Below are positions 1 to 64,000 of a stretch of DNA of 64,000 nt, piece by piece. A program made the position numbers and the translations under genes. Numbering within the stretch: position 1 is the stretch's first letter; each line of letters starts with the position of its first letter. Source of the DNA: Sediminihabitans luteus. Lineage in GTDB: Bacteria > Actinomycetota > Actinomycetes > Actinomycetales > Cellulomonadaceae. The notes below the pieces were generated by a model. It did no database searches. It was not told the origin of the DNA and saw nothing but the letters and a program-made list of their open reading frames with translations. Where the stretch lies: the NCBI RefSeq assembly GCF_002797595.1, contig NZ_PGFE01000006.1, positions 1 to 64,000 on the forward strand, in the 5' to 3' direction.

Positions 1-113
1 GACCCGGCCAGGACCACGGGCTCGAGGCCTGCGCGCGCGGCGTAGACCGCGGCGGTGTACCCGGACGGGCCGGACCCGATGATGACCAGATCGTGAATCT
101 CTTGCATCGACAT
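1..113 (-). CDS. trxB: Thioredoxin reductase, N-terminal fragment
   Basis: This is the 5' end of a minus-strand gene that leaves the window at base 1. The 37 visible residues start with the Rossmann FAD-binding fold of NADPH-dependent thioredoxin reductase, which returns oxidised thioredoxin to its dithiol form in the cytoplasm. The diagnostic motif is GSGPSGYTAAVYAARAGL, a GxGxxG dinucleotide-binding loop followed by the first helix, typical of bacterial TrxB. Two in-frame ATG codons are available, at 113 and 107. The one at 113 is preferred because a -10-like hexamer ends 6 nt upstream, the spacing seen before other leaderless genes here. The catalytic CxxC lies outside the window, so the assignment rests on the FAD motif only. 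Confidence 0.85.
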   Translation of the reverse strand, partial: MSMQEIHDLVIIGSGPSGYTAAVYAARAGLEPVVLAG

Positions 114-119
114 GCTTCT

Positions 120-148
120 ATGTTGACAGACATCGATGCACCCGGCAA
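120..148 (-). promoter_or_regulatory. Candidate trxB promoter
   Basis: Read on the minus strand, TTGCCG (148-143) is followed after 17 bp by CAACAT (125-120). The hexamer ends 6 nt before the ATG at 113. The spacing is that of a primary sigma-factor promoter giving a leaderless transcript. I do not see the GGGAAT/GTT pair of a SigR promoter, which often controls trxB in actinobacteria. Confidence 0.4.
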
Positions 149-246
149 GTGCTGGATAGAAGAAGTTCGATGCAGCCTCGTGCGGGGCTGACGATCGACG
201 AACGGTCCAGTGTCGTCGGCGCGAGACGCCCACGGGCGGGCCGCCG

Positions 247-1902
247 ATGCGCGAGAGTGGGACGGTGACGCACCCCGCACCGCCTCCGAGCACCCTCGAG
301 AACCCGCGCGCCGCCCGCCCCGGTGGGACCTGGTGGGCCGCCCTCGCGGGCGTGGTCGCCGCGGCCACCGGGTTCGCCGTCGCCGAGGTCGTCGCGCTCG
401 TGGTCTCGCCCGCCGCGAGCCCGATCCTCGCGGCCGGGGCAGCGGTCGTCGACCAGGTGCCGCCGTGGCTCAAGGACTTCGCGGTCGCGACGTTCGGTAC
501 GTACGACAAGGCGGTGCTCCTGGCCACCATGGCCGTCGTCCTCGCGCTCGGCGCGGCGCTCGCCGGCTGGCTCGAGCTGCGCCGTCGCCCCGGGGGCACC
601 CTGCTGCTCGTCGCGGTCGGCACGGTCGGTGCCGCCGTCGCGGTCTCACGACCCGAGGCGACACTCTGGTGGGCGCTGCCCACCGCCGTGGGTGTCGCGG
701 TCGCGGCGCTCGTGCTCCGCGCGGCGACGTCCCGCCTCGTGGACTGGCAGGACGACGTCGCCGCGGTCGCGCGGTCGCGCGACGAACCGCCGACCGAGTC
801 CCCGCGCACGGCGGCCGAGCGGCGCGTCGAGATCGACCGCCGGCGGTTCCTGACGTACACCGGCGTCGCGGCCGTCGGCGCGGTGCTCGTGGGCGTCGGC
901 GCGCGGGCGCTCGCGGCCGGGGCCCGGGGCGTGAGCGCCGTCCGCGCCGCGATCCGGCTGCCTGCCGCCGCGACGCCCGCGGCCGCCGTGCCTGCGGGCG
1001 CCGAGCTCGGGATCGCGGGCCTCGCGCCCTACGTGACGCCCAACGACGACTTCTACCGGATCGACACCGCCCTGCGCGCGCCCCAGGTCGACCCGGACAC
1101 CTGGGTCCTCAAGGTCACCGGCATGGTCGACGAGCCGTTCGAGATCACCTTCGCCGAGCTGCTCGCGCTGCCGCTCACCGAGCACCACGTGACCCTCACG
1201 TGCGTCTCGAACTACGTCGGGGACGACCTCGTCGGCAACGCGCTGTGGCTCGGGTACCCGGTGCGCGAGCTCCTCGCCCGCGCCGCACCGCAGGCGGGTG
1301 CTGACATGGTGCTCTCGACGAGCGTGGACGGCTGGACCGCCTCCACACCGCTCGACGTGCTCCAGGACACCGGGCGCGAGTGCCTGCTCGCGGTCGGCAT
1401 GAACGGCGAGCCGCTGCCCGTCGACCACGGGTTCCCCGCCCGGCTCGTCGTCCCCGGCCTCTACGGGTACGTCTCGGCGACCAAGTGGGTCACCGAGCTC
1501 AAGGTCACGACGTTCGCGCAGGACCTCGCCTACTGGTCGACGCGGGGCTGGACGCCGCGTGGCCCGATCAAGCTCGCGAGCCGCATCGACACCCCGTCCG
1601 TGGGCGTCACGCTCGACGCGGGGACGGTCACGGTCGCCGGCGTCGCGTGGCACCAGCACACCGGGATCGCGAAGGTCGAGGTGCAGGTCGACGACGAGGA
1701 ATGGGTCGAGGCCGAGCTCGCCGAGGTCGTCTCGGCCGACACCTGGCGGCAGTGGGTGCACCGCTGGGACGCGACGTCGGGGAGCCACACGCTGCGGGTG
1801 CGCGCGACCGACGCCGACGGCCAGGTGCAGACCTCCGACACGGCGCCGCCCGCCCCGGACGGTGCGACCGGCTGGCACGAGGTCGACGTGCGGGTGCGCT
1901 GA
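247..1902 (+). CDS. Polytopic sulfite-oxidase-family molybdopterin oxidoreductase
   Basis: The 551-residue protein has a membrane region and an exported molybdenum-cofactor domain. Residues about 28-160 contain four to five hydrophobic helices. A twin-arginine-like motif RRRFL (198-202) precedes a further hydrophobic stretch to about 225, suggesting Tat export of the rest. Residues about 265-430 match the sulfite oxidase/MsrP Moco fold; Cys319 in LTCVSNYVG is the expected Mo ligand, and GFPARLVVPGLYGY is the family's conserved loop. Residues about 440-550 resemble the Mo-co dimerisation domain. The likely role is a periplasm-facing oxidation or reduction of sulfite-like or sulfoxide substrates, but the substrate cannot be read from sequence. 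The start is ATG 247; GTG 262 is an alternative. It appears to be a single-gene unit upstream of the Cys-Cys leader. Confidence 0.8.
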   Translation: MRESGTVTHPAPPPSTLENPRAARPGGTWWAALAGVVAAATGFAVAEVVALVVSPAASPILAAGAAVVDQVPPWLKDFAVATFGTYDKAVLLATMAVVLALGAALAGWLELRRRPGGTLLLVAVGTVGAAVAVSRPEATLWWALPTAVGVAVAALVLRAATSRLVDWQDDVAAVARSRDEPPTESPRTAAERRVEIDRRRFLTYTGVAAVGAVLVGVGARALAAGARGVSAVRAAIRLPAAATPAAAVPAGAELGIAGLAPYVTPNDDFYRIDTALRAPQVDPDTWVLKVTGMVDEPFEITFAELLALPLTEHHVTLTCVSNYVGDDLVGNALWLGYPVRELLARAAPQAGADMVLSTSVDGWTASTPLDVLQDTGRECLLAVGMNGEPLPVDHGFPARLVVPGLYGYVSATKWVTELKVTTFAQDLAYWSTRGWTPRGPIKLASRIDTPSVGVTLDAGTVTVAGVAWHQHTGIAKVEVQVDDEEWVEAELAEVVSADTWRQWVHRWDATSGSHTLRVRATDADGQVQTSDTAPPAPDGATGWHEVDVRVR

Positions 1903-1941
1903 GGAGTGCTCCGGCACGGGCGACCGCTCCGCGGACGCCCC

Positions 1942-1971
1942 TTGCGCGGTACGCCCGCGACCCCGCAGACT
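1942..1971 (+). promoter_or_regulatory. Candidate promoter of the Cys-Cys leader
   Basis: TTGCGC (1942-1947) and CAGACT (1966-1971) are separated by 18 bp. The -10 hexamer ends 7 nt before GTG 1979, so transcription would begin at or next to that codon and the leader would be translated without a 5' UTR. Confidence 0.4.
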
Positions 1972-1978
1972 GTGCGAC

Positions 1979-2068
1979 GTGAACCGGACCGACGCCCCGC
2001 AGCGCGACATCGCGCTGCCCGCGAGCGCGTCGGCCACCCTCGGGGTCCGCACCGTCACCTGTTGTTGA
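1979..2068 (+). CDS. Putative 29-residue leader peptide ending Cys-Cys
   Basis: A short reading frame starts with GTG 7 nt after a -10-like CAGACT and ends RTVTCC, with two consecutive Cys codons (2060-2065) directly before the stop. It has no Shine-Dalgarno sequence, consistent with leaderless translation. Short actinobacterial upstream frames ending in tandem cysteines are known as cysteine-responsive attenuators of sulfur genes in mycobacteria. Here the frame is followed by two hairpins and, 145 bp later, by an unrecognised 66-residue gene. It lies just downstream of a sulfite-oxidase-type gene. Its existence as a translated frame is inferred from position and codon content; coding bias cannot be judged over so few codons. 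Confidence 0.45.
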   Translation: MNRTDAPQRDIALPASASATLGVRTVTCC

Positions 2069-2070
2069 CG

Positions 2071-2133
2071 GCTCGCCGACCCGAGGCAGCACGGATCCGG
2101 GGTTGGTGAGCGGTACGCGCGCACGGTCGCGTA
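2071..2133 (+). promoter_or_regulatory. Hairpins after the Cys-Cys leader
   Basis: Three bases past the leader stop, GCTCGCCGACCC (2071-2082) can pair with GGGTTGGTGAGC (2100-2111): 12 pairs, two of them G-U, around a 17-nt loop. A second 6-bp hairpin joins TACGCG (2114-2119) to CGCGTA (2128-2133). A ribosome stalled on the terminal cysteine codons would cover the base of the first hairpin. That makes an attenuator possible but does not prove one. Confidence 0.35.
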
Positions 2134-2213
2134 TCAGGGATCGCCCGGCACCCCTCCCTCCGAGGAACGCCAGGTCTGCGTACCCACGCCGACACCCCCG
2201 AGAAGGACCCGTC

Positions 2214-2414
2214 ATGGTCTCCGTCCACGCCAGCACCTCCCGCACCAGCACCTCCCACGCACTGACCAGCCACGCCCTGACCGGTCACGCCCCGACGTCG
2301 CGCGAGCACGCGACCGACGCGCCGCACCGCGCCGTCGACCTCACCGCCCCGGGCCTGACGATCGAGCACCTCGTCGCGCTCGACATCGAGGCGTTCAGCG
2401 CACGCGCCCGGTGA
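2214..2414 (+). CDS. Small hypothetical protein with pentapeptide repeats
   Basis: A 66-residue protein of unknown family. Its ATG follows a good ribosome site (AGAAGGA, 2201-2207). Residues 6-30 are five tandem pentapeptides of the type A-L-T-S-H, encoded by 15-bp direct repeats. The second half is non-repetitive and ends in LTIEHLVALDIEAFSARAR, which could form one amphipathic helix. There is no signal peptide, membrane segment or cysteine. It is followed at once by a terminator hairpin, so the Cys-Cys leader and this gene appear to form their own transcription unit. I do not recognise it. A repeat-bearing N-terminus with a conserved-looking C-terminal tail could be a small regulator or a modified-peptide precursor, but no modification enzyme is adjacent. 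Confidence 0.5.
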   Translation: MVSVHASTSRTSTSHALTSHALTGHAPTSREHATDAPHRAVDLTAPGLTIEHLVALDIEAFSARAR

Positions 2415-2422
2415 CCTCGGGA

Positions 2423-2454
2423 GCCCGGTGACGGTCGTCCGGCGGTCACCGGGC
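2423..2454 (+). terminator. Terminator hairpin after the 66-residue gene
   Basis: GCCCGGTGAC (2423-2432) and GTCACCGGGC (2445-2454) form a perfect 10-bp stem, 9 bp after the stop codon. There is no U-tract, as is usual in actinobacteria. Confidence 0.55.
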
Positions 2455-2548
2455 GGCCACCAGCGCGACACCTCGCCGTGGAACGATCCACGCCGGTCGG
2501 GTCGCTCGTGACCCCGACGCACCTTCGGGGCGAGCGCAGGGAGTCGGC

Positions 2549-4663
2549 GTGGGGCAGGCAACAGCGGTACGCGTCACGCCACCCGACGCGCCCACCGGTA
2601 CGCGCGAGGCGACCACGGCGCGGCGGTTCCTGCCCGAGGTGCAGGCGCTGCGCGCCCTCGCGGTCGGGATCGTCGTCGCCTACCACCTGCGCCCCGACCT
2701 CCTGACCGGGGGATTCGTCGGCGTCGACGTGTTCTTCGTGATCTCCGGGTTCCTCATCACCGGCCACATGGTCCGCGAGGTGCGCAGCACCGGACGGGTC
2801 GACCTCGCACGGTTCTGGGCGGCCCGGGCGCGTCGGATCCTGCCGGCAGGTCTGCTCGTCCTCGCCGTCGTGACCGCGGTGGCGACGTTCGTCTACCCCG
2901 TCACGGCGTGGGCGGGGCTCGCCCGGCAGGCGCTCGCATCCGTGCTCTACGTCCAGAACTGGGTCCTCGCAGCGGACTCGGTCGACTACCTCGCGCTCGA
3001 CGACGCCCCGACGGTCTACCAGCACTTCTGGTCGCTCGCGGTCGAGGAGCAGTTCTACCTGCTGTGGCCGCTGCTCGTCGCCGGGGTCGCCGCCGCTGTC
3101 GCCGCCCGACGGGCGCACGGACCCGCCCTGACCCGCGGGCTGCTGGCCGTGTTCGGCGCGGTCGTCGCGGCCTCCTTCGTGTGGAACGTCGTCGAGGTCG
3201 CCCAGGGCGACGCCTCGGCGTACTTCTCGACGTTCACCCGGCTCTGGGAGCTCGGCGCGGGCGGGATGCTGGCGCTCGGCGTGCGGTACACCGACGCCCA
3301 CGCGCTGCCCAGGGCCCTGCTCGCCCTCGCCGGCGTGTCCGCGATCGTCGTCGCCGCGGTGACCTTCGACGGTGCCACGCCGTTCCCGGGACCGGCCGCG
3401 CTCGTGCCCGTGCTGGGGACGGCCGCCGTGATCGCCGCCGGACGTACGCGCGGGCCGGCGTCGTTGACCCCGCTCGTCGACCTCGGTCCCGTGCGACGCC
3501 TCGGGGACCTCTCGTACTCCCTGTACCTGTGGCACTTCCCGGTCATCGTGCTCTACACGGTGCACGCCGGGAGGACGCCGACGCTCATGGAGGCCGCCGG
3601 CCTCCTGGGCCTCTCGCTCCTGCTCGCGGCAGCGACCTTCGAGCTGGTCGAGCAACCGGCACGCCGTGCGTCGGGGCTGCGCGAGCGTCCTTGGCGCACG
3701 CTCGGGCTCGCGGCCGGGGCGATGGTGCTCGTCGCGCTCCTGACGCTCGTCTACCCCGTGCGGACCCACCAGGTCGAGGCGGCGTGGTCGGGTGGATCGG
3801 TCGAGGTCGGCCCTGGGTCGGGCTTCGGTGCGGAGGCGTCGGACGGCGGTGCCCCGCGCGCCTTCGTGCACGGCACGCGGGCGATCGTCCCGAGCCCGGT
3901 CGACGCGCCCGCCGACCTCTCGGCGCTGGTCGACGAGGAGGCCTGCGCCGCGCACCAGCGCGAGACGTCGGCCCGGACGTGCGAGGTCGGTGACCCCGCC
4001 GCGACGACCGTCGTCGCGCTCGTGGGCGACTCGCACGCGCAGATGCTCGCGACACCCCTCGCGCAGCTCGCCGAGCAGCAGGGCTGGCGACTGGTCACGT
4101 ACCTGCACGACTCGTGCCCCTACTCGCACGAGCGGCGGATCATCGAGGCCGAGGGGAAGCTCGTGTGCCAGGAGCCCAACGCGCGCACGCTCGACGCGCT
4201 GCTCGCGTTGCGCCCCGCGCTCGTCGTGACCTCGTCCTACGCGGCGGGGGAGTACGTGGACACCGGCACGGGGCACACCCCCGGCGCGGTCGGTCTCGCG
4301 GGCGCGTGGGACGAGCTCGCGGACGCCGGGATCGAGGTGCTCGCGGTCAAGGACGCCCCGCGCCCGCGCCGCGACGTCGTGCGCTGCACGGCCGAGCACG
4401 TCGACGACCCCGACGCCTGCGCGGTCGACCGCTCGGACGCGGTCACCGACCACGCGGCGTTCGACGAGGCGGTCCGGCTCTCGCCGCGGACCACCGCCCT
4501 CGACCTCACGGACCGGTACTGCGGACCGAGCTCCTGCCCGCCGGTGATCGGGAACGTGCTCGTCTACCGCGACACCAACCACATCACGGACACGTTCGCC
4601 CGCTCGCTCGCCCCGGACCTCGCCGCGGCCGTCGGAGCACTCGTCGAGACGGACGAGGGCTGA
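2549..4663 (+). CDS. OafA/YrhL-type acyltransferase with SGNH domain
   Basis: The 704-residue integral membrane protein is an acyltransferase-3 enzyme that moves acetyl or similar groups across the membrane onto a surface polysaccharide, cell-wall or secreted acceptor. Residues about 25-385 carry the N-terminal motif [14 protein letters not shown], an invariant-type His46 in VVAYHLRP, and about ten hydrophobic helices. Residues about 400-704 form an extracellular SGNH-hydrolase-like domain. Ser495 lies in GDSH, and the Asp675/His678 pair in DTNHIT completes the triad. Length and domain order match two-domain OafA-like proteins. Start GTG 2549 follows AGGGAG. No polysaccharide cluster surrounds it, so the acceptor is unknown. 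The T-box leader of ileS begins a few bases after its stop. Confidence 0.88.
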
Positions 4664-4680
4664 CCCCCCGGGTGCCGCGC

Positions 4681-4945
4681 TACCATGGAGGCACAGGCGT
4701 CGACCCGGCCATCACCGGCGAGCCTCCGGAAGAACAGGCACCGCTCGCCGGGCGGCCGCCCCAGTAGAACCGGACGGGTGGGCCCGTGACAGCCTGGATC
4801 AGAGCGGTCGACGCCGTGCAGCCCGGACCCGGGCGAGCGACGTCGGCAAGCGGGGTGGTACCGCGGCTGCGTCGTCCGACACCGGGCACGACGGTCGTCC
4901 TCGCACCACGGAACGACCGGACCACCCGAGCCCCAGGAGCCACCG
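4681..4945 (+). promoter_or_regulatory. T-box leader RNA controlling ileS
   Basis: The 285 bp before ileS hold an actinobacterial T-box that senses uncharged tRNA-Ile. The T-box core is GGGGTGGTACCGCGG (about 4852-4866), where TGG pairs with the tRNA acceptor end. ATC at 4711-4713, in GGCCATCACCGGCGAGCC, is the likely isoleucine specifier in a very short stem I. An 8-bp stem CCGGCGAG/CTCGCCGG (4715-4722/4745-4752) closes the next element. The ribosome site AGGAG (4935-4939) precedes ATG 4950, and no terminator with a U-tract lies between. This suggests control of translation initiation, as known for actinobacterial ileS T-boxes. TACCAT (4681-4686) may be the -10, which would place the RNA 5' end near 4692. 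Confidence 0.85.
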
Positions 4946-4949
4946 AGCC

Positions 4950-7900
4950 ATGGCCTACCCGCTGCACCGCACCCCGAACGACGCGCCCGGCGAGGGCGCG
5001 GCGATCCCCGCCTCCCCGGACCTGCCCGCGCTCGAGCGCGACGTGCTCGCGTTCTGGAAGGCCGACGACACGTTCCGCGCGTCGGTCGAGGCGCGCGACG
5101 CCGGCACGGACGGCGCCAACGAGTTCGTGTTCTACGACGGCCCGCCCTTCGCCAACGGCCTGCCGCACTACGGCCACCTGCTGACCGGGTACGCCAAGGA
5201 CGTCGTCCCGCGCTACATGACGATGCGCGGGCGGCGCGTCGAGCGCCGCTTCGGGTGGGACACGCACGGCCTGCCGGCCGAGCTCGAGGCCGAGCGCGTG
5301 CTCGGGATCACCGACAAGTCGCAGATCGAGGCCATGGGCATCGAGGCCTTCAACGAGGCCTGCCGCACGTCGGTGCTCACGTACACCAAGGAGTGGCAGG
5401 AGTACGTCACGCGCCAGGCGCGCTGGGTCGACTTCGAGCACGACTACAAGACGCTCGACGTGACCTTCATGGAGTCGGTCATCTGGGCGTTCAAGGAGCT
5501 GCACACCAAGGGCCTCGCCTACGAGGGCCACCGGGTGCTGCCCTACTGCTGGCGCGACGAGACGCCGCTGTCGAACCACGAGCTGCGCATGGACGACGAC
5601 GTCTACCAGTCGCGCCAGGACCCCGCGCTCACGGTCGGGTTCCGCCTCGGTGGCACGCCCCACCAGAGCGAGGCCGCGGGCGCGCTGCTGCTCGTGTGGA
5701 CGACGACGCCGTGGACCCTGCCGTCCAACCTGGCTGTCGCCGTCGGGCCCGAGGTCGAGTACGTCGTCGTCTCCCCGGGCGAGGGCACAGCGCTCGAGGG
5801 CGAGCGCGTCGTGATCGGCGCGGCCCGCCTGGGCGCGTACGCCAAGGAGCTCGGCGAGGACCCGACGGTCATCGCGACCCTGACGGGCGCCGAGCTCGTC
5901 GGCCTGCCCTACACCCCGCCGTTCGACTACTTCGCGGGCCACGAGAACGCGCACCGGGTGCTCGCGGGCGAGTTCGTCACGACCGAGGACGGCACCGGGA
6001 TCGTGCACCTCGCGCCCGCGTTCGGCGAGGACGACATGGCGGTGTGCGCCGCGGCGGGCATCGCGCCCGTCGTGCCCGTCGACGCGCGCGGCCGGTTCAC
6101 GAACGACGTCGCGGACTACGCGGGCGAGCAGGTGTTCGACGCGAACCCGGTCATCATCAAGGACCTCAAGGACGCCTCGGGCCCGCTCGCGCGCACCGCG
6201 CCCGAGCTGCGCACGCGCGTGCTGCGCCACGAGACGTACCAGCACTCGTACCCGCACTGCTGGCGCTGCCGCAACCCCCTGATCTACAAGGCCGTGTCGA
6301 GCTGGTTCGTGCGCGTCACGGAGTTCCGCGACCGCATGGTCGAGCTCAACCAGCAGATCGACTGGACGCCCGAGCACATCAAGGACGGCCAGTTCGGCAA
6401 GTGGCTCGCGGGGGCGCGCGACTGGTCGATCAGCCGCAACCGCTACTGGGGCACCCCCATCCCGGTCTGGGTGTCGGACGACGCGAACCACCCCCGCACG
6501 GACGTGTACGGGTCCCTGGCCGAGATCGAGGCGGACTTCGGTCGCCTGCCGCGCAACGCGGCCGGCGAGCCCGACCTGCACCGCCCGTACATCGACGACC
6601 TCACGCGCCCCAACCCGGATGACCCGACCGGTCGGTCGACCATGCGCCGCATCCCGGACGTGCTCGACGTGTGGTTCGACTCGGGCTCGATGCCGTTCGC
6701 GCAGGTGCACTACCCGTTCGAGAACGCCGACTGGTTCGAGCACCACTACCCGGGCGACTTCATCGTCGAGTACATCGGGCAGACGCGCGGCTGGTTCTAC
6801 CTGCTGCACGTGCTCGCGACCGGGCTGTTCGACCGGCCGGCGTTCCGCTCGGCGGTCTCGCACGGGATCGTGCTCGGCTCGGACGGGCGCAAGATGAGCA
6901 AGTCGCTGCGCAACTACCCGGACGTGACCGAGGTGCTCGACCGCGACGGCTCGGACGCGATGCGCTGGTTCCTCATGAGCTCGCCGATCCTGCGCGGCGG
7001 CAACCTGATCGTGACCGAGGAGGGCATCCGCGACTCGGTGCGCCAGGTGCTGCTCCCGCTGTGGAGCACGTACTACTTCTTCACGCTCTACTCGAACTCG
7101 GCCGCGGACGGCGCCGGGTACGTCGCGCAGCGCGTGACGCCCGAGCGCGTGGCCGGCCTGCCCGCGCTCGACCGCTACCTGCTCGCGCGCACCCGGTCGC
7201 TCGTCGAGGACGTCACGGCGCAGCTCGACACGTACGACATCGCGGGCGCGTGCGAGACCGTGCGCGTGCACCTGGACGTGCTGACCAACTGGTACGTGCG
7301 CACCCAGCGCGAGCGCTTCTGGTCCGAGGACGCGGACGCGTTCGACACGCTGTGGACCGCGCTCGAGACGCTCACGCGCGTCATGGCGCCGCTCGCCCCG
7401 CTGCTGAGCGAGGAGGTCTGGCGCGGGCTGACGGGCGGTCGCTCGGTGCACCTGACGGACTTCCCCGAGCTCGCGGGCGCCGACGGGCAGGTGCTCGTCG
7501 CCGACGACGCCCTCGTCGCCGCGATGGACCAGGTCCGTGCGATCACCTCGCAGTCGCTGGGTCTGCGCAAGGCGAACGCGCTGCGCGTGCGCCAGCCCCT
7601 GCGCACGCTCACGGTCGCGGTCACTGACCCGGACGCGCTCGCGCCCTACCGTGAGCTGCTCGCGGCCGAGCTCAACGTCAAGGCCGTCGAGCTCGTCGCG
7701 CTCGACGACGAGGTCACGGCCCGTTTCGGGATCTCCGAGAGGCTCGCGGTCAACGCGCGTGCCGCCGGGCCGCGCCTCGGGCGCGGCGTGCAGGCGGTCA
7801 TCAAGGGCGCCAAGGCCGGGGCCTGGTCCACGGACGAGGCCGGTGCCGTCGTCGTGCAGACCGACGCCGGGCCGGTGCCGCTCCTCGAGTCCGAGTACGA

Positions 7901-8264
7901 GCTCACGACGGTCGTCGCGTCGTCGGCGTCCGCCGACGGTCCGGCCGTCGCGGCCGCGGTCCTCACGAGCGGCGGGTTCGTCGTGCTCGACCTGACCCTC
8001 GACGACGCGCTGCGGGCCGAGGGCTACGCCCGCGACGTCGTGCGCGAGGTGCAGGACGCGCGCAAGGCCGCCGGGCTCGACGTCGCGGACCGCATCGACC
8101 TGCGCCTGACGGTGCCGGCCGAGCACCGTGCCGCGGTCGAGGCGCACCGCGGGCTCGTGACGTCCGAGACGCTCGCGACCACGCTCACGCTGGTCGAGGG
8201 CCCCGGGCTCGAGGTCGCCGTCGCGAAGAGCGACGACGCAGCGACGGACGAGGTGCAGGCATGA
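4950..8264 (+). CDS. ileS: Isoleucyl-tRNA synthetase, type II
   Basis: This 1104-residue class Ia synthetase charges tRNA-Ile in the cytoplasm. The HIGH-type motif is PHYGH (72-76) in [16 protein letters not shown]. The KMSKS loop is K648-S652. An editing (CP1) domain fills about residues 190-400, and a long C-terminal anticodon-binding region follows residue 720. The GLPHYGHLL form and the length above 1000 residues fit the eukaryote-like IleRS2 group, which tolerates mupirocin; classical bacterial IleRS has a GDLHIGH-like motif and about 940 residues. ATG 4950 is 10 bp after AGGAG and is governed by the T-box. Its stop overlaps the folC start (ATGA), so the two are translationally coupled. 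Confidence 0.97.
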
Positions 8265-9664
8265 GCGACCGCAAGGCCGCCGACGCGCGGCGCGCCGCCC
8301 GCCGCGAGGCCGCCGACCACGCGGCCGGGGCCGACCTCGCCGCCGTCTACGCGCACATCATGGACCGTGCGCCCGAGCACGACATCGACCCGACCCTCGA
8401 CCGCGTCGCGCGCGTGCTCGAGCTGCTCGGCGACCCGCACAGGGCGTTCCGCACGATCCACCTGACCGGGACGAACGGCAAGACCTCGACCGCGCGCATG
8501 GCCGAGCGCCTCGTGCGCGAGCACGGCCTGCGCACGGGCCGGTTCACGAGCCCGCACCTGACGAGCGTGACCGAGCGCATCGCGATCGACGGCGCGCCGA
8601 TCAGCCCCGCGCGGTTCGTCGAGGTCTGGGAGGACGTCGCGCCGTACGTCGGCGTGGTCGACCGCGAGTCCCAGGAGGCGGGCGGGCCGCGCCTGAGCTT
8701 CTTCGAGGTGCTCACGGTCATGGCCTTCGCGGCGTTCGCCGACGCGCCGGTCGACGTCGCGATCGTCGAGGTCGGGCTCGGCGGCACCTGGGACTCGACG
8801 AACGTCGTCGACGGAGACGTCGCGGTGATCACGCCGATCGGGATCGACCACGAGCGATACCTCGGCTCGACGATCCCCGAGATCGCCGAGAACAAGGCGG
8901 GCATCGTCAAGGACGGCGCGACCGTCGTGCTCGCCGAGCAGGACCCGGCGGCCGAGGTCGTCGTGCTCGAGGCCGCCGCGGCGCGCAGCGCGCGCGTGCT
9001 GCGTGACGGGCTCGAGCTCGAGGTGGTCGAGCGCACGGTCGCGGTCGGCGGCCAGGTGATCGACCTGCGCACGCCCGCCGGCCTGTACACCGAGATCTTC
9101 CTGCCGCTGCACGGCGCGCACCAGGCGCACAACGCGCTGCTCGCGCTCGCGGCGGTCGAGGCCCTGCTCGGCGGGCGCGCGCTCGGCGGGGAGGTCGTCG
9201 AGGCGGCGTTCGGCGACGCGAGCTCACCCGGGCGCCTCGAGGTGGTCCGGTCGAGCCCCACGGTGCTCGTCGACGCGGCGCACAACCCGGCCGGCGCCGA
9301 GGCGCTCGTCGCGGCGCTCGCGGAGGCGTTCGCGTTCACGCACCTCGTGGGCGTGGTCTCGATCATGGCCGACAAGGACGTCGAGGGGCTCCTCGCGGTG
9401 CTCGAGCCGCACCTCGCGGAGATCGTGCTCACGCGCAACAGCTCGGACCGCGCGGCCGACCCGCAGGACCTCGTCGACGTCGCGAACGACGTGTTCGGCG
9501 AGGACCGCGTGCACTCGACCGAGCGGCTCGACGAGGCGCTCTCGCTCGCGGCCGACCTCGCCGAGCGCGACGACGTGGTCGGCGTCGGCACGGGCACGGG
9601 CGTGCTCGTGACGGGCTCGGTCATCACCGCCGCGGACGCGCGCGCGCTGCTGCGCCGAGCCTGA
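8261..9664 (+). CDS. folC: Folylpolyglutamate synthase / dihydrofolate synthase
   Basis: The 467-residue Mur-ligase-family enzyme joins glutamate to dihydropteroate and extends polyglutamate tails on folates, using ATP. The N-terminal P-loop [13 protein letters not shown] lies at about residues 69-80. The central ATPase and the C-terminal domain with [12 protein letters not shown] (about 340-351) follow in the usual order. The start ATG overlaps the ileS stop by 4 bp. In many actinobacteria folC is followed directly by a DUF4233 membrane protein and ndk. Here these lie about 5 kb further on, after the dhaKLM-TetR-MFS block, and folC ends in a hairpin cluster. Confidence 0.95.
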
Positions 9665-9667
9665 GCG

Positions 9668-9726
9668 CACGCCCGGGCCACGGGCTCCGGGCCGCGACCC
9701 GGGCGTGACGACGCTCGGGTCGCGGC
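9668..9726 (+). terminator. Overlapping terminator hairpins after folC
   Basis: CACGCCCGGG (9668-9677) pairs with CCCGGGCGTG (9698-9707). GCCGCGACCCG (9691-9701) pairs perfectly with CGGGTCGCGGC (9716-9726). The two 10-11 bp stems share bases 9698-9701, so they exclude one another. They lie between the folC stop and dhaK. Confidence 0.6.
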
Positions 9727-9808
9727 GCACCCCGGGGCGGTGGTTCCATGGGGTGTCAGCCCGTGCGGTGGGGGCGCTGCGGGACGCCGGCCGATGGAGG
9801 TAGGTGCC

Positions 9809-10804
9809 GTGAAGAAGCTGCTCAACGACCCGCAGGACGCGGTCAAGGAGACCCTCGAAGGGTTCGGGGCCGCGCACGCGGACCTCGTGACCGTCCACCT
9901 CGATCCCGCGTACGTGGTGCGCGCGGGCGAGCCGCGAGCGGGCAAGGTCGGGCTCGTGAGCGGTGGTGGGTCGGGGCACGAGCCGCTGCACGCCGGGTTC
10001 GTCGGGCTCGGCATGCTCGACGCCGCGGTGCCGGGCGCGGTGTTCACGTCCCCGACGCCCGACCAGATCGCGCCCGCCTTCGAGGCGGCGGACTCCGGCG
10101 CCGGGGTGCTCGCGATCGTCAAGAACTACACGGGCGACGTCCTGAACTTCGAGACCGCGGTCGAGCTCGCCGAGATCGACGACCGCCAGGTCGCGACGGT
10201 CGTGGTCAACGACGACGTCGCGGTCGAGGACTCGCTCTACACGGCGGGCCGCCGCGGCGTGGCCGGGACCGTCGCGGTCGAGAAGATCGCGGGAGCCGCC
10301 GCGGAGCGCGGGGACGACCTCGCCGCGGTCACGGCTGTCGCGCAGCGCGTGATCGACAACGTCCGCACGATGGGCGTCGCGCTCACGGCGTGCACCGTGC
10401 CGCACGTCGGCAAGCCGAGCTTCGACCTGACCGACGACGAGATCGAGATCGGGATCGGCATCCACGGCGAGCCGGGTCGGCACAAGGTGCCCATGGCGTC
10501 CGCCGACGAGATCACCGACCAGCTCGTGGCGCCCGTGGTCGAGGACCTCGGCCTCGCCTCGGGCGAGGAGGTCCTGCTGCTCGTCAACGGCATGGGCGGC
10601 ACCCCGTCGTCCGAGCTCTACGTGGTCTATCGTCGGGCGCGTGCGCTGCTCTCCGAGCGCGGGGTCGTCGTCGCACGGTCGCTCGTCGGCAACTACGTGA
10701 CCTCGCTCGAGATGCAGGGCGCGTCGGTCACGGTGCTGCGGCTCGACCCCGAGCTCACCGAGCTGTGGGACGCACCCGTGCACACCGCGGCGCTGCGCTG
10801 GTAG
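9809..10804 (+). CDS. dhaK: Dihydroxyacetone kinase, DhaK subunit
   Basis: This 331-residue subunit binds dihydroxyacetone for phosphorylation to DHAP in the PTS-linked kinase. SGGGSGHEPLHAGFVGLGMLD is the family signature near the N-terminus. His219 in GIGIHGEPGR is the residue that holds the substrate as a hemiaminal. GTG 9809 was chosen because GGAGGT lies 5-10 bp upstream; an in-frame ATG at 9794 sits on that ribosome site and is unlikely. It heads a dhaK-dhaL-dhaM operon. Phosphate should come from DhaM through DhaL, so general PTS Enzyme I and possibly HPr must be encoded elsewhere. Confidence 0.95.
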   Translation: MKKLLNDPQDAVKETLEGFGAAHADLVTVHLDPAYVVRAGEPRAGKVGLVSGGGSGHEPLHAGFVGLGMLDAAVPGAVFTSPTPDQIAPAFEAADSGAGVLAIVKNYTGDVLNFETAVELAEIDDRQVATVVVNDDVAVEDSLYTAGRRGVAGTVAVEKIAGAAAERGDDLAAVTAVAQRVIDNVRTMGVALTACTVPHVGKPSFDLTDDEIEIGIGIHGEPGRHKVPMASADEITDQLVAPVVEDLGLASGEEVLLLVNGMGGTPSSELYVVYRRARALLSERGVVVARSLVGNYVTSLEMQGASVTVLRLDPELTELWDAPVHTAALRW

Positions 10805-10863
10805 CGCACCGCCCCGCGCGCGCCGCGCGCAGGACGACCGGACGACGACGGACGAGGGCAGGC

Positions 10864-11502
10864 ATGACGCTGGACGTGGCATGGGCGATGCGATGGATGC
10901 GGTGCACCGCGGAGGCGGTGGCCGAGGCGAAGACGGGGTTGACCGAGCTCGACCGCGTGATCGGTGACGGCGACCACGGCGAGAACCTCGACCGCGGGTT
11001 CCGCGCCGTGACGGCCAAGCTCGACGGCCTCGAGTCGCCTCCCGCCCAGGTCGGCGACGTCCTCAAGCTGGTCGCGACGACACTCATGTCCTCGGTCGGC
11101 GGCGCCTCCGGCCCGCTCTACGGCACCGCGTTCCTGCGGGCCGCGAAGGTCACCGGGCTCCCCGAGCTCGACGCGCACGGCACGGTCGCGCTGCTCGAGG
11201 CCGCGCTCGAGGGCATCACCGCGCGCGGCAAGGCCGTGGTCGGCGAGAAGACCATGGTCGACGCGTGGCAGCCAGCGGTCGACGCGGCCGAGTCGGTCGC
11301 CTCGGGCGGCGGCACGGCGCACGACGCGCTCGTCGCCGCGGCCGACGCGGCGGCCGCTGGCGCCGCCGCGACCGTGCCGCTCCTGGCGACCAAGGGACGC
11401 GCGTCCTACCTGGGCGAACGCAGCCAGGGTCACCAGGACCCGGGCGCGACCTCGACGGCGCTGATCCTCGCGGCCGCGGTGCGGGCGAGCGAGGAGGAGT
11501 GA
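10864..11502 (+). CDS. dhaL: Dihydroxyacetone kinase, ADP-binding DhaL subunit
   Basis: The 212-residue subunit carries tightly bound ADP, which is rephosphorylated by DhaM and transfers its phosphate to dihydroxyacetone on DhaK. Asp30, Asp35 and Asp37 in ELDRVIGDGDHGENL occupy the Mg-binding positions of the family. SSVGGASGPLYGTAFLRA (about 78-95) is the nucleotide-loop motif, and GDQ/QDPGATST-type residues near the end complete it. A 59-bp gap separates it from dhaK. It ends 1 bp before the dhaM ATG, so the pair is likely coupled. Length is normal. Confidence 0.95.
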   Translation: MTLDVAWAMRWMRCTAEAVAEAKTGLTELDRVIGDGDHGENLDRGFRAVTAKLDGLESPPAQVGDVLKLVATTLMSSVGGASGPLYGTAFLRAAKVTGLPELDAHGTVALLEAALEGITARGKAVVGEKTMVDAWQPAVDAAESVASGGGTAHDALVAAADAAAAGAAATVPLLATKGRASYLGERSQGHQDPGATSTALILAAAVRASEEE

Positions 11503-11503
11503 G

Positions 11504-12268
11504 ATGACCGTCGCGCTGGTCCTCGTCTCCCACTCCGAGCGCCTCGCCGAAGGTCTCGCGGAGCTCGCGGGCCAGATGGCGCCCGACGTCCGGGTCGTGG
11601 CTGCCGGGGGGCTCGAGGACGGCGGCGTCGGCACGAGTTACGACCGTGTCGAGTCCGCGCTGCGGGGCGTGCTCGACGCCGGCCCGGACGTGCGCGTCGT
11701 GGTGCTCGGCGACCTCGGCTCGGCGGTGCTGACCGTCGAGTCCGTGCTCGAGATCGAGGAGGAGCTCGCGGCGCGGACGGCGCTCGTGGCGGGGCCCTTC
11801 GTCGAGGGCGCGGTGGCCGCGGCGGTCGCCGCGCAGGGCGGGCGGTCGGCCGAGGACGTCGCGGCCGCGGTGCGCGCCGCGGGGGCCGGGTTCGCCGAGG
11901 GGGCGGGGTCTGCCGCGGGGGCCGGGCCCGCCGAGGGGTGTGCGTCGGCAGGGTCCGGGGCCGAGCCGGCCGCGGGCGCGGGGGAGTCCGCGACCGACGT
12001 CGTCGAGCGCACCGCGGTGGTGCGCAACCGGCTGGGGCTGCACGCGCGCCCTGCGGCCGAGCTCGCCCGTCTCGCGGCGGGGCTGGGCACGGCGGTCACG
12101 ATCGGGCCGCCCGGAGGGCCCGCCGCGGACGCGACGAGCGTGCTCGCGATCCTGCAGCTCGGTGCGACGGGCGGCACGTCGCTGGTCGTGCGCGGTGCCG
12201 GGCCGGCGGCCGCCGCGGACGTGCAGCAGGTGGTCGACGCGGTCGAGAGCGGGTTCGGCGAAGACTGA
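11504..12268 (+). CDS. dhaM: PTS-dependent DHA kinase phosphotransferase DhaM
   Basis: This 254-residue protein phosphorylates the ADP on DhaL. Residues 1-130 are the mannose-family EIIA-like domain, with the phosphoryl-accepting His10 in VLVSHSERLAEG. Residues about 170-254 are an HPr domain with His180 in RLGLHARPAAEL. The two are joined by an Ala/Gly/Glu-rich linker. The enterobacterial form carries a further Enzyme I-like domain that is absent here, so the protein needs the cell's own Enzyme I. The fused HPr could receive phosphate directly. No DhaR-type activator is adjacent; the next gene is a TetR regulator with its own operator. Confidence 0.93.
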   Translation: MTVALVLVSHSERLAEGLAELAGQMAPDVRVVAAGGLEDGGVGTSYDRVESALRGVLDAGPDVRVVVLGDLGSAVLTVESVLEIEEELAARTALVAGPFVEGAVAAAVAAQGGRSAEDVAAAVRAAGAGFAEGAGSAAGAGPAEGCASAGSGAEPAAGAGESATDVVERTAVVRNRLGLHARPAAELARLAAGLGTAVTIGPPGGPAADATSVLAILQLGATGGTSLVVRGAGPAAAADVQQVVDAVESGFGED

Positions 12269-12308
12269 TGCCCGTGGCGAAGGTCACTCGAGGCAACGGC
12301 TTCTGACG

Positions 12309-12323
12309 TTGCACGTCGTGCAA
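12309..12323. promoter_or_regulatory. Palindromic operator at the TetR start
   Basis: TTGCACGTCGTGCAA has 7-bp arms TTGCACG and CGTGCAA around one base. A third half-site, GACGTGCAA (12332-12340), overlaps the start codon of the TetR gene. AAGAAT (12322-12327), ending 7 nt before GTG 12335, is a possible leaderless -10. Binding here would block transcription of the regulator, which is the usual autoregulation of TetR proteins. Confidence 0.55.
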
Positions 12324-12334
12324 GAATTCATGAC

Positions 12335-14843
<2,509 letters not shown>

Positions 14844-14847
14844 CCGG

Positions 14848-15315
14848 GTGAGCCCGACGACCCCGACGCCGTCCGCCTCCTCCCCGGAGGCGGACGGCGC
14901 GCCGCGCATCCGCGCCAAGAAGCCCGCCCTGCCGCAGTTCACCTCGACGACCCTCGTGCTCGAGGCGTTCGTCGTGCTGTTCGCGACCTTCGCGGCCTAC
15001 GCGCTCACGAGCGTGCCGAGCGCCTGGCCCGACTACGTGCCGGTGCCGACCGGCGCCACGGTCTGGGCGGTCGGCGGGGCGCTCGTCGTCGTCCTCATGG
15101 TGCTCTCGCGCATGGTCGGCTCGCCGGGCGGATACGTCGCCGGGAGCGTCGCGCAGGTGCCCGTGCTCGCCACGGGCGTCGTGCTGCCGCTCATGTACCT
15201 CGTGGGCGCGATCTTCGTCGCGCTGTGGATCGCGTCGCTCGTGCTCGGGCGTCGCATCGACCGCGAGCGTGCCGAGTACGACGCGGCGCACCCGGAGACC
15301 GCGCCCAACGTGTGA
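14848..15315 (+). CDS. DUF4233 membrane protein
   Basis: The 155-residue protein has a Pro/Ser-rich N-terminus of about 30 residues, then four hydrophobic helices between about residues 38 and 135, with SVPSAWPDYVPVPTG in an external loop. It matches the DUF4233 family, which in actinobacteria usually sits between folC and ndk. Its function is unknown. The GTG start is supported by TATCCT 6 nt upstream. The larger frame beginning further upstream would overlap the MFS gene and is not credible. Confidence 0.8.
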   Translation: MSPTTPTPSASSPEADGAPRIRAKKPALPQFTSTTLVLEAFVVLFATFAAYALTSVPSAWPDYVPVPTGATVWAVGGALVVVLMVLSRMVGSPGGYVAGSVAQVPVLATGVVLPLMYLVGAIFVALWIASLVLGRRIDRERAEYDAAHPETAPNV

Positions 15316-15359
15316 GCCGCGCCTCGACGGCACGCGCGAGGCGGCGGGGGACTCCCCGG

Positions 15360-15365
15360 TAGGCT
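15360..15365 (+). promoter_or_regulatory. -10 element of ndk
   Basis: TAGGCT ends 7 nt before the ATG of ndk. With no Shine-Dalgarno site between them, a leaderless mRNA is likely. Confidence 0.5.
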
Positions 15366-15372
15366 CGGGGCC

Positions 15373-15825
15373 ATGACCGAAGCCGTTGCACCTGCCGTGA
15401 CCGAGACCATCGAGCGCACCCTGATCCTCGTCAAGCCGGACGGCGTGCGCCGTGGCCTGTCGGGCGAGATCCTGCGCCGCGTCGAGGCCAAGGGGTACAC
15501 CCTGACCGCCGTGAACCTGCTGGACGCGAGCCCCGAGCTGCTCGCCGCGCACTACGCCGAGCACGAGGGCAAGCCGTTCTACCAGCCGCTCGTCGACTTC
15601 ATGCTCTCCGGCCCGATCCTCGCGGTCGTCGCCGAGGGGCAGGGCGTGATCCCCGGCTTCCGCTCGCTCGCGGGCGCGACCGACCCGACCGCCGCCGCGC
15701 CGGGCACGATCCGCGGCGACCTCGGGCGCGACTGGGGCCTGAAGGTCCAGCAGAACCTCGTGCACGGCTCGGACTCCGCCGAGTCCGCCGCGCGCGAGAT
15801 CGCGCTCTGGTTCCCCGGCCTCTGA
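15373..15825 (+). CDS. ndk: Nucleoside diphosphate kinase
   Basis: The 150-residue enzyme balances nucleoside triphosphate pools by transferring the gamma-phosphate from ATP through a phosphohistidine. The core starts at ERTLILVKPDGVRRGLSGEI and contains GTIRGDLG and the active-site histidine in NLVHGSDS. An N-terminal extension of about 13 residues precedes the usual start, making it slightly longer than the typical 136-140 residues. TAGGCT 7 nt before the ATG supports this start and leaderless expression. It is followed by a strong terminator. DUF4233-ndk is the conserved downstream partner of folC in related genomes. Confidence 0.95.
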   Translation: MTEAVAPAVTETIERTLILVKPDGVRRGLSGEILRRVEAKGYTLTAVNLLDASPELLAAHYAEHEGKPFYQPLVDFMLSGPILAVVAEGQGVIPGFRSLAGATDPTAAAPGTIRGDLGRDWGLKVQQNLVHGSDSAESAAREIALWFPGL

Positions 15826-15849
15826 CGGTCCCACCAGCACGAGCGTCCT

Positions 15850-15884
15850 GGGCGCGGGACCCGACGAGGTCGGGCCCCGCGCCC
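15850..15884 (+). terminator. Terminator after ndk
   Basis: GGGCGCGGG-A-CCCGA (15850-15864) pairs with TCGGG-CCCCGCGCCC (15870-15884), giving a near-perfect GC-rich stem of about 15 bp with a short loop. Confidence 0.6.
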
Positions 15885-16004
15885 TCGTCGTGCCGTCCGA
15901 GCCGTCGTCCTCGCCGGGTGCGGCGGCGGACGACGCGCCGCACCGTCCGCCGTCGGCCGGCGATCGGCCCGGGGTGCCTCCCCGACGTCGGGGACGCCTA
16001 CCAC

Positions 16005-16010
16005 TAGGCT
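16005..16010 (+). promoter_or_regulatory. -10 element of smc
   Basis: TAGGCT ends 7 nt before GTG 16018. CCGACG (15982-15987) lies 17 bp upstream as a weak -35. Confidence 0.5.
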
Positions 16011-16017
16011 CTCGTGC

Positions 16018-19000
16018 GTGCACCTCAAGACCCTGACCCTGCGGGGCTTCAAGTCCTTCGCGTCGGCGACGACGCTCAGGTTCGAGCCCGGGGTCACCTG
16101 CGTCGTGGGCCCCAACGGCTCGGGCAAGTCGAACGTGGTCGACGCCCTGAGCTGGGTCATGGGGGAGCAGGGCGCCAAGTCGCTGCGCGGCGGCAAGATG
16201 GAGGACGTCATCTTCGCCGGCACCGCGGGGCGTGCGCCCCTCGGGCGTGCCGAGGTGTCGCTCACGATCGACAACACCGACGGCGCGCTGCCGATCGACT
16301 ACACCGAGGTCACGATCTCGCGCACGCTGTTCCGCAACGGCGGGTCGGAGTACGCGATCAACGGCTCGTCGTGCCGGCTGCTCGACATCCAGGACCTGCT
16401 CTCGGACTCGGGCATCGGCCGCGAGATGCACGTGATCGTCGGCCAGGGGCAGCTCGACGCGGTGCTCCGAGCGACGCCCGAGGAGCGGCGCGGCTTCATC
16501 GAGGAGGCGGCCGGCGTCCTCAAGCACCGCAAGCGCAAGGAGAAGGCCCTGCGCAAGCTCGACGCGATGCAGGGGAACCTCACGCGTCTCGGTGACCTGA
16601 CCACCGAGATCCGCCGACAGCTCGGGCCGCTGGGGCGGCAGGCCGAGGTCGCGCGCAAGGCGCAGGTGATCCAGATCGACCTGCGCGACTCACGGGCGCG
16701 GCTGCTCGCCGACGACCTCGCGCAGCTCACCGCGGCCCTCGAGCAGGAGCTCGCCGACGAGTCCGCGCTGCGCGCCCAGCAGGCCGAGGCCGAGCAGCGG
16801 CTCGGGGGGGCCCGTGAGCGCCTCGCGCGGCTCGAGCAGGAGGCGGCGCTCGCCGCGCCCGAGCTCAGCAGGGCGAGCGACGCCTGGTACCGGCTGTCCC
16901 AGGTGCGCGAGCGCATCCGGTCCACGCAGACCCTCGCGGGCGAGCGCCTGCGCCACCTGGGGACGGTCGAGCCCGCCCGGGCGGGGCAGGACCCCGACGA
17001 GCTCGCGCGCCAGGCCGAGCGGGCTCGCGCGCACGAGGCGGAGCTCACGGCCGACGTCGACCAGGCGCGCCTCGCGCTCGAGGGCCGGGTCGCGGCGCGC
17101 ACCGAGGCCGAGGCCGTGCACGGGCGCGCCGAGCGCGAGCTCGCGACCCTCCACCGGGGTGCGGCGGACCGCCGTGAGGGGCTCGCACGGCTCGCCGGCC
17201 AGGTCGCGGCCAAGCGCAGCAGGGTCGAGGCCACCGACGCCGAGATCGGCCGGCTGCAGGAGGTCGTCGCCGACGCGGAGCGGCGCGCCGCGGCGGCCCG
17301 GCAGGACTTCGCGGCGCTCGAGACCCAGGTCGTGGGCGCCGAGGAGGGCGAGGTCGGGCTCGACGCCGAGCACGAGGCCGCGCTCGAGGCGCTCGAGTCC
17401 GCGACCGCCGAGGTCGACGCGCTGCGGGCCGAGGCGGACACCGCCGGGCGCGACCGCGCGACGTGGAGCGCGCGCGTCGAGGCGCTCGAGATGAGCCTCA
17501 CCCGCAAGGACGGCGGGGGTGCGCTCCTCGCGTCGGACGTCGTCGGCACGGTCGGCTCGGTCGCCGCGCTGGTGGGCATCGAGCCGGGGTTCGAGGACGC
17601 GGTCGCCGCGGCCCTCGGGACGTCGGCCGACGCGGTCGCGGTCGAGAGCCTCGAGGCCGCCGTCGACGCGCTGCGCCACCTGCGCGCGCAGGACGCCGGG
17701 CGGGCCGGGATCGTCGTGCTGGACGCGGCCGGCCCCGCGCCGTCCGACGCGGGGGCGGCGCCCGCCGGCACCCGCTGGATCGCGGACGTCGTCACGGCCG
17801 CCCCTGCGGCACGCGCAGCGGTCGAGCGGTTGCTGCACGGCGTCGTCGTGGTCGACGACCTGGCCCAGGCCCGCGGCGTCGTCCAGGCCCGTCCCGACGT
17901 CGTCGCCGTGACCCGCGGGGGCGACGTGCTCGGCGCGCTCGAGGTGCGCGGCGGCTCGGCGTCCGCGCCGGGCGTGCTGCACCTGCAGGCCGCGCTCGAC
18001 GAGGCGAAGGACGCGCTCGCGGACGCGGTCGCCCGCGGGGAGCGCACCACGTTCGCGCTCGTCGGGGCCGACGAGCGCGCGGCCGAGGCCCGCGCACGGC
18101 ACGACGAGACGCTCGAACGGCTCGACGAGAACGACGCCGCGCTCGCGGCGGTCGCGGAGCGGTTGGGTGGGCTCGGGGCCGCCGCCCGCAGCGCGGGCGC
18201 CGAGGCCGAACGTGCACGGGCGAACCTCGAGCGTGCCACGGCGGGCCTCGCGACCGAGCAGGCGGACCTCGCGGCGCTGGTCGAGCGGCTCGACGTCGCG
18301 CAGGCCGAGCCCGAGCAGTCCGACGACGCGGTCGAGCGGGCCACGGCCGCGCGCGACGAGGGCGCGCAGGCCGCGCAGGCGGCCCGTGCCGCCGAGATGG
18401 AGGCGCGGCTCGCGCTGCGCACCGCCGAGGAGCGCGCCCGTGCGCTGGCCGGGCGCGCGCAGTCCCTCGACCGGGCGGCCGCGAACGAGCGGGCGGCGCG
18501 CGAGCAGGCGGCGCGGCGCGAGGCCGCGCGCGCGGTGCGGGCGGCCCGCGCGTCGGCGGTCCACGACGCCGCGGAGCGCGTCCTGGTGCAGCTCGAGGCG
18601 TCGATCGCCGACGCCGCCGACGCGAAGGCAGCGGCCGAGACCGCACGGGCCGAGCGGGACCAGCAGGTGGGTGCGGCACGCACGGCCGTCGACGAGCTCG
18701 CGACCGTGCTGCGCGAGCTCACGGACGTCGCGCACCGCGACGAGGTCGCCCGCGCGCAGCAGCAGATGCGCGTCGACCAGCTGCGGGCGCGCAGCGTCGA
18801 CGAGCTCGGCATCGACCCGACCGTGCTCGTCGACGAGTTCGGTCCGCACCGGGGCGTGCCGCTCACGGGGGACGACGCGACCGACGAGGAGGGCACGCCG
18901 CGCGAGGTCCCGTACGTGCGGGCCGAGCAGGAGAAGCGGCTGCGCACGGCGGAGCGGGGCCTGCGCACGCTCGGCAAGGTCAACCCCCTCGCGCTCGAGG

Positions 19001-19578
19001 AGTTCGCGGCGCTCGAGGAACGGCACACGTTCCTCACGACCCAGCTCGCCGACCTCAAGAAGTCCCGCCAGGACCTCCTCGAGATCGTGCGCGAGATCGA
19101 CGAGCGCGTCGAGCAGGTGTTCACCTCCGCGTTCGAGGACACGGCCGCGCAGTTCGTGCGCGTGTTCGCCCGGATGTTCCCCGGCGGCGAGGGCCGGCTC
19201 GTGCTGACGGACCCGTCGAACATGCTCACGACCGGGATCGAGGTCGAGGCGCGTCCCGCGGGCAAGAAGGTCAAGCGGCTGTCGTTGCTCTCGGGCGGTG
19301 AGCGGTCCCTCACGGCCGTCGCGATCCTGGTGTCGATCTTCAAGGCGCGGCCCAGCCCGTTCTACGTCATGGACGAGGTCGAGGCCGCGCTCGACGACGT
19401 GAACCTGGGCCGGCTGCTCGAGATCTTCCGTGAGCTCCAGGAGGACTCGCAGCTCATCGTCATCACGCACCAGAAGCGCACCATGGAGGTCGCGGACGCG
19501 CTCTACGGCGTGACGATGCGCGGCGACGGCGTGACGACGGTCATCAGCCAGCGCATGGACGAGCGCCAGCCGGCCTGA
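16018..19578 (+). CDS. smc: Chromosome segregation protein SMC
   Basis: The 1186-residue ATPase condenses and aligns chromosomal DNA with ScpA and ScpB, which are encoded elsewhere. The N-terminal head has the Walker A motif GPNGSGKSN at about 31-39. Long coiled coils run from about 170 to 490 and 690 to 1000. The hinge lies between, at about 500-660, starting near LLASDVVGTVGSVAALV. The C-terminal head has the ABC signature LSGGERSLTA (1091-1100) and Walker B FYVMDEVEAALDD. The coils are very rich in Ala, Glu and Arg, as expected at this GC content. GTG 16018 is set by a TAGGCT box 7 nt upstream. Length and order are normal. Confidence 0.97.
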   Translation: MHLKTLTLRGFKSFASATTLRFEPGVTCVVGPNGSGKSNVVDALSWVMGEQGAKSLRGGKMEDVIFAGTAGRAPLGRAEVSLTIDNTDGALPIDYTEVTISRTLFRNGGSEYAINGSSCRLLDIQDLLSDSGIGREMHVIVGQGQLDAVLRATPEERRGFIEEAAGVLKHRKRKEKALRKLDAMQGNLTRLGDLTTEIRRQLGPLGRQAEVARKAQVIQIDLRDSRARLLADDLAQLTAALEQELADESALRAQQAEAEQRLGGARERLARLEQEAALAAPELSRASDAWYRLSQVRERIRSTQTLAGERLRHLGTVEPARAGQDPDELARQAERARAHEAELTADVDQARLALEGRVAARTEAEAVHGRAERELATLHRGAADRREGLARLAGQVAAKRSRVEATDAEIGRLQEVVADAERRAAAARQDFAALETQVVGAEEGEVGLDAEHEAALEALESATAEVDALRAEADTAGRDRATWSARVEALEMSLTRKDGGGALLASDVVGTVGSVAALVGIEPGFEDAVAAALGTSADAVAVESLEAAVDALRHLRAQDAGRAGIVVLDAAGPAPSDAGAAPAGTRWIADVVTAAPAARAAVERLLHGVVVVDDLAQARGVVQARPDVVAVTRGGDVLGALEVRGGSASAPGVLHLQAALDEAKDALADAVARGERTTFALVGADERAAEARARHDETLERLDENDAALAAVAERLGGLGAAARSAGAEAERARANLERATAGLATEQADLAALVERLDVAQAEPEQSDDAVERATAARDEGAQAAQAARAAEMEARLALRTAEERARALAGRAQSLDRAAANERAAREQAARREAARAVRAARASAVHDAAERVLVQLEASIADAADAKAAAETARAERDQQVGAARTAVDELATVLRELTDVAHRDEVARAQQQMRVDQLRARSVDELGIDPTVLVDEFGPHRGVPLTGDDATDEEGTPREVPYVRAEQEKRLRTAERGLRTLGKVNPLALEEFAALEERHTFLTTQLADLKKSRQDLLEIVREIDERVEQVFTSAFEDTAAQFVRVFARMFPGGEGRLVLTDPSNMLTTGIEVEARPAGKKVKRLSLLSGGERSLTAVAILVSIFKARPSPFYVMDEVEAALDDVNLGRLLEIFRELQEDSQLIVITHQKRTMEVADALYGVTMRGDGVTTVISQRMDERQPA

Positions 19579-19809
19579 CCCCCGGTCGGGCGGTCCGCGC
19601 ACCACGGTCTTGGGCGGCACGGTCCTGCGGGCCCCTGTGCCCACGGGACCACCGCGGCGCGCATCGCCGACCCCCGCAGCACGACGTGCGCCGAGCACGC
19701 TGTGGCGTCGGTCACCGCGAGATCTCGCGGATGTGGAGATGCTGTGGGTATCACGCAGGATCCCGCGCGCCCGCAGGACTCGGGCCGCTCCGGCCCGCAC
19801 ACTCGAACC

Positions 19810-20742
19810 ATGGGTGAACTGGTCTGGTGGTGGGCGTTCGCGGTGCTCGCCGCGGTCGTCGTGTTCCTCCTCGCCGCCGCCTTCGTGCGCACCGACACGG
19901 GGGAGGACGGGCGGGGCGTGCGCGGATTCGTCGACGACGTCCGCGCCGGGCTACGCACGATGTTCCGCCGCGGCGACGCGGACGACGTCGTGCTCCCGCG
20001 CCCGACCCGTGCCGAGGCGCGCGCGCAGGAGACCTCGCTCGACGCGTTCCTCGACGCCACCCAGGTCGACGCGCCCGCGTACGTCGACGCGGGCCAGATT
20101 ACGGAGACGCTCGTCAACGCGCGCGACCGTGCCGCGCGCACGCTGCACGTGCACATCGGTCGTGTGAACGCCCCCGACGTGGCCCCGGAGTACGCATCCC
20201 CGGCCGACGTGGCACCGGACCACATGACGGCGGACGGCGCTCCGGCCGCCCCTGGTCCGGCGGCCTCCGGGAAGACTGCTTCCGGGAAGACTGCCTCCGG
20301 AAAGACTGCTTTCGGAATGACCGCTCCCGGGACGTCGGCGACCGGGCCGGCGACCGTGCCGTCCTCCGGGGCGAAGGACGCCGGTGGGTCGGCGGACCGC
20401 GGCTCCCGGACCGCCCGGGTCGTCCCTGTGCGGACGACCCCGCGGAGCGCGAACGCCACCGACGCGACGCACGCGGGCCCCGCGTCGTCAGGTACGGCGC
20501 CGTCAGGCACGCCGTCGTCAGGTACGCCCACGTCGAGTACACCCACGTCAGGCACACCGACCTCAGGCACACCGTCGTCAGGCACGGACCTCGCGCCCGA
20601 GCCCGGCGACTCGTCCATCGTGGTCGACCGTTCGCCCGAGCCCCCGTGGTTCTCGCGCGAGCCGCGACCCTCGTCGAGCATCCCTGTGGTCTTCGCGCCC
20701 GTGCATCCTCCGCAGGACGCGACGCGCGACGACGTCGCCTGA
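19810..20742 (+). CDS. Membrane-anchored repeat-rich hypothetical protein
   Basis: A 310-residue protein of no family I recognise. It begins MGELVWWWAFAVLAAVVVFLL, a single membrane anchor, followed by a basic stretch, so the rest is probably cytoplasmic. Residues about 40-135 look structured and mention no known motif. From about 150 the chain is disordered and repetitive. Six pentapeptides of the type ASGKT start at residue 152, and seven of the type SGTPT start at residue 227. Both blocks are 15-bp DNA repeats. The final 40 residues include PPWFSREPRPSSSIP. It sits between smc and ftsY, which are adjacent in many genomes. ATG 19810 is preferred over an upstream frame because the TM segment should be N-terminal. 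Confidence 0.6.
   Translation: MGELVWWWAFAVLAAVVVFLLAAAFVRTDTGEDGRGVRGFVDDVRAGLRTMFRRGDADDVVLPRPTRAEARAQETSLDAFLDATQVDAPAYVDAGQITETLVNARDRAARTLHVHIGRVNAPDVAPEYASPADVAPDHMTADGAPAAPGPAASGKTASGKTASGKTAFGMTAPGTSATGPATVPSSGAKDAGGSADRGSRTARVVPVRTTPRSANATDATHAGPASSGTAPSGTPSSGTPTSSTPTSGTPTSGTPSSGTDLAPEPGDSSIVVDRSPEPPWFSREPRPSSSIPVVFAPVHPPQDATRDDVA
20263..20352 (+). repeat. 15-bp tandem repeat, six units
   Basis: Six in-frame units resembling GCCTCCGGGAAGACT encode ASGKT, ASGKT, ASGKT, AFGMT, APGTS and ATGPA. The first three are nearly identical and divergence increases downstream. Confidence 0.85.
20488..20592 (+). repeat. 15-bp tandem repeat, seven units
   Basis: Seven in-frame units resembling TCAGGCACGCCGTCG encode SGTAP, SGTPS, SGTPT, SSTPT, SGTPT, SGTPS and SGTDL. 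Confidence 0.88.
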
Positions 20743-20760
20743 GTCCTTCCGCGCCGACGT

Positions 20761-20836
20761 GCTGTGAGCCCGGGTGCTGTGAGCCCGGGTGCTGGGCGTA
20801 CCGGGTGCTGGGCGTACCGGGTGCCGTGCCATCGGT
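20761..20836 (+). repeat. Non-coding 15/16-bp tandem repeat before ftsY
   Basis: Two identical GCTGTGAGCCCGGGT units are followed by two identical 16-bp GCTGGGCGTACCGGGT units and a partial fifth. They lie wholly in the gap between the orphan gene and ftsY. Confidence 0.85.
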
Positions 20837-20927
20837 GTGCCGTGCGGCCGGAGTCGTGCGGACCGGGTGTCGTACCGCCAGGCCGGCCGGAGGGTCGGGC
20901 GTCGAGCATCCGCGAGCGGAGTTCTGA

Positions 20928-20933
20928 GAGAAT
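20928..20933 (+). promoter_or_regulatory. -10 element of ftsY
   Basis: GAGAAT ends 6 nt before GTG 20940, a leaderless arrangement. Confidence 0.4.
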
Positions 20934-20939
20934 CGCCGG

Positions 20940-22112
20940 GTGACTGACTCCCTCTGGCTCTGGATCCTGCTCGCCGTCGTCCTGGTCGTCGTGATCGGGG
21001 GTACCGGTCTCGTCGTCTCTGGCCGTCGCCGGCGCGGCGACGTCCCGGGATCGCCGACGGTCGACGCGCCGACCGACGCGTCCACCGACGTCCGACCGGC
21101 GCCGACCGCGCCCACGACCGGACCCACGCCGCCGGCGCAGGAGCCCGCCGAGCCCGCGCTCGACGTCCCGGAGCCCGTGGGCGGTCGGCTCGCGCGGCTG
21201 CGCGGGAGGCTCGCGCGGTCCGGGTCGCCGTTCGGGGCGCGGCTGCTGCAGGTGCTCTCGCGCGACCACCTGAGCGAGGACGACTGGGACGAGCTCGAGG
21301 AGACGCTGCTGCTCGCCGACGTCGGCGCTGGCCCTGCGGGCGAGCTCATCGATGCGCTGCGCACGCGCGTGCGCGTCGAGGGGGTCAAGGACCCGACGGC
21401 GGTGCGGGCCATGCTGCGCGAGGAGCTCGTGCGCCTCGTCGACCCGACGCTCGACCGGACCCTTGCCACGACGCGGACGGTGCGCGACGACGTCGAGGTG
21501 CCCGCCGTCGTCCTCGTCGTGGGCGTCAACGGCACGGGCAAGACCACGACGGTCGGCAAGCTCGCGCGCGTGCTCGTCGCCGAGGAGCGCAGCGTCGTGC
21601 TGGGGGCGGCGGACACGTTCCGCGCCGCCGCCGCGGACCAGCTCCAGACGTGGGGCTCGCGCGTGGGCGTGCCCACGGTGCGCTCCGACAAGGACGGCGC
21701 GGACCCGGCCGCGGTCGCGTTCGACGCGGTGCGGCGCGGGCGCGAGGACGCCGTGGACGTCGTCCTCGTCGACACCGCGGGCCGTCTGCAGAACAAGGCG
21801 GGGCTCATGGACGAGCTCGGCAAGATCCGCCGCGTGATCACCAAGGAGGCCCCGCTGTCGGAGGTCCTGCTCGTCCTCGACGCGACCACGGGGCAGAACG
21901 GCCTCAACCAGGCGCGGGTGTTCGGCGAGGTCGCGGGCGTCACCGGCATCGTGCTGACCAAGCTCGACGGCACGGCGCGCGGCGGCATCGTGGTGGCCGT
22001 GCAGCGCGAGCTCGGCGTGCCCGTCAAGCTCGTCGGCCTGGGGGAGGGCCCTGACGACCTGGCGCCGTTCGACGTCGAGTCGTTCGTCGACGGGCTGCTC
22101 GGCGACGACTGA
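20940..22112 (+). CDS. ftsY: Signal recognition particle receptor FtsY
   Basis: The 390-residue GTPase docks ribosome-SRP complexes at the membrane. An N-terminal hydrophobic helix, SLWLWILLAVVLVVVIGGTG, anchors it, as in other actinobacterial FtsY; enterobacterial forms have an acidic domain instead. A Pro/Thr-rich linker runs to about residue 80. The N domain is at about 85-170. The G domain holds GVNGTGKTTT (about 194-203), DTFRAAAADQL, DTAGRLQNK and TKLDGTARGG. Ffh, its partner, lies 4 kb downstream. A perfect hairpin follows the gene. Confidence 0.96.
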   Translation: MTDSLWLWILLAVVLVVVIGGTGLVVSGRRRRGDVPGSPTVDAPTDASTDVRPAPTAPTTGPTPPAQEPAEPALDVPEPVGGRLARLRGRLARSGSPFGARLLQVLSRDHLSEDDWDELEETLLLADVGAGPAGELIDALRTRVRVEGVKDPTAVRAMLREELVRLVDPTLDRTLATTRTVRDDVEVPAVVLVVGVNGTGKTTTVGKLARVLVAEERSVVLGAADTFRAAAADQLQTWGSRVGVPTVRSDKDGADPAAVAFDAVRRGREDAVDVVLVDTAGRLQNKAGLMDELGKIRRVITKEAPLSEVLLVLDATTGQNGLNQARVFGEVAGVTGIVLTKLDGTARGGIVVAVQRELGVPVKLVGLGEGPDDLAPFDVESFVDGLLGDD

Positions 22113-22160
22113 CGGTCGTTCGCGTCGTCCGACAGGTCACGGCGCGGTCACGGAACCGGG

Positions 22161-22185
22161 CGTCGTCCCGCACTGCGGGACGACG
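22161..22185 (+). terminator. Terminator after ftsY
   Basis: CGTCGTCCCGC (22161-22171) and GCGGGACGACG (22175-22185) form a perfect 11-bp stem with a 3-nt loop, in the ftsY-amt gap. Confidence 0.65.
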
Positions 22186-22215
22186 AAACCCAACGTTTAC
22201 ACGAGCGCAGCACCC

Positions 22216-22253
22216 GTCACCGTCGCGTAACACGAACACCGTCCTGCCGAAAC
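22216..22253 (+). promoter_or_regulatory. GlnR-like operator upstream of amt
   Basis: Half-sites GTCAC (22216-22220), GTAAC (22227-22231), ACCGT (22238-22242) and GAAAC (22249-22253) are each spaced by exactly 6 bp. The 11-bp rhythm and the GTNAC/GNAAC sequences resemble the actinobacterial GlnR box. Another GAAAC-n6-TTTAC pair lies at 22185-22200. The placement before an amt-glnB-glnD operon fits nitrogen control. Confidence 0.5.
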
Positions 22254-22311
22254 CCTGCTCCACGACGGTTGACCTCGACCGGCCGCCCGGCTGGCGAGGG
22301 GAGATTCTCTG

Positions 22312-23966
<1,655 letters not shown>

Positions 23967-23997
23967 CCGACCGGTACGCACCGGCTCGTGGCGCCGC

Positions 23998-25866
23998 ATG
24001 GTCGGCCTGACCTCGCCCCACGGCGCGGACGAGCCGCAGGAGGTCCCGCACCCCGAGGAGGGGGTGCGGGACCTCCGCGCTGCGATGGCCGCGCTGGGTC
24101 GCGAGACCACCGGGCCGGGCCGCAGCGGGGTCGCGCGCCGCGCGGCCCTCGTCGAGCTCGTCACCACACGCCTCGGCTCCCTGTGGCGGACGGCGACCGC
24201 CGACCTCGCGACCGAGGGCATCGCCCTCGCCGCGGTCGGCAGCCTCGGCCGGGGCGACCTCGGCCCCGCGAGCGACCTCGACCTGGTGCTCGTGCACGAC
24301 GGACGGTCGCACACGCCCGACGAGGTCGCGCGGCTCGCCGAGTCGCTCTGGTACCCGCTGTGGGACTCGGGCGTCGACCTCGACCACGCGGTCCGCTCGC
24401 TCGCGCAGTGCCGGCAGGTCGCCTCCAAGGACCTCGCGGCGGCCGTCGGCTGGCTCGACGTGCGCGCGGTCGCGGGCGACGCGGTCGTCGTGCACCGCGC
24501 CGCGAGCGCGGTGCTGGGCGACTGGCGGTCCGCGTCGCGGCGGCGCCTGCCCGAGCTGCTGTCGTCGACCAAGGAGCGCGCCGAGCGCTCGGGCGAGCTC
24601 GCCTACCTGATCGAGCCCGACCTCAAGGAGGCGCGCGGCGGGCTGCGCGACGCGGTGGTGCTCTCGGCGCTCGCGGCGACCTGGCTCACGGACCGCCCCC
24701 ACGGTGCGGTCGACAAGGCGTACGCGAACCTGCTCGACGTGCGCGACGCGGTGCACGTCGCGACCGGGCGGCACACCAACCGAATCGTGCTGGCCGACCT
24801 CGACGAGGTCGCCGAGCTCACGGGTCACGACGACGGCGACGAGCTGCTCGCGAGCCTCGCTGCCGCCGGGCGGGAGGTCTCGTACGCGCTCGACTCGACG
24901 GTCCGGCGTGCGCGCCAGGCCCTGCAGCGCCCGACGCTGCGCCGACCGGTGCTCGTGCGCGGTCGACGCGCCGCACCACGGCTGCGCTCGGTCGCCGAGG
25001 GGCTGGTCGAGCACGACGGCGAGCTCGTGCTCGCGATCGGCGCCGAGCCCGAGCACGACCCGCTGCTCGCGCTGCGGGCCGCAGCGACGGCCGCGCGCAC
25101 CGGGCTCACGCTCTCGCCCGTGTCGGTCCAGAGCCTGGCCCGGTGCCCCGCGCTCGACGCGCCCTGGCCCGAGCGTGCGCGCACGCTGTTCCTGCAGCTC
25201 CTGGGCACGGGCACCGCGCAGATCCCCGTGTGGGAGGCGCTCGACCTCGCCGGGGTCGTCACGACCTGGATCCCCGAGTGGGCGGGCGTGCGCAACCGGC
25301 CGCAGCGCGCGGCGGTGCACCGGCACACGGTCGACCGGCACCTCGTGGAGACCGTCGCGCGCGCCTCGCGCCACCGCAAGGACGTGGCGCGTCCTGACCT
25401 TCTGCTGCTGAGCGCGATCCTGCACGACATCGGCAAGCGGCAGGGCGCCGCCGACCACTCGCTCGTGGGTGCCCCGATCGCGCGGGCGGTGGTCGAGCGC
25501 ATGGGGTTCGGCGACGACGTCGCTGCCGACGTCGAGCGGCTCGTGCGGCACCACCTGACGCTCTCGCGGCTCGCGGTGCACCACGACCCCGACGACCCCG
25601 CGACCGTGGCCGAGCTCGCCGACGCCGTCGACCACCGGCGCGAGGTCCTCGAGGTGCTGCGGCACCTGACCGAGGCCGACGCCTCGTCGCTCGGGCCCAC
25701 CGCGTGGACGGCATGGCGTGCGCGACTCGTCGACGACCTGGTGCGCCGCACCGCGGCGACGCTCCCCGTCGCGACGGACGACGCCGTGCCGGGCGATGCT
25801 GTGCCGGACGACGCGGTGCCGGACGGCGCCGTGCCGGGCGACGAGGAGAGCCCGCTCGACCGGTAG
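23998..25866 (+). CDS. glnD: PII nucleotidyltransferase GlnD lacking ACT domains
   Basis: The 622-residue enzyme modifies PII. Its nucleotidyltransferase motif [16 protein letters not shown] begins at Gly81. The GlnD-type linker follows. The HD domain that removes the nucleotide has His476/Asp477 in [15 protein letters not shown] and HHLTLSRLA downstream. Full-length GlnD is usually about 780-890 residues and ends in two ACT domains that bind glutamine. Here the chain stops about 60 residues after the usual end of the HD region, with four [10 protein letters not shown] repeats, and no ACT motif is visible. The next gene begins 45 bp later, so there is no room for a frameshifted remainder. ATG 23998 is the only credible start after glnB. 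Confidence 0.9.
25780..25839 (+). repeat. 15-bp tandem repeat at the glnD 3' end
   Basis: Four in-frame units resembling GACGCCGTGCCGGGC encode [15 protein letters not shown] and GAVPG, just before the glnD stop. Confidence 0.85.
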
Positions 25867-25869
25867 GCT
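25864..25869 (+). promoter_or_regulatory. -10 element upstream of ffh
   Basis: TAGGCT overlaps the glnD stop codon and lies 42 bp before the ffh GTG. A start site near 25876 would give a 36-nt leader with AAGGA at 25900-25904. Confidence 0.4.
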
Positions 25870-25911
25870 GGGACGGCCCTCTGCAGTTCCACGACGTGTA
25901 AGGATCACGCG

Positions 25912-27510
25912 GTGTTCACCTCGCTCTCGGACCGTCTGACGTCCACCTTCAAGAACCTGCGCAGCAAGGGCAGGCTCTCCGAGGCGGACATCGACGCGAC
26001 CATCCGCGAGATCCGGCGCGCGCTGCTCGACGCCGACGTCGCCGTGCCGGTCGTGCGCGACTTCACGGCCTCGGTGCGCGAGCGCTGCCTCTCGGCCGAG
26101 GTCTCGGGCGCCCTGAACCCGGCGCAGCAGGTCGTCAAGGTCGTCAACGACGAGCTCGTGTCGATCCTCGGTGGCGAGACCCGCACGCTGCGCTTCGCCA
26201 AGCAAGGGCCGACGGTCATCATGCTCGCGGGCCTCCAGGGTGCGGGCAAGACGACGCTCGCGGGCAAGCTCGCGCTCGACCTGCGCACCAAGGGGCACAC
26301 GCCGCTGCTCGTCGCGGCCGACCTCCAGCGCCCCAACGCCGTGACGCAGCTCGGCGTCGTCGCCGAGCGTGCCGGCGTGCCCGTGTTCGCCCCCCACCCG
26401 GGCAACCAGGGCGCCGAGACCGACGACGTGGTCGGCGACCCCGTCGCGGTCGCCCGCGAGGGCGTGGCCGCGGCCGCGACGCGCGAGCACGACGTCGTCA
26501 TCATCGACACCGCGGGTCGCCTCGGCATCGACGCGCTGCTCATGCAGCAGGCCGCCGACATCCGCGCCGCCGTCGACCCCGACGAGGTGCTGTTCGTCAT
26601 CGACGCGATGATCGGCCAGGACGCGGTCAACACCGCGCAGGCGTTCCTCGACGGCGTCGACTTCACCGGCGTGGTCCTGTCCAAGCTCGACGGCGACGCG
26701 CGCGGTGGCGCGGCGCTCTCGGTGGCCCGCGTGACCGGCCGGCCGATCATGTTCGCCTCGACCGGTGAGAAGCTCACCGACTTCGAGGTCTTCCACCCCG
26801 ACCGCATGGCCTCGCGCATCCTCGACATGGGTGACGTGCTCTCGCTCATCGAGCAGGCCGAGCGCGCGTTCGACGCGGCCGAGGCCGAGAAGATGGCGGC
26901 CAAGGTCGCCTCGGGTCAGGACTTCACGCTCGCCGACTTCCTGGTGCAGATGCAGCAGATGAAGAAGATGGGCTCGATGAAGAAGATGCTCGGGATGCTC
27001 CCGGGCATGGGGCAGATGCGCGAGGCGCTCGACAACTTCGACGAGCGCGAGGTCGACCGCATCGAGGCGATCATCCGGTCGATGACGCCCGCCGAGCGCG
27101 AGAACCCGCGCATCATCAACGGCTCGCGTCGCGCGCGCATCGCCAAGGGCTCGGGCGTGCGCACGACCGACGTCAACCAGCTCCTCGAGCGGTTCGCGGG
27201 TGCCCAGAAGATGATGCGCCAGATGAACAAGGGCGGCGGCATGCCCGGCGGCATGCCCGGCATGGGCAACCTGCCGGGCATGGGCGGCAAGAAGTCGCGC
27301 GGTCGCACCCAGGCTCCGCCGCAGCGCAAGAAGGGCAAGTCGGGGAACCCCGCCAAGCGCGCCGCCGAGGAGCGGGCCGCCGCGGCGCGTGCCGCGGGCG
27401 AGAGCGCACCGGCCCCACGGGGTTCGTCCTTCGGGGCGACCCAGGCTCCGCCGTCCGCCCCCGCCGATCTCGAGATCCCGCCCGGCCTCGAGAAGTTCCT
27501 CGGCCGCTGA
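25912..27510 (+). CDS. ffh: Signal recognition particle protein Ffh
   Basis: The 532-residue GTPase binds signal sequences emerging from the ribosome and delivers them to FtsY. The N domain occupies residues 1-85. The G domain has GLQGAGKTT (107-115), ADLQRPNAV, DTAGRLGID and SKLDGDARGGAAL. The M domain after about residue 300 is rich in methionine (MQQMKKMGSMKKMLGMLPGM) and includes the RNA-binding SGVRTTDVNQLLERF. A basic Gly/Met tail with GGMPGGMPGMG repeats and an Ala/Pro-rich end extends it beyond the usual 450 residues. GTG 25912 follows AAGGA. The SRP RNA gene is not in the window. Confidence 0.96.
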   Translation: MFTSLSDRLTSTFKNLRSKGRLSEADIDATIREIRRALLDADVAVPVVRDFTASVRERCLSAEVSGALNPAQQVVKVVNDELVSILGGETRTLRFAKQGPTVIMLAGLQGAGKTTLAGKLALDLRTKGHTPLLVAADLQRPNAVTQLGVVAERAGVPVFAPHPGNQGAETDDVVGDPVAVAREGVAAAATREHDVVIIDTAGRLGIDALLMQQAADIRAAVDPDEVLFVIDAMIGQDAVNTAQAFLDGVDFTGVVLSKLDGDARGGAALSVARVTGRPIMFASTGEKLTDFEVFHPDRMASRILDMGDVLSLIEQAERAFDAAEAEKMAAKVASGQDFTLADFLVQMQQMKKMGSMKKMLGMLPGMGQMREALDNFDEREVDRIEAIIRSMTPAERENPRIINGSRRARIAKGSGVRTTDVNQLLERFAGAQKMMRQMNKGGGMPGGMPGMGNLPGMGGKKSRGRTQAPPQRKKGKSGNPAKRAAEERAAAARAAGESAPAPRGSSFGATQAPPSAPADLEIPPGLEKFLGR

Positions 27511-27555
27511 CGACGCCGCCGGGCAGCGGCGCCCGGGTGACCGGCACGGAAGCAT

Positions 27556-27633
27556 CCCTCGCCAGCAATCCCTCGTCACGACCGTCCCTCGCACCGATCA
27601 CCCCTCGCACCGACCAACCCTCGTATCGACGAC
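27556..27633 (+). repeat. Non-coding 16-bp repeats after ffh
   Basis: Five units begin CCCTCG, of 14, 16, 16, 16 and 16 bp; two read CCCTCGCACCGATCAC and CCCTCGCACCGACCAA. They fill the gap between ffh and the amidohydrolase, ending just before its AGGAG. Confidence 0.75.
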
Positions 27634-27651
27634 GACACGCCAGGAGTCCCG

Positions 27652-28785
27652 ATGTCCGCTCTCGAAGGTCCCACCCTGCACGTCAAGGGTCACGTCGTCC
27701 TGAGCGACGACCGTGAGGTCGGCGACCTGTGGGTCAAGGACGGGCGGGTGTCCCTGACGCGCCCCTCGGCGCAGGGGACCAACATGGTCGACCTCGAGGG
27801 CTGGGTGCTGCCCGGCCTCGTCGACGTGCACTGCCACGTGGGCCTCGACGCCGACGGGCCGGTCGACGCCGCGACGGCCGAGGCGCAGGCCGTGCGCGAC
27901 CGCGACGCGGGCGTGCTGCTCGTGCGCGACGCGGGCTCCCCGGCCGACACGCGGTGGATCCAGGACCGCGCCGACCTCCCACGCCTGGTGCGCTCGGGCC
28001 GGCACCTCGCGCGTCCCCGGCGCTACCTGCGCAACTACGGCCTCGAGCTCGAGGACGTCGCGACGCTGCCCGAGGTCGTGCGCCGCGAGGCCGCCGCGGG
28101 CGACGGCTGGGTCAAGCTCGTGGGCGACTGGATCGACCGGTCGGACGGCGCGGACAGCGACCTCGCGCCGCTGTGGCCGCAGGACGTGCTGACCGAGGCG
28201 GTCGCCGCGGCGCACGCCGAGGCCGCGCGCGTGACGGTGCACGCGTTCTCGGACGAGGTGATCCCGTCGCTGATCGCCGCGGGCGTGGACTGCATCGAGC
28301 ACGGGACCGGGATCGCGACCGACCTCATGTACGAGATCTCCGAGCGGGGGATCGCCGTGACCCCGACGCTCCTGCAGGTCGGGCAGTTCGAGGCGATCGC
28401 ACGCCAGGCCGACGGCAAGTACCCGCGCTTCGCGGCGCGCATGCGCGCGCTGCACGAGCGCCGCCACGAGCAGGTCCGCGAGCTCTACGACGCGGGGATC
28501 CAGCTGCTCGTGGGCACCGACGCGGGCGGCACGATCGAGCACGGGCGGATCGCGGACGAGTGTGCCGAGCTGGTCGCCGCGGGCCTGCCGGCGCGCGACG
28601 TCGTCGCTGCCGCGAGCTGGCAGGGCCGCGAGTTCCTCGGGTACGGGTCGCTCGTCGAGGGTGCGAGCGCGGACTTCGTCGTCTACGCGGAGGACCCGCG
28701 GGAGAACGTCGAGGTGCTGCGTCACCCCACGGCGGTCGTGCTGCGCGGCGAGCTCGTCGCGGGTGCGTCGCTCGTCACCGGCTGA
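27652..28785 (+). CDS. Amidohydrolase-family metal-dependent hydrolase
   Basis: The 377-residue enzyme has the imidazolonepropionase/prolidase-like amidohydrolase fold. A small N-terminal beta domain is followed by the metal site H60-C-H62 in VDVHCHVG. A candidate bridging Lys lies in [11 protein letters not shown]. Further ligands are expected in VTVHAFSDE and CIEHGTG. Asp290 in [13 protein letters not shown] is the catalytic aspartate. The C-terminal beta domain returns at [20 protein letters not shown]. The substrate is unknown; relatives act on cyclic amides or peptides. AGGAG at 27641-27645 supports ATG 27652. Its place between ffh and rpsP is occupied by this family in several actinobacteria, so it is probably not a recent arrival. 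Confidence 0.85.
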
Positions 28786-28801
28786 TCCGGCAGCTGTCGG
28801 C

Positions 28802-28830
28802 TTGGACCAGCGCGCGGCGTCTGGCAGAAT
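28802..28830 (+). promoter_or_regulatory. Promoter of the rpsP operon
   Basis: TTGGAC (28802-28807) and CAGAAT (28825-28830) are 17 bp apart. Transcription from about 28837 would give a leader of about 120 nt before rpsP. Confidence 0.6.
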
Positions 28831-28955
28831 GGGCAGGTACTCGTCGTGTCCGGCCCCTCTCACCGCGCCGCGACGTGTCCCGATGCCAGCGCACGCCTCG
28901 CCCCACGAGACGACGCGCGGCGTCACCACTACCTGAACCAGGAGAGACCACCACT

Positions 28956-29375
28956 GTGGCCACCAAGATTCGTCTGAAGCGTCTCGGCAAGATCCGCGCC
29001 CCCTACTACCGTGTCGTCGTCGCCGACTCGCGCACCAAGCGCGACGGTCGCGTGATCGAGGAGATCGGCAAGTACCACCCGACCGAGGAGCCCTCGCTCA
29101 TCGACATCTCGTCGGAGCGTGCGCAGTACTGGCTCGGCGTCGGCGCGCAGCCGACCGAGCAGGTCCTCGCCCTCCTCAAGGTCACCGGTGACTGGCAGAA
29201 GTTCAAGGGCCTCCCGGGCGCCGAGGGCACGCTGCGCGTCAAGGGCGACAAGGTCGACCCCGCCGCCGCGATCGCCGCCGCCGCCGAGGACGCCGAGAAG
29301 GCCAAGGCCAAGGCCGCCGAGAAGAAGTCCGAGGAGCCTGCAGCGGACGCTGAGGCAGCCGACGAGCAGGCCTGA
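28956..29375 (+). CDS. rpsP: 30S ribosomal protein S16
   Basis: The 139-residue protein is a small-subunit assembly factor. It opens [21 protein letters not shown], the S16 signature, and the globular part ends near residue 95. An Ala/Lys/Glu-rich tail of about 45 residues follows, common in actinobacteria. GTG 28956 follows CAGGAGAGA. The stop overlaps the khpA ATG (TGATG). It heads the classical rpsP-khpA-rimM-trmD-rplS cluster. Confidence 0.96.
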
Positions 29376-29614
29376 TGCTCGCCGACGCGCTCGACCACCT
29401 CGTGCGTGGCATCGTCGACAACCCGGACGACGTCCGGGTCTCGTCGAAGGCGCTGCGTCGCGGTGAGCTGCTCGAGGTCCGGGTGCACCCCGACGACCTC
29501 GGTCGGGTGATCGGTCGTGGTGGCCGCACCGCCCGTGCCCTGCGCACGGTCGTGAGCGCCATCGCGCCGGACGGCGGCGTCCGCGTCGACGTCGTGGACG
29601 TCGACCGACGCTGA
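29375..29614 (+). CDS. khpA: KH-domain RNA-binding protein KhpA
   Basis: The 79-residue protein is a single KH domain with the GxxG loop VIGRGGRTARALR at about residues 45-57. KhpA family members bind RNA, often with KhpB, and influence cell size and sRNA function. The start overlaps the rpsP stop. Gene order rpsP-khpA-rimM is conserved across Gram-positive bacteria. Length is normal. Confidence 0.93.
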   Translation: MLADALDHLVRGIVDNPDDVRVSSKALRRGELLEVRVHPDDLGRVIGRGGRTARALRTVVSAIAPDGGVRVDVVDVDRR

Positions 29615-29697
29615 GAACGCGTCGACCGGCACCACCAGCAGGACCATGTAGTACCGCAGGACCTGCATCACCGCAGCACCAGCAGCACGACGTACCG

Positions 29698-29729
29698 GCG
29701 AGGCCCGGCCCCTGCGGGCCGGGCCTCGC
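29698..29729 (+). terminator. 14-bp perfect hairpin between khpA and rimM
   Basis: GCGAGGCCCGGCCC (29698-29711) and GGGCCGGGCCTCGC (29716-29729) pair perfectly around CTGC. It lies inside an operon that continues, so it may be a partial terminator or an mRNA-processing or stability element. Confidence 0.55.
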
Positions 29730-29780
29730 GGCGCGTCCGGGCACGGACGTGCACACGCACACCACCGAGGAGGACACGGC

Positions 29781-30344
29781 ATGCGGCTCACCGTCGCGAG
29801 GATCGGCAAGGCGCACGGCCTCAAGGGCGAGGTCGCGCTCGACCTCTTCACCGACGACCCGGGCACGCGGCTCGCGGTGGGTGCTCGCCTCGACACGCAG
29901 CCCGCGTCGGCAGGGCCGCTCACGGTCGAGCGCACGCGGGTGCAGAACGGGCGCTGGCACGTCGCGTTCGCCGGGGTCGACGACCGCACGCGCGCCGAGT
30001 CCCTACGGGGGATCGAGCTCGTGGTCGACGTCGAGGCCTCCGACGAGGACGACGCCTGGTACTCGCACGAGCTCGAGGGCCTGCGCGTCGAGCTCGAGGA
30101 CGGGACCGTCGTCGGCGAGGTGCTCGCCCTGCAGGACGGTGCCGCGCACGACCTGCTCGTGATCCGCGAGGACGGCGGCGAGCGCACCCTTGTGCCGTTC
30201 GTGACCGCGATCGTCCCCGTGGTCGACGTGCCGGGCGGGCGCGTCGTGCTGACGCCGCCCGGCGGGCTCCTGGCCCGCGACGCCGCCAACCTGGTCGTCT
30301 CGGACGAAACGTCGGGGCCGGCGTCCGCGACCGACGAGGACTGA
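29781..30344 (+). CDS. rimM: 16S rRNA processing protein RimM
   Basis: The 187-residue assembly factor acts on the 30S head. It begins MRLTVARIGKAHGLKGEVALDL, the RimM N-terminal barrel, and continues with the PRC-barrel domain from about residue 95 (DDAWYSHELEGLRV). An acidic tail ends the protein. ATG 29781 follows GAGGA. It is 3 bp upstream of trmD and co-transcribed with it. Confidence 0.95.
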   Translation: MRLTVARIGKAHGLKGEVALDLFTDDPGTRLAVGARLDTQPASAGPLTVERTRVQNGRWHVAFAGVDDRTRAESLRGIELVVDVEASDEDDAWYSHELEGLRVELEDGTVVGEVLALQDGAAHDLLVIREDGGERTLVPFVTAIVPVVDVPGGRVVLTPPGGLLARDAANLVVSDETSGPASATDED

Positions 30345-30347
30345 GCC

Positions 30348-31130
30348 GTGCGCATCGACGTCGTCACGATCTTCCCCGACTACCTGGCCGCGCTCGACCT
30401 GTCGCTCGTCGGCAAGGCGCGGACCGCGGGCCTGCTCGACCTGCGCGTGCACGACCTGCGCTCGTGGGCCACCGACCGTCACCGCACGGTCGACGACACC
30501 CCGTTCGGCGGCGGCGCGGGCATGGTCATGCGCCCCGACGTGTGGGGCGCCGCGCTCGACGAGGTCATGGCACCCGGTCCCGCGCACCTCGTGGTGCCGA
30601 CCCCGTCCGGCGAGACGTTCACGCAGCGCACCGCCGAGGCGCTCGCGACCGAGGAGCACCTCGCGTTCGCGTGCGGACGCTACGAGGGCATCGATGCGCG
30701 CGTCGCCGAGCGCTACCGCGCGCAGGGCGTGCGCGTGAGCGAGGTGTCGATCGGCGACTACGTGCTCAACGGGGGAGAGGTCGCGACGCTCGTCATGGTC
30801 GAGGCCGTCGCCCGGCTGCTGCCCGGGGTCATCGGGAACCCCGCGTCCCTCGTCGAGGAGTCGCACGGCGCGGCCGGGCTGCTCGAGTACCCCGTCTACA
30901 CCAAGCCGCCCGTGTGGGACGGCCTCGACGTGCCCGAGGTCCTGCTCTCGGGGCACCACGCGCGCATCGCCCGCTGGCGTCGTGACGAGGCCCTGCGCCG
31001 GACGGCGGCCCGGCGCCCCGACCTGGTCGCGGCGCTGCCCGTCGACGGGCTCGACAAGCACGACCTCGCGCTGCTCGCGGACCTCGGCTGGGCCGTGGTG
31101 GAGGGCGCGCTCGCGCGTGTGGCAGAATAG
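30348..31130 (+). CDS. trmD: tRNA (guanine-N1-)-methyltransferase
   Basis: The 260-residue SPOUT enzyme methylates G37 of tRNAs using [16 protein letters not shown] is the standard opening. [25 protein letters not shown] and [12 protein letters not shown] form the trefoil-knot SAM site. The C-terminal domain includes [24 protein letters not shown] 30348 is 3 bp after the rimM stop. The last codons carry a CAGAAT that may be the rplS -10. Confidence 0.96.
31123..31128 (+). promoter_or_regulatory. -10 element upstream of rplS
   Basis: CAGAAT overlaps the end of trmD. No good -35 is visible. A start near 31135 would leave a leader of about 148 nt before the rplS ATG. Confidence 0.4.
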
Positions 31131-31283
31131 AGGGTCGGCGCGTGCCGTCGTGCGTCCTCTGCCACGGGGGAGCCAGCACCTGAAGATCCCACGCCGCGCC
31201 GAGCACCGCACCATCGAACCGGACCTGCGCCCCGCGCAGGCCACGAGAACGTGCCCGACCCGTGGCGGGGCGAGGAGAAGAGC
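31131..31283 (+). other. rplS 5' leader region
   Basis: The 153 bp between trmD and rplS contain no gene. Several GC-rich inverted segments could fold, but I cannot identify a known ribosomal-leader motif. GAGGAGAAG (31271-31279) is the ribosome site. Confidence 0.35.
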
Positions 31284-31634
31284 ATGCACACGCTTGACAG
31301 CGTCGACGCAGCATCGCTGCGCAACGACATCCCGGACTTCCGTGCCGGCGACACCCTGAAGGTCAACGTCAAGGTCGTCGAGGGCAACCGCTCGCGCGTC
31401 CAGGCGTTCCAGGGCGTCGTCATCGCGCGCCAGGGCGGCGGCGTCCGCGAGACGTTCACCGTCCGCAAGATCAGCTTCGGCGTGGGCGTCGAGCGCACCT
31501 TCCCGGTGCACTCGCCCTCGCTCGAGTCGGTCGAGGTCGTCACCCGCGGTGACGTGCGTCGCGCGAAGCTCTACTACCTGCGCAAGCTGCGCGGCAAGAA
31601 GGCGAAGATCAAGGAGAAGCGCGACGCGCGCTGA
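31284..31634 (+). CDS. rplS: 50S ribosomal protein L19
   Basis: The 116-residue protein lies at the subunit interface. It contains [22 protein letters not shown] and the S/V-rich core [22 protein letters not shown], ending in the basic [21 protein letters not shown] 31284 is 5 bp after GAGGAGAAG. It closes the rpsP cluster and is followed by a perfect 16-bp terminator. Confidence 0.96.
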
Positions 31635-31644
31635 CCCTGCTCGA

Positions 31645-31680
31645 CGAACGGGCGACCACCTACGGGTGGTCGCCCGTTCG
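31645..31680 (+). terminator. Terminator after rplS
   Basis: CGAACGGGCGACCACC (31645-31660) and GGTGGTCGCCCGTTCG (31665-31680) form a perfect 16-bp stem around a TACG tetraloop, 11 bp after the stop. Confidence 0.8.
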
Positions 31681-31753
31681 TGCGTCCGGGGCCGGTGCGC
31701 CGTCCCGCGGACCGAGGAGTGGGAACGTCTCGGGCATGAGAGACGGACGGTGC

Positions 31754-31759
31754 CATAGT
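31754..31759 (+). promoter_or_regulatory. -10 element of the first signal peptidase
   Basis: CATAGT ends 6 nt before GTG 31766, matching the leaderless spacing of neighbouring genes. Confidence 0.4.
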
Positions 31760-31765
31760 GGGCAC

Positions 31766-32668
31766 GTGAGCGACACCACGCGCCCGAGCGCGAACGAGCC
31801 GACCGGTCCGCAGCCGACCGTGTCCCACGATGCCGTGACTCCGAAGACCACGTCCCAGAACGCCGCGTCCCAGGAAGCCGTGTCCCGGTCGACCGTCACC
31901 GGGCCGGGCCCGTTGGACCCCACGGACGACGTCCGCGGCGGTCCCGCGGGAGCCGGCGATCCGGACGGGGCGGGGGACGGCGTGTCGGACGCCGCGGCGC
32001 GAGGCTCCGGGGCGCAGGCCGCCTCGTTCCTGCGCGAGGTCGCGATCGTCGTCCTCGCCGCGCTCGTGCTGTCGTGGCTGATCAAGACGTTCCTCGTGCA
32101 GGCGTTCTACATCCCGTCCCAGTCCATGGAGGACACGCTCCAGAAGGACGACCGGGTGATGGTCTCTCGCCTCGTGCCCGGCGTGTTCGACGTGCACCGT
32201 GGCGACGTGGTCGTCTTCCGGGACTCCGCCGACTGGCTCACGCAGCGCCCGACGGCGGAGCCCGGCCCGCTCAGACGAGCCCTCGTCTGGGTGGGGCTGC
32301 TCCCCCAGGACTCGGACGAGCACCTGATCAAGCGCGTCATCGGCACGCCCGGCGACCACGTGACGTGCTGCACGGCCGAGGGCAAGGTGTCGGTCAACGG
32401 CGTCGCGATCGACGAGCCGTACCTCAAGCCGGGATCGGTCCCGAGCGAGATCGAGTTCGACCGGGTCGTGCCCGACGGCATGCTGTTCGTGATGGGCGAC
32501 AACCGGCAGGACTCGATCGACTCGCGCTACCACGAGAACGACGGCAACGGCGGCTTCGTGCCGATCGACGAGGTCACCGGGACGGCCTTCGTGCTCGTGT
32601 GGCCGTTCGACCGCTTCACCTGGATGACCAACCCGGGCGAGGTCTTCGCCGACGTCCCCGCGCCCTGA
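31766..32668 (+). CDS. lepB: Signal peptidase I, first tandem copy
   Basis: The 300-residue membrane protease removes signal peptides from exported proteins. A disordered N-terminus of about 85 residues contains five 15-bp-encoded pentapeptides. A membrane helix (about 91-113) precedes the catalytic Ser120 in YIPSQSM. The general base is Lys189 in [23 protein letters not shown] is the last family box. From residue 88 onward it is nearly identical to the next gene. Start GTG 31766 is set by CATAGT 6 nt upstream; an earlier ATG at 31736 is within the promoter. It likely works with SRP and Sec proteins. Confidence 0.94.
31820..31894 (+). repeat. 15-bp repeat in the lepB copy-1 N-terminus
   Basis: Five in-frame 15-bp units encode [20 protein letters not shown] and VSRST. 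The common core is GTCCC at the second codon. Confidence 0.7.
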
Positions 32669-32739
32669 AGCCTCCCGCCCCGCTCCGTCGCGGCGGGCGG
32701 TCCCCGGGTGCGGCGTTTCACGCACGGCGTCCGAGGTGG

Positions 32740-32745
32740 CAGAGT
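32740..32745 (+). promoter_or_regulatory. -10 element of the second signal peptidase
   Basis: CAGAGT ends 6 nt before GTG 32752. Confidence 0.38.
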
Positions 32746-32751
32746 GTGCGC

Positions 32752-33486
32752 GTGACCTACGACGCCGCGCCCGAACCCGTGCCCGCTCCCGAGGGCGTCG
32801 CGGCGACCGGCCGTCCCGCGAAGCGCAGCTCGTTCCTGCGCGAGGTCGCGATCGTCGTCGTCACGGCGCTCGTGCTGTCGTGGCTCATCAAGACGTTCCT
32901 CGTGCAGGCGTTCTACATCCCGAGCGAGTCGATGGAGGCCACTCTCCAGAAGGACGACCGCGTGATGGTCTCTCGCCTCGTGCCCGGCGTGTTCGACGTG
33001 CACCGCGGCGACGTCATCGTCTTCAAGGACCCGGGCAACTGGCTCGGCGCCACGCCCGAGCCGGAGCCCGGACCGGTCCGGGGCGCCCTGACGGACGTGC
33101 TCACGTGGATCGGTCTCGTGCCGCAGGACTCGGGCGAGCACCTGATCAAGCGCGTCATCGGGACGCCCGGCGACCACGTGACGTGCTGCACGGCCGAGGG
33201 CAAGGTGTCGGTCAACGGCGTCGCGATCGACGAGCCGTACCTCAAGCCCGGCTCGGTCCCGAGCGAGATCGAGTTCGACCGGGTCGTGCCCGACGACATG
33301 CTGTTCGTGATGGGCGACAACCGGCAGAACTCCGCGGACTCGCGCTACCAGACCGGCAACCCGGGCGGCGGGTACGTCCCCATGGACGACGTGACCGGGA
33401 CGGCCTTCGTGCTCGTGTGGCCGTTCGACCGCTTCACGTGGATGAAGAACCCGGGCGACGTCTTCGCCGACGTCCCGGCACCGTGA
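32752..33486 (+). CDS. lepB: Signal peptidase I, second tandem copy
   Basis: The 244-residue paralogue has a short 25-residue N-terminus, a membrane helix at about 30-52, Ser60 in YIPSESM and Lys133 in [11 protein letters not shown]. It differs from the first copy in a few loop segments, including an extra stretch at about 98-122. An 86-bp block is identical in both genes (32345-32430 and 33163-33248), which points to recent duplication or gene conversion. All catalytic residues are kept, so both copies should be active. Its stop overlaps the rnhB start (GTGA). Confidence 0.93.
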
Positions 33487-34217
33487 CGCCCGCCCGCACG
33501 GTGCGCGCCGCGCCCGACCTGCGGCACGAGACGGCGCTGCTCGGCTCGGGTGCACGGCTCGTGGCCGGCATGGACGAGGTCGGCCGTGGTGCGCTCGCCG
33601 GGCCGGTGAGCGTCGGTGTCGTCGTGGTCGACGCCGCGACCGGCGTCTGCCCCGACGGCCTGACCGACTCCAAGCTGCTGACCGCGGCCCGGCGGGACGC
33701 GCTCGTCGAGCCGACGCGCGGCTGGTGCGTCGCCTGGGCCGTGGGTCACGCAGGCCCGGCCGAGATCGACGCGCACGGGATCGTCGCGGCGCTGCGGCTC
33801 GCCGGGCGTCGTGCGCTCGCGCAGGTGCGCCGCCGCGTCGGCGACGTCGACGTCGTGCTGCTCGACGGCTCGCACGACTGGCTCACCCGACCTGCGACGT
33901 TCGACCTGTTCGAGGCGGTCGCGCGCGACCCCGAGGCCGAGGACGGGCCCGAGCCTGCGGTGCGCACCCTGGTCAAGGCCGACCTGCAGTGCGCGTCGGT
34001 GGCCGGCGCGAGCGTCCTCGCCAAGTGCGAGCGCGACGCGCTGCTCACCGGTCTCGCGCACCAGTACCCGCAGTACGGCTGGGAGCAGAACAAGGGCTAC
34101 GCCTCGGCCGCGCACACCGCGGCGCTGCGCCTGCACGGCGCCACGCCGCAGCACCGGCGCAGCTGGCGGCTGCCCGAGCGCGTGCTGGACGTGCCGACCC
34201 CCGTGCATGAGGAATGA
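33483..34217 (+). CDS. rnhB: Ribonuclease HII
   Basis: The 244-residue endonuclease cuts the RNA strand of RNA-DNA hybrids and starts the removal of ribonucleotides from DNA. The metal-binding acidic residues are in [14 protein letters not shown] (Asp and Glu), VLLDGSHDW and [33 protein letters not shown] is the C-terminal family signature. GTG 33483 overlaps the stop of the second lepB. The next gene begins 7 bp later. Confidence 0.95.
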
Positions 34218-34224
34218 TGGGCAC

Positions 34225-34524
34225 GTGAGCGCCGAGGACCTGGAGAACTACGAGACCGAGATGGAGCTCGCCCTGTACCGGGAGTACAGGGACGTGGTGA
34301 ACCTCTTCGCCTACGTCGTCGAGACCGAACGTCGCTTCTACCTGGCGAACCACGTCGACCTGCAGGTGCGGTCGGCCGCGGGCGAGGTGTACTTCGAGCT
34401 CCGGCTCGCGGACGCCTGGGTGTGGGACGTGTACCGCTCGGCCCGGTTCGTGAAGTCGGTGCGGGTCGTGACGTTCAAGGACGTCAACGTCGAAGAGCTC
34501 GCCAAGGCCGACCTGCAGCTCTGA
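34225..34524 (+). CDS. DUF2469 protein
   Basis: The 99-residue protein belongs to DUF2469, a small actinobacterial family encoded next to rnhB. SAEDLENYETEMELALYREYRDV is its conserved opening, and the rest contains FAYVVETERRFYLANHVDL. Its role is unknown. The GTG start follows AATGAT by 6 nt and lies 7 bp after rnhB, so it may be read from its own leaderless transcript as well as by read-through. Confidence 0.88.
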   Translation: MSAEDLENYETEMELALYREYRDVVNLFAYVVETERRFYLANHVDLQVRSAAGEVYFELRLADAWVWDVYRSARFVKSVRVVTFKDVNVEELAKADLQL

Positions 34525-34649
34525 CGGCGTCCGCACGCCGCACGAGGATCGTCCACAGGTCCGTCGTCGGCACGGCTGTCCCCAGCGTCGTGGTGCCACC
34601 CTCGACCCTCGTACGGTGAGTGCCGCAGCGTGGGCGTCGGAGGTGACGC

Positions 34650-35006
34650 ATGCGCGCGACGGACGCCGTGGGCAGGTACGGGGAGACGGTGGTGGCCCGC
34701 CACCTGGAGCAGGCAGGCTGGCAGGTCCTCGACAGGAACTGGCGGGGGACCAGGGGAGAGCTCGACATCGTCGCGCTCGACGGCGACGAGATCGTCGCGG
34801 TCGAGGTCAAGACGCGGCGCGGGAGCACCTACGGTCACCCCGCCGAGGCGGTCACGCTCGCGAAGCTCGCGCGGCTGCGCCGGCTCGCGGGCGAGTGGCT
34901 CACCACGCACGAGGCGCGGGCCCGGTCGGTGCGTATCGACGTCGTCGCGGTGACGGTCCCGCGGGCCGGCGCGGCCGAGCTCGAGCACCTGCGAGGTGTT
35001 TGGTGA
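34650..35006 (+). CDS. yraN: UPF0102 / YraN-family nuclease-like protein
   Basis: The 118-residue protein has a restriction-endonuclease-like fold. It begins RATDAVGRYGETVVARHLEQAGW and contains RNWRGTRGELDIVALDGDEIVAVEVKTR, where the E-L-D and E-V-K residues form a PD-(D/E)xK-type site. GGAGGTGAC directly precedes ATG 34650. The stop overlaps the comM-like start. The order rnhB-DUF2469-yraN-comM-dprA is conserved in actinobacteria. Confidence 0.92.
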   Translation: MRATDAVGRYGETVVARHLEQAGWQVLDRNWRGTRGELDIVALDGDEIVAVEVKTRRGSTYGHPAEAVTLAKLARLRRLAGEWLTTHEARARSVRIDVVAVTVPRAGAAELEHLRGVW

Positions 35007-36544
35007 GCGGGCTCGGCACCACGCGTGCGGTCGCGCTCGTGGGCCTCGAGGGGCACGTGGTCGAGGTCCAGGCGCACCTCGCGGCGTCCATCCCGGCCTT
35101 CGCGCTCGTGGGCCTGCCCGACGCGGCGCTGAGCGAGTCCCGCGACCGGGTGCGCGCGGCGGTCTCCTCGACCGGGATCCCGTGGCCGCAACGGCGGATC
35201 ACGGTCAACCTCTCGCCCGCGGCGCTGCCCAAGACCGGCACCGCGTTCGACCTGTCCGTCGCCGTCGCGACCCTCGCCGGTGCGGGCCACCTGGCCGCAC
35301 GCGTCGACGAGGTCGTGCACCTCGGAGAGCTGGGTCTCGACGGGCGGCTGCACCCGGTGCGCGGCGTGCTCCCCGCGGTCGCCGCCGCCGTCGCCGCGGG
35401 CTACGCCGACGTCGTCGTCCCGGCCGCCGACGCCGCCGAGGCCGCGCTCGTGCCCGGCGCACGCGTGCGGGGAGCCGCCGACCTCGCCGAGGTCGTCCGG
35501 ATGCACGGTGGCACGGTCGAGACCACGCCCTCGCACCCGCCGGTCGCCCGACCCACGGTCCGCGCCGCGGGAGGTCCCGTCCCCGGCGACCTCGCCGACG
35601 TCGTCGGGCAGGACGACGCCCGGCACGCGGTCGAGGTCGCCGCCGCCGGCGGGCACCACCTGCTGCTCGTCGGGGCACCCGGCGCGGGCAAGACCATGCT
35701 GGCCTCGCGGCTCGTGGGCGTGCTGCCCGACCTCGACGAGCAGGACGCGATCGAGGTCACCGCGATCCACTCGGTCGCGGGCACCCTCGACCCGGCCCGA
35801 GGTCTCGTGCGACGGCCGCCGTTCGAGGACCCGCACCACACCGCGACGCCCGCCGCCGTCGTCGGCGGAGGCTCGGGCGTGCCCCGACCCGGTGCGGCCT
35901 CCCGCGCGCACCGGGGAGTGCTCTTCATGGACGAGGCACCCGAGTTCGGCGCCCGCGTGCTGCAGACCCTGCGCCAGCCCCTCGAGGAGGGACATCTCGT
36001 GATCCACCGGTCGGGCGGAACCGCCCGGTACCCCGCACGGTTCCAGCTCGTGCTCGCCGCGAACCCGTGCCCGTGCGGTCGGGCGGGCGGCAAGGGGCTC
36101 GACTGCACCTGCTCGTCGCTCGAGCGCCGCCGGTACTTCGCGCGGCTGTCCGGACCCCTGCTCGACCGCGTCGACCTGCAGCTCGACGTCCGCCCCGTGC
36201 GCGGCGTCGAGCTCGCCCGCAGCGGACCCCGGCCCGAGTCGACCGCCGTCGTCGCGGCCCGCGTCGCCGCCGCCCGCGCCGCGGCGGCACGCAGGCTCGC
36301 CGGCACCCCGTGGCGCACCAACGCCGAGGTCCCCGGGCCCTGGCTGCGGCGACGACTCGGTGCCGACCGCACCCTGCTCACGGACGTCGACGCAGCGCTC
36401 GACCGTGGCCTCATCAGCCTGCGCGGGGCCGACCGGGCCCTGCGGGTCGCGTGGACCCTCGCCGACCTCGCGGGCCGTGACGCGCCGTCACGCGCCGACG
36501 TCGGCCAGGGCCTGGCGCTGCGGACGAGGAGCCACCATGGCTGA
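35003..36544 (+). CDS. comM: ComM/YifB-family Mg-chelatase-like AAA+ ATPase
   Basis: The 513-residue protein is a ComM-type helicase that promotes branch migration when foreign DNA recombines. The N-terminal Lon-like domain (1-165) includes VGLPDAALSESRDRVRAA and NLSPAALPKTGTAFDL. The AAA+ core begins at about 190, with Walker A GAPGAGKTM near residue 225, and Walker B in GVLFMDEAPEF. A C-terminal domain has the NPCPCGRAGG cysteine motif. GTG 35003 overlaps the yraN stop, and its own stop overlaps dprA by 8 bp. Co-operation with DprA in DNA uptake or repair is likely. Confidence 0.92.
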   Translation: MSGLGTTRAVALVGLEGHVVEVQAHLAASIPAFALVGLPDAALSESRDRVRAAVSSTGIPWPQRRITVNLSPAALPKTGTAFDLSVAVATLAGAGHLAARVDEVVHLGELGLDGRLHPVRGVLPAVAAAVAAGYADVVVPAADAAEAALVPGARVRGAADLAEVVRMHGGTVETTPSHPPVARPTVRAAGGPVPGDLADVVGQDDARHAVEVAAAGGHHLLLVGAPGAGKTMLASRLVGVLPDLDEQDAIEVTAIHSVAGTLDPARGLVRRPPFEDPHHTATPAAVVGGGSGVPRPGAASRAHRGVLFMDEAPEFGARVLQTLRQPLEEGHLVIHRSGGTARYPARFQLVLAANPCPCGRAGGKGLDCTCSSLERRRYFARLSGPLLDRVDLQLDVRPVRGVELARSGPRPESTAVVAARVAAARAAAARRLAGTPWRTNAEVPGPWLRRRLGADRTLLTDVDAALDRGLISLRGADRALRVAWTLADLAGRDAPSRADVGQGLALRTRSHHG

Positions 36545-37787
36545 CGGCCGGCCGGACTTCGACGTCCACGACCAGCGGCTCGCGCGGGCCGCCTGGAGCC
36601 GCATCGCCGAACCCGGTGACGAGGTCGCCGGCGCCCTCGTGGCGGCGCTCGGACCGTGCGAGGCGCTCGACTGGCTCTACGGGACCCTGTCGTCCCAGGA
36701 GCCCGCCCCCGGCGCGGTGCTCGCCGGCCTCGGAGGTGTCGGCACGCCCCGGGCGCGCGAACGGCTGCGCCGGGCGACCGCACGGTGGGCGGTGCGTGCC
36801 ACCGAGGTCGACCCGCGGCGCGAGCTGCGCGTGCTCGACCGCCTCGGGGGAACCCTCCTCGTCCCTGGGGACCCTGCCTGGCCGACGGCGCTCGCGGACC
36901 TCGGCCCCGCGAGCCCCTGGTGCCTGTGGGTCCGGGGGGCCCTCCCGCCCGACCTCGGCGCGCGGTCGGTGGCACTGGTCGGGGCACGGGCCTGCACCGA
37001 GTACGGGCGGACGGTCGCGACCGACCTCGCGGAGGGTCTCGCGGCGCGCGACTTCGTCGTCGTCTCAGGCGGTGCGTACGGCATCGACGCGGCCGCGCAC
37101 CGCGGCGCCCTCGTGGGCGGGGCGGCGACCGTGGCATTCCTCGCGGGCGGGGTCGACCGGCTCTACCCGGCGGGCAACGCCGACCTCCTGCGCGCGATGG
37201 TGGAGGCCGGCGGCGCGGTCGTGAGCGAGGTGCCCCCAGGGTCGGTGCCCAGCCGGGTGCGCTTCCTGCTGCGCAACCGCCTCATCGCCGCAGCCTCGAC
37301 CGCCACGGTCGTGGTCGAGGCGGCCTGGCGGTCGGGCTCGCTGAGCACCGCGGCGCGGGCCGCCGACCTCGGGCGACCCGTCGGGGCGGTCCCCGGGCCC
37401 GTGACCTCGATGGCGTCCAGCGGGAGCCACCGCCTGCTGCGCGACGGCGCGGTCTGCGTGACCGACGTCGACGAGGTCGCGGACCTCGCGGGTCGGGTCG
37501 GCGCCGACCTCGCGCCCGCGCACGCGTCACCCTGCCTGCCCGAGGACGACCTCGACCCGGTCGCACGTCGTGTGCTCGAGGCGCTCCCCGTGCGGTCGGG
37601 CGCGGAGGCGGGATCGGTCGCCCGCGCCGCCGGGCTCGCACCCGACGAGACCAGGGGAGCCCTCGGGCTCCTCGAGCTCCAGGGGCTCGCCGTCCGCGGT
37701 CCGGCAGGCTGGCGCCGGGGTGCGCGTGGAGGTCGAGCGCGGGTCGGAGCGCCTGACCCGGACGCGGCCGCCGGCCCGGCACACTGA
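36537..37787 (+). CDS. dprA: DNA-processing protein DprA
   Basis: The 416-residue protein loads RecA on incoming single-stranded DNA. The Rossmann-like core holds [36 protein letters not shown] and [15 protein letters not shown]. Later conserved parts are [20 protein letters not shown] and a C-terminal winged-helix region from about 340. An N-terminal SAM-like segment precedes residue 110. ATG 36537 overlaps the end of the comM-like gene. The xerC GTG is 4 bp after the stop. Confidence 0.95.
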
Positions 37788-37791
37788 CCAG

Positions 37792-38703
37792 GTGACGACC
37801 GAGAGCACCACCGACGACGACGCCGTCGGCGCGTTCGCCGAGCACCTGACGCTCGGTCGCGGGCTCGCGGCCAACTCGGTGCGGGCCTACGTGCGCGACG
37901 TCGAGCACCTGCTCGCATTCGTCGGACCCGACGTGCCGCTCGACGCGATCGACCTCGCCGCCCTGCGCGCCTGGCTCGCGCAGGGCAGCGAGCGCGGCCA
38001 CGCCCGGGCGACCCTCGCGCGGCGCGGCGCCTCCGCGCGCGCGTTCTTCGCCTGGGCGCGGCGCACAGGACGCGTCGACGTCGACCCCGCCGTCCGGCTC
38101 GCGAGCCCGCGCGTCGCCCGGCGGCTGCCGACCGTGCTCGAGGTCGATCCCGCGCGGGTCCTCATGGAGCGCGCACGGGAGCTCGCCCAGGACGGCTCGC
38201 CCGAGGCGGTCCGCGCATGGGTCGCGGTCGAGCTGCTCTACGCCACGGGCGCGCGCGTCTCCGAGCTCGTGGGGCTCGACGTGGGCGACGTCGACCGCGC
38301 CGAGCGCACCGTGCGGGTGCTCGGCAAGGGCGCGAAGGAGAGGGTCGTGCCCTTCGGGGTCCCGGCCGGACGCGCGCTCGACGCCTGGCTCTCCGGGCCG
38401 CGCGCCCACCTCGACCGGGGAACCGCCGGGGCGGCGCTGCTGATCGGCGACCGCGGCGGGCGATGGGGGCAGCGCCAGGTGCGCGAGACCGTGCACCGGC
38501 TCGCGGCGCTCGCGGCGGTCGACGACGTGGCGCCCCACGACCTGCGGCACAGCGCCGCGACGCACCTGCTCGCGGGCGGCTCGGACCTGCGCACCGTGCA
38601 GGAGGTGCTCGGCCACTCGAGCCTCGCGACCACCGAGCGGTACACGCACGTGAGCGCAGACCGGCTCCGCGCGTCGTTCGAGCAGGCGTTCCCCCGCGCG
38701 TAG
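37792..38703 (+). CDS. xerC: Tyrosine recombinase XerC
   Basis: The 303-residue recombinase resolves chromosome dimers at dif. The N-terminal SAM-like domain covers residues 1-95. The catalytic residues are Arg155 in TGARVSEL, Lys in [10 protein letters not shown], His249 and Arg252 in [12 protein letters not shown], His in VLGHSS and the nucleophile Tyr284 in TERYTHVS. Length and position after dprA are typical of the chromosomal enzyme and not of a phage integrase. CACACT (37780-37785) before GTG 37792 could be a leaderless -10. Confidence 0.93.
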
Positions 38704-38722
38704 TCGCTCGCGGGCCGTCACG

Positions 38723-38750
38723 CCGCGGGCGTACCCGGTCACGCCCGCGG
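38723..38750. terminator. Bidirectional terminator between xerC and the M23 gene
   Basis: CCGCGGGCGT (38723-38732) and ACGCCCGCGG (38741-38750) form a perfect 10-bp stem between two converging genes. Confidence 0.6.
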
Positions 38751-38760
38751 GACGATCAGC

Positions 38761-38784
38761 GACTGCGACTGCGACTGCGACTGC
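38761..38784. repeat. Hexanucleotide repeat (GACTGC)x4
   Basis: Four perfect GACTGC copies and a degenerate tail of GAC-rich triplets lie in the non-coding gap between convergent genes. Confidence 0.85.
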
Positions 38785-38866
38785 GACATCGACTCCGATA
38801 TCGGTGACGATCGTCGACATCGAGTTCGACGTCGACCGACCGCGTCCTGATCCATGGCTCCGGCCG

Positions 38867-39577
38867 TCAGCGCGGTGGGACCGGGAGCAGGACGACCGGT
38901 CCGCCGTCCAGGAACGCCATCGGGTCGAGGTAGACGTCGTCGCGGCGCACCCCCCAGTGCAGGCACGACGCCGGCATGCAGTGCCCCGCGACGTCCGCGA
39001 CGCTGCCGACCGGGTCGCCGAGCCCGACGGCGTCCCCGCGGCGGACGTCCGGGGCGACCGGTTCGAGCGACGACAGCAGGCCGTCCGCGTGCTGCACGAC
39101 CACGACGGGTCTGCCCGCGACCGGACCGGCGAACGTCACCATGCCCGCCGCGGGTGCGAGCACGGCAGCGCCCGGGAATGCCCGCAGGTCGACGCCACGG
39201 TGACCTGCGAGCCAATCCTGCGCGGGCGGGTCGAACGGGCGGACGACGTCGGGCTCGCCCGCGAGCGGCGGCTCGACCTGCGGTCTCGGGCTGCTCGCCG
39301 GTGCGCTGCCCGCGGACGTGGTGACCGCTGACGTGGTGCGCACGGCGACACGACCGGGCCAGGTCGGGGCCAGGGTGATCGCGGGGGCGGCCCCCGCCGG
39401 CGCACCCGTGGTCGCCATGTCACCCGTGGTCGCCGTGTCACCCGTGGCCGACGCGACGCGTATGGGCGTCGCGCCACCCACGAGAGATCCAGCGAGTGCT
39501 GCAGCGAGGACGCAGGCGAGGGTCGCAGCGAGCGCGGCGCTGCGGCGGGCGAGCGGGACGGAACGCATGGTCGTCAT
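38867..39577 (-). CDS. Secreted M23-family (LytM) peptidase-like protein
   Basis: The 236-residue protein starts MTTMRSVPLARRSAALAATLACVLAA, a signal peptide. A Thr/Gly-rich linker with three 18-bp repeats (GDTATT/GDMATT) follows. The LytM domain runs from about residue 120: HRGVDLRAFPGAAVLAPAAG holds the first Zn ligands (His and Asp), and CLHWGVRRDD the last His. The first His of the usual HxH pair is Cys in CLHW. In actinobacteria such LytM proteins occur upstream of rpsB, as here, and may be activators rather than peptidases. ATG 39577 is chosen because the signal peptide begins there. Confidence 0.82.
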   Translation of the reverse strand: MTTMRSVPLARRSAALAATLACVLAAALAGSLVGGATPIRVASATGDTATTGDMATTGAPAGAAPAITLAPTWPGRVAVRTTSAVTTSAGSAPASSPRPQVEPPLAGEPDVVRPFDPPAQDWLAGHRGVDLRAFPGAAVLAPAAGMVTFAGPVAGRPVVVVQHADGLLSSLEPVAPDVRRGDAVGLGDPVGSVADVAGHCMPASCLHWGVRRDDVYLDPMAFLDGGPVVLLPVPPR

Positions 39578-39821
39578 GCGCCGAGGGTGGCCCGCGACGT
39601 CCGGGCGTGGGCGCCGCCGTGGTGATCGGTGGACGGCGTGGGGGGAGGAGGGCGGCTGTGGACGAGCGTTCCTCACGCGCCCGCCGCCGGCGCGCCTGTC
39701 TGCCGACGCGCTTGTCAGTCCACGCGCCCGCCTGCCGACGCCCGTCGCCGTGGCGGGGCCACGGCCGCGTCGCAGGGCCGGCGGCCCGACCTCCCGGGAC
39801 TGGGCCGAGTCGCGCGTGCGG
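39578..39821. other. Intergenic region between the M23 gene and the rpsB promoter
   Basis: No gene is visible here. It must hold the minus-strand promoter of the M23 gene. Two CTGCCGACGC copies and a GC-rich inverted segment (about 39752-39788) are the only structures I can see. Confidence 0.4.
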
Positions 39822-39827
39822 TAGACT
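39822..39827 (+). promoter_or_regulatory. -10 element of the rpsB-tsf operon
   Basis: TAGACT lies 267 bp before the rpsB ATG. The -35 is poor. Transcription near 39834 would produce a long leader. Confidence 0.5.
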
Positions 39828-39833
39828 CGAAGT

Positions 39834-40093
39834 CGCGATCGGTGCGCCCACCGTGCCGGTCGACATCGCGTGCCTCATCCCGGTCCTTTTGGTGCGTCCC
39901 TTCGCGGGCGCCCTCGGCCCGGGTCGCACCGACAAGCGGTCCGTGCTCGCACGGCGTCGGTCGACGAGGCACCAGGGGTTCCGGCCACTCGGTCGGCACC
40001 GACAACCACTGCAGCGGTTCCCGTCCGTGACGGGTGCCGCACGATTCTGCGCGGCACCGGGTGGGTCCTGGGCCGCGTGCGAAAGGACGTGTC
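39834..40093 (+). other. Long 5' leader of rpsB
   Basis: About 260 nt of untranslated RNA are predicted before rpsB. A hairpin of GGTGCCGC with GCGGCACC lies at about 40040-40064. Long leaders before rpsB are used for S2 autoregulation in other bacteria; I cannot match this one to a described motif. AAAGGA (40082-40087) is the ribosome site. Confidence 0.4.
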
Positions 40094-41035
<942 letters not shown>

Positions 41036-41041
41036 TCCCGT

Positions 41042-41114
41042 GAGCCCCGGGCAGGCGTCGTCCTGCCCGGGGCTCCGTCGGGCCCGGGGCCCGCACCTCT
41101 CGGGTGCGGGCCCG
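41042..41114 (+). terminator. Two consecutive hairpins between rpsB and tsf
   Basis: GAGCCCCGGGCAGG (41042-41055) pairs perfectly with CCTGCCCGGGGCTC (41062-41075). A second hairpin, GGGCCCGCACC with GGGTGCGGGCCC, follows at 41087-41113. They may lower tsf expression relative to rpsB. Confidence 0.65.
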
Positions 41115-41188
41115 GCCCCAGCTCTCGCCCGCCGACGTCGGTGACGACGTCGGGCCGGGACATCCACACACGACGTAAGGAAGCAGAC

Positions 41189-42028
41189 ATGGCGAACTAC
41201 ACCGCTGCTGACATCAAGGCGCTCCGCGAGCGCACCGGCGCCGGCATGCTCGACGTCAAGAAGGCGCTCGACGAGGCCGACGGCAACGCCGAGAAGGCGC
41301 TCGAGATCATCCGCGTCAAGGGCCTCAAGGGCGTCGCCAAGCGTGAGGGCAACACGACGTCCGAGGGCCTCGTGGCCGTCAAGGTGTCGGACGTCGACGG
41401 CGGCCAGGTGGCCACGGTCGTCGAGGTCAACTCCGAGACCGACTTCGTCGCGAAGAACGACAAGTTCATCGGCTTCGCCAACGAGGTGCTCGACGCCGTC
41501 GCGGCCGCCGGTGCCGCGGACCTCGACGCCGCCCTCGCCGCCCCGCTCGGCGACGGCACCGTCCAGGACGCCGTCAACGGCGCCGCCGCGACGATGGGCG
41601 AGAAGATCGTCCTGCGTCGCGTCGCCCGCCTCGAGGGCGAGAAGGTCACGGCCTACCTGCACCGCACGGCCAAGGACCTCCCGCCGTCGATCGCCGCGGT
41701 CGTCGTGACCGACGCCGCGGGCGAGGCCGTCGCCAAGGACGTCGCGCAGCACATCGCCGCGATGTCGCCCGAGTTCCTCAGCCGCGAGGACGTCCCGGCC
41801 GAGACGGTCGAGAACGAGCGTCGCATCGCCGAGGAGACCTCGCGCAACGAGGGCAAGCCCGAGGCCGCGCTCCCGAAGATCGTCGAGGGTCGCCTCAACG
41901 GCTTCTTCAAGTCGGCCGTGCTGCTCGACCAGCCGCTCGCCAAGGACCCGAAGCAGAGCGTCGCGCAGACGCTCGCGGGCGTCGGCGGCACGCTGAACGC
42001 GTTCGTGCGCTTCCGCGTCGGTTCCTGA
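41189..42028 (+). CDS. tsf: Elongation factor Ts
   Basis: The 279-residue exchange factor releases GDP from EF-Tu. MANYTAADIKALRERTGAGM is the UBA-like N-terminal domain, with LDVKKALDEADGN and the EF-Ts signature. ETDFVAKNDKF and AYLHR mark the core domains. TAAGGAAGC before ATG 41189 supports the start; the frame could extend upstream to 41141 without a ribosome site. It forms the rpsB-tsf pair and ends in a terminator. Confidence 0.96.
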   Translation: MANYTAADIKALRERTGAGMLDVKKALDEADGNAEKALEIIRVKGLKGVAKREGNTTSEGLVAVKVSDVDGGQVATVVEVNSETDFVAKNDKFIGFANEVLDAVAAAGAADLDAALAAPLGDGTVQDAVNGAAATMGEKIVLRRVARLEGEKVTAYLHRTAKDLPPSIAAVVVTDAAGEAVAKDVAQHIAAMSPEFLSREDVPAETVENERRIAEETSRNEGKPEAALPKIVEGRLNGFFKSAVLLDQPLAKDPKQSVAQTLAGVGGTLNAFVRFRVGS

Positions 42029-42043
42029 CCGACGCACCCGCAC

Positions 42044-42073
42044 CGGCCCGGCCCACCCTGGTGGGCCGGGCCG
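42044..42073 (+). terminator. Terminator after tsf
   Basis: CGGCCCGGCCCACC (42044-42057) and GGTGGGCCGGGCCG (42060-42073) give a stem of about 13 bp. Confidence 0.7.
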
Positions 42074-42216
42074 ACGCGCACCGTGACGCCTTCGCCCCTC
42101 GCTGCCGCCGCGCGGCAGGGTAGCGTGGTCGGGGCCGGTGCGACGGCCCGGGGTGCCGGGCGCTCGAGAGTGTCGGAACGAGGTCGTCGCGGACGACGAA
42201 GGATGGTGGCTGCACG

Positions 42217-42954
42217 GTGACTGGGACGAACGACCTGAGCAGGTCCGGCGCACGGCGCGTGCTCCTCAAGCTCTCGGGCGAGACCTTCGGCGGCGGGCAG
42301 ATCGGCCTCGACCCCGACGTGGTGCTGCGGGTCGCGCGGGAGATCTCCGCGGCCGTCGCGCAGGGGGTGCAGGTCGCGATCGTGGTCGGCGGCGGGAACT
42401 TCTTCCGTGGCGCCGAGCTCTCGCAGCGCGGCATGGACCGCTCGCGCGCCGACTACATGGGCATGCTCGGCACGGTCATGAACTGCCTCGCGCTCCAGGA
42501 CTTCCTCGAGCAGACGGGCACCTCGACGCGCGTGCAGACCGCCATCACGATGGGTCAGGTCGCCGAGCCGTACATCCCGCTGCGCGCGATGCGTCACCTC
42601 GACAAGGGCCGGGTCGTGATCTTCGGCGCGGGGGCGGGCATGCCGTTCTTCTCGACCGACACCGTCTCGGTCCAGCGTGCGCTCGAGGTGCACTGCGACG
42701 AGGTGCTCATGGGCAAGAACGGCGTGGACGGCGTCTACACGGCCGACCCGCGCACCGACCCGACGGCCCGCAAGCTCGACCACCTGACCTACACCGAGGC
42801 GCTCGTGCAGGATCTCGGCGTCATGGACGCGACAGCGATGAGCCTGTGCCGTGACAACGACGTGCGCATGCGCGTGTTCGGCATGAACGACGACGGGGCC
42901 GTGACCCGGGCCCTGCTCGGCGAGGAGATCGGTACCCTCGTCACGGCGTCCTGA
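42217..42954 (+). CDS. pyrH: UMP kinase
   Basis: The 245-residue amino-acid-kinase-fold enzyme phosphorylates UMP to [17 protein letters not shown] is the N-terminal loop; VGGGNFFRG binds [22 protein letters not shown] and [12 protein letters not shown] are later family blocks. GTG 42217 has a weak purine-rich site upstream. TAGCGT (42121-42126) may be a -10, though its -35 is unclear. pyrH-frr-cdsA-rlmN follow the usual order. Confidence 0.95.
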
Positions 42955-43058
42955 CGCCGGCGGCGCGAGCGCCGCACCACCCGCACGACCGCGCACGGCA
43001 GGCGACCTGCGGTGCACCCCCCGACAGAGCACCACTGACGCAGCACCAAGGAGCACAG

Positions 43059-43616
43059 GTGATCGACGAGACACTCCTCGAGGCCGAGGAGAAGATGGAC
43101 AAGGCGATCGAGGTCGCCAAGGACGACTTCGCGACGATCCGGACGGGTCGCGCGAACCCGTCGATGTTCAGCAAGATCACGGTCGACTACTACGGTGCTC
43201 CCACGCCGCTGCAGCAGCTCGCGTCGTTCGCGACGCCCGAGGCGCGCACGCTCGTGGTCTCGCCGTTCGACAAGTCGGCCATGGCCGCGATCGAGAAGTC
43301 GATCCGCGACTCCGACCTCGGGGTCAACCCGACGAACGACGGCAACATCATCCGCGTCGTGCTGCCCGCGCTGACCGAGGAGCGTCGCCGCGAGTACGTC
43401 AAGCTCGCCAAGAGCAAGGCCGAGGACGCCCGCGTCTCGGTGCGCAACGTGCGTCGTCGCGCCAAGGAGGAGCTGGACCGGATCGTCAAGGACGGCGAGG
43501 CCGGCGAGGACGAGGTCGCGCGTGCCGAGAAGGAGCTCGAGGGGCTGACGAAGTCGCACGTCGAGGCGATCGACCACCTCCTCGCGGGCAAGGAAGCCGA
43601 GCTTCTCGAGGTCTGA
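43059..43616 (+). CDS. frr: Ribosome recycling factor
   Basis: The 185-residue factor splits post-termination ribosomes together with EF-G. It contains [21 protein letters not shown] and the helical core with [42 protein letters not shown] and [12 protein letters not shown] follow. AAGGAG precedes GTG 43059. The stop overlaps the cdsA ATG (TGATG). Confidence 0.96.
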
Positions 43617-44464
43617 TGACTGCTGATCCGCTCTCGCGGCCCCCGCGCCGCAAGCCCCGGGCCGGGCGCAACCTCCCGGCGGCGATCGGCGTCGGGGTGC
43701 TGCTGCTGGTCGTCGTGGCCGCGAGCCTCGGCTACCGCCCGGAGCCCTTCGTGCTCCTCGCGGTGGTCGCGGTCGGCGCGGCCCTGTGGGAGCTGCGCCA
43801 GGCGTTCGGCCGCCGCGACATCCGCATCCCGTTCGTCCCCCTCGCGGTCGGCTCGACCGGGATCCTGGTCTCGTCGTACCTCTCGGGCGCCGAGGCGCTC
43901 ATGGTCTCGTTCCTGCTGACCGTCGTCGGCTGCGTCGTGTGGCGGCTCGTCGACGGCGGTGGCCCCGCGGCGGTGCGCGACGCCGCGGCGACGACGTTCG
44001 CCGCGGCGTACCTGCCGTTCATGGCGGGCTTCGTGATGCTCATGCTCGCCGAGCCGCAGGGCCGCATGCGCGTGCTGCTCTTCATCCTGCTCGCGGTCGC
44101 GAACGACGTCGGCGGGTACGTCGCCGGCGTGCTGTTCGGGCGGCACCCGCTCGCGCCGACGGTGAGCCCGAAGAAGAGCTGGGAGGGGCTGATCGGCTCG
44201 TTCGTGCTGGCGACGATCGTCGGCGTGGTCGGGGCGAGCACCTCGTGGGGCCTGGGCCTGAGCCCGTGGGTCGGCGTCGCGCTCGGGATCGTCGCGCCGC
44301 TGACGGCCACGGTGGGCGACCTCGCGGAGTCCCTGCTCAAGCGCGACCTAGAATTGAAGGACATGGGCACGCTCCTGCCGGGCCACGGGGGCATCCTCGA
44401 CCGGCTCGACTCGATGCTCATCACCGCACCGTTCGTCTACCTGATGCTCTCGGTCGCGCTCTGA
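43616..44464 (+). CDS. cdsA: Phosphatidate cytidylyltransferase
   Basis: The 282-residue membrane enzyme makes CDP-diacylglycerol for phospholipid synthesis. About seven to eight hydrophobic helices are visible after residue 20. The family signature is [20 protein letters not shown], continuing into ILDRLDS, at about residues 238-265. Start and frr stop overlap. The CTA and TTG codons inside the signature are unusual for this genome and form a TAGAAT box at 44347-44352. Confidence 0.94.
44347..44352 (+). promoter_or_regulatory. Possible internal -10 inside cdsA
   Basis: TAGAAT lies within the coding region and is built from codons that are rare here. No good -35 accompanies it. It could supply rlmN. 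Confidence 0.25.
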
Positions 44465-44529
44465 CCCGTCCCGGACCAGCCGGTCCGACACCTGCACGAC
44501 GACACTCCGACCGAACCGAGGTACAGCAC

Positions 44530-45723
44530 ATGGCCGCACGACCGCCCGCAGGGCAGGGACCGACGCCCGTCGAGCTGTCCGCGCGCCCCGCCGTCCGCCC
44601 GGGGGACGAGACCGCGCCGATGCCGCTGAGCTTCACCGCCAAGCGGCGCGGCAAGCCGCCGCGCCACTTCGCGGACCTCACGCCGGAGGAGGTCGGCGAG
44701 GTCGTCGTCGCGCTGGGGGAGAAGAAGTTCCGCGCCAAGCAGCTCGCGACGCACTACTACGCGCACCTGACGAACGACCCGTCGGCCATGACGGACCTGC
44801 CGGCGGCGACGCGTGACGTGCTGACGGAGAACCTGTTCCCGCGGCTGCTCGAGGCGTCGCGCGTGCTCAAGGCCGACGGCGGTACGACCGTCAAGACGCT
44901 GTGGCACCTGTTCGACGGCGCCAAGGTCGAGTCGGTGCTCATGCGCTACCCCAAGCGGTCGACGCTGTGCGTGTCGAGCCAGGCGGGCTGCGGCATGGCG
45001 TGCCCGTTCTGCGCCACGGGCCAGCTGGGCCTCACCCGCAACCTCTCGACGGCGGAGATCGTCGAGCAGGTGCGCTCGGCGTCGAAGTCGCTCGCGGACG
45101 GCGACGTCCCGGGCGGGCCGGCGCGGCTCAACAACCTGGTGTTCATGGGGATGGGCGAGCCGATGGCCAACTACAAGGCCGTCATGGGCACGGTGCGCCG
45201 CCTGGTCGCGGAGCCGCCCGTCGGGTTCGGCATGTCGGCACGCAACATCACGGTCTCGACCGTGGGGCTCGTCCCCGCGATGCGCAAGCTCGCGGACGAG
45301 GGGATCCCCGTCACGCTCGCGCTGTCGCTGCACGCGCCCGACGACGAGCTGCGCAGCGAGCTCGTGCCGATCAACACCCGCTGGTCGGTCGACGAGGCGC
45401 TCGACGCGGCCCGGCACTACTTCGAGGTCACGGGCCGCCGCGTGAGCATCGAGTACGCGCTCATCAAGGACATGAACGACCACGGCTGGCGCGCGGATCT
45501 GCTCGGCGAGAAGCTCAACGCGCGCGGCCGCGGGTGGGTCCACGTCAACCCGATCCCGCTCAACCCGACCCCCGGGTCGATCTGGACCGCGAGCGACCGT
45601 GACGTCGAGGACGAGTTCGTGGCACGATTGCGCGCGCACGGCATCCCGACGACGATCCGTGACACCCGCGGCAGCGACATCGACGGTGCGTGCGGGCAGC
45701 TTGCAGCCGAGGAGGACGAGTGA
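44530..45723 (+). CDS. rlmN: Dual-specificity rRNA/tRNA m2A methyltransferase
   Basis: The 397-residue radical-SAM enzyme methylates A2503 of 23S rRNA and A37 of some tRNAs. The iron-sulfur cluster cysteines are Cys154, Cys158 and Cys161 in [12 protein letters not shown]. The two mechanistic cysteines are Cys147 in STLCVSSQ and Cys388 in [17 protein letters not shown] and [13 protein letters not shown] are family motifs. An N-terminal extension of about 40 residues is present. ATG 44530 follows GAGGTA. Confidence 0.95.
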
Positions 45724-46271
45724 CTTCCCTGTTCAGTGAGGTGCCGAAGAGGACCCGCGGGTACGACCCCGACGAGGTCGACGAGTTCTTCGACGACGCC
45801 AAGGCGCTCTACGAGGGCCGGGACGGTCGCACGCTGACGAGCACCGAGATCCAACGCGCGACGTTCGAGCTCGTGCGCGGCGGGTACTCGACGACCGAGG
45901 TCGACGCCGCGCTCGACCGTCTCGAGGGTGCGTTCATCGCACGCCAGCGCGCGGCGTACGTCGCGGCGCACGGGCAGCAGGCGTGGATGAACGCCCTCGC
46001 CGAGCGTGCGCGCACGCTGTACGAGCGGCTCGGCCGCCCCGACGGCAAGAAGTTCGCCCCGGCCGAGCGCGGCGCGCCCGCGTACGACACGGACGACGTG
46101 GACGACCTGTGCGACCGCCTCGTCGACTACTTCGACCGGCAGGTCCCGCTGACCTCGGCCGAGGTGCGCGAGACCGTGTTCCGTCGCCGCAGCGGCGCGT
46201 CCGGGTACGGCGAGGCCGCGGTCGACGCGTTCTTCGCGCGTGCCGTCGAGGTCCTCCTCGGGGTCGAGTGA
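45720..46271 (+). CDS. DivIVA-domain repeat protein
   Basis: The 183-residue protein has two copies of the short DivIVA-type motif. The first is [21 protein letters not shown] with [21 protein letters not shown] (about 13-70). The second is [21 protein letters not shown] with [22 protein letters not shown] (about 120-178). Such proteins are linked to polar growth and septum placement in actinobacteria, but this short form lacks the long coiled coil of true DivIVA. GTG 45720 overlaps the rlmN stop, and its stop overlaps dxr, so it is part of the operon. Confidence 0.85.
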
Positions 46272-47494
46272 GCCCCCACGACGCCCCCGCCGGGCAGGCC
46301 GTCGGCACCGCTGCCGGGGTCGGCCCGCACCGCACGGTGACCCTGCTCGGGTCGACGGGCTCGATCGGCACGCAGGCGATCGACGTGGTCCTGCGCCACC
46401 CCGACCGCTTCACGGTCGAGGCGATCTCGGCGGGCGGCGCGGACGTCGCGCAGCTCGCGGCCCAGGCCGTGCGCCTGGGCGTGCGCGCGGTCGCGGTCGC
46501 CCACGCGTCGCGGTCCGACGCGCTGCGCGCCGCGCTCGTGGACGCCGGCGCGCGGGACGTCGAGGTCCTCGCAGGTCCCGACGCGGCCACCGAGCTCGCC
46601 GGCCGGGGGAGCGACGTCGTCCTCAACGGCATCACGGGGTCGGTCGGGCTCGGCCCGACGCTCGCGGCCCTCGACGCCGGGTCGACGCTCGCGCTCGCGA
46701 ACAAGGAGTCGCTCGTCGTCGGCGGAGCGCTCGTCAAGGAGCGCGTGCGCCGCCCGGGTCAGATCGTCCCCGTCGACTCGGAGCACTCGGCCATGGCGCA
46801 GTCGCTGCGCGGGGGTGCGCGCGGCGAGGTGCGTCGTCTGATCCTGACCGCGTCGGGCGGGCCGTTCCGCGGGTGGACGCCCGAGGCCGTCAAGGCCGCG
46901 ACGCCCGAGCAGGCGCTCGCGCACCCGACGTGGTCGATGGGCCCGGTCGTCACCGTGAACTCGGCCAGCCTCATGAACAAGGGGCTCGAGCTGATCGAGG
47001 CGCACCTGCTGTTCGACGTGTCCACCGCCGACATCACCGTGGTGGTGCACCCCCAGTCGGTCGTGCACTCGATGGTCGAGTTCGTCGACGGCTCGACGAT
47101 CGCGCAGGCGTCGCCGCCCGACATGCGGCTGCCGATCGCGCTCGGGCTGAGCTGGCCCGAGCGCCTCGACCCGGTCTCGCCGCCGTGCGACTGGACGCAG
47201 GCGACCGCGTGGACGTTCGAGCCGCTCGACGAGGAGGCGTTCCCCGCGGTGCGGCTGGCGCGCGAGTCGGTCGACGCGTCGGCGACGCACCCGGCCGTGT
47301 ACAACGCGGCCAACGAGCAGGCCGTGGCGGCGTTCCTCGCGGGGCGGGTCAGGTTCGGCGACGTCGTCGCGACGGTCGAGCGCGTGCTCGACGCGCACGA
47401 GGGCACGCCGTCGGCGGGCCTGACGGTCGAGGCGGTGGTCCGGGCCGAGGCCTGGGCGCGTGCCCGTGCCGACGAGATTCTCGACCGGCGCTGA
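46268..47494 (+). CDS. dxr: 1-deoxy-D-xylulose 5-phosphate reductoisomerase
   Basis: The 408-residue NADPH enzyme converts DXP to MEP, the committed step of the non-mevalonate isoprenoid route. [18 protein letters not shown] is the NADPH fold. [20 protein letters not shown] and TASGGPFRG are the substrate and metal-binding blocks. HPTWSMGP and [12 protein letters not shown] lie near the C-terminus. The first 20 residues are an Ala/Gly-rich extension. Its GTG overlaps the DivIVA-like gene. IspG of the same pathway lies just beyond the protease gene. Confidence 0.95.
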
Positions 47495-47518
47495 GCGCAG
47501 GACGGACGGAGGACTGAC

Positions 47519-48832
47519 GTGGTTGCCCTGGTCGTCGGCATCGCCGTGGTCGTGGTCGGGATCGTCGTGTCGATCGCGCTGCACGAGATCGGTCACATGG
47601 TGCCTGCCAAGAAGTTCGGCGTGCGCGTGAGCCAGTACATGGTCGGGTTCGGCCCGACGCTCTGGTCGCGCCGGCGCGGCGAGACCGAGTACGGGGTCAA
47701 GGCGATCCCCGCGGGCGGCTACGTGCGCCTCGTGGGCATGTTCCCGCCCAACCCGGACGGCGCGCGCGAGCCCGCGTCGTTCGCCCGCCGCATCGCGTTC
47801 GACGCGCGCGAGGCGAGCAGCGAGGAGATCCACCCGGGCGAGGAGCACCGCGCGTTCTACAACCTCTCGGCGCCCAAGAAGGTCGTCGTGATGCTCGGCG
47901 GGCCGTTCATGAACCTCGTCATCGCCGCGGTCCTCATGGTCGTGGTCGTGGCGGGCATCGGCGTCTCGGGCGCCTCGACGACGGTCGGCGCGGTCGTGCC
48001 GTGCGTGACCGGGTCGAGCGCGACGACCGCCCCGCGCGAGTGCACCGACGCCGACCCGGAGTCCCCGGCCGTCGCGGCCGGGCTCGAGCCGGGCGACGAG
48101 GTCGTGTCGTTCGGGGGCACCGCGGTCGACTCGTGGGACCAGCTCGTGTCGCTCATCAACGACGCCGCGGGCGAGCCGACCCCCGTGGTCGTCGTGCGCG
48201 ACGGCACCGAGGTCGACCTCACGATCACCCCGGCGCAGGTCGAGCGCCAGCAGGTCGACGCCGACGGCACGCCGGTCGTCGACGCCGCGGGCGACCCGGT
48301 GACCGAGCCGGGCGGGTACGTCGGCTTCTCGGCCGCGGTCGAGCGGCAGCGGGGGTCGCTCGCCGACGCGGGCGAGGCGCTGTGGGACACGGTCACGGCG
48401 ACCGCGGGCGTCGTGGTGACGCTGCCGCAGAACGTCTACGACGTCGTGCGGACGACGGTCGCGGGCGAGGAGCGCGACGCGACCTCGGTCATGGGCCCGG
48501 TCGGCGTCGGGGTCGTCGCGGTCGAGGTCGCGGGCGCCGACGCGGGCGTGGTCGACCGGGTCGCGATCATGCTCTCGCTGCTCGCGTCCCTCAACGTCGC
48601 GCTGTTCGTCTTCAACCTCATCCCGTTGCTGCCGCTCGACGGCGGTCATGTGCTGAACGCGCTCTACGAGGGCACCAAGCGCACGGTCGCGCGCGTGCGG
48701 GGCCTTCCCCGCCCCGGCCCGGCCGACGTGGCGCGCATGATGCCCGTGGCGTACGTGATGTTCGTGGCCCTCGTGGGCGTGGGCGTGCTGCTGCTCGTGG
48801 CGGACGTCGTGAACCCCGTGACGCTCCTGTGA
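47519..48832 (+). CDS. rseP: Site-2 intramembrane metalloprotease, RseP/Rip1 type
   Basis: The 437-residue M50 protease cuts transmembrane anti-sigma factors. The zinc motif H22-E23-I-G-H26 sits in helix 1. A long PDZ-like region is at about 175-290 (SPAVAAGLEPGDEVVSFGG). The third ligand Asp374 lies in LLPLDGGH. Three to four helices are visible. GTG 47519 is the only start placed before the HExxH helix. dxr-rseP-ispG order is conserved in actinobacteria. Confidence 0.94.
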   Translation: MVALVVGIAVVVVGIVVSIALHEIGHMVPAKKFGVRVSQYMVGFGPTLWSRRRGETEYGVKAIPAGGYVRLVGMFPPNPDGAREPASFARRIAFDAREASSEEIHPGEEHRAFYNLSAPKKVVVMLGGPFMNLVIAAVLMVVVVAGIGVSGASTTVGAVVPCVTGSSATTAPRECTDADPESPAVAAGLEPGDEVVSFGGTAVDSWDQLVSLINDAAGEPTPVVVVRDGTEVDLTITPAQVERQQVDADGTPVVDAAGDPVTEPGGYVGFSAAVERQRGSLADAGEALWDTVTATAGVVVTLPQNVYDVVRTTVAGEERDATSVMGPVGVGVVAVEVAGADAGVVDRVAIMLSLLASLNVALFVFNLIPLLPLDGGHVLNALYEGTKRTVARVRGLPRPGPADVARMMPVAYVMFVALVGVGVLLLVADVVNPVTLL

Positions 48833-48877
48833 GGCCTTCGTCACGGGCCGGGTTGGTCCGAGCACCCCTGCGCGGGG

Positions 48878-48883
48878 GATACT
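48878..48883 (+). promoter_or_regulatory. -10 element of ispG
   Basis: GATACT ends 6 nt before GTG 48890 and supports that codon as the start. Confidence 0.42.
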
Positions 48884-48889
48884 GAGGTG

Positions 48890-50053
48890 GTGAGCTCTCC
48901 CATCAGTCTCGGAATGCCCGAAGCCCCCGCGCCGGTGCTGGCGCCCCGCCGCAAGACCCGCAAGATCAAGGTCGGCAAGGTCGAGGTCGGGGGCGACGCT
49001 CCCGTGAGCGTGCAGTCCATGACCACGACGCCCACGACCGACATCAACGCGACGCTCCAGCAGATCGCGGCGCTCACGGCGTCCGGCTGCGACATCGTGC
49101 GCGTCGCGGTGCCGAGCCAGGACGACGCGCTCGCGCTGCCGGCGATCGCGCGCAAGTCGCAGATCCCCGTGATCGCCGACATCCACTTCCAGCCCAAGTA
49201 CGTCTACGCGGCGATCGAGGCGGGCTGCGCGGCGGTGCGCGTCAACCCCGGCAACATCCGCAAGTTCGACGACCAGGTCAAGCAGATCGCGCGCGAGGCC
49301 GCCGACGCGGGCGTGTCGATCCGGATCGGCGTCAACGCGGGCTCGCTCGACCCCCGCCTGCTGGCCAAGTACGGCAAGGCGACGCCCGAGGCGCTCGTCG
49401 AGTCGGCCGTGTGGGAGGCGTCGCTGTTCGAGGAGCACGGCTTCCACGACTTCAAGATCTCGGTCAAGCACAACGACCCCGTCGTCATGGTGCGTGCCTA
49501 CGAGCTGCTCTCGCAGCGTGGTGACTGGCCCCTGCACCTCGGCGTGACCGAGGCCGGCCCCGCGTTCCAGGGCACGATCAAGTCCGCGACCGCGTTCGGC
49601 GCGCTGCTGAGCCAGGGCATCGGCGACACGATCCGCGTCTCGCTCTCGGCCCCGCCGGTCGAGGAGGTCAAGGTCGGCATCCAGATCCTGCAGTCGCTCA
49701 ACCTTCGCCCCCGCAAGCTCGAGATCGTCTCGTGCCCCTCGTGCGGCCGTGCGCAGGTCGACGTCTACACGCTCGCCGAGAAGGTCACCGCGGGCCTCGA
49801 GGGCATGGACGTGCCGCTGCGCGTCGCCGTCATGGGCTGCGTCGTGAACGGGCCGGGCGAGGCGCGCGAGGCCGACCTCGGCGTCGCGTCGGGCAACGGC
49901 AAGGGGCAGATCTTCGTCAAGGGCGAGGTCATCAAGACCGTGCCCGAGGCCATGATCGTCGAGACGCTGATCGAGGAGGCCATGCGCCTCGCCGAGACCA
50001 TGACCCCCGAGAACGACGCCCAGGCGGGCCCTCCGGTCGTCTCGGTCGGCTGA
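48890..50053 (+). CDS. ispG: 4-hydroxy-3-methylbut-2-enyl diphosphate synthase
   Basis: The 387-residue iron-sulfur enzyme converts MEcPP to HMBPP in the MEP pathway. The N-terminal TIM-barrel starts at [20 protein letters not shown] and includes [14 protein letters not shown]. The cluster ligands are in [11 protein letters not shown] and [20 protein letters not shown] 48890 matches the leaderless spacing from GATACT; GTG 48887, one codon upstream in the same frame, is the alternative. Confidence 0.94.
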
Positions 50054-50116
50054 CGCCGTCGCACCCGCGCACCGCGCCCGCGCGCGTGGGTCGACCCGGG
50101 ACGGGAGGATCGCTGC

Positions 50117-50998
50117 ATGGCACGCTGGCGCCCGGGCGCGCGCTCGTACGACGCGCGCGTCCTGACCGACCGGGACCTCGACGAGGCCCTGGTGCTGTGC
50201 GCGCGCGCCCCGGTGCGCTCGACGCTCGCCGCGGCGCGTCTCGTGGAGGCCCGCACGACGGGCCTGCGCGCGGCCCGGGGCGTGCTGTGGGGCTACCCGG
50301 CCGAGGGGCCGCTCGAGGCGATCTGCTGGGCGGGGGCGAACCTCGTGCCCGTCGTGCCGGACGGCGTGGACGTCGACCGCGCGTGCGCGGCGTTCGCGGC
50401 GCTCGCGCTGCGGCACGGGCGCCGCAGCTCGTCGGTCGTGGGGGAGCGTGACGCGGTGCTCGCGCTCTGGGACCGGCTCGAGCCCCGCTGGCCCGCGGCG
50501 CGCGAGGTGCGCGACGACCAGCCCTCGCTCGCGATCGACGGCGAGCCGCTCGTCGAGCCCGACCCCGCGGTGCGGCGCTCGGTGCCCGACGAGCTCGGCG
50601 TGGTGCTGCCCGCGTGCGTGCGCATGTTCGTCGAGGAGGTCGGGTACTCGCCCGTCGCGGCGGGCGGCTCCGCCTACGAGGACCGCGTGCGCCAGCTCAT
50701 CCGCGACGGACGGTCGTTCGTGCGCCGCGAGGAGGTCGCGGGCAGACCGATCTCGTTCAAGGCCGAGCTCGGTGCCGTGACCCCGCAGGTCGCGCAGGTG
50801 CAGGGCGTGTGGGTCGACCCGCTGTTCCGCGGCCACGGCCTGTCGGAGTCGGGGATGGCCGCGGTCGTGCGGATCACGCGCGCCGAGGTCGCGCCCGTCG
50901 TCTCGCTCTACGTCAACGCGTACAACGAGCGCGCGCTGCGCACCTACCGGCGCGTCGGGTTCGAGCAGGTCGGCACCTACGCGACCGTCCTGTTCTGA
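50117..50998 (+). CDS. GNAT-family acetyltransferase with DUF4081
   Basis: The 293-residue protein has a DUF4081 N-terminal domain (about 1-125) and a GNAT domain at about 160-293. The acetyl-CoA loop is VQGVWVDPLFRGHGLSESGM, and the C-terminal part reads LYVNAYNERALRTYRRVGFE. Proteins of this shape are encoded after ispG in many actinobacteria. The acceptor is unknown. GGGAGGAT precedes ATG 50117. Confidence 0.88.
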   Translation: MARWRPGARSYDARVLTDRDLDEALVLCARAPVRSTLAAARLVEARTTGLRAARGVLWGYPAEGPLEAICWAGANLVPVVPDGVDVDRACAAFAALALRHGRRSSSVVGERDAVLALWDRLEPRWPAAREVRDDQPSLAIDGEPLVEPDPAVRRSVPDELGVVLPACVRMFVEEVGYSPVAAGGSAYEDRVRQLIRDGRSFVRREEVAGRPISFKAELGAVTPQVAQVQGVWVDPLFRGHGLSESGMAAVVRITRAEVAPVVSLYVNAYNERALRTYRRVGFEQVGTYATVLF

Positions 50999-51057
50999 GC
51001 GTCCGCCCGGATCATCTACGGGGCGCCCGGACCGACCGGCCGGCTCGCGCACGCCGG

Positions 51058-51984
51058 TCAGCGCAGCAGGCGTGACATGCGCCGGTCGGCGAGCACCCGC
51101 CCGCCGGTCTGGCACGTCGGGCAGTACTGCAACGACCGGTCCGCGAACGCGACCTCGTGCACGACGTCGCCGCAGGGCGTCCCGTCCCACCCCGGGCACG
51201 CCTGCCCGGTGCGGCCGTGCACGCGCATCCCGCGCCGCTTGGCGTCCTTGAGCTCGGCCGCCGGCTTGCCGGACGACGCCGCCACGGCCTCGGCCAGGAC
51301 GCTGCGGACCGCCCCGTGCAGGGCCTCGACCCCGGCGGGGTCGTCCGCGTACGTGCGGGTCATCCGGAACGGGCTCGTGCGTGCGGCGTGCAGGATCTCG
51401 TCGGAGTACGCGTTGCCGATGCCCGCGATCGCGGACTGGTCGCGCAGCGCGCCCTTGACCTGTTGGTTGCGGGCCGCGAGCACGCGGGCGAGGACCTCGG
51501 GCGTGAACCCCGGCCCGAGCGGGTCGACCCCGAGCGACGCGACCGCGGGGACGTCGTCCGCGGCACGGACGACGTGCACCGCGAGGCGCTTGCGCGTGCC
51601 GGCCTCGGTCAGGTCGAACCCCGAGCCGTCGTCGAGCCGGACGCGCAGCGCGAGCGCCGGACCGCGCGAGCGGCCGCCGAGCGAGGGGCGCACCGCACCC
51701 GTGGGGGCGGTCGCCGACCAGCGCACCCAGCCGCCGAGCGACAGGTGCACGAGCAGGTGCAGCCCGGCGTCGTCGGTGCCGTCCGGCCCGGGCGCGAGCT
51801 CGACGTCGATCCACTTGCCGTGCCGACGCACGCCCGCCACGCGGCGTCCGACGAGGGCGTCGACGGGCGGTGAGAACGTCTTGAGCGCGGCGATCGACGC
51901 GACGTCCGCCGCGACGACGGCGCGCCCCGCCGTGCGCTCGTCGAGGAACTCCACGAGCGAGGCGACCTCGGGCAGCTCGGGCAC
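51058..51984 (-). CDS. Fpg/Nei-family DNA glycosylase
   Basis: The 308-residue enzyme removes oxidised bases and cuts the abasic site. Start GTG 51984 gives PELPEV directly after the initiator, so Pro2 and Glu3 are the catalytic pair. A Lys in GKWIDVEL sits near the usual position. The helix-two-turns-helix is [20 protein letters not shown]. The C-terminal zinc finger has CPGWDGTPC and CPTCQTGGR, so the first cysteine pair is seven residues apart instead of two. It lies divergent to proS and convergent to the GNAT gene. Members of this group differ between Fpg and Nei substrate ranges, so no symbol is given. Confidence 0.88.
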
Positions 51985-52005
51985 GGACCCATGGTCGCGC
52001 GCCGG

Positions 52006-52011
52006 TACGCT
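52006..52011 (+). promoter_or_regulatory. -10 element of proS
   Basis: TACGCT ends 6 nt before ATG 52018 in the divergent gap with the glycosylase gene. Confidence 0.42.
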
Positions 52012-52017
52012 TGGCGC

Positions 52018-53856
52018 ATGTCTTTCGCCCGCCGGTCCGGCCCGCAGCCGCTGCGCATGTCCACCCTGTTCGTCCGCACGCTGCGCGAGGACCCTGCCGA
52101 CGCCGAGGTCGCGAGCCATCGCCTCCTGGTGCGCGCGGGGTACATCCGCCGTGCCGCCCCCGGCATCTACTCGTGGCTCCCGCTGGGGCTGCGCGTGCTC
52201 GCGAAGGTCGAGGCCGTCGTCCGCGAGGAGATGGTCGCGGCGGGCGCGCAGGAGGTGCACTTCCCGGCGCTGCTGCCGCGCGAGCCCTACGAGGCGACGG
52301 GACGGTGGACCGAGTACGGGCCCAACCTGTTCCGGCTGCAGGACCGCAAGGAGGGCGACTACCTCCTCGCGCCCACGCACGAGGAGATGTTCACGCTCCT
52401 GGTCAAGGACCTCTACTCCTCGTACAAGGACCTCCCGGTCACGCTGTTCCAGGTGCAGACCAAGTACCGCGACGAGGCACGTCCGCGCGCCGGGCTCATC
52501 CGCGGCCGCGAGTTCGTCATGAAGGACGCGTACTCGTTCGACGTCGACGACGCGGGCCTCGAGGCCTCGTACCAGGCGCAGCGCGCCGCCTACCAGCGCA
52601 TCTTCGACCGGCTCGGGCTCGAGTACGTCATCGTCGCCGCGACGTCGGGCGCCATGGGCGGCTCACGCTCCGAGGAGTTCCTGTCGCCGACGGCGATCGG
52701 CGAGGACACGTTCGTGCGCTCGCCCGGCGGGTACGCCGCCAACGTCGAGGCCGTGGTGACCCCGGTCCCGGACGCGCTGCCGTTCGACGACGCCCCGGCG
52801 GCCCACGTCGAGGACACGCCGGACACCCCGACCATCGCGTCGCTCGTCGAGGTCGCGAACGCGCAGCACCCGCGCCCCGACCGCGCCTGGACCGCGGCCG
52901 ACACCCTCAAGAACGTGGTGCTCGCGCTCACGCACCCCGACGGCACGCGCGAGGTCGTCGTGGTCGGCGTGCCGGGCGACCGCGAGGTCGACCTCAAGCG
53001 CGTCGCCGCGGCGTTCGAGCCCGCCGACGTCGAGGCCGCGGGCGACGCGGACTTCGCACGGCACCCCGAGCTCGTCAAGGGCTACATCGGCCCGCGCGCG
53101 CTCGGCCCGAACGCCCGCGGCGAGGGCGTCGAGCCCGGGGCGGACGGCGACACCGCGGTCCGCTACCTGCTCGACCCCCGCGTCGTGGCCGGCACGCGCT
53201 GGATCACGGGCGCGGACGCGCCCGGCCGGCACGTGTTCGACCTGGTCGCGGGCCGCGATTTCGCGGCCGACGGCACGGTCGAGGCCGCCGAGGTGCGCGC
53301 GGGCGACCCCGCGCCCGACGGCTCGGGCCCGCTCGAGCTCGCGCGCGGCATCGAGATCGGCCACATCTTCGCGCTCGGCACCAAGTACGCCGAGGCGCTC
53401 GGCCTCTCGGTGCTCGACGTCAACGGCAAGGCCACGACCGTGACCATGGGCTCGTACGGCATCGGCGTGACGCGTGCGCTCGCGGCGCTCGCCGAGGCCA
53501 ACCACGACGACGCCGGCCTGGCCTGGCCCGCGCACGTCGCGCCCGCGCACGTGCACCTGGTCGCCACGGGGAAGGACGCCGAGGTCTTCGAGGCCGCGGC
53601 GCGCATCGCCGACGAGCTCGCCGAGCAGGGCGTCGAGGTGCTGTACGACGACCGGCCGAAGGTCTCGCCCGGCGTCAAGTTCAAGGACGCCGAGCTGCTG
53701 GGCGTGCCGCTCGTGGTCGTCGTCGGCCGCGGCCTCGCGGACGGCGTGGTCGAGGTGCGTCCGCGCGTGGGCGGCGAGAGCGAGCAGGTCCCGGTCGCCG
53801 ACGTGGTCGGCCACGTCGTCGAGCGCGTGAGCACGTCGCTCGAGCAGCTCGGCTGA
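52018..53856 (+). CDS. proS: Prolyl-tRNA synthetase, bacterial type
   Basis: The 612-residue class IIa synthetase charges tRNA-Pro. [29 protein letters not shown] is summarised by the motif [15 protein letters not shown] near residue 17. Motif 2 is [22 protein letters not shown] in short YRDEARPR. An editing (INS) domain spans about 220-390. Motif 3 is [14 protein letters not shown]. The anticodon domain follows residue 495. ATG 52018 is favoured by TACGCT 6 nt upstream; ATG 52057 is less likely. A hairpin ends the gene. Confidence 0.95.
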
Positions 53857-53892
53857 GCCGGACGCCCGCCCGGGCGACCGGGGCGTGCCGGC
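53857..53892. terminator. Bidirectional terminator between proS and the lipoprotein gene
   Basis: GCCGGACGCCC (53857-53867) and GGGCGTGCCGGC (53881-53892) pair with one interruption, exactly filling the gap between converging stops. Confidence 0.6.
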
Positions 53893-54957
53893 TCAGGAGC
53901 CGGCGCGCTCCGGCATCCCCGGGAAGGCCACGAGCGGGGCGCCCCAGGTCGTCGCGGCCCGCTGGCTCGCGGTGAGCAGGTCGAGCACGGGGGTGCGGCC
54001 CTCGCCGAGGACCGTCCCGGCCATCGAGGCGTAGCCCGTCGCGAGGTCGAGCTCGACCTCCTGCGCGACGTCGGCGACCGCACCCTCGGGCAGCGCGTAC
54101 GCGACGCGTCGGGGGTCGGTCGCGGAGCCGTCGATGCCCGCGGCCTCCGCGAGGAGCTGCGCGCGCTCGCGGTGCGCGGCGGCGAGCGCGAGGCTGCGCG
54201 AGCGCGTCGTGCCCTCGGAGCGCGCCGCGGCGACCTCGTAGGCGTAGCCGGCCGCGTCCTCGGACTCGACGAGGGTCGCGAGGTCCCCGGCGGCGGCGCC
54301 CGGGGGTGCGGTCGTGGTCACCTCGGGCTCGGCGGGCACCTTCGTCTCGGGCAGGTCGACGCCCGAGACCGTGGCGAGCCGCTCCGCGGAGAGCACCTGC
54401 GACGTCGAGACCGACGCGAGGAGGCGGGCGAGACCGCCGTCCTCGGCGCCGATCGCCGACGCGCGCGTGCGCGCGGACGCGCCCGTGAGCGCCTCGAGGA
54501 CGTCGGCCGTGGTGGGCGCGGGCTTCTCGGTCACGGTCCCGTCGCTGACCGCGAGGGTCGCCTCGGGGTCGGGCTGCTCGGGCGCGTCGGGCAGGCCCGA
54601 GTCGTAGACGCCGCCCAGCTGGACGACGTGCTGGTCGGAGAAGTCGGCGATCTGCTCGAGCAGGGGGACGACGGCGTCGGCGTCCTCGCCCCCTTCGTCG
54701 GCGAGGCTCGCGGCCGCGGCGCGCGCGGTCGCGCCGACCGTGAGCGCGTCGGTCACGGCCGCCGAGCGGACGAGCTCCTGCGCGTCGGGCGACGGCTCGG
54801 TCGGGGGAGGGGTGTCGACGCGCACGCCGCACCCGGCGAGCACGAGCCCGAGGACGGCGGCGAGCGTGACGCTCACCACCCGGGGACGGCGCGGACGGCC
54901 GTGCGCGGCGGGCTGGCTGGTGCGGGGCCGCTCGGGGGCGGAGGTTCTGCTCGACAT
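53893..54957 (-). CDS. DUF4439 ferritin-like lipoprotein
   Basis: The 354-residue protein has a lipoprotein signal: a basic N-terminus, the hydrophobic SVTLAAVLGLVLAGC and the lipid-accepting Cys43. The exported part is helical. Its C-terminal region from about 215 (ESEDAAGYAYEVAAARSEG, AAAHRERAQLL) matches the ferritin-like DUF4439 family. Function is unknown. It is encoded divergently from rimP. ATG 54957 places the signal at a usual distance; ATG 54975 is also possible. Confidence 0.75.
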   Translation of the reverse strand: MSSRTSAPERPRTSQPAAHGRPRRPRVVSVTLAAVLGLVLAGCGVRVDTPPPTEPSPDAQELVRSAAVTDALTVGATARAAAASLADEGGEDADAVVPLLEQIADFSDQHVVQLGGVYDSGLPDAPEQPDPEATLAVSDGTVTEKPAPTTADVLEALTGASARTRASAIGAEDGGLARLLASVSTSQVLSAERLATVSGVDLPETKVPAEPEVTTTAPPGAAAGDLATLVESEDAAGYAYEVAAARSEGTTRSRSLALAAAHRERAQLLAEAAGIDGSATDPRRVAYALPEGAVADVAQEVELDLATGYASMAGTVLGEGRTPVLDLLTASQRAATTWGAPLVAFPGMPERAGS

Positions 54958-54995
54958 CGACCCCGATGATGTCATGCCCGGAGCCCCGGAGTCGT

Positions 54996-55001
54996 TAGGC
55001 T
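54996..55001 (+). promoter_or_regulatory. -10 element of the rimP-nusA operon
   Basis: TAGGCT lies 69 bp before the rimP ATG, giving a leader of about 63 nt. Confidence 0.45.
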
Positions 55002-55070
55002 TGTCCACGCACAACAACACACCGGTCGATTCCGAGCCCGGTGGGCCGTGAGCCGACAGGGAGAGCGCAG

Positions 55071-55580
55071 ATGGCGAAGCACACCGAAGGGTCCGTGCGA
55101 CGGGTCGTCGAGCCGGTCGTGACCGACGCCGGCCTCCACCTCGAGGACGTCGCGGTCACGAGCGCGGGCGCGCGCAGCGTCGTGCGCCTGACCGTCGACC
55201 TCGCCGAGGACGAGCTCGGCAGCCTCGACCTCGACCGCGTGGCCGACGTCTCGCGGCTCGTCTCGGACGCGCTCGACGCGGACGGCACGGTCAGCGGCGC
55301 CTACGTGCTCGAGGTCGGCACGCCCGGCACGTCGCGCCCCCTGACGGAGCTCCGTCACTTCAAGCGCGCCCGTGGACGTCTGGTGCGCGTCGCGCGCACG
55401 GACGGGCCCCAGGTCACCGCGCGCCTCGCGGACGTCGTCGACGGTGCGCTGCACCTGGTCGAGGACGGCACCGGCACCCAGACCCAGATCGCTCTGACCG
55501 ACGTCGCGCACGCGAACGTCGAGGTCGAGCTCAAGCGCATGTCCGAGGTCGACCTCGGCGACGACGACGAGGAGAACTGA
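55071..55580 (+). CDS. rimP: Ribosome maturation factor RimP
   Basis: The 169-residue factor helps 30S assembly. It carries VEPVVTDAGLHLEDVAVTSAG and the RimP motif VLEVGTPGTSRPLTE followed by FKRARGRLV. An acidic tail ends the protein. AGGGAGAGC before ATG 55071 selects it over an earlier ATG at 55041. nusA follows after 3 bp. Confidence 0.95.
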   Translation: MAKHTEGSVRRVVEPVVTDAGLHLEDVAVTSAGARSVVRLTVDLAEDELGSLDLDRVADVSRLVSDALDADGTVSGAYVLEVGTPGTSRPLTELRHFKRARGRLVRVARTDGPQVTARLADVVDGALHLVEDGTGTQTQIALTDVAHANVEVELKRMSEVDLGDDDEEN

Positions 55581-55583
55581 TCC

Positions 55584-56663
55584 ATGGACATCGACATGGC
55601 CACCCTGCGGATGGTCGAGCGGGAGCGTGAGATCCCGCTCGAGGTCCTCGTCGGCGCGATCGAGCAGGCGCTGCTCTCCGCCTACCACCGCACCCCCGAC
55701 GCCTACCCGCGCGCACGGGTCGAGCTCGACCGCGCCTCGGGCCACGTGACGGTCTGGGCACGCGAGGATCTCGACGCGCCCGCGCCGGACGAGGACGGCT
55801 ACCGCGCGCCGGTCGAGCTCGGGCCCGAGTTCGACCACACGCCCGCGGACTTCGGCCGCATCGCGACCGCGACCGCGCGCCAGGTGATCGTCCAGCGCCT
55901 GCGTGACGCCGAGGACGACCAGGTCCTGGGGCTGTTCCGCGGCAAGGAGGGCGAGGTGCTCGCCGGCGTCATCCAGCAGGGGCGCGACCCCCGCACGGTG
56001 CTCGTCGAGGTCGGCGGCACGGAGGCCGTCCTGCCGCCGCACGAGCAGGTCCCGACCGAGGAGTACGTGCACGGCGAGCGCCTGCGCGCGCTCGTGCTCG
56101 ACGTCGCCCGCGGGCCCAAGGGCCCGCAGATCACGATGAGCCGCACCCACCCCGGGCTCGTGCGCAAGCTCTTCGAGCTCGAGGTGCCCGAGATCGCGGA
56201 CGGCTCGGTCGAGATCACCGCGGTCGCGCGCGAGGCGGGCCACCGCACCAAGCTCGCGGTGCGCTCGACCGTGTCGGGGCTCAACGCCAAGGGCGCGTGC
56301 ATCGGCCCGCTGGGCTCGCGCGTGCGCGCCGTGATGGCCGAGCTGCACGGCGAGAAGATCGACATCGTCGACCACAGCGACGACCCCGCGCGGTTCGTGG
56401 CCAACGCGCTCTCGCCGGCCCGTGTGAGTTCGGTCACCGTGGTCGACGCGGCCGCGCGGGCCGCGCGCGTCGTCGTCCCGGACTACCAGCTGTCGCTCGC
56501 GATCGGCAAGGAAGGGCAGAATGCCCGCCTCGCGGCGAAGCTCACGGGGTGGCGCATCGACATCCGGTCGGACGAGGCGCCGGCCGTCGAGGACGGTGCC
56601 GCGGGAGGCCGTGCGACGTCGTCCGACGCCGCACGCGGCACCACGGACGCCGACGCCCGCTGA
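55584..56663 (+). CDS. nusA: Transcription termination/antitermination factor NusA
   Basis: The 359-residue protein binds RNA polymerase and RNA to control pausing and termination. The N-terminal domain (1-115), the S1 domain (about 118-190) with [15 protein letters not shown]1 (about 205-270) with [19 protein letters not shown] and KH2 (about 280-335) with [19 protein letters not shown] are in order. It lacks acidic C-terminal repeats, as is normal in actinobacteria. A promoter-like pair overlaps its stop. Confidence 0.95.
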
Positions 56664-56689
56664 CGCGGCCCCTGGTGACGCGCTAGAAT
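56660..56689 (+). promoter_or_regulatory. Promoter candidate at the nusA-ylxR junction
   Basis: CTGACG (56660-56665) and TAGAAT (56684-56689) are 18 bp apart. The -10 overlaps the first possible ATG of ylxR (56688-56690). Confidence 0.5.
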
Positions 56690-57128
56690 GAACGCGAACG
56701 GACCACGCGGTCCCTCTCCTTCACCGTCCCCTGATGCTCCGCCGGCTTCGGCGTGCGCACCGGTGCGGACGTGCGTGGGGTGCCGAGGGACCGGTGAGCG
56801 GTCCGTTCTGCTCCGTGCGGTCCTGGACCGCACCGACGCCGACGACGCACGCCTGGTCGTCGACGTCGCCCGTTCGCTCCCCGGTCGGGGCGCGTGGGTC
56901 CACCCGGACCTCCGTTGCGTCGACCTGGCCGAACGGCGTCGAGCCTGGTCCCGCGCGCTGCGCGGGCCGTCGGTCATCGACGCCGGCGCGGTCCGGGCGC
57001 ACGTCCTGGGGGAGGAAGCTGACGAACGGTCCCAGCGACCGGTCACGACCGGCACCACGCACGGTGCCGGCCGCACTGCACGAACCGTCGACAAGGAAGC
57101 GGGTCAGAAGCCGATGGGCACCCGATGA
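56688..57128 (+). CDS. ylxR: YlxR-family (DUF448) RNA-binding protein
   Basis: The 146-residue protein has the YlxR fold between about residues 27 and 100: RTCVGCRGTGERSVLLRAV and GRGAWVHPDLRC are the family motifs. YlxR proteins bind RNA or act as DNA-binding regulators beside infB. The first 25 residues are Pro/Ser-rich and not part of the fold. Because the TAGAAT promoter covers ATG 56688, mRNA from it cannot use that codon; GTG 56763, directly before RTCVGCR, would then be used. A long tail after residue 110 is not conserved in sequence that I recognise. Confidence 0.82.
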   Translation: MNANGPRGPSPSPSPDAPPASACAPVRTCVGCRGTGERSVLLRAVLDRTDADDARLVVDVARSLPGRGAWVHPDLRCVDLAERRRAWSRALRGPSVIDAGAVRAHVLGEEADERSQRPVTTGTTHGAGRTARTVDKEAGQKPMGTR

Positions 57129-57198
57129 GTACTCAGCGATGAGAACCCAGTACTAAAGACGGTCCACCCTGTCCGGGGCGGGCCGAGACAGGAGAGTT

Positions 57199-60045
<2,847 letters not shown>

Positions 60046-60061
60046 CGGTCGCTCGTGAAGG

Positions 60062-60162
60062 CCCGCCGCCGCTCCACGTGAGGGGCGGCGGGTCTTCCCT
60101 CCGCACGACTCGTTCCTCGTCGTGCTCCCGCCAGACCCGCCACGACCCGCCGCCCCTCACGT
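60062..60162. repeat. Competing inverted repeats between infB and rbfA
   Basis: CCCGCCGCC (60062-60070) pairs with GGCGGCGGG (60084-60092) as a terminator followed by TCTTCC. The same right arm belongs to ACGTGAGGGGCGGCGGGTC (60076-60094), which is perfectly complementary to 60144-60162 over 19 bp. An inner 7-bp hairpin (60103-60109 with 60119-60125) lies between. The short and the long stem cannot form together. Confidence 0.75.
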
Positions 60163-60223
60163 TCCGGGCGGCTTCATCGTTCCTCGCCGCACGCCGGCGG
60201 GGGAGGCAGAGAGGACCAGAGAG

Positions 60224-60664
60224 ATGGTCGACAGCCCCAGGGCCCGCAAGCTCGCGGACCGCATCAAGGTGATCGTCGCGCAGATGCTCGACACGCGGAT
60301 CAAGGACCCGCGCCTCGGGTTCGTCACGGTGACCGACGTCCGCGTGACCGGCGACCTGCAGAACGCCTCGGTGTTCTACACGGTCTACGGCTCCGACGAG
60401 GACCGCGCGGGCACCGCGGCGGCGCTCGAGAGCGCCAAGGGCCTCATCCGCTCCGAGGTCGGCAAGCAGACCGGCATCCGCCTGACCCCGACCCTCGAGT
60501 TCCACCTCGACGCCGTCCCCGAGACGGCGGCGCACCTCGACGCCGCGCTGCTCGAGGCCGCACGTCGCGACGCCGAGCTCGAGGCGCTGCGGTCGTCCGC
60601 GACGTACGCGGGCGACGAGGACCCGTACCGCAAGCCCGCGACGCCCGAGGACGAGGACGACTGA
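60224..60664 (+). CDS. rbfA: Ribosome-binding factor A
   Basis: The 146-residue cold-shock and 30S maturation factor has a single KH-like domain. [35 protein letters not shown] is represented by the motif [15 protein letters not shown], and [13 protein letters not shown] and [17 protein letters not shown] follow. An acidic tail ends the protein. ATG 60224 follows GAGGACCAGAGAG. It is separated from infB by 178 bp with the inverted repeats. Confidence 0.95.
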
Positions 60665-60684
60665 CCCTCGGCGCGCGCACGACG

Positions 60685-60720
60685 ACGGCCGGGCACCTCC
60701 TGCGGGAGGTGCCCGGCCGT
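60685..60720. terminator. Terminator after rbfA
   Basis: ACGGCCGGGCACCTCC (60685-60700) and GGAGGTGCCCGGCCGT (60705-60720) form a perfect 16-bp stem with a TGCG loop, serving rbfA and perhaps the converging MFS gene. Confidence 0.8.
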
Positions 60721-60726
60721 TCTCGT

Positions 60727-60786
60727 CCTGCGCCGCTCCTTCCTGCGCCGCTCCGTCCCGCGTCCGCCCGGCCCACGCCCGTCCGT
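60727..60786. repeat. Non-coding 15-bp repeats after rbfA
   Basis: CCTGCGCCGCTCCTT and CCTGCGCCGCTCCGT are followed by two degenerate 15-bp units beginning CCCGCG and CCCACG. They lie between the rbfA terminator and the MFS stop. Confidence 0.65.
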
Positions 60787-60854
60787 CCCACGGTGGTCGG
60801 ACGGCGCGTCGTCCGCACCCGCGTCGTCGGACGTCGCGTGGCCGGGACGCGTCG

Positions 60855-62327
60855 TCAGGCGGCGGGCGCCATTCTTCCGGCGGGCGCCATGCTTCCGGCG
60901 GACGCCCCGTTCCCGGCCGGCGAGCGGCGCGGGAGCCACAGGGCGCTGACCGCGCCGACGGCGACGATCGCGGCGCCGACCCACAGGGCGGCGGGGAGCC
61001 CGGTCGCGTAGTCGGCGGGCGTGAGCGCACCACCCGCGGCCTGGAACACGGCCATGAGCAGCGCGACGCCGAGGGCCACCCCGACCTCGCGCACGGTCGC
61101 ATTGGTCGAGCTCGCGACCGCGTGGTCGTCCTCGGCCATGTCGGCGAGCACCGCGGTCGCGGACGGCGCGAACGTCAGGCCCATCCCGATCCCGGCGAGC
61201 ACGAACGACGGGACGAGCGAGGCGTACGTGGGGTCGCCGTCGGTCACCACCGCGAGCCAGGCGAGCGCGGCGGCCTGCAGCACGAGGCCGCCCAGCAGGA
61301 GCGGCCGGATCCCGGTGCGCGGGGCCAGGGCGCCCGCCAGGGGTGCGACGACCATCGGCGCCGCGGTCCAGGGCAGCGTGCGCACGCCGGCCTCGAGCGG
61401 GCTGTAGCCCATGTCGACCTGCAGGTACTGGGTGAGCAGGAACACGGCGCCGAACATCCCGACCGCGAACGCGAGCGACGTGGTGTTGGCGACGCTGAAG
61501 CTGCGCGAGCGGAACAGCCGCAGCGGCACGAGCGGGTTCGGCACACGCCGCTCCCACGCGACGAACGCGGCGAGGAGCACGAGCGAGGCCCCGAGCATGG
61601 TCAGCACGCGGGCCGAGCCCCAGCCGTCGTCGTCCGCCCGGATGATGCCCCACACGCCCAGCAGGACTCCCACCCCCGCGAGCAGCACGCCCACGAGGTC
61701 GAGGCGCTGCGCGCGCCCGCGGGACTCGCGCAGCGCGACGAGCACGAGCGGGATCGCGACGACCGCGACGGGCACGTTGAGCCAGAAGATCCCGCGCCAC
61801 GACATGCCCTCGACGACCGCGCCGCCGATGAGCGGCCCGAGCGCGATCCCGAGCCCGGAGACCCCGCCCCAGACGCCGATCGCCATGGGCCGCAGCCGCT
61901 CGGGCACCGCGCCCGCGAGCAGCGTCAGGGACAACGGCAGGATCGCGGCGCCACCGACGCCCTGCACGGCACGGGCGGCGATCAGAGAGGCCGGGTCCTG
62001 GGCGAGCGCGGCCGCCGCGGAGGCGACCGTGAACAGCGCGATGCCGATGACGAACACGCGACGACGTCCCCACCTGTCGCCGAGGGCGGCGGCGACGAGC
62101 ATGAACGCCGCGAAGCTCAGCGTGTACGCGTTGACGAACCACTGGAGCTGTTCGACCGACGGGGCGAGGGAGCGCTGGATCACGGGCAGCGCCCCGGTCA
62201 TGACGAGGTTGTCGAGGGTTGCCATGAACATGGGCAACGACGCCGCGACGAGGGCGAGCCAGACCGGCACCGGTCGGCGCGACCGTGGCGGGGCGGGCGG
62301 TGGATCGAGGGCGAGGGTCGTGGACAT
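60855..62327 (-). CDS. MFS exporter, DHA2/EmrB family, second copy
   Basis: The 490-residue protein has about 14 hydrophobic helices. Motif A is LGDRWGRRRVFVIG, and helix 1 holds FMATLDNLVMTGALPVIQ. The motif GLGIALGPLIGGAVVEG in helix 5 is the antiporter signature of this family. The tail has two 18-bp repeats encoding AGSMAP and AGRMAP. It is divergent from a TetR gene and shares its operators, so it is the likely target. ATG 62327 is used; an earlier ATG at 62381 would lie on the operator. Confidence 0.92.
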   Translation of the reverse strand: MSTTLALDPPPAPPRSRRPVPVWLALVAASLPMFMATLDNLVMTGALPVIQRSLAPSVEQLQWFVNAYTLSFAAFMLVAAALGDRWGRRRVFVIGIALFTVASAAAALAQDPASLIAARAVQGVGGAAILPLSLTLLAGAVPERLRPMAIGVWGGVSGLGIALGPLIGGAVVEGMSWRGIFWLNVPVAVVAIPLVLVALRESRGRAQRLDLVGVLLAGVGVLLGVWGIIRADDDGWGSARVLTMLGASLVLLAAFVAWERRVPNPLVPLRLFRSRSFSVANTTSLAFAVGMFGAVFLLTQYLQVDMGYSPLEAGVRTLPWTAAPMVVAPLAGALAPRTGIRPLLLGGLVLQAAALAWLAVVTDGDPTYASLVPSFVLAGIGMGLTFAPSATAVLADMAEDDHAVASSTNATVREVGVALGVALLMAVFQAAGGALTPADYATGLPAALWVGAAIVAVGAVSALWLPRRSPAGNGASAGSMAPAGRMAPAA

Positions 62328-62341
62328 GAGGGCTCCGATTG

Positions 62342-62392
62342 GTAAGCATCGAATGATTACTTGCGGACCCATCGTAGGCATCGACTGATAAC
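62342..62392. promoter_or_regulatory. Two TetR-type operators in the divergent gap
   Basis: GTAAGCATCGAATGATTAC (62342-62360) is a palindrome of the form GTAAnCATnnnATGnTTAC. GTAGGCATCGACTGATAAC (62374-62392) is a related copy, matching it at 16 of 19 positions, 32 bp away. The second overlaps the TAACCT -10 of the TetR gene (62389-62394). Confidence 0.7.
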
Positions 62393-62401
62393 CTTGTCAC
62401 C

Positions 62402-63043
62402 ATGAGCAGTCCGCAGAGTGAGACGAGCGACCGTGCGGTCGCCGGGGCCGACGGGCAGCGACGCATGTCGCGCGACGAGCGCCGCGAGCAGATCGTGCGC
62501 GCCGCGCTCGGGGTGTTCGCCGCGGGCGGGTTCCACGGCACGAGCACCGACCAGGTCGCGCGCGCCGCGGGCGTCTCGCAGCCCTACGTGGTGCGCATGT
62601 TCCGCACCAAGCAGGAGCTCTTCCGCGAGGTCTTCGCGAGCGTGGGCGACCGCATCGTCGAGGTCTTCGACCAGGTGCCCGCCGGGCCGGACGCGAAGGC
62701 GCAGCTCGGTGCGGCGTACACCGGGCTGCTGAGCGACCGCGACGTGCTCAAGGTGCTCATGCACGGGTTCGTCGAGGGCGGCGACCCGCAGGTCGGGCGT
62801 CGGGCGCGCGAGGTGCTCGTTCGGGCGTTCGAGACCTACGTCGACCGCACGGGCGGCACGCCCGAGGAGGCCCGCGCGTTCGTCGCGCAGGGGATGCTCA
62901 TCAACACGCTGCTGTCGGTCGGGGCACCCGAGCACACCGACGAGCCCGGGGTCGCGGCGCTCGTGGAGTGCTCGTTCGGCGACGCGCTCGGCGCGGTGGG
63001 CGTGGCCGCCTGCCGTCCCGTCGACGAGGGGAGCACCCGATGA
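62402..63043 (+). CDS. TetR-family repressor of the adjacent exporter
   Basis: The 213-residue protein has a TetR helix-turn-helix at about residues 24-70 (REQIVRAALGVFAAGGFHG, then TDQVARAAGVSQPYVVRMFRTKQELF). The C-terminal part binds an unknown ligand. ATG 62402 lies 7 nt after TAACCT. Two palindromes in the gap suggest that it controls itself and the divergent exporter. Its stop overlaps the truB ATG (ATGA), so truB is translated from the same mRNA. Confidence 0.92.
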   Translation: MSSPQSETSDRAVAGADGQRRMSRDERREQIVRAALGVFAAGGFHGTSTDQVARAAGVSQPYVVRMFRTKQELFREVFASVGDRIVEVFDQVPAGPDAKAQLGAAYTGLLSDRDVLKVLMHGFVEGGDPQVGRRAREVLVRAFETYVDRTGGTPEEARAFVAQGMLINTLLSVGAPEHTDEPGVAALVECSFGDALGAVGVAACRPVDEGSTR

Positions 63044-64000
63044 GCGCGCCGGCGAACCGCCCGCCCCGCCGCCCGACCGCCCCCGACGGCCTGCTCGTGG
63101 TCGACAAGCCCGCGGGCTGGACGAGCCACGACGTCGTCGGGCGCGTGCGCCGGCTCGCCGGGACGCGCAAGGTCGGCCACGCCGGGACGCTCGACCCGAT
63201 GGCCACCGGCGTCCTCGTGCTCGGCGTGGGCCGTGCCACGCGGCTCCTGACCTACGTCGTGGGCGCCGACAAGGACTACGACGCGACCGTCCGGCTGGGC
63301 GTGACGACCACGACCGAGGACGCCGAGGGGGAGGTCCTCGACGTGCGTGACGCCTCGCACCTGGACCGCGCGAGCATCGACGACGCCGTCGCCGCGCTCA
63401 CGGGCGACCTGCAGCAGGTCCCGAGCGCGGTGAGCGCGATCAAGGTCGACGGGCAGCGCGCCTACGCGCGCGTGCGGGCGGGCGAGACCGTCGAGCTCGC
63501 GGCGCGGTCCGTCACGGTCTCGCGCTTCGAGGTGCTCGCGGTGCGCGAGGCGCGCGATGTCGGTGATGTCGGCAATGTCGGCAATGTCGGCAGCGAAAGC
63601 AGTGAAGGCAGTGAAGGCGGTGAAGGCGGTGTCGACGGTGGAGGCGCGGTCGGCGGGTCGGTCACGGTGCTCGACGTCGACGTCACGGTCACGGTCTCGT
63701 CCGGGACGTACGTCCGGGCGCTCGCGCGTGACCTGGGCGACGCGCTCGGCGTCGGGGCGCACCTGACCGCGCTGCGGCGCACGCGCGTAGGCGGGCTCGC
63801 GCTCGACCGCGCGGGGACGCTCGGCGAGCACGAGGCGCAGGCGGACCGCGACGGCGTGCTCGCGACCACCCCGCTGGCGGACGCGGCGCGCGCGATCTTC
63901 CCGGTGCGCGAGCTCACCGAGCCCGAGGCTCGGGCGCTGTCCTACGGGCAGCGCGTGGCGGCGTCCGGCACGGGCACGGGCACGGGCACGGTGACCGCGG
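63040..64000 (+). CDS. truB: tRNA pseudouridine-55 synthase, 3' end cut by window
   Basis: The visible 320 residues belong to TruB, which makes pseudouridine 55 in tRNAs. DGLLVVDKPAGWTSHDVV opens the fold. The catalytic Asp52 lies in GHAGTLDPMATGVL. YDATVRLGVTTTTEDAEG and QQVPSAVSAIKVDGQRAYARVR follow. A Gly/Ser/Glu/Val-rich insertion at residues 173-210, encoded by 9-bp repeats, interrupts the domain before SGTYVRALARDLGDALG. The reading frame is open to the right edge. The ATG overlaps the TetR stop. Confidence 0.95.
   Translation, partial: MSAPANRPPRRPTAPDGLLVVDKPAGWTSHDVVGRVRRLAGTRKVGHAGTLDPMATGVLVLGVGRATRLLTYVVGADKDYDATVRLGVTTTTEDAEGEVLDVRDASHLDRASIDDAVAALTGDLQQVPSAVSAIKVDGQRAYARVRAGETVELAARSVTVSRFEVLAVREARDVGDVGNVGNVGSESSEGSEGGEGGVDGGGAVGGSVTVLDVDVTVTVSSGTYVRALARDLGDALGVGAHLTALRRTRVGGLALDRAGTLGEHEAQADRDGVLATTPLADAARAIFPVRELTEPEARALSYGQRVAASGTGTGTGTVTA
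63556..63636 (+). repeat. 9-bp tandem repeat inside truB
   Basis: Nine in-frame 9-bp units read DVG, DVG, NVG, NVG, SES, SEG, SEG, GEG and GVD. Two sub-families, GATGTCGGC-like and AGTGAAGGC-like, follow one another. Confidence 0.88.

Follow-up and report, generated by a model that had tools for sequence, protein, structure and literature searches.

In leaderless polycysteine attenuators, the ribosome site of the following gene is masked by RNA structure and becomes free only when a ribosome stalls, and Canestrari reportedly put forward a translation attenuation model for cysteine genes in mycobacteria in 2020. Leaderless Cys-rich frames have been described in mycobacteria before cysA2, Rv0485, and nirA (Shell 2015, PMC4633059), and candidate leaders with Cys runs before cys operons in Mycobacterium and Propionibacterium and before cbs in Bifidobacterium (Seliverstov 2005, PMC1262725); as far as the available text of both papers goes, such leaders mostly precede genes making or importing cysteine. 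Because Rv0485 is counted as hypothetical in the available part of PMC4633059, unusual targets of Cys leaders have precedent. The accessible text of PMC1262725 also reports no conserved terminator-capable hairpin behind the Mycobacterium leaders and describes a pseudoknot, the LEU element, before leuA in Actinobacteria, and that of PMC13236596 states, citing Canestrari 2020, that cysteine genes in M. smegmatis are regulated by translation attenuation. The available portion of PMC8079986 lists eight Streptomyces leaders, none of which it assigns to cysteine; according to its Table 4, the leader peptide of Streptomyces lividans metL contains CMCRRMC, and this motif suggests that the leader might respond to cysteine in addition to methionine. 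Literature screened by title or abstract opening, mostly outside subscription work, yielded nothing on the unit of leader and small gene described here.

Our best reading of the leader in the window, i.e. the whole 64-kb stretch of DNA that was analyzed, is that it resembles polycysteine attenuators, minus their usual sulfur-metabolism target. The first-pass annotation of this DNA had described a promoter-like pair followed 7 nt later by a GTG frame of 29 codons ending TGT-TGT-stop, a 12-bp hairpin 3 nt after the stop, and a small gene of 66 residues with a good ribosome site. Direct reading confirmed the promoter-like pair and the frame, all 12 of 12 hairpin positions pair, and the ribosome site reads AGAAGGA. 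The features of the locus and its neighbors are as follows:

247–1902: molybdopterin oxidoreductase of the sulfite-oxidase type, upstream neighbor (family search)
1942–1971, + strand: promoter-like TTGCGC (1942–1947) and CAGACT (1966–1971), separated by 18 nt, 7 nt 5′ of the GTG (direct reading)
1979–2068, + strand: GTG leader frame of 29 codons ending TGT TGT TGA (direct reading)
2060–2065, + strand: tandem terminal Cys codons of the leader, the putative sensor codons (adjacent Cys pair in relatives)
2071–2111, + strand: hairpin H2, arms 2071–2082 and 2100–2111, 12/12 pairs, loop with GCAG and GATC (covariation)
2094–2097, + strand: GATC in the H2 loop, candidate pseudoknot strand 1 (complementary to 2139–2142)
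2112–2135, + strand: hairpin H3, outer stem of 8 bp (predicted folding)
2139–2142, + strand: GATC 3′ of H3, candidate pseudoknot strand 2 (complementary to the H2 loop tetramer)
2173–2179, + strand: GGTCTGC block, 41 nt 5′ of the small-gene start (conserved among relatives)
2201–2207, + strand: Shine-Dalgarno-like AGAAGGA (direct reading; AGGA lies within 20 nt of the small-gene start in 42/46 loci)
2214–2414, + strand: small gene of 66 codons, ATG at 2214 to TGA at 2412–2414, with a conserved, predicted C-terminal helix (profile search, pN/pS, structure prediction)
2424–2453, + strand: perfect 9-bp hairpin lacking a U tract, directly 3′ of the small gene (direct reading)
2549–4663: acyltransferase gene of the AT3-SGNH type, SucT-like but under the cut-off of the SucT model, between the small gene and ileS

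Like the mycobacterial polycysteine leaderless frames, the window leader is a short frame at a presumed 5′ end with a Cys cluster at its end and a gene downstream. Their usual target, however, lies in sulfur or cysteine metabolism whereas here it is a small gene without a family match, and in 30 loci two hairpins come after the leader stop, the first with a covarying stem and a loop that likely pairs further downstream. With the leaders of Seliverstov 2005 (PMC1262725, available text) it shares Cys runs near the stop and the lack of an obvious terminator, but no conserved hairpin capable of termination is reported there for Mycobacterium while a covarying stem, also without a U tract, is present here in 30/46 loci. 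The LEU element, compared by its description in the same partial text, is likewise conserved, resembles a pseudoknot, and is linked to the metabolism of an amino acid, but the RNA in the window is preceded by a Cys leader. In a classical transcription attenuator, a terminator with a U tract would be expected; a search for such intrinsic terminators between 1850 and 2600 found none.

The first relatives of the small protein were found by a protein-level search across 200 family genomes. With a nine-row profile, the small gene was matched in 48/221 family genomes and 9/25 genera (E 0.01 or better); the match in G194 was rejected as false because it sits inside a larger frame, leaving 47 genomes in eight genera. 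A 25-row profile matched 15/396 genomes of the order: ten belong to the family, all with E 1.7e-7 or better, and five from other families match weakly (E 0.0015–0.0082). It also matched 3/394 genomes of the class, i.e. the genome studied here and two weak others; the five and the two weak matches were judged from short match length and E-values. A scan of named genomes gave seven loci in six genomes, namely Cellulomonas sp. PhB143, Paraoerskovia sediminicola (two loci), three Cellulosimicrobium, and Rarobacter faecitabidus. In Paraoerskovia sediminicola (NZ_AP027729.1; L112, L113), the small gene lies near both ends of a 3.45 Mb record, and the paired copies are perhaps an unresolved assembly overlap. 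The counts below come from related genomes, which are non-independent samples with some rows near copies, and use small-gene starts picked by eye. G145 (frame running on) and G040 (contig end) are absent from row set A4 and kept in the Cys counts, row set A2 lacks L059 and L061, G074 stands outside the table of 46 loci and outside the 30 loci with H2, and one of two copies in G060 and a second, weak match in G094 were not used.

A Cys-rich leader precedes the small gene in 47/47 accepted loci (46 tabulated plus G074), and this comparison strongly supports that the leader is tied to the unrecognized small gene. The tabulated leaders are 24–34 codons long, and 45/46 contain adjacent Cys codons, the exception being G044 with a single Cys codon at the end; leaders missed at first end in ..ACCRCR (two), ..LCCCSCCA, ..SCCCQPVTFR or ..ACCRGL. 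In G074, the leader ends in ..CRCC and is accompanied by a GTG-started small frame and a similar-looking stem. Cys accounts for 120/1244 residues in the 46 leaders and for 1/3547 in the small proteins; for comparison, the three neighboring proteins in the window contain 16/2359. A conservation check set beforehand, on the Cys codons and the 66-residue frame, found both conserved in close relatives. Within the window, the frame at 1979–2068 is the only one on either strand that is short, has CC near its end, and is preceded by promoter-like hexamers.

Upstream of the tabulated leader starts, TTG occurs at −40 to −32 in 40/46 (window counted) and a [CT]AnnnT hexamer 5–8 nt 5′ of the start in 44/46; 39/46 have both and 7/46 lack one or both. 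Because these hexamers keep their distance from the start, the arrangement fits leaderless transcripts, and we infer that the leader is translated from a leaderless transcript start at or beside the GTG. A generic sigma-70 scan of 1850–2600 called no promoter. We scanned the 1.5 kb before ileS (254 bases in L177) in 17 family genomes of other genera lacking the small gene and found neither a Cys leader with promoter-like hexamers nor the small-gene motif; one of them has a Cys-ending frame there, without a promoter-like hexamer. Folding of the leader frames themselves gave a median z of −2.0, with 35/46 below −1. Because the window reaches only −1.16 and G044 +2.2, we kept this signal outside our claim.

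The H2 stem begins 3 nt 3′ of the leader stop, and the Cys codons begin 11 and 8 nt before it. It is present in 30/46 loci (g1, g8, g12, g24, and G095 of g25), in which 359/360 cells are standard pairs and both-side changes occur at pairs 7, 9, 10, 11, and 12; in 17 g8 rows we fitted a bulge of one base where it gave the best match, which favors pairing at pairs 9–12. On 28 rows without the bulge, RNAalifold returned eight H2 stem pairs, one with both-side changes, and GCAG in the loop was invariant across 28 aligned rows. H3 is predicted in 30/30 H2-class loci (0–9 of 100 mononucleotide shuffles fold equally well), and in 30/30 the H2 loop tetramer is complementary to the tetramer directly 3′ of H3, as GATC/GATC in five loci and GACC/GGTC in 25. 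Because only one of the four loop pairs covaries, a pseudoknot formed by this pairing is likely rather than proven. The GGTCTGC block is found in 28/30 of these loci; in 27 it lies 40–53 nt 5′ of the small-gene start and in the remaining one 74 nt away. The other 16/46 loci (g20, g5, g18, and most of g25), separated by the start motif and by eye, have spacers of 45–141 nt; across all 46, the small gene starts 45–222 nt after the leader stop. Among the tabulated leaders, 35/46 start with GTG and 11 with ATG, and 16/46 loci lack the H2 start motif.

A covariance model found H2-type RNA once in each of 4/396 genomes of the order, all Cellulomonadaceae, under strict filters with which misses are possible. 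Rfam gave five weak matches in window positions 1–6000 at E up to 5, none overlapping 1979–2414, and no match at gathering score in the loci of four relatives. Comparison of the loci shows joint conservation of the leader, its Cys codons, and a small gene that looks coding, with a covarying stem in 30 of them.

We suggest, with a probability of roughly 0.7, that the locus is a cysteine-responsive, ribosome-mediated leader controlling one small gene. Transcription would begin at or beside the GTG and ribosomes would load straight onto the leader. With ample charged Cys-tRNA, the ribosome would pass the Cys codons and leave at the stop, upon which the downstream RNA would fold (H2, H3, and the probable loop pairing) and the small gene would stay low. 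During cysteine shortage, the ribosome would wait at the Cys codons, cover the 5′ arm of H2, and block the fold, and the small gene would be expressed; the direction of the response and the inhibitory nature of the fold are our inference. That a waiting ribosome would cover the 5′ arm of H2 is the strongest anatomical hint in the sequence. Counting against the proposal are the single Cys codon of G044, the 16/46 loci with no H2 start motif, the 7/46 leaders short of one or both hexamers, and the lack of an intrinsic terminator, together with the inconsistent effect of simulated stalling and the low share of spacers with strong C-over-G bias given below.

One way in which such a leader could work is translation attenuation as in mycobacteria, in which the RNA hides the ribosome site of the small gene and stalling frees it. 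The leader anatomy is alike, and the available text of PMC13236596 cites such regulation for cysteine genes in M. smegmatis. Moreover, in G045 the openness of the Shine-Dalgarno sequence was 0.59 with a stalled ribosome vs. 0.11 in naked RNA; however, it was already 0.61 with a translated leader without stalling and, therefore, stalling adds nothing in this locus. The small-gene starts, lying up to 222 nt past the leader stop and never closer than 45 nt, also speak against this reading. When we simulated stalling with ViennaRNA in the 46 loci, the ribosome site did not open consistently, rising by >0.05 in nine loci and falling by >0.05 in seven, with a mean change of 0.02 in the 30 H2-class loci and −0.01 in the other 16 and a fall of 0.10 in the window. 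The folding used a fixed definition of the ribosome site. Because it takes no account of pseudoknots or of the order in which the RNA is transcribed, its result is weak evidence, and we consider translation attenuation possible but doubtful.

Alternatively, a stalled ribosome might block Rho-dependent termination in the spacer. The lack of a U-tract terminator would be expected in this case, the available text of PMC1262725 proposes Rho sites behind Cys leaders, and in g20, g25, and g5 most of the short spacers are rich in C; a C-over-G bias in the top 5% was, however, found in only 14/46 spacers and the window ranks 0.157, and we hold Rho-dependent control to be unlikely. The earlier proposal of an attenuator with a new target is supported in part: the link between leader and small gene holds at 47 loci, but attenuation and a response to cysteine stay putative, and neither a terminator nor consistent sequestration of the ribosome site was found.

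We also considered that the RNA element might itself be the functional product or a ligand sensor, with the small frame incidental. Covariation of the H2 stem and the loop GCAG invariant in 28 rows would fit this idea, but the small frame is kept even where the H2 start motif is missing (16 loci) and its core has pN < pS only in frame, making it highly improbable. Finally, short frames are common in GC-rich DNA, but a chance frame ending in two Cys codons is refuted by conservation, as leader and small gene co-occur in 47 loci and the window holds a single such frame.

The small gene looks coding, with a signal in the proposed frame only: in the conserved core, mean pS was 0.41 and mean pN 0.21, with pN < pS in 915/1035 pairs, and shifted frames reversed this relation (pS/pN 0.19/0.25 in 561 stop-free pairs and 0.18/0.26 in 780). 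An ExLVxxDI-type core is present in 46/46 small proteins, and in a 44-row alignment the positions near the C-terminus include an invariant Glu, Asp, and Ile together with nearly invariant Thr, Leu, Val, Ala, and Arg. AlphaFold2 (mean pLDDT 68, pTM 0.37) predicted a helix with confidence at residues 50–65 and gave low confidence to the N-terminal half. No Pfam or NCBIfam family fits this protein: neither the leader (1979–2068) nor the 66-residue product had a match at E up to 1, and scans of 44 members returned only isolated single-member weak matches (best E 0.034 and 0.018, respectively). Among solved structures, profile searching returned a single match of 11 residues (E 0.98). The product is Cys-poor and probably disordered apart from its conserved C-terminal helix. 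Our guess, and the weakest step of the proposal, is that it most likely acts as a binding peptide, tuning a partner when sulfur is short.

The same genome has a further Cys leader outside the window, a 30-codon ATG frame ending CPDNSCRCC-stop (L159:8537–8629; contig C1 of G000), which stops 66 nt 5′ of the listed start of a sulfite-reductase frame. Two frames of the PAPS-reductase type and one GTP-binding frame come next, and from their order we take the frames 3′ of sulfite reductase (sir) to be cysH, cysD, and cysN. A similar leader frame lies ~2.2 kb 5′ of PAPS-reductase-type matches in G044, G024, and G060. A strict leader finder returned no leader at nine sulfate-gene loci; without the −35 requirement, it returned SCRCC-type leaders in four genomes and six other frames, of which five look like chance. 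In G002 (L167, − strand, 9047–9139 of the reverse complement), a frame ending ..CRARCSCLCCRS ~2.3 kb before a cysH-type match may be another Cys leader. Cys leaders thus appear to serve the classic sulfate-assimilation target in this genome, which favors the attenuator reading of the window leader. Beyond what had been annotated before, the locus has gained a second hairpin, a likely loop pairing, and a Cys-poor target, and the genome this other Cys leader.

Together, the comparisons suggest that related bacteria may switch the small gene on when cysteine is short. In our best reading, the leader belongs to an established type of cysteine-responsive attenuator, and what is new is its target and the RNA element. 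A more far-reaching version, in which a Cys leader, a pseudoknotted RNA, and a Cys-poor micro-protein acting on a partner through its C-terminal helix form a family-specific module for cysteine starvation, is tentative and falls just short of even odds. A Cys leader tied to an unrecognized micro-protein would in itself place an uncharacterized protein in the sulfur-starvation response and make its function testable, and it would add a covarying RNA element without an Rfam match in the stretches scanned.

Two neighbors were rejected as partners of the unit. The sulfite-oxidase-type enzyme pointed out upstream by the first-pass annotation is indeed present in the window and was found in the tested loci of g1, g8, and g24, but 0/13 others (L072, L075–L086) have it, and this molybdenum enzyme is not a constant partner. 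Because the acyltransferase gene lies between in the window and ileS is distant or missing in relatives (among the 21 loci L066–L086, >3 kb away in L068, L077, L081, and L082 and not found in L069 and L074), ileS was rejected as the leader target. The acyltransferase gene looks like an insertion because ileS lies directly 3′ of the small gene in L066 and L067. A T-box-like leader of ileS at ~4680–4949 was recognized by eye, without a hit in Rfam up to E 5, and the 3′ end of the small frame reaches into the T-box-like region in several relatives. At the edge of the window, positions 1–113 on the − strand encode the N-terminus of a protein cut by the window boundary, which we presume to be thioredoxin-reductase-like.
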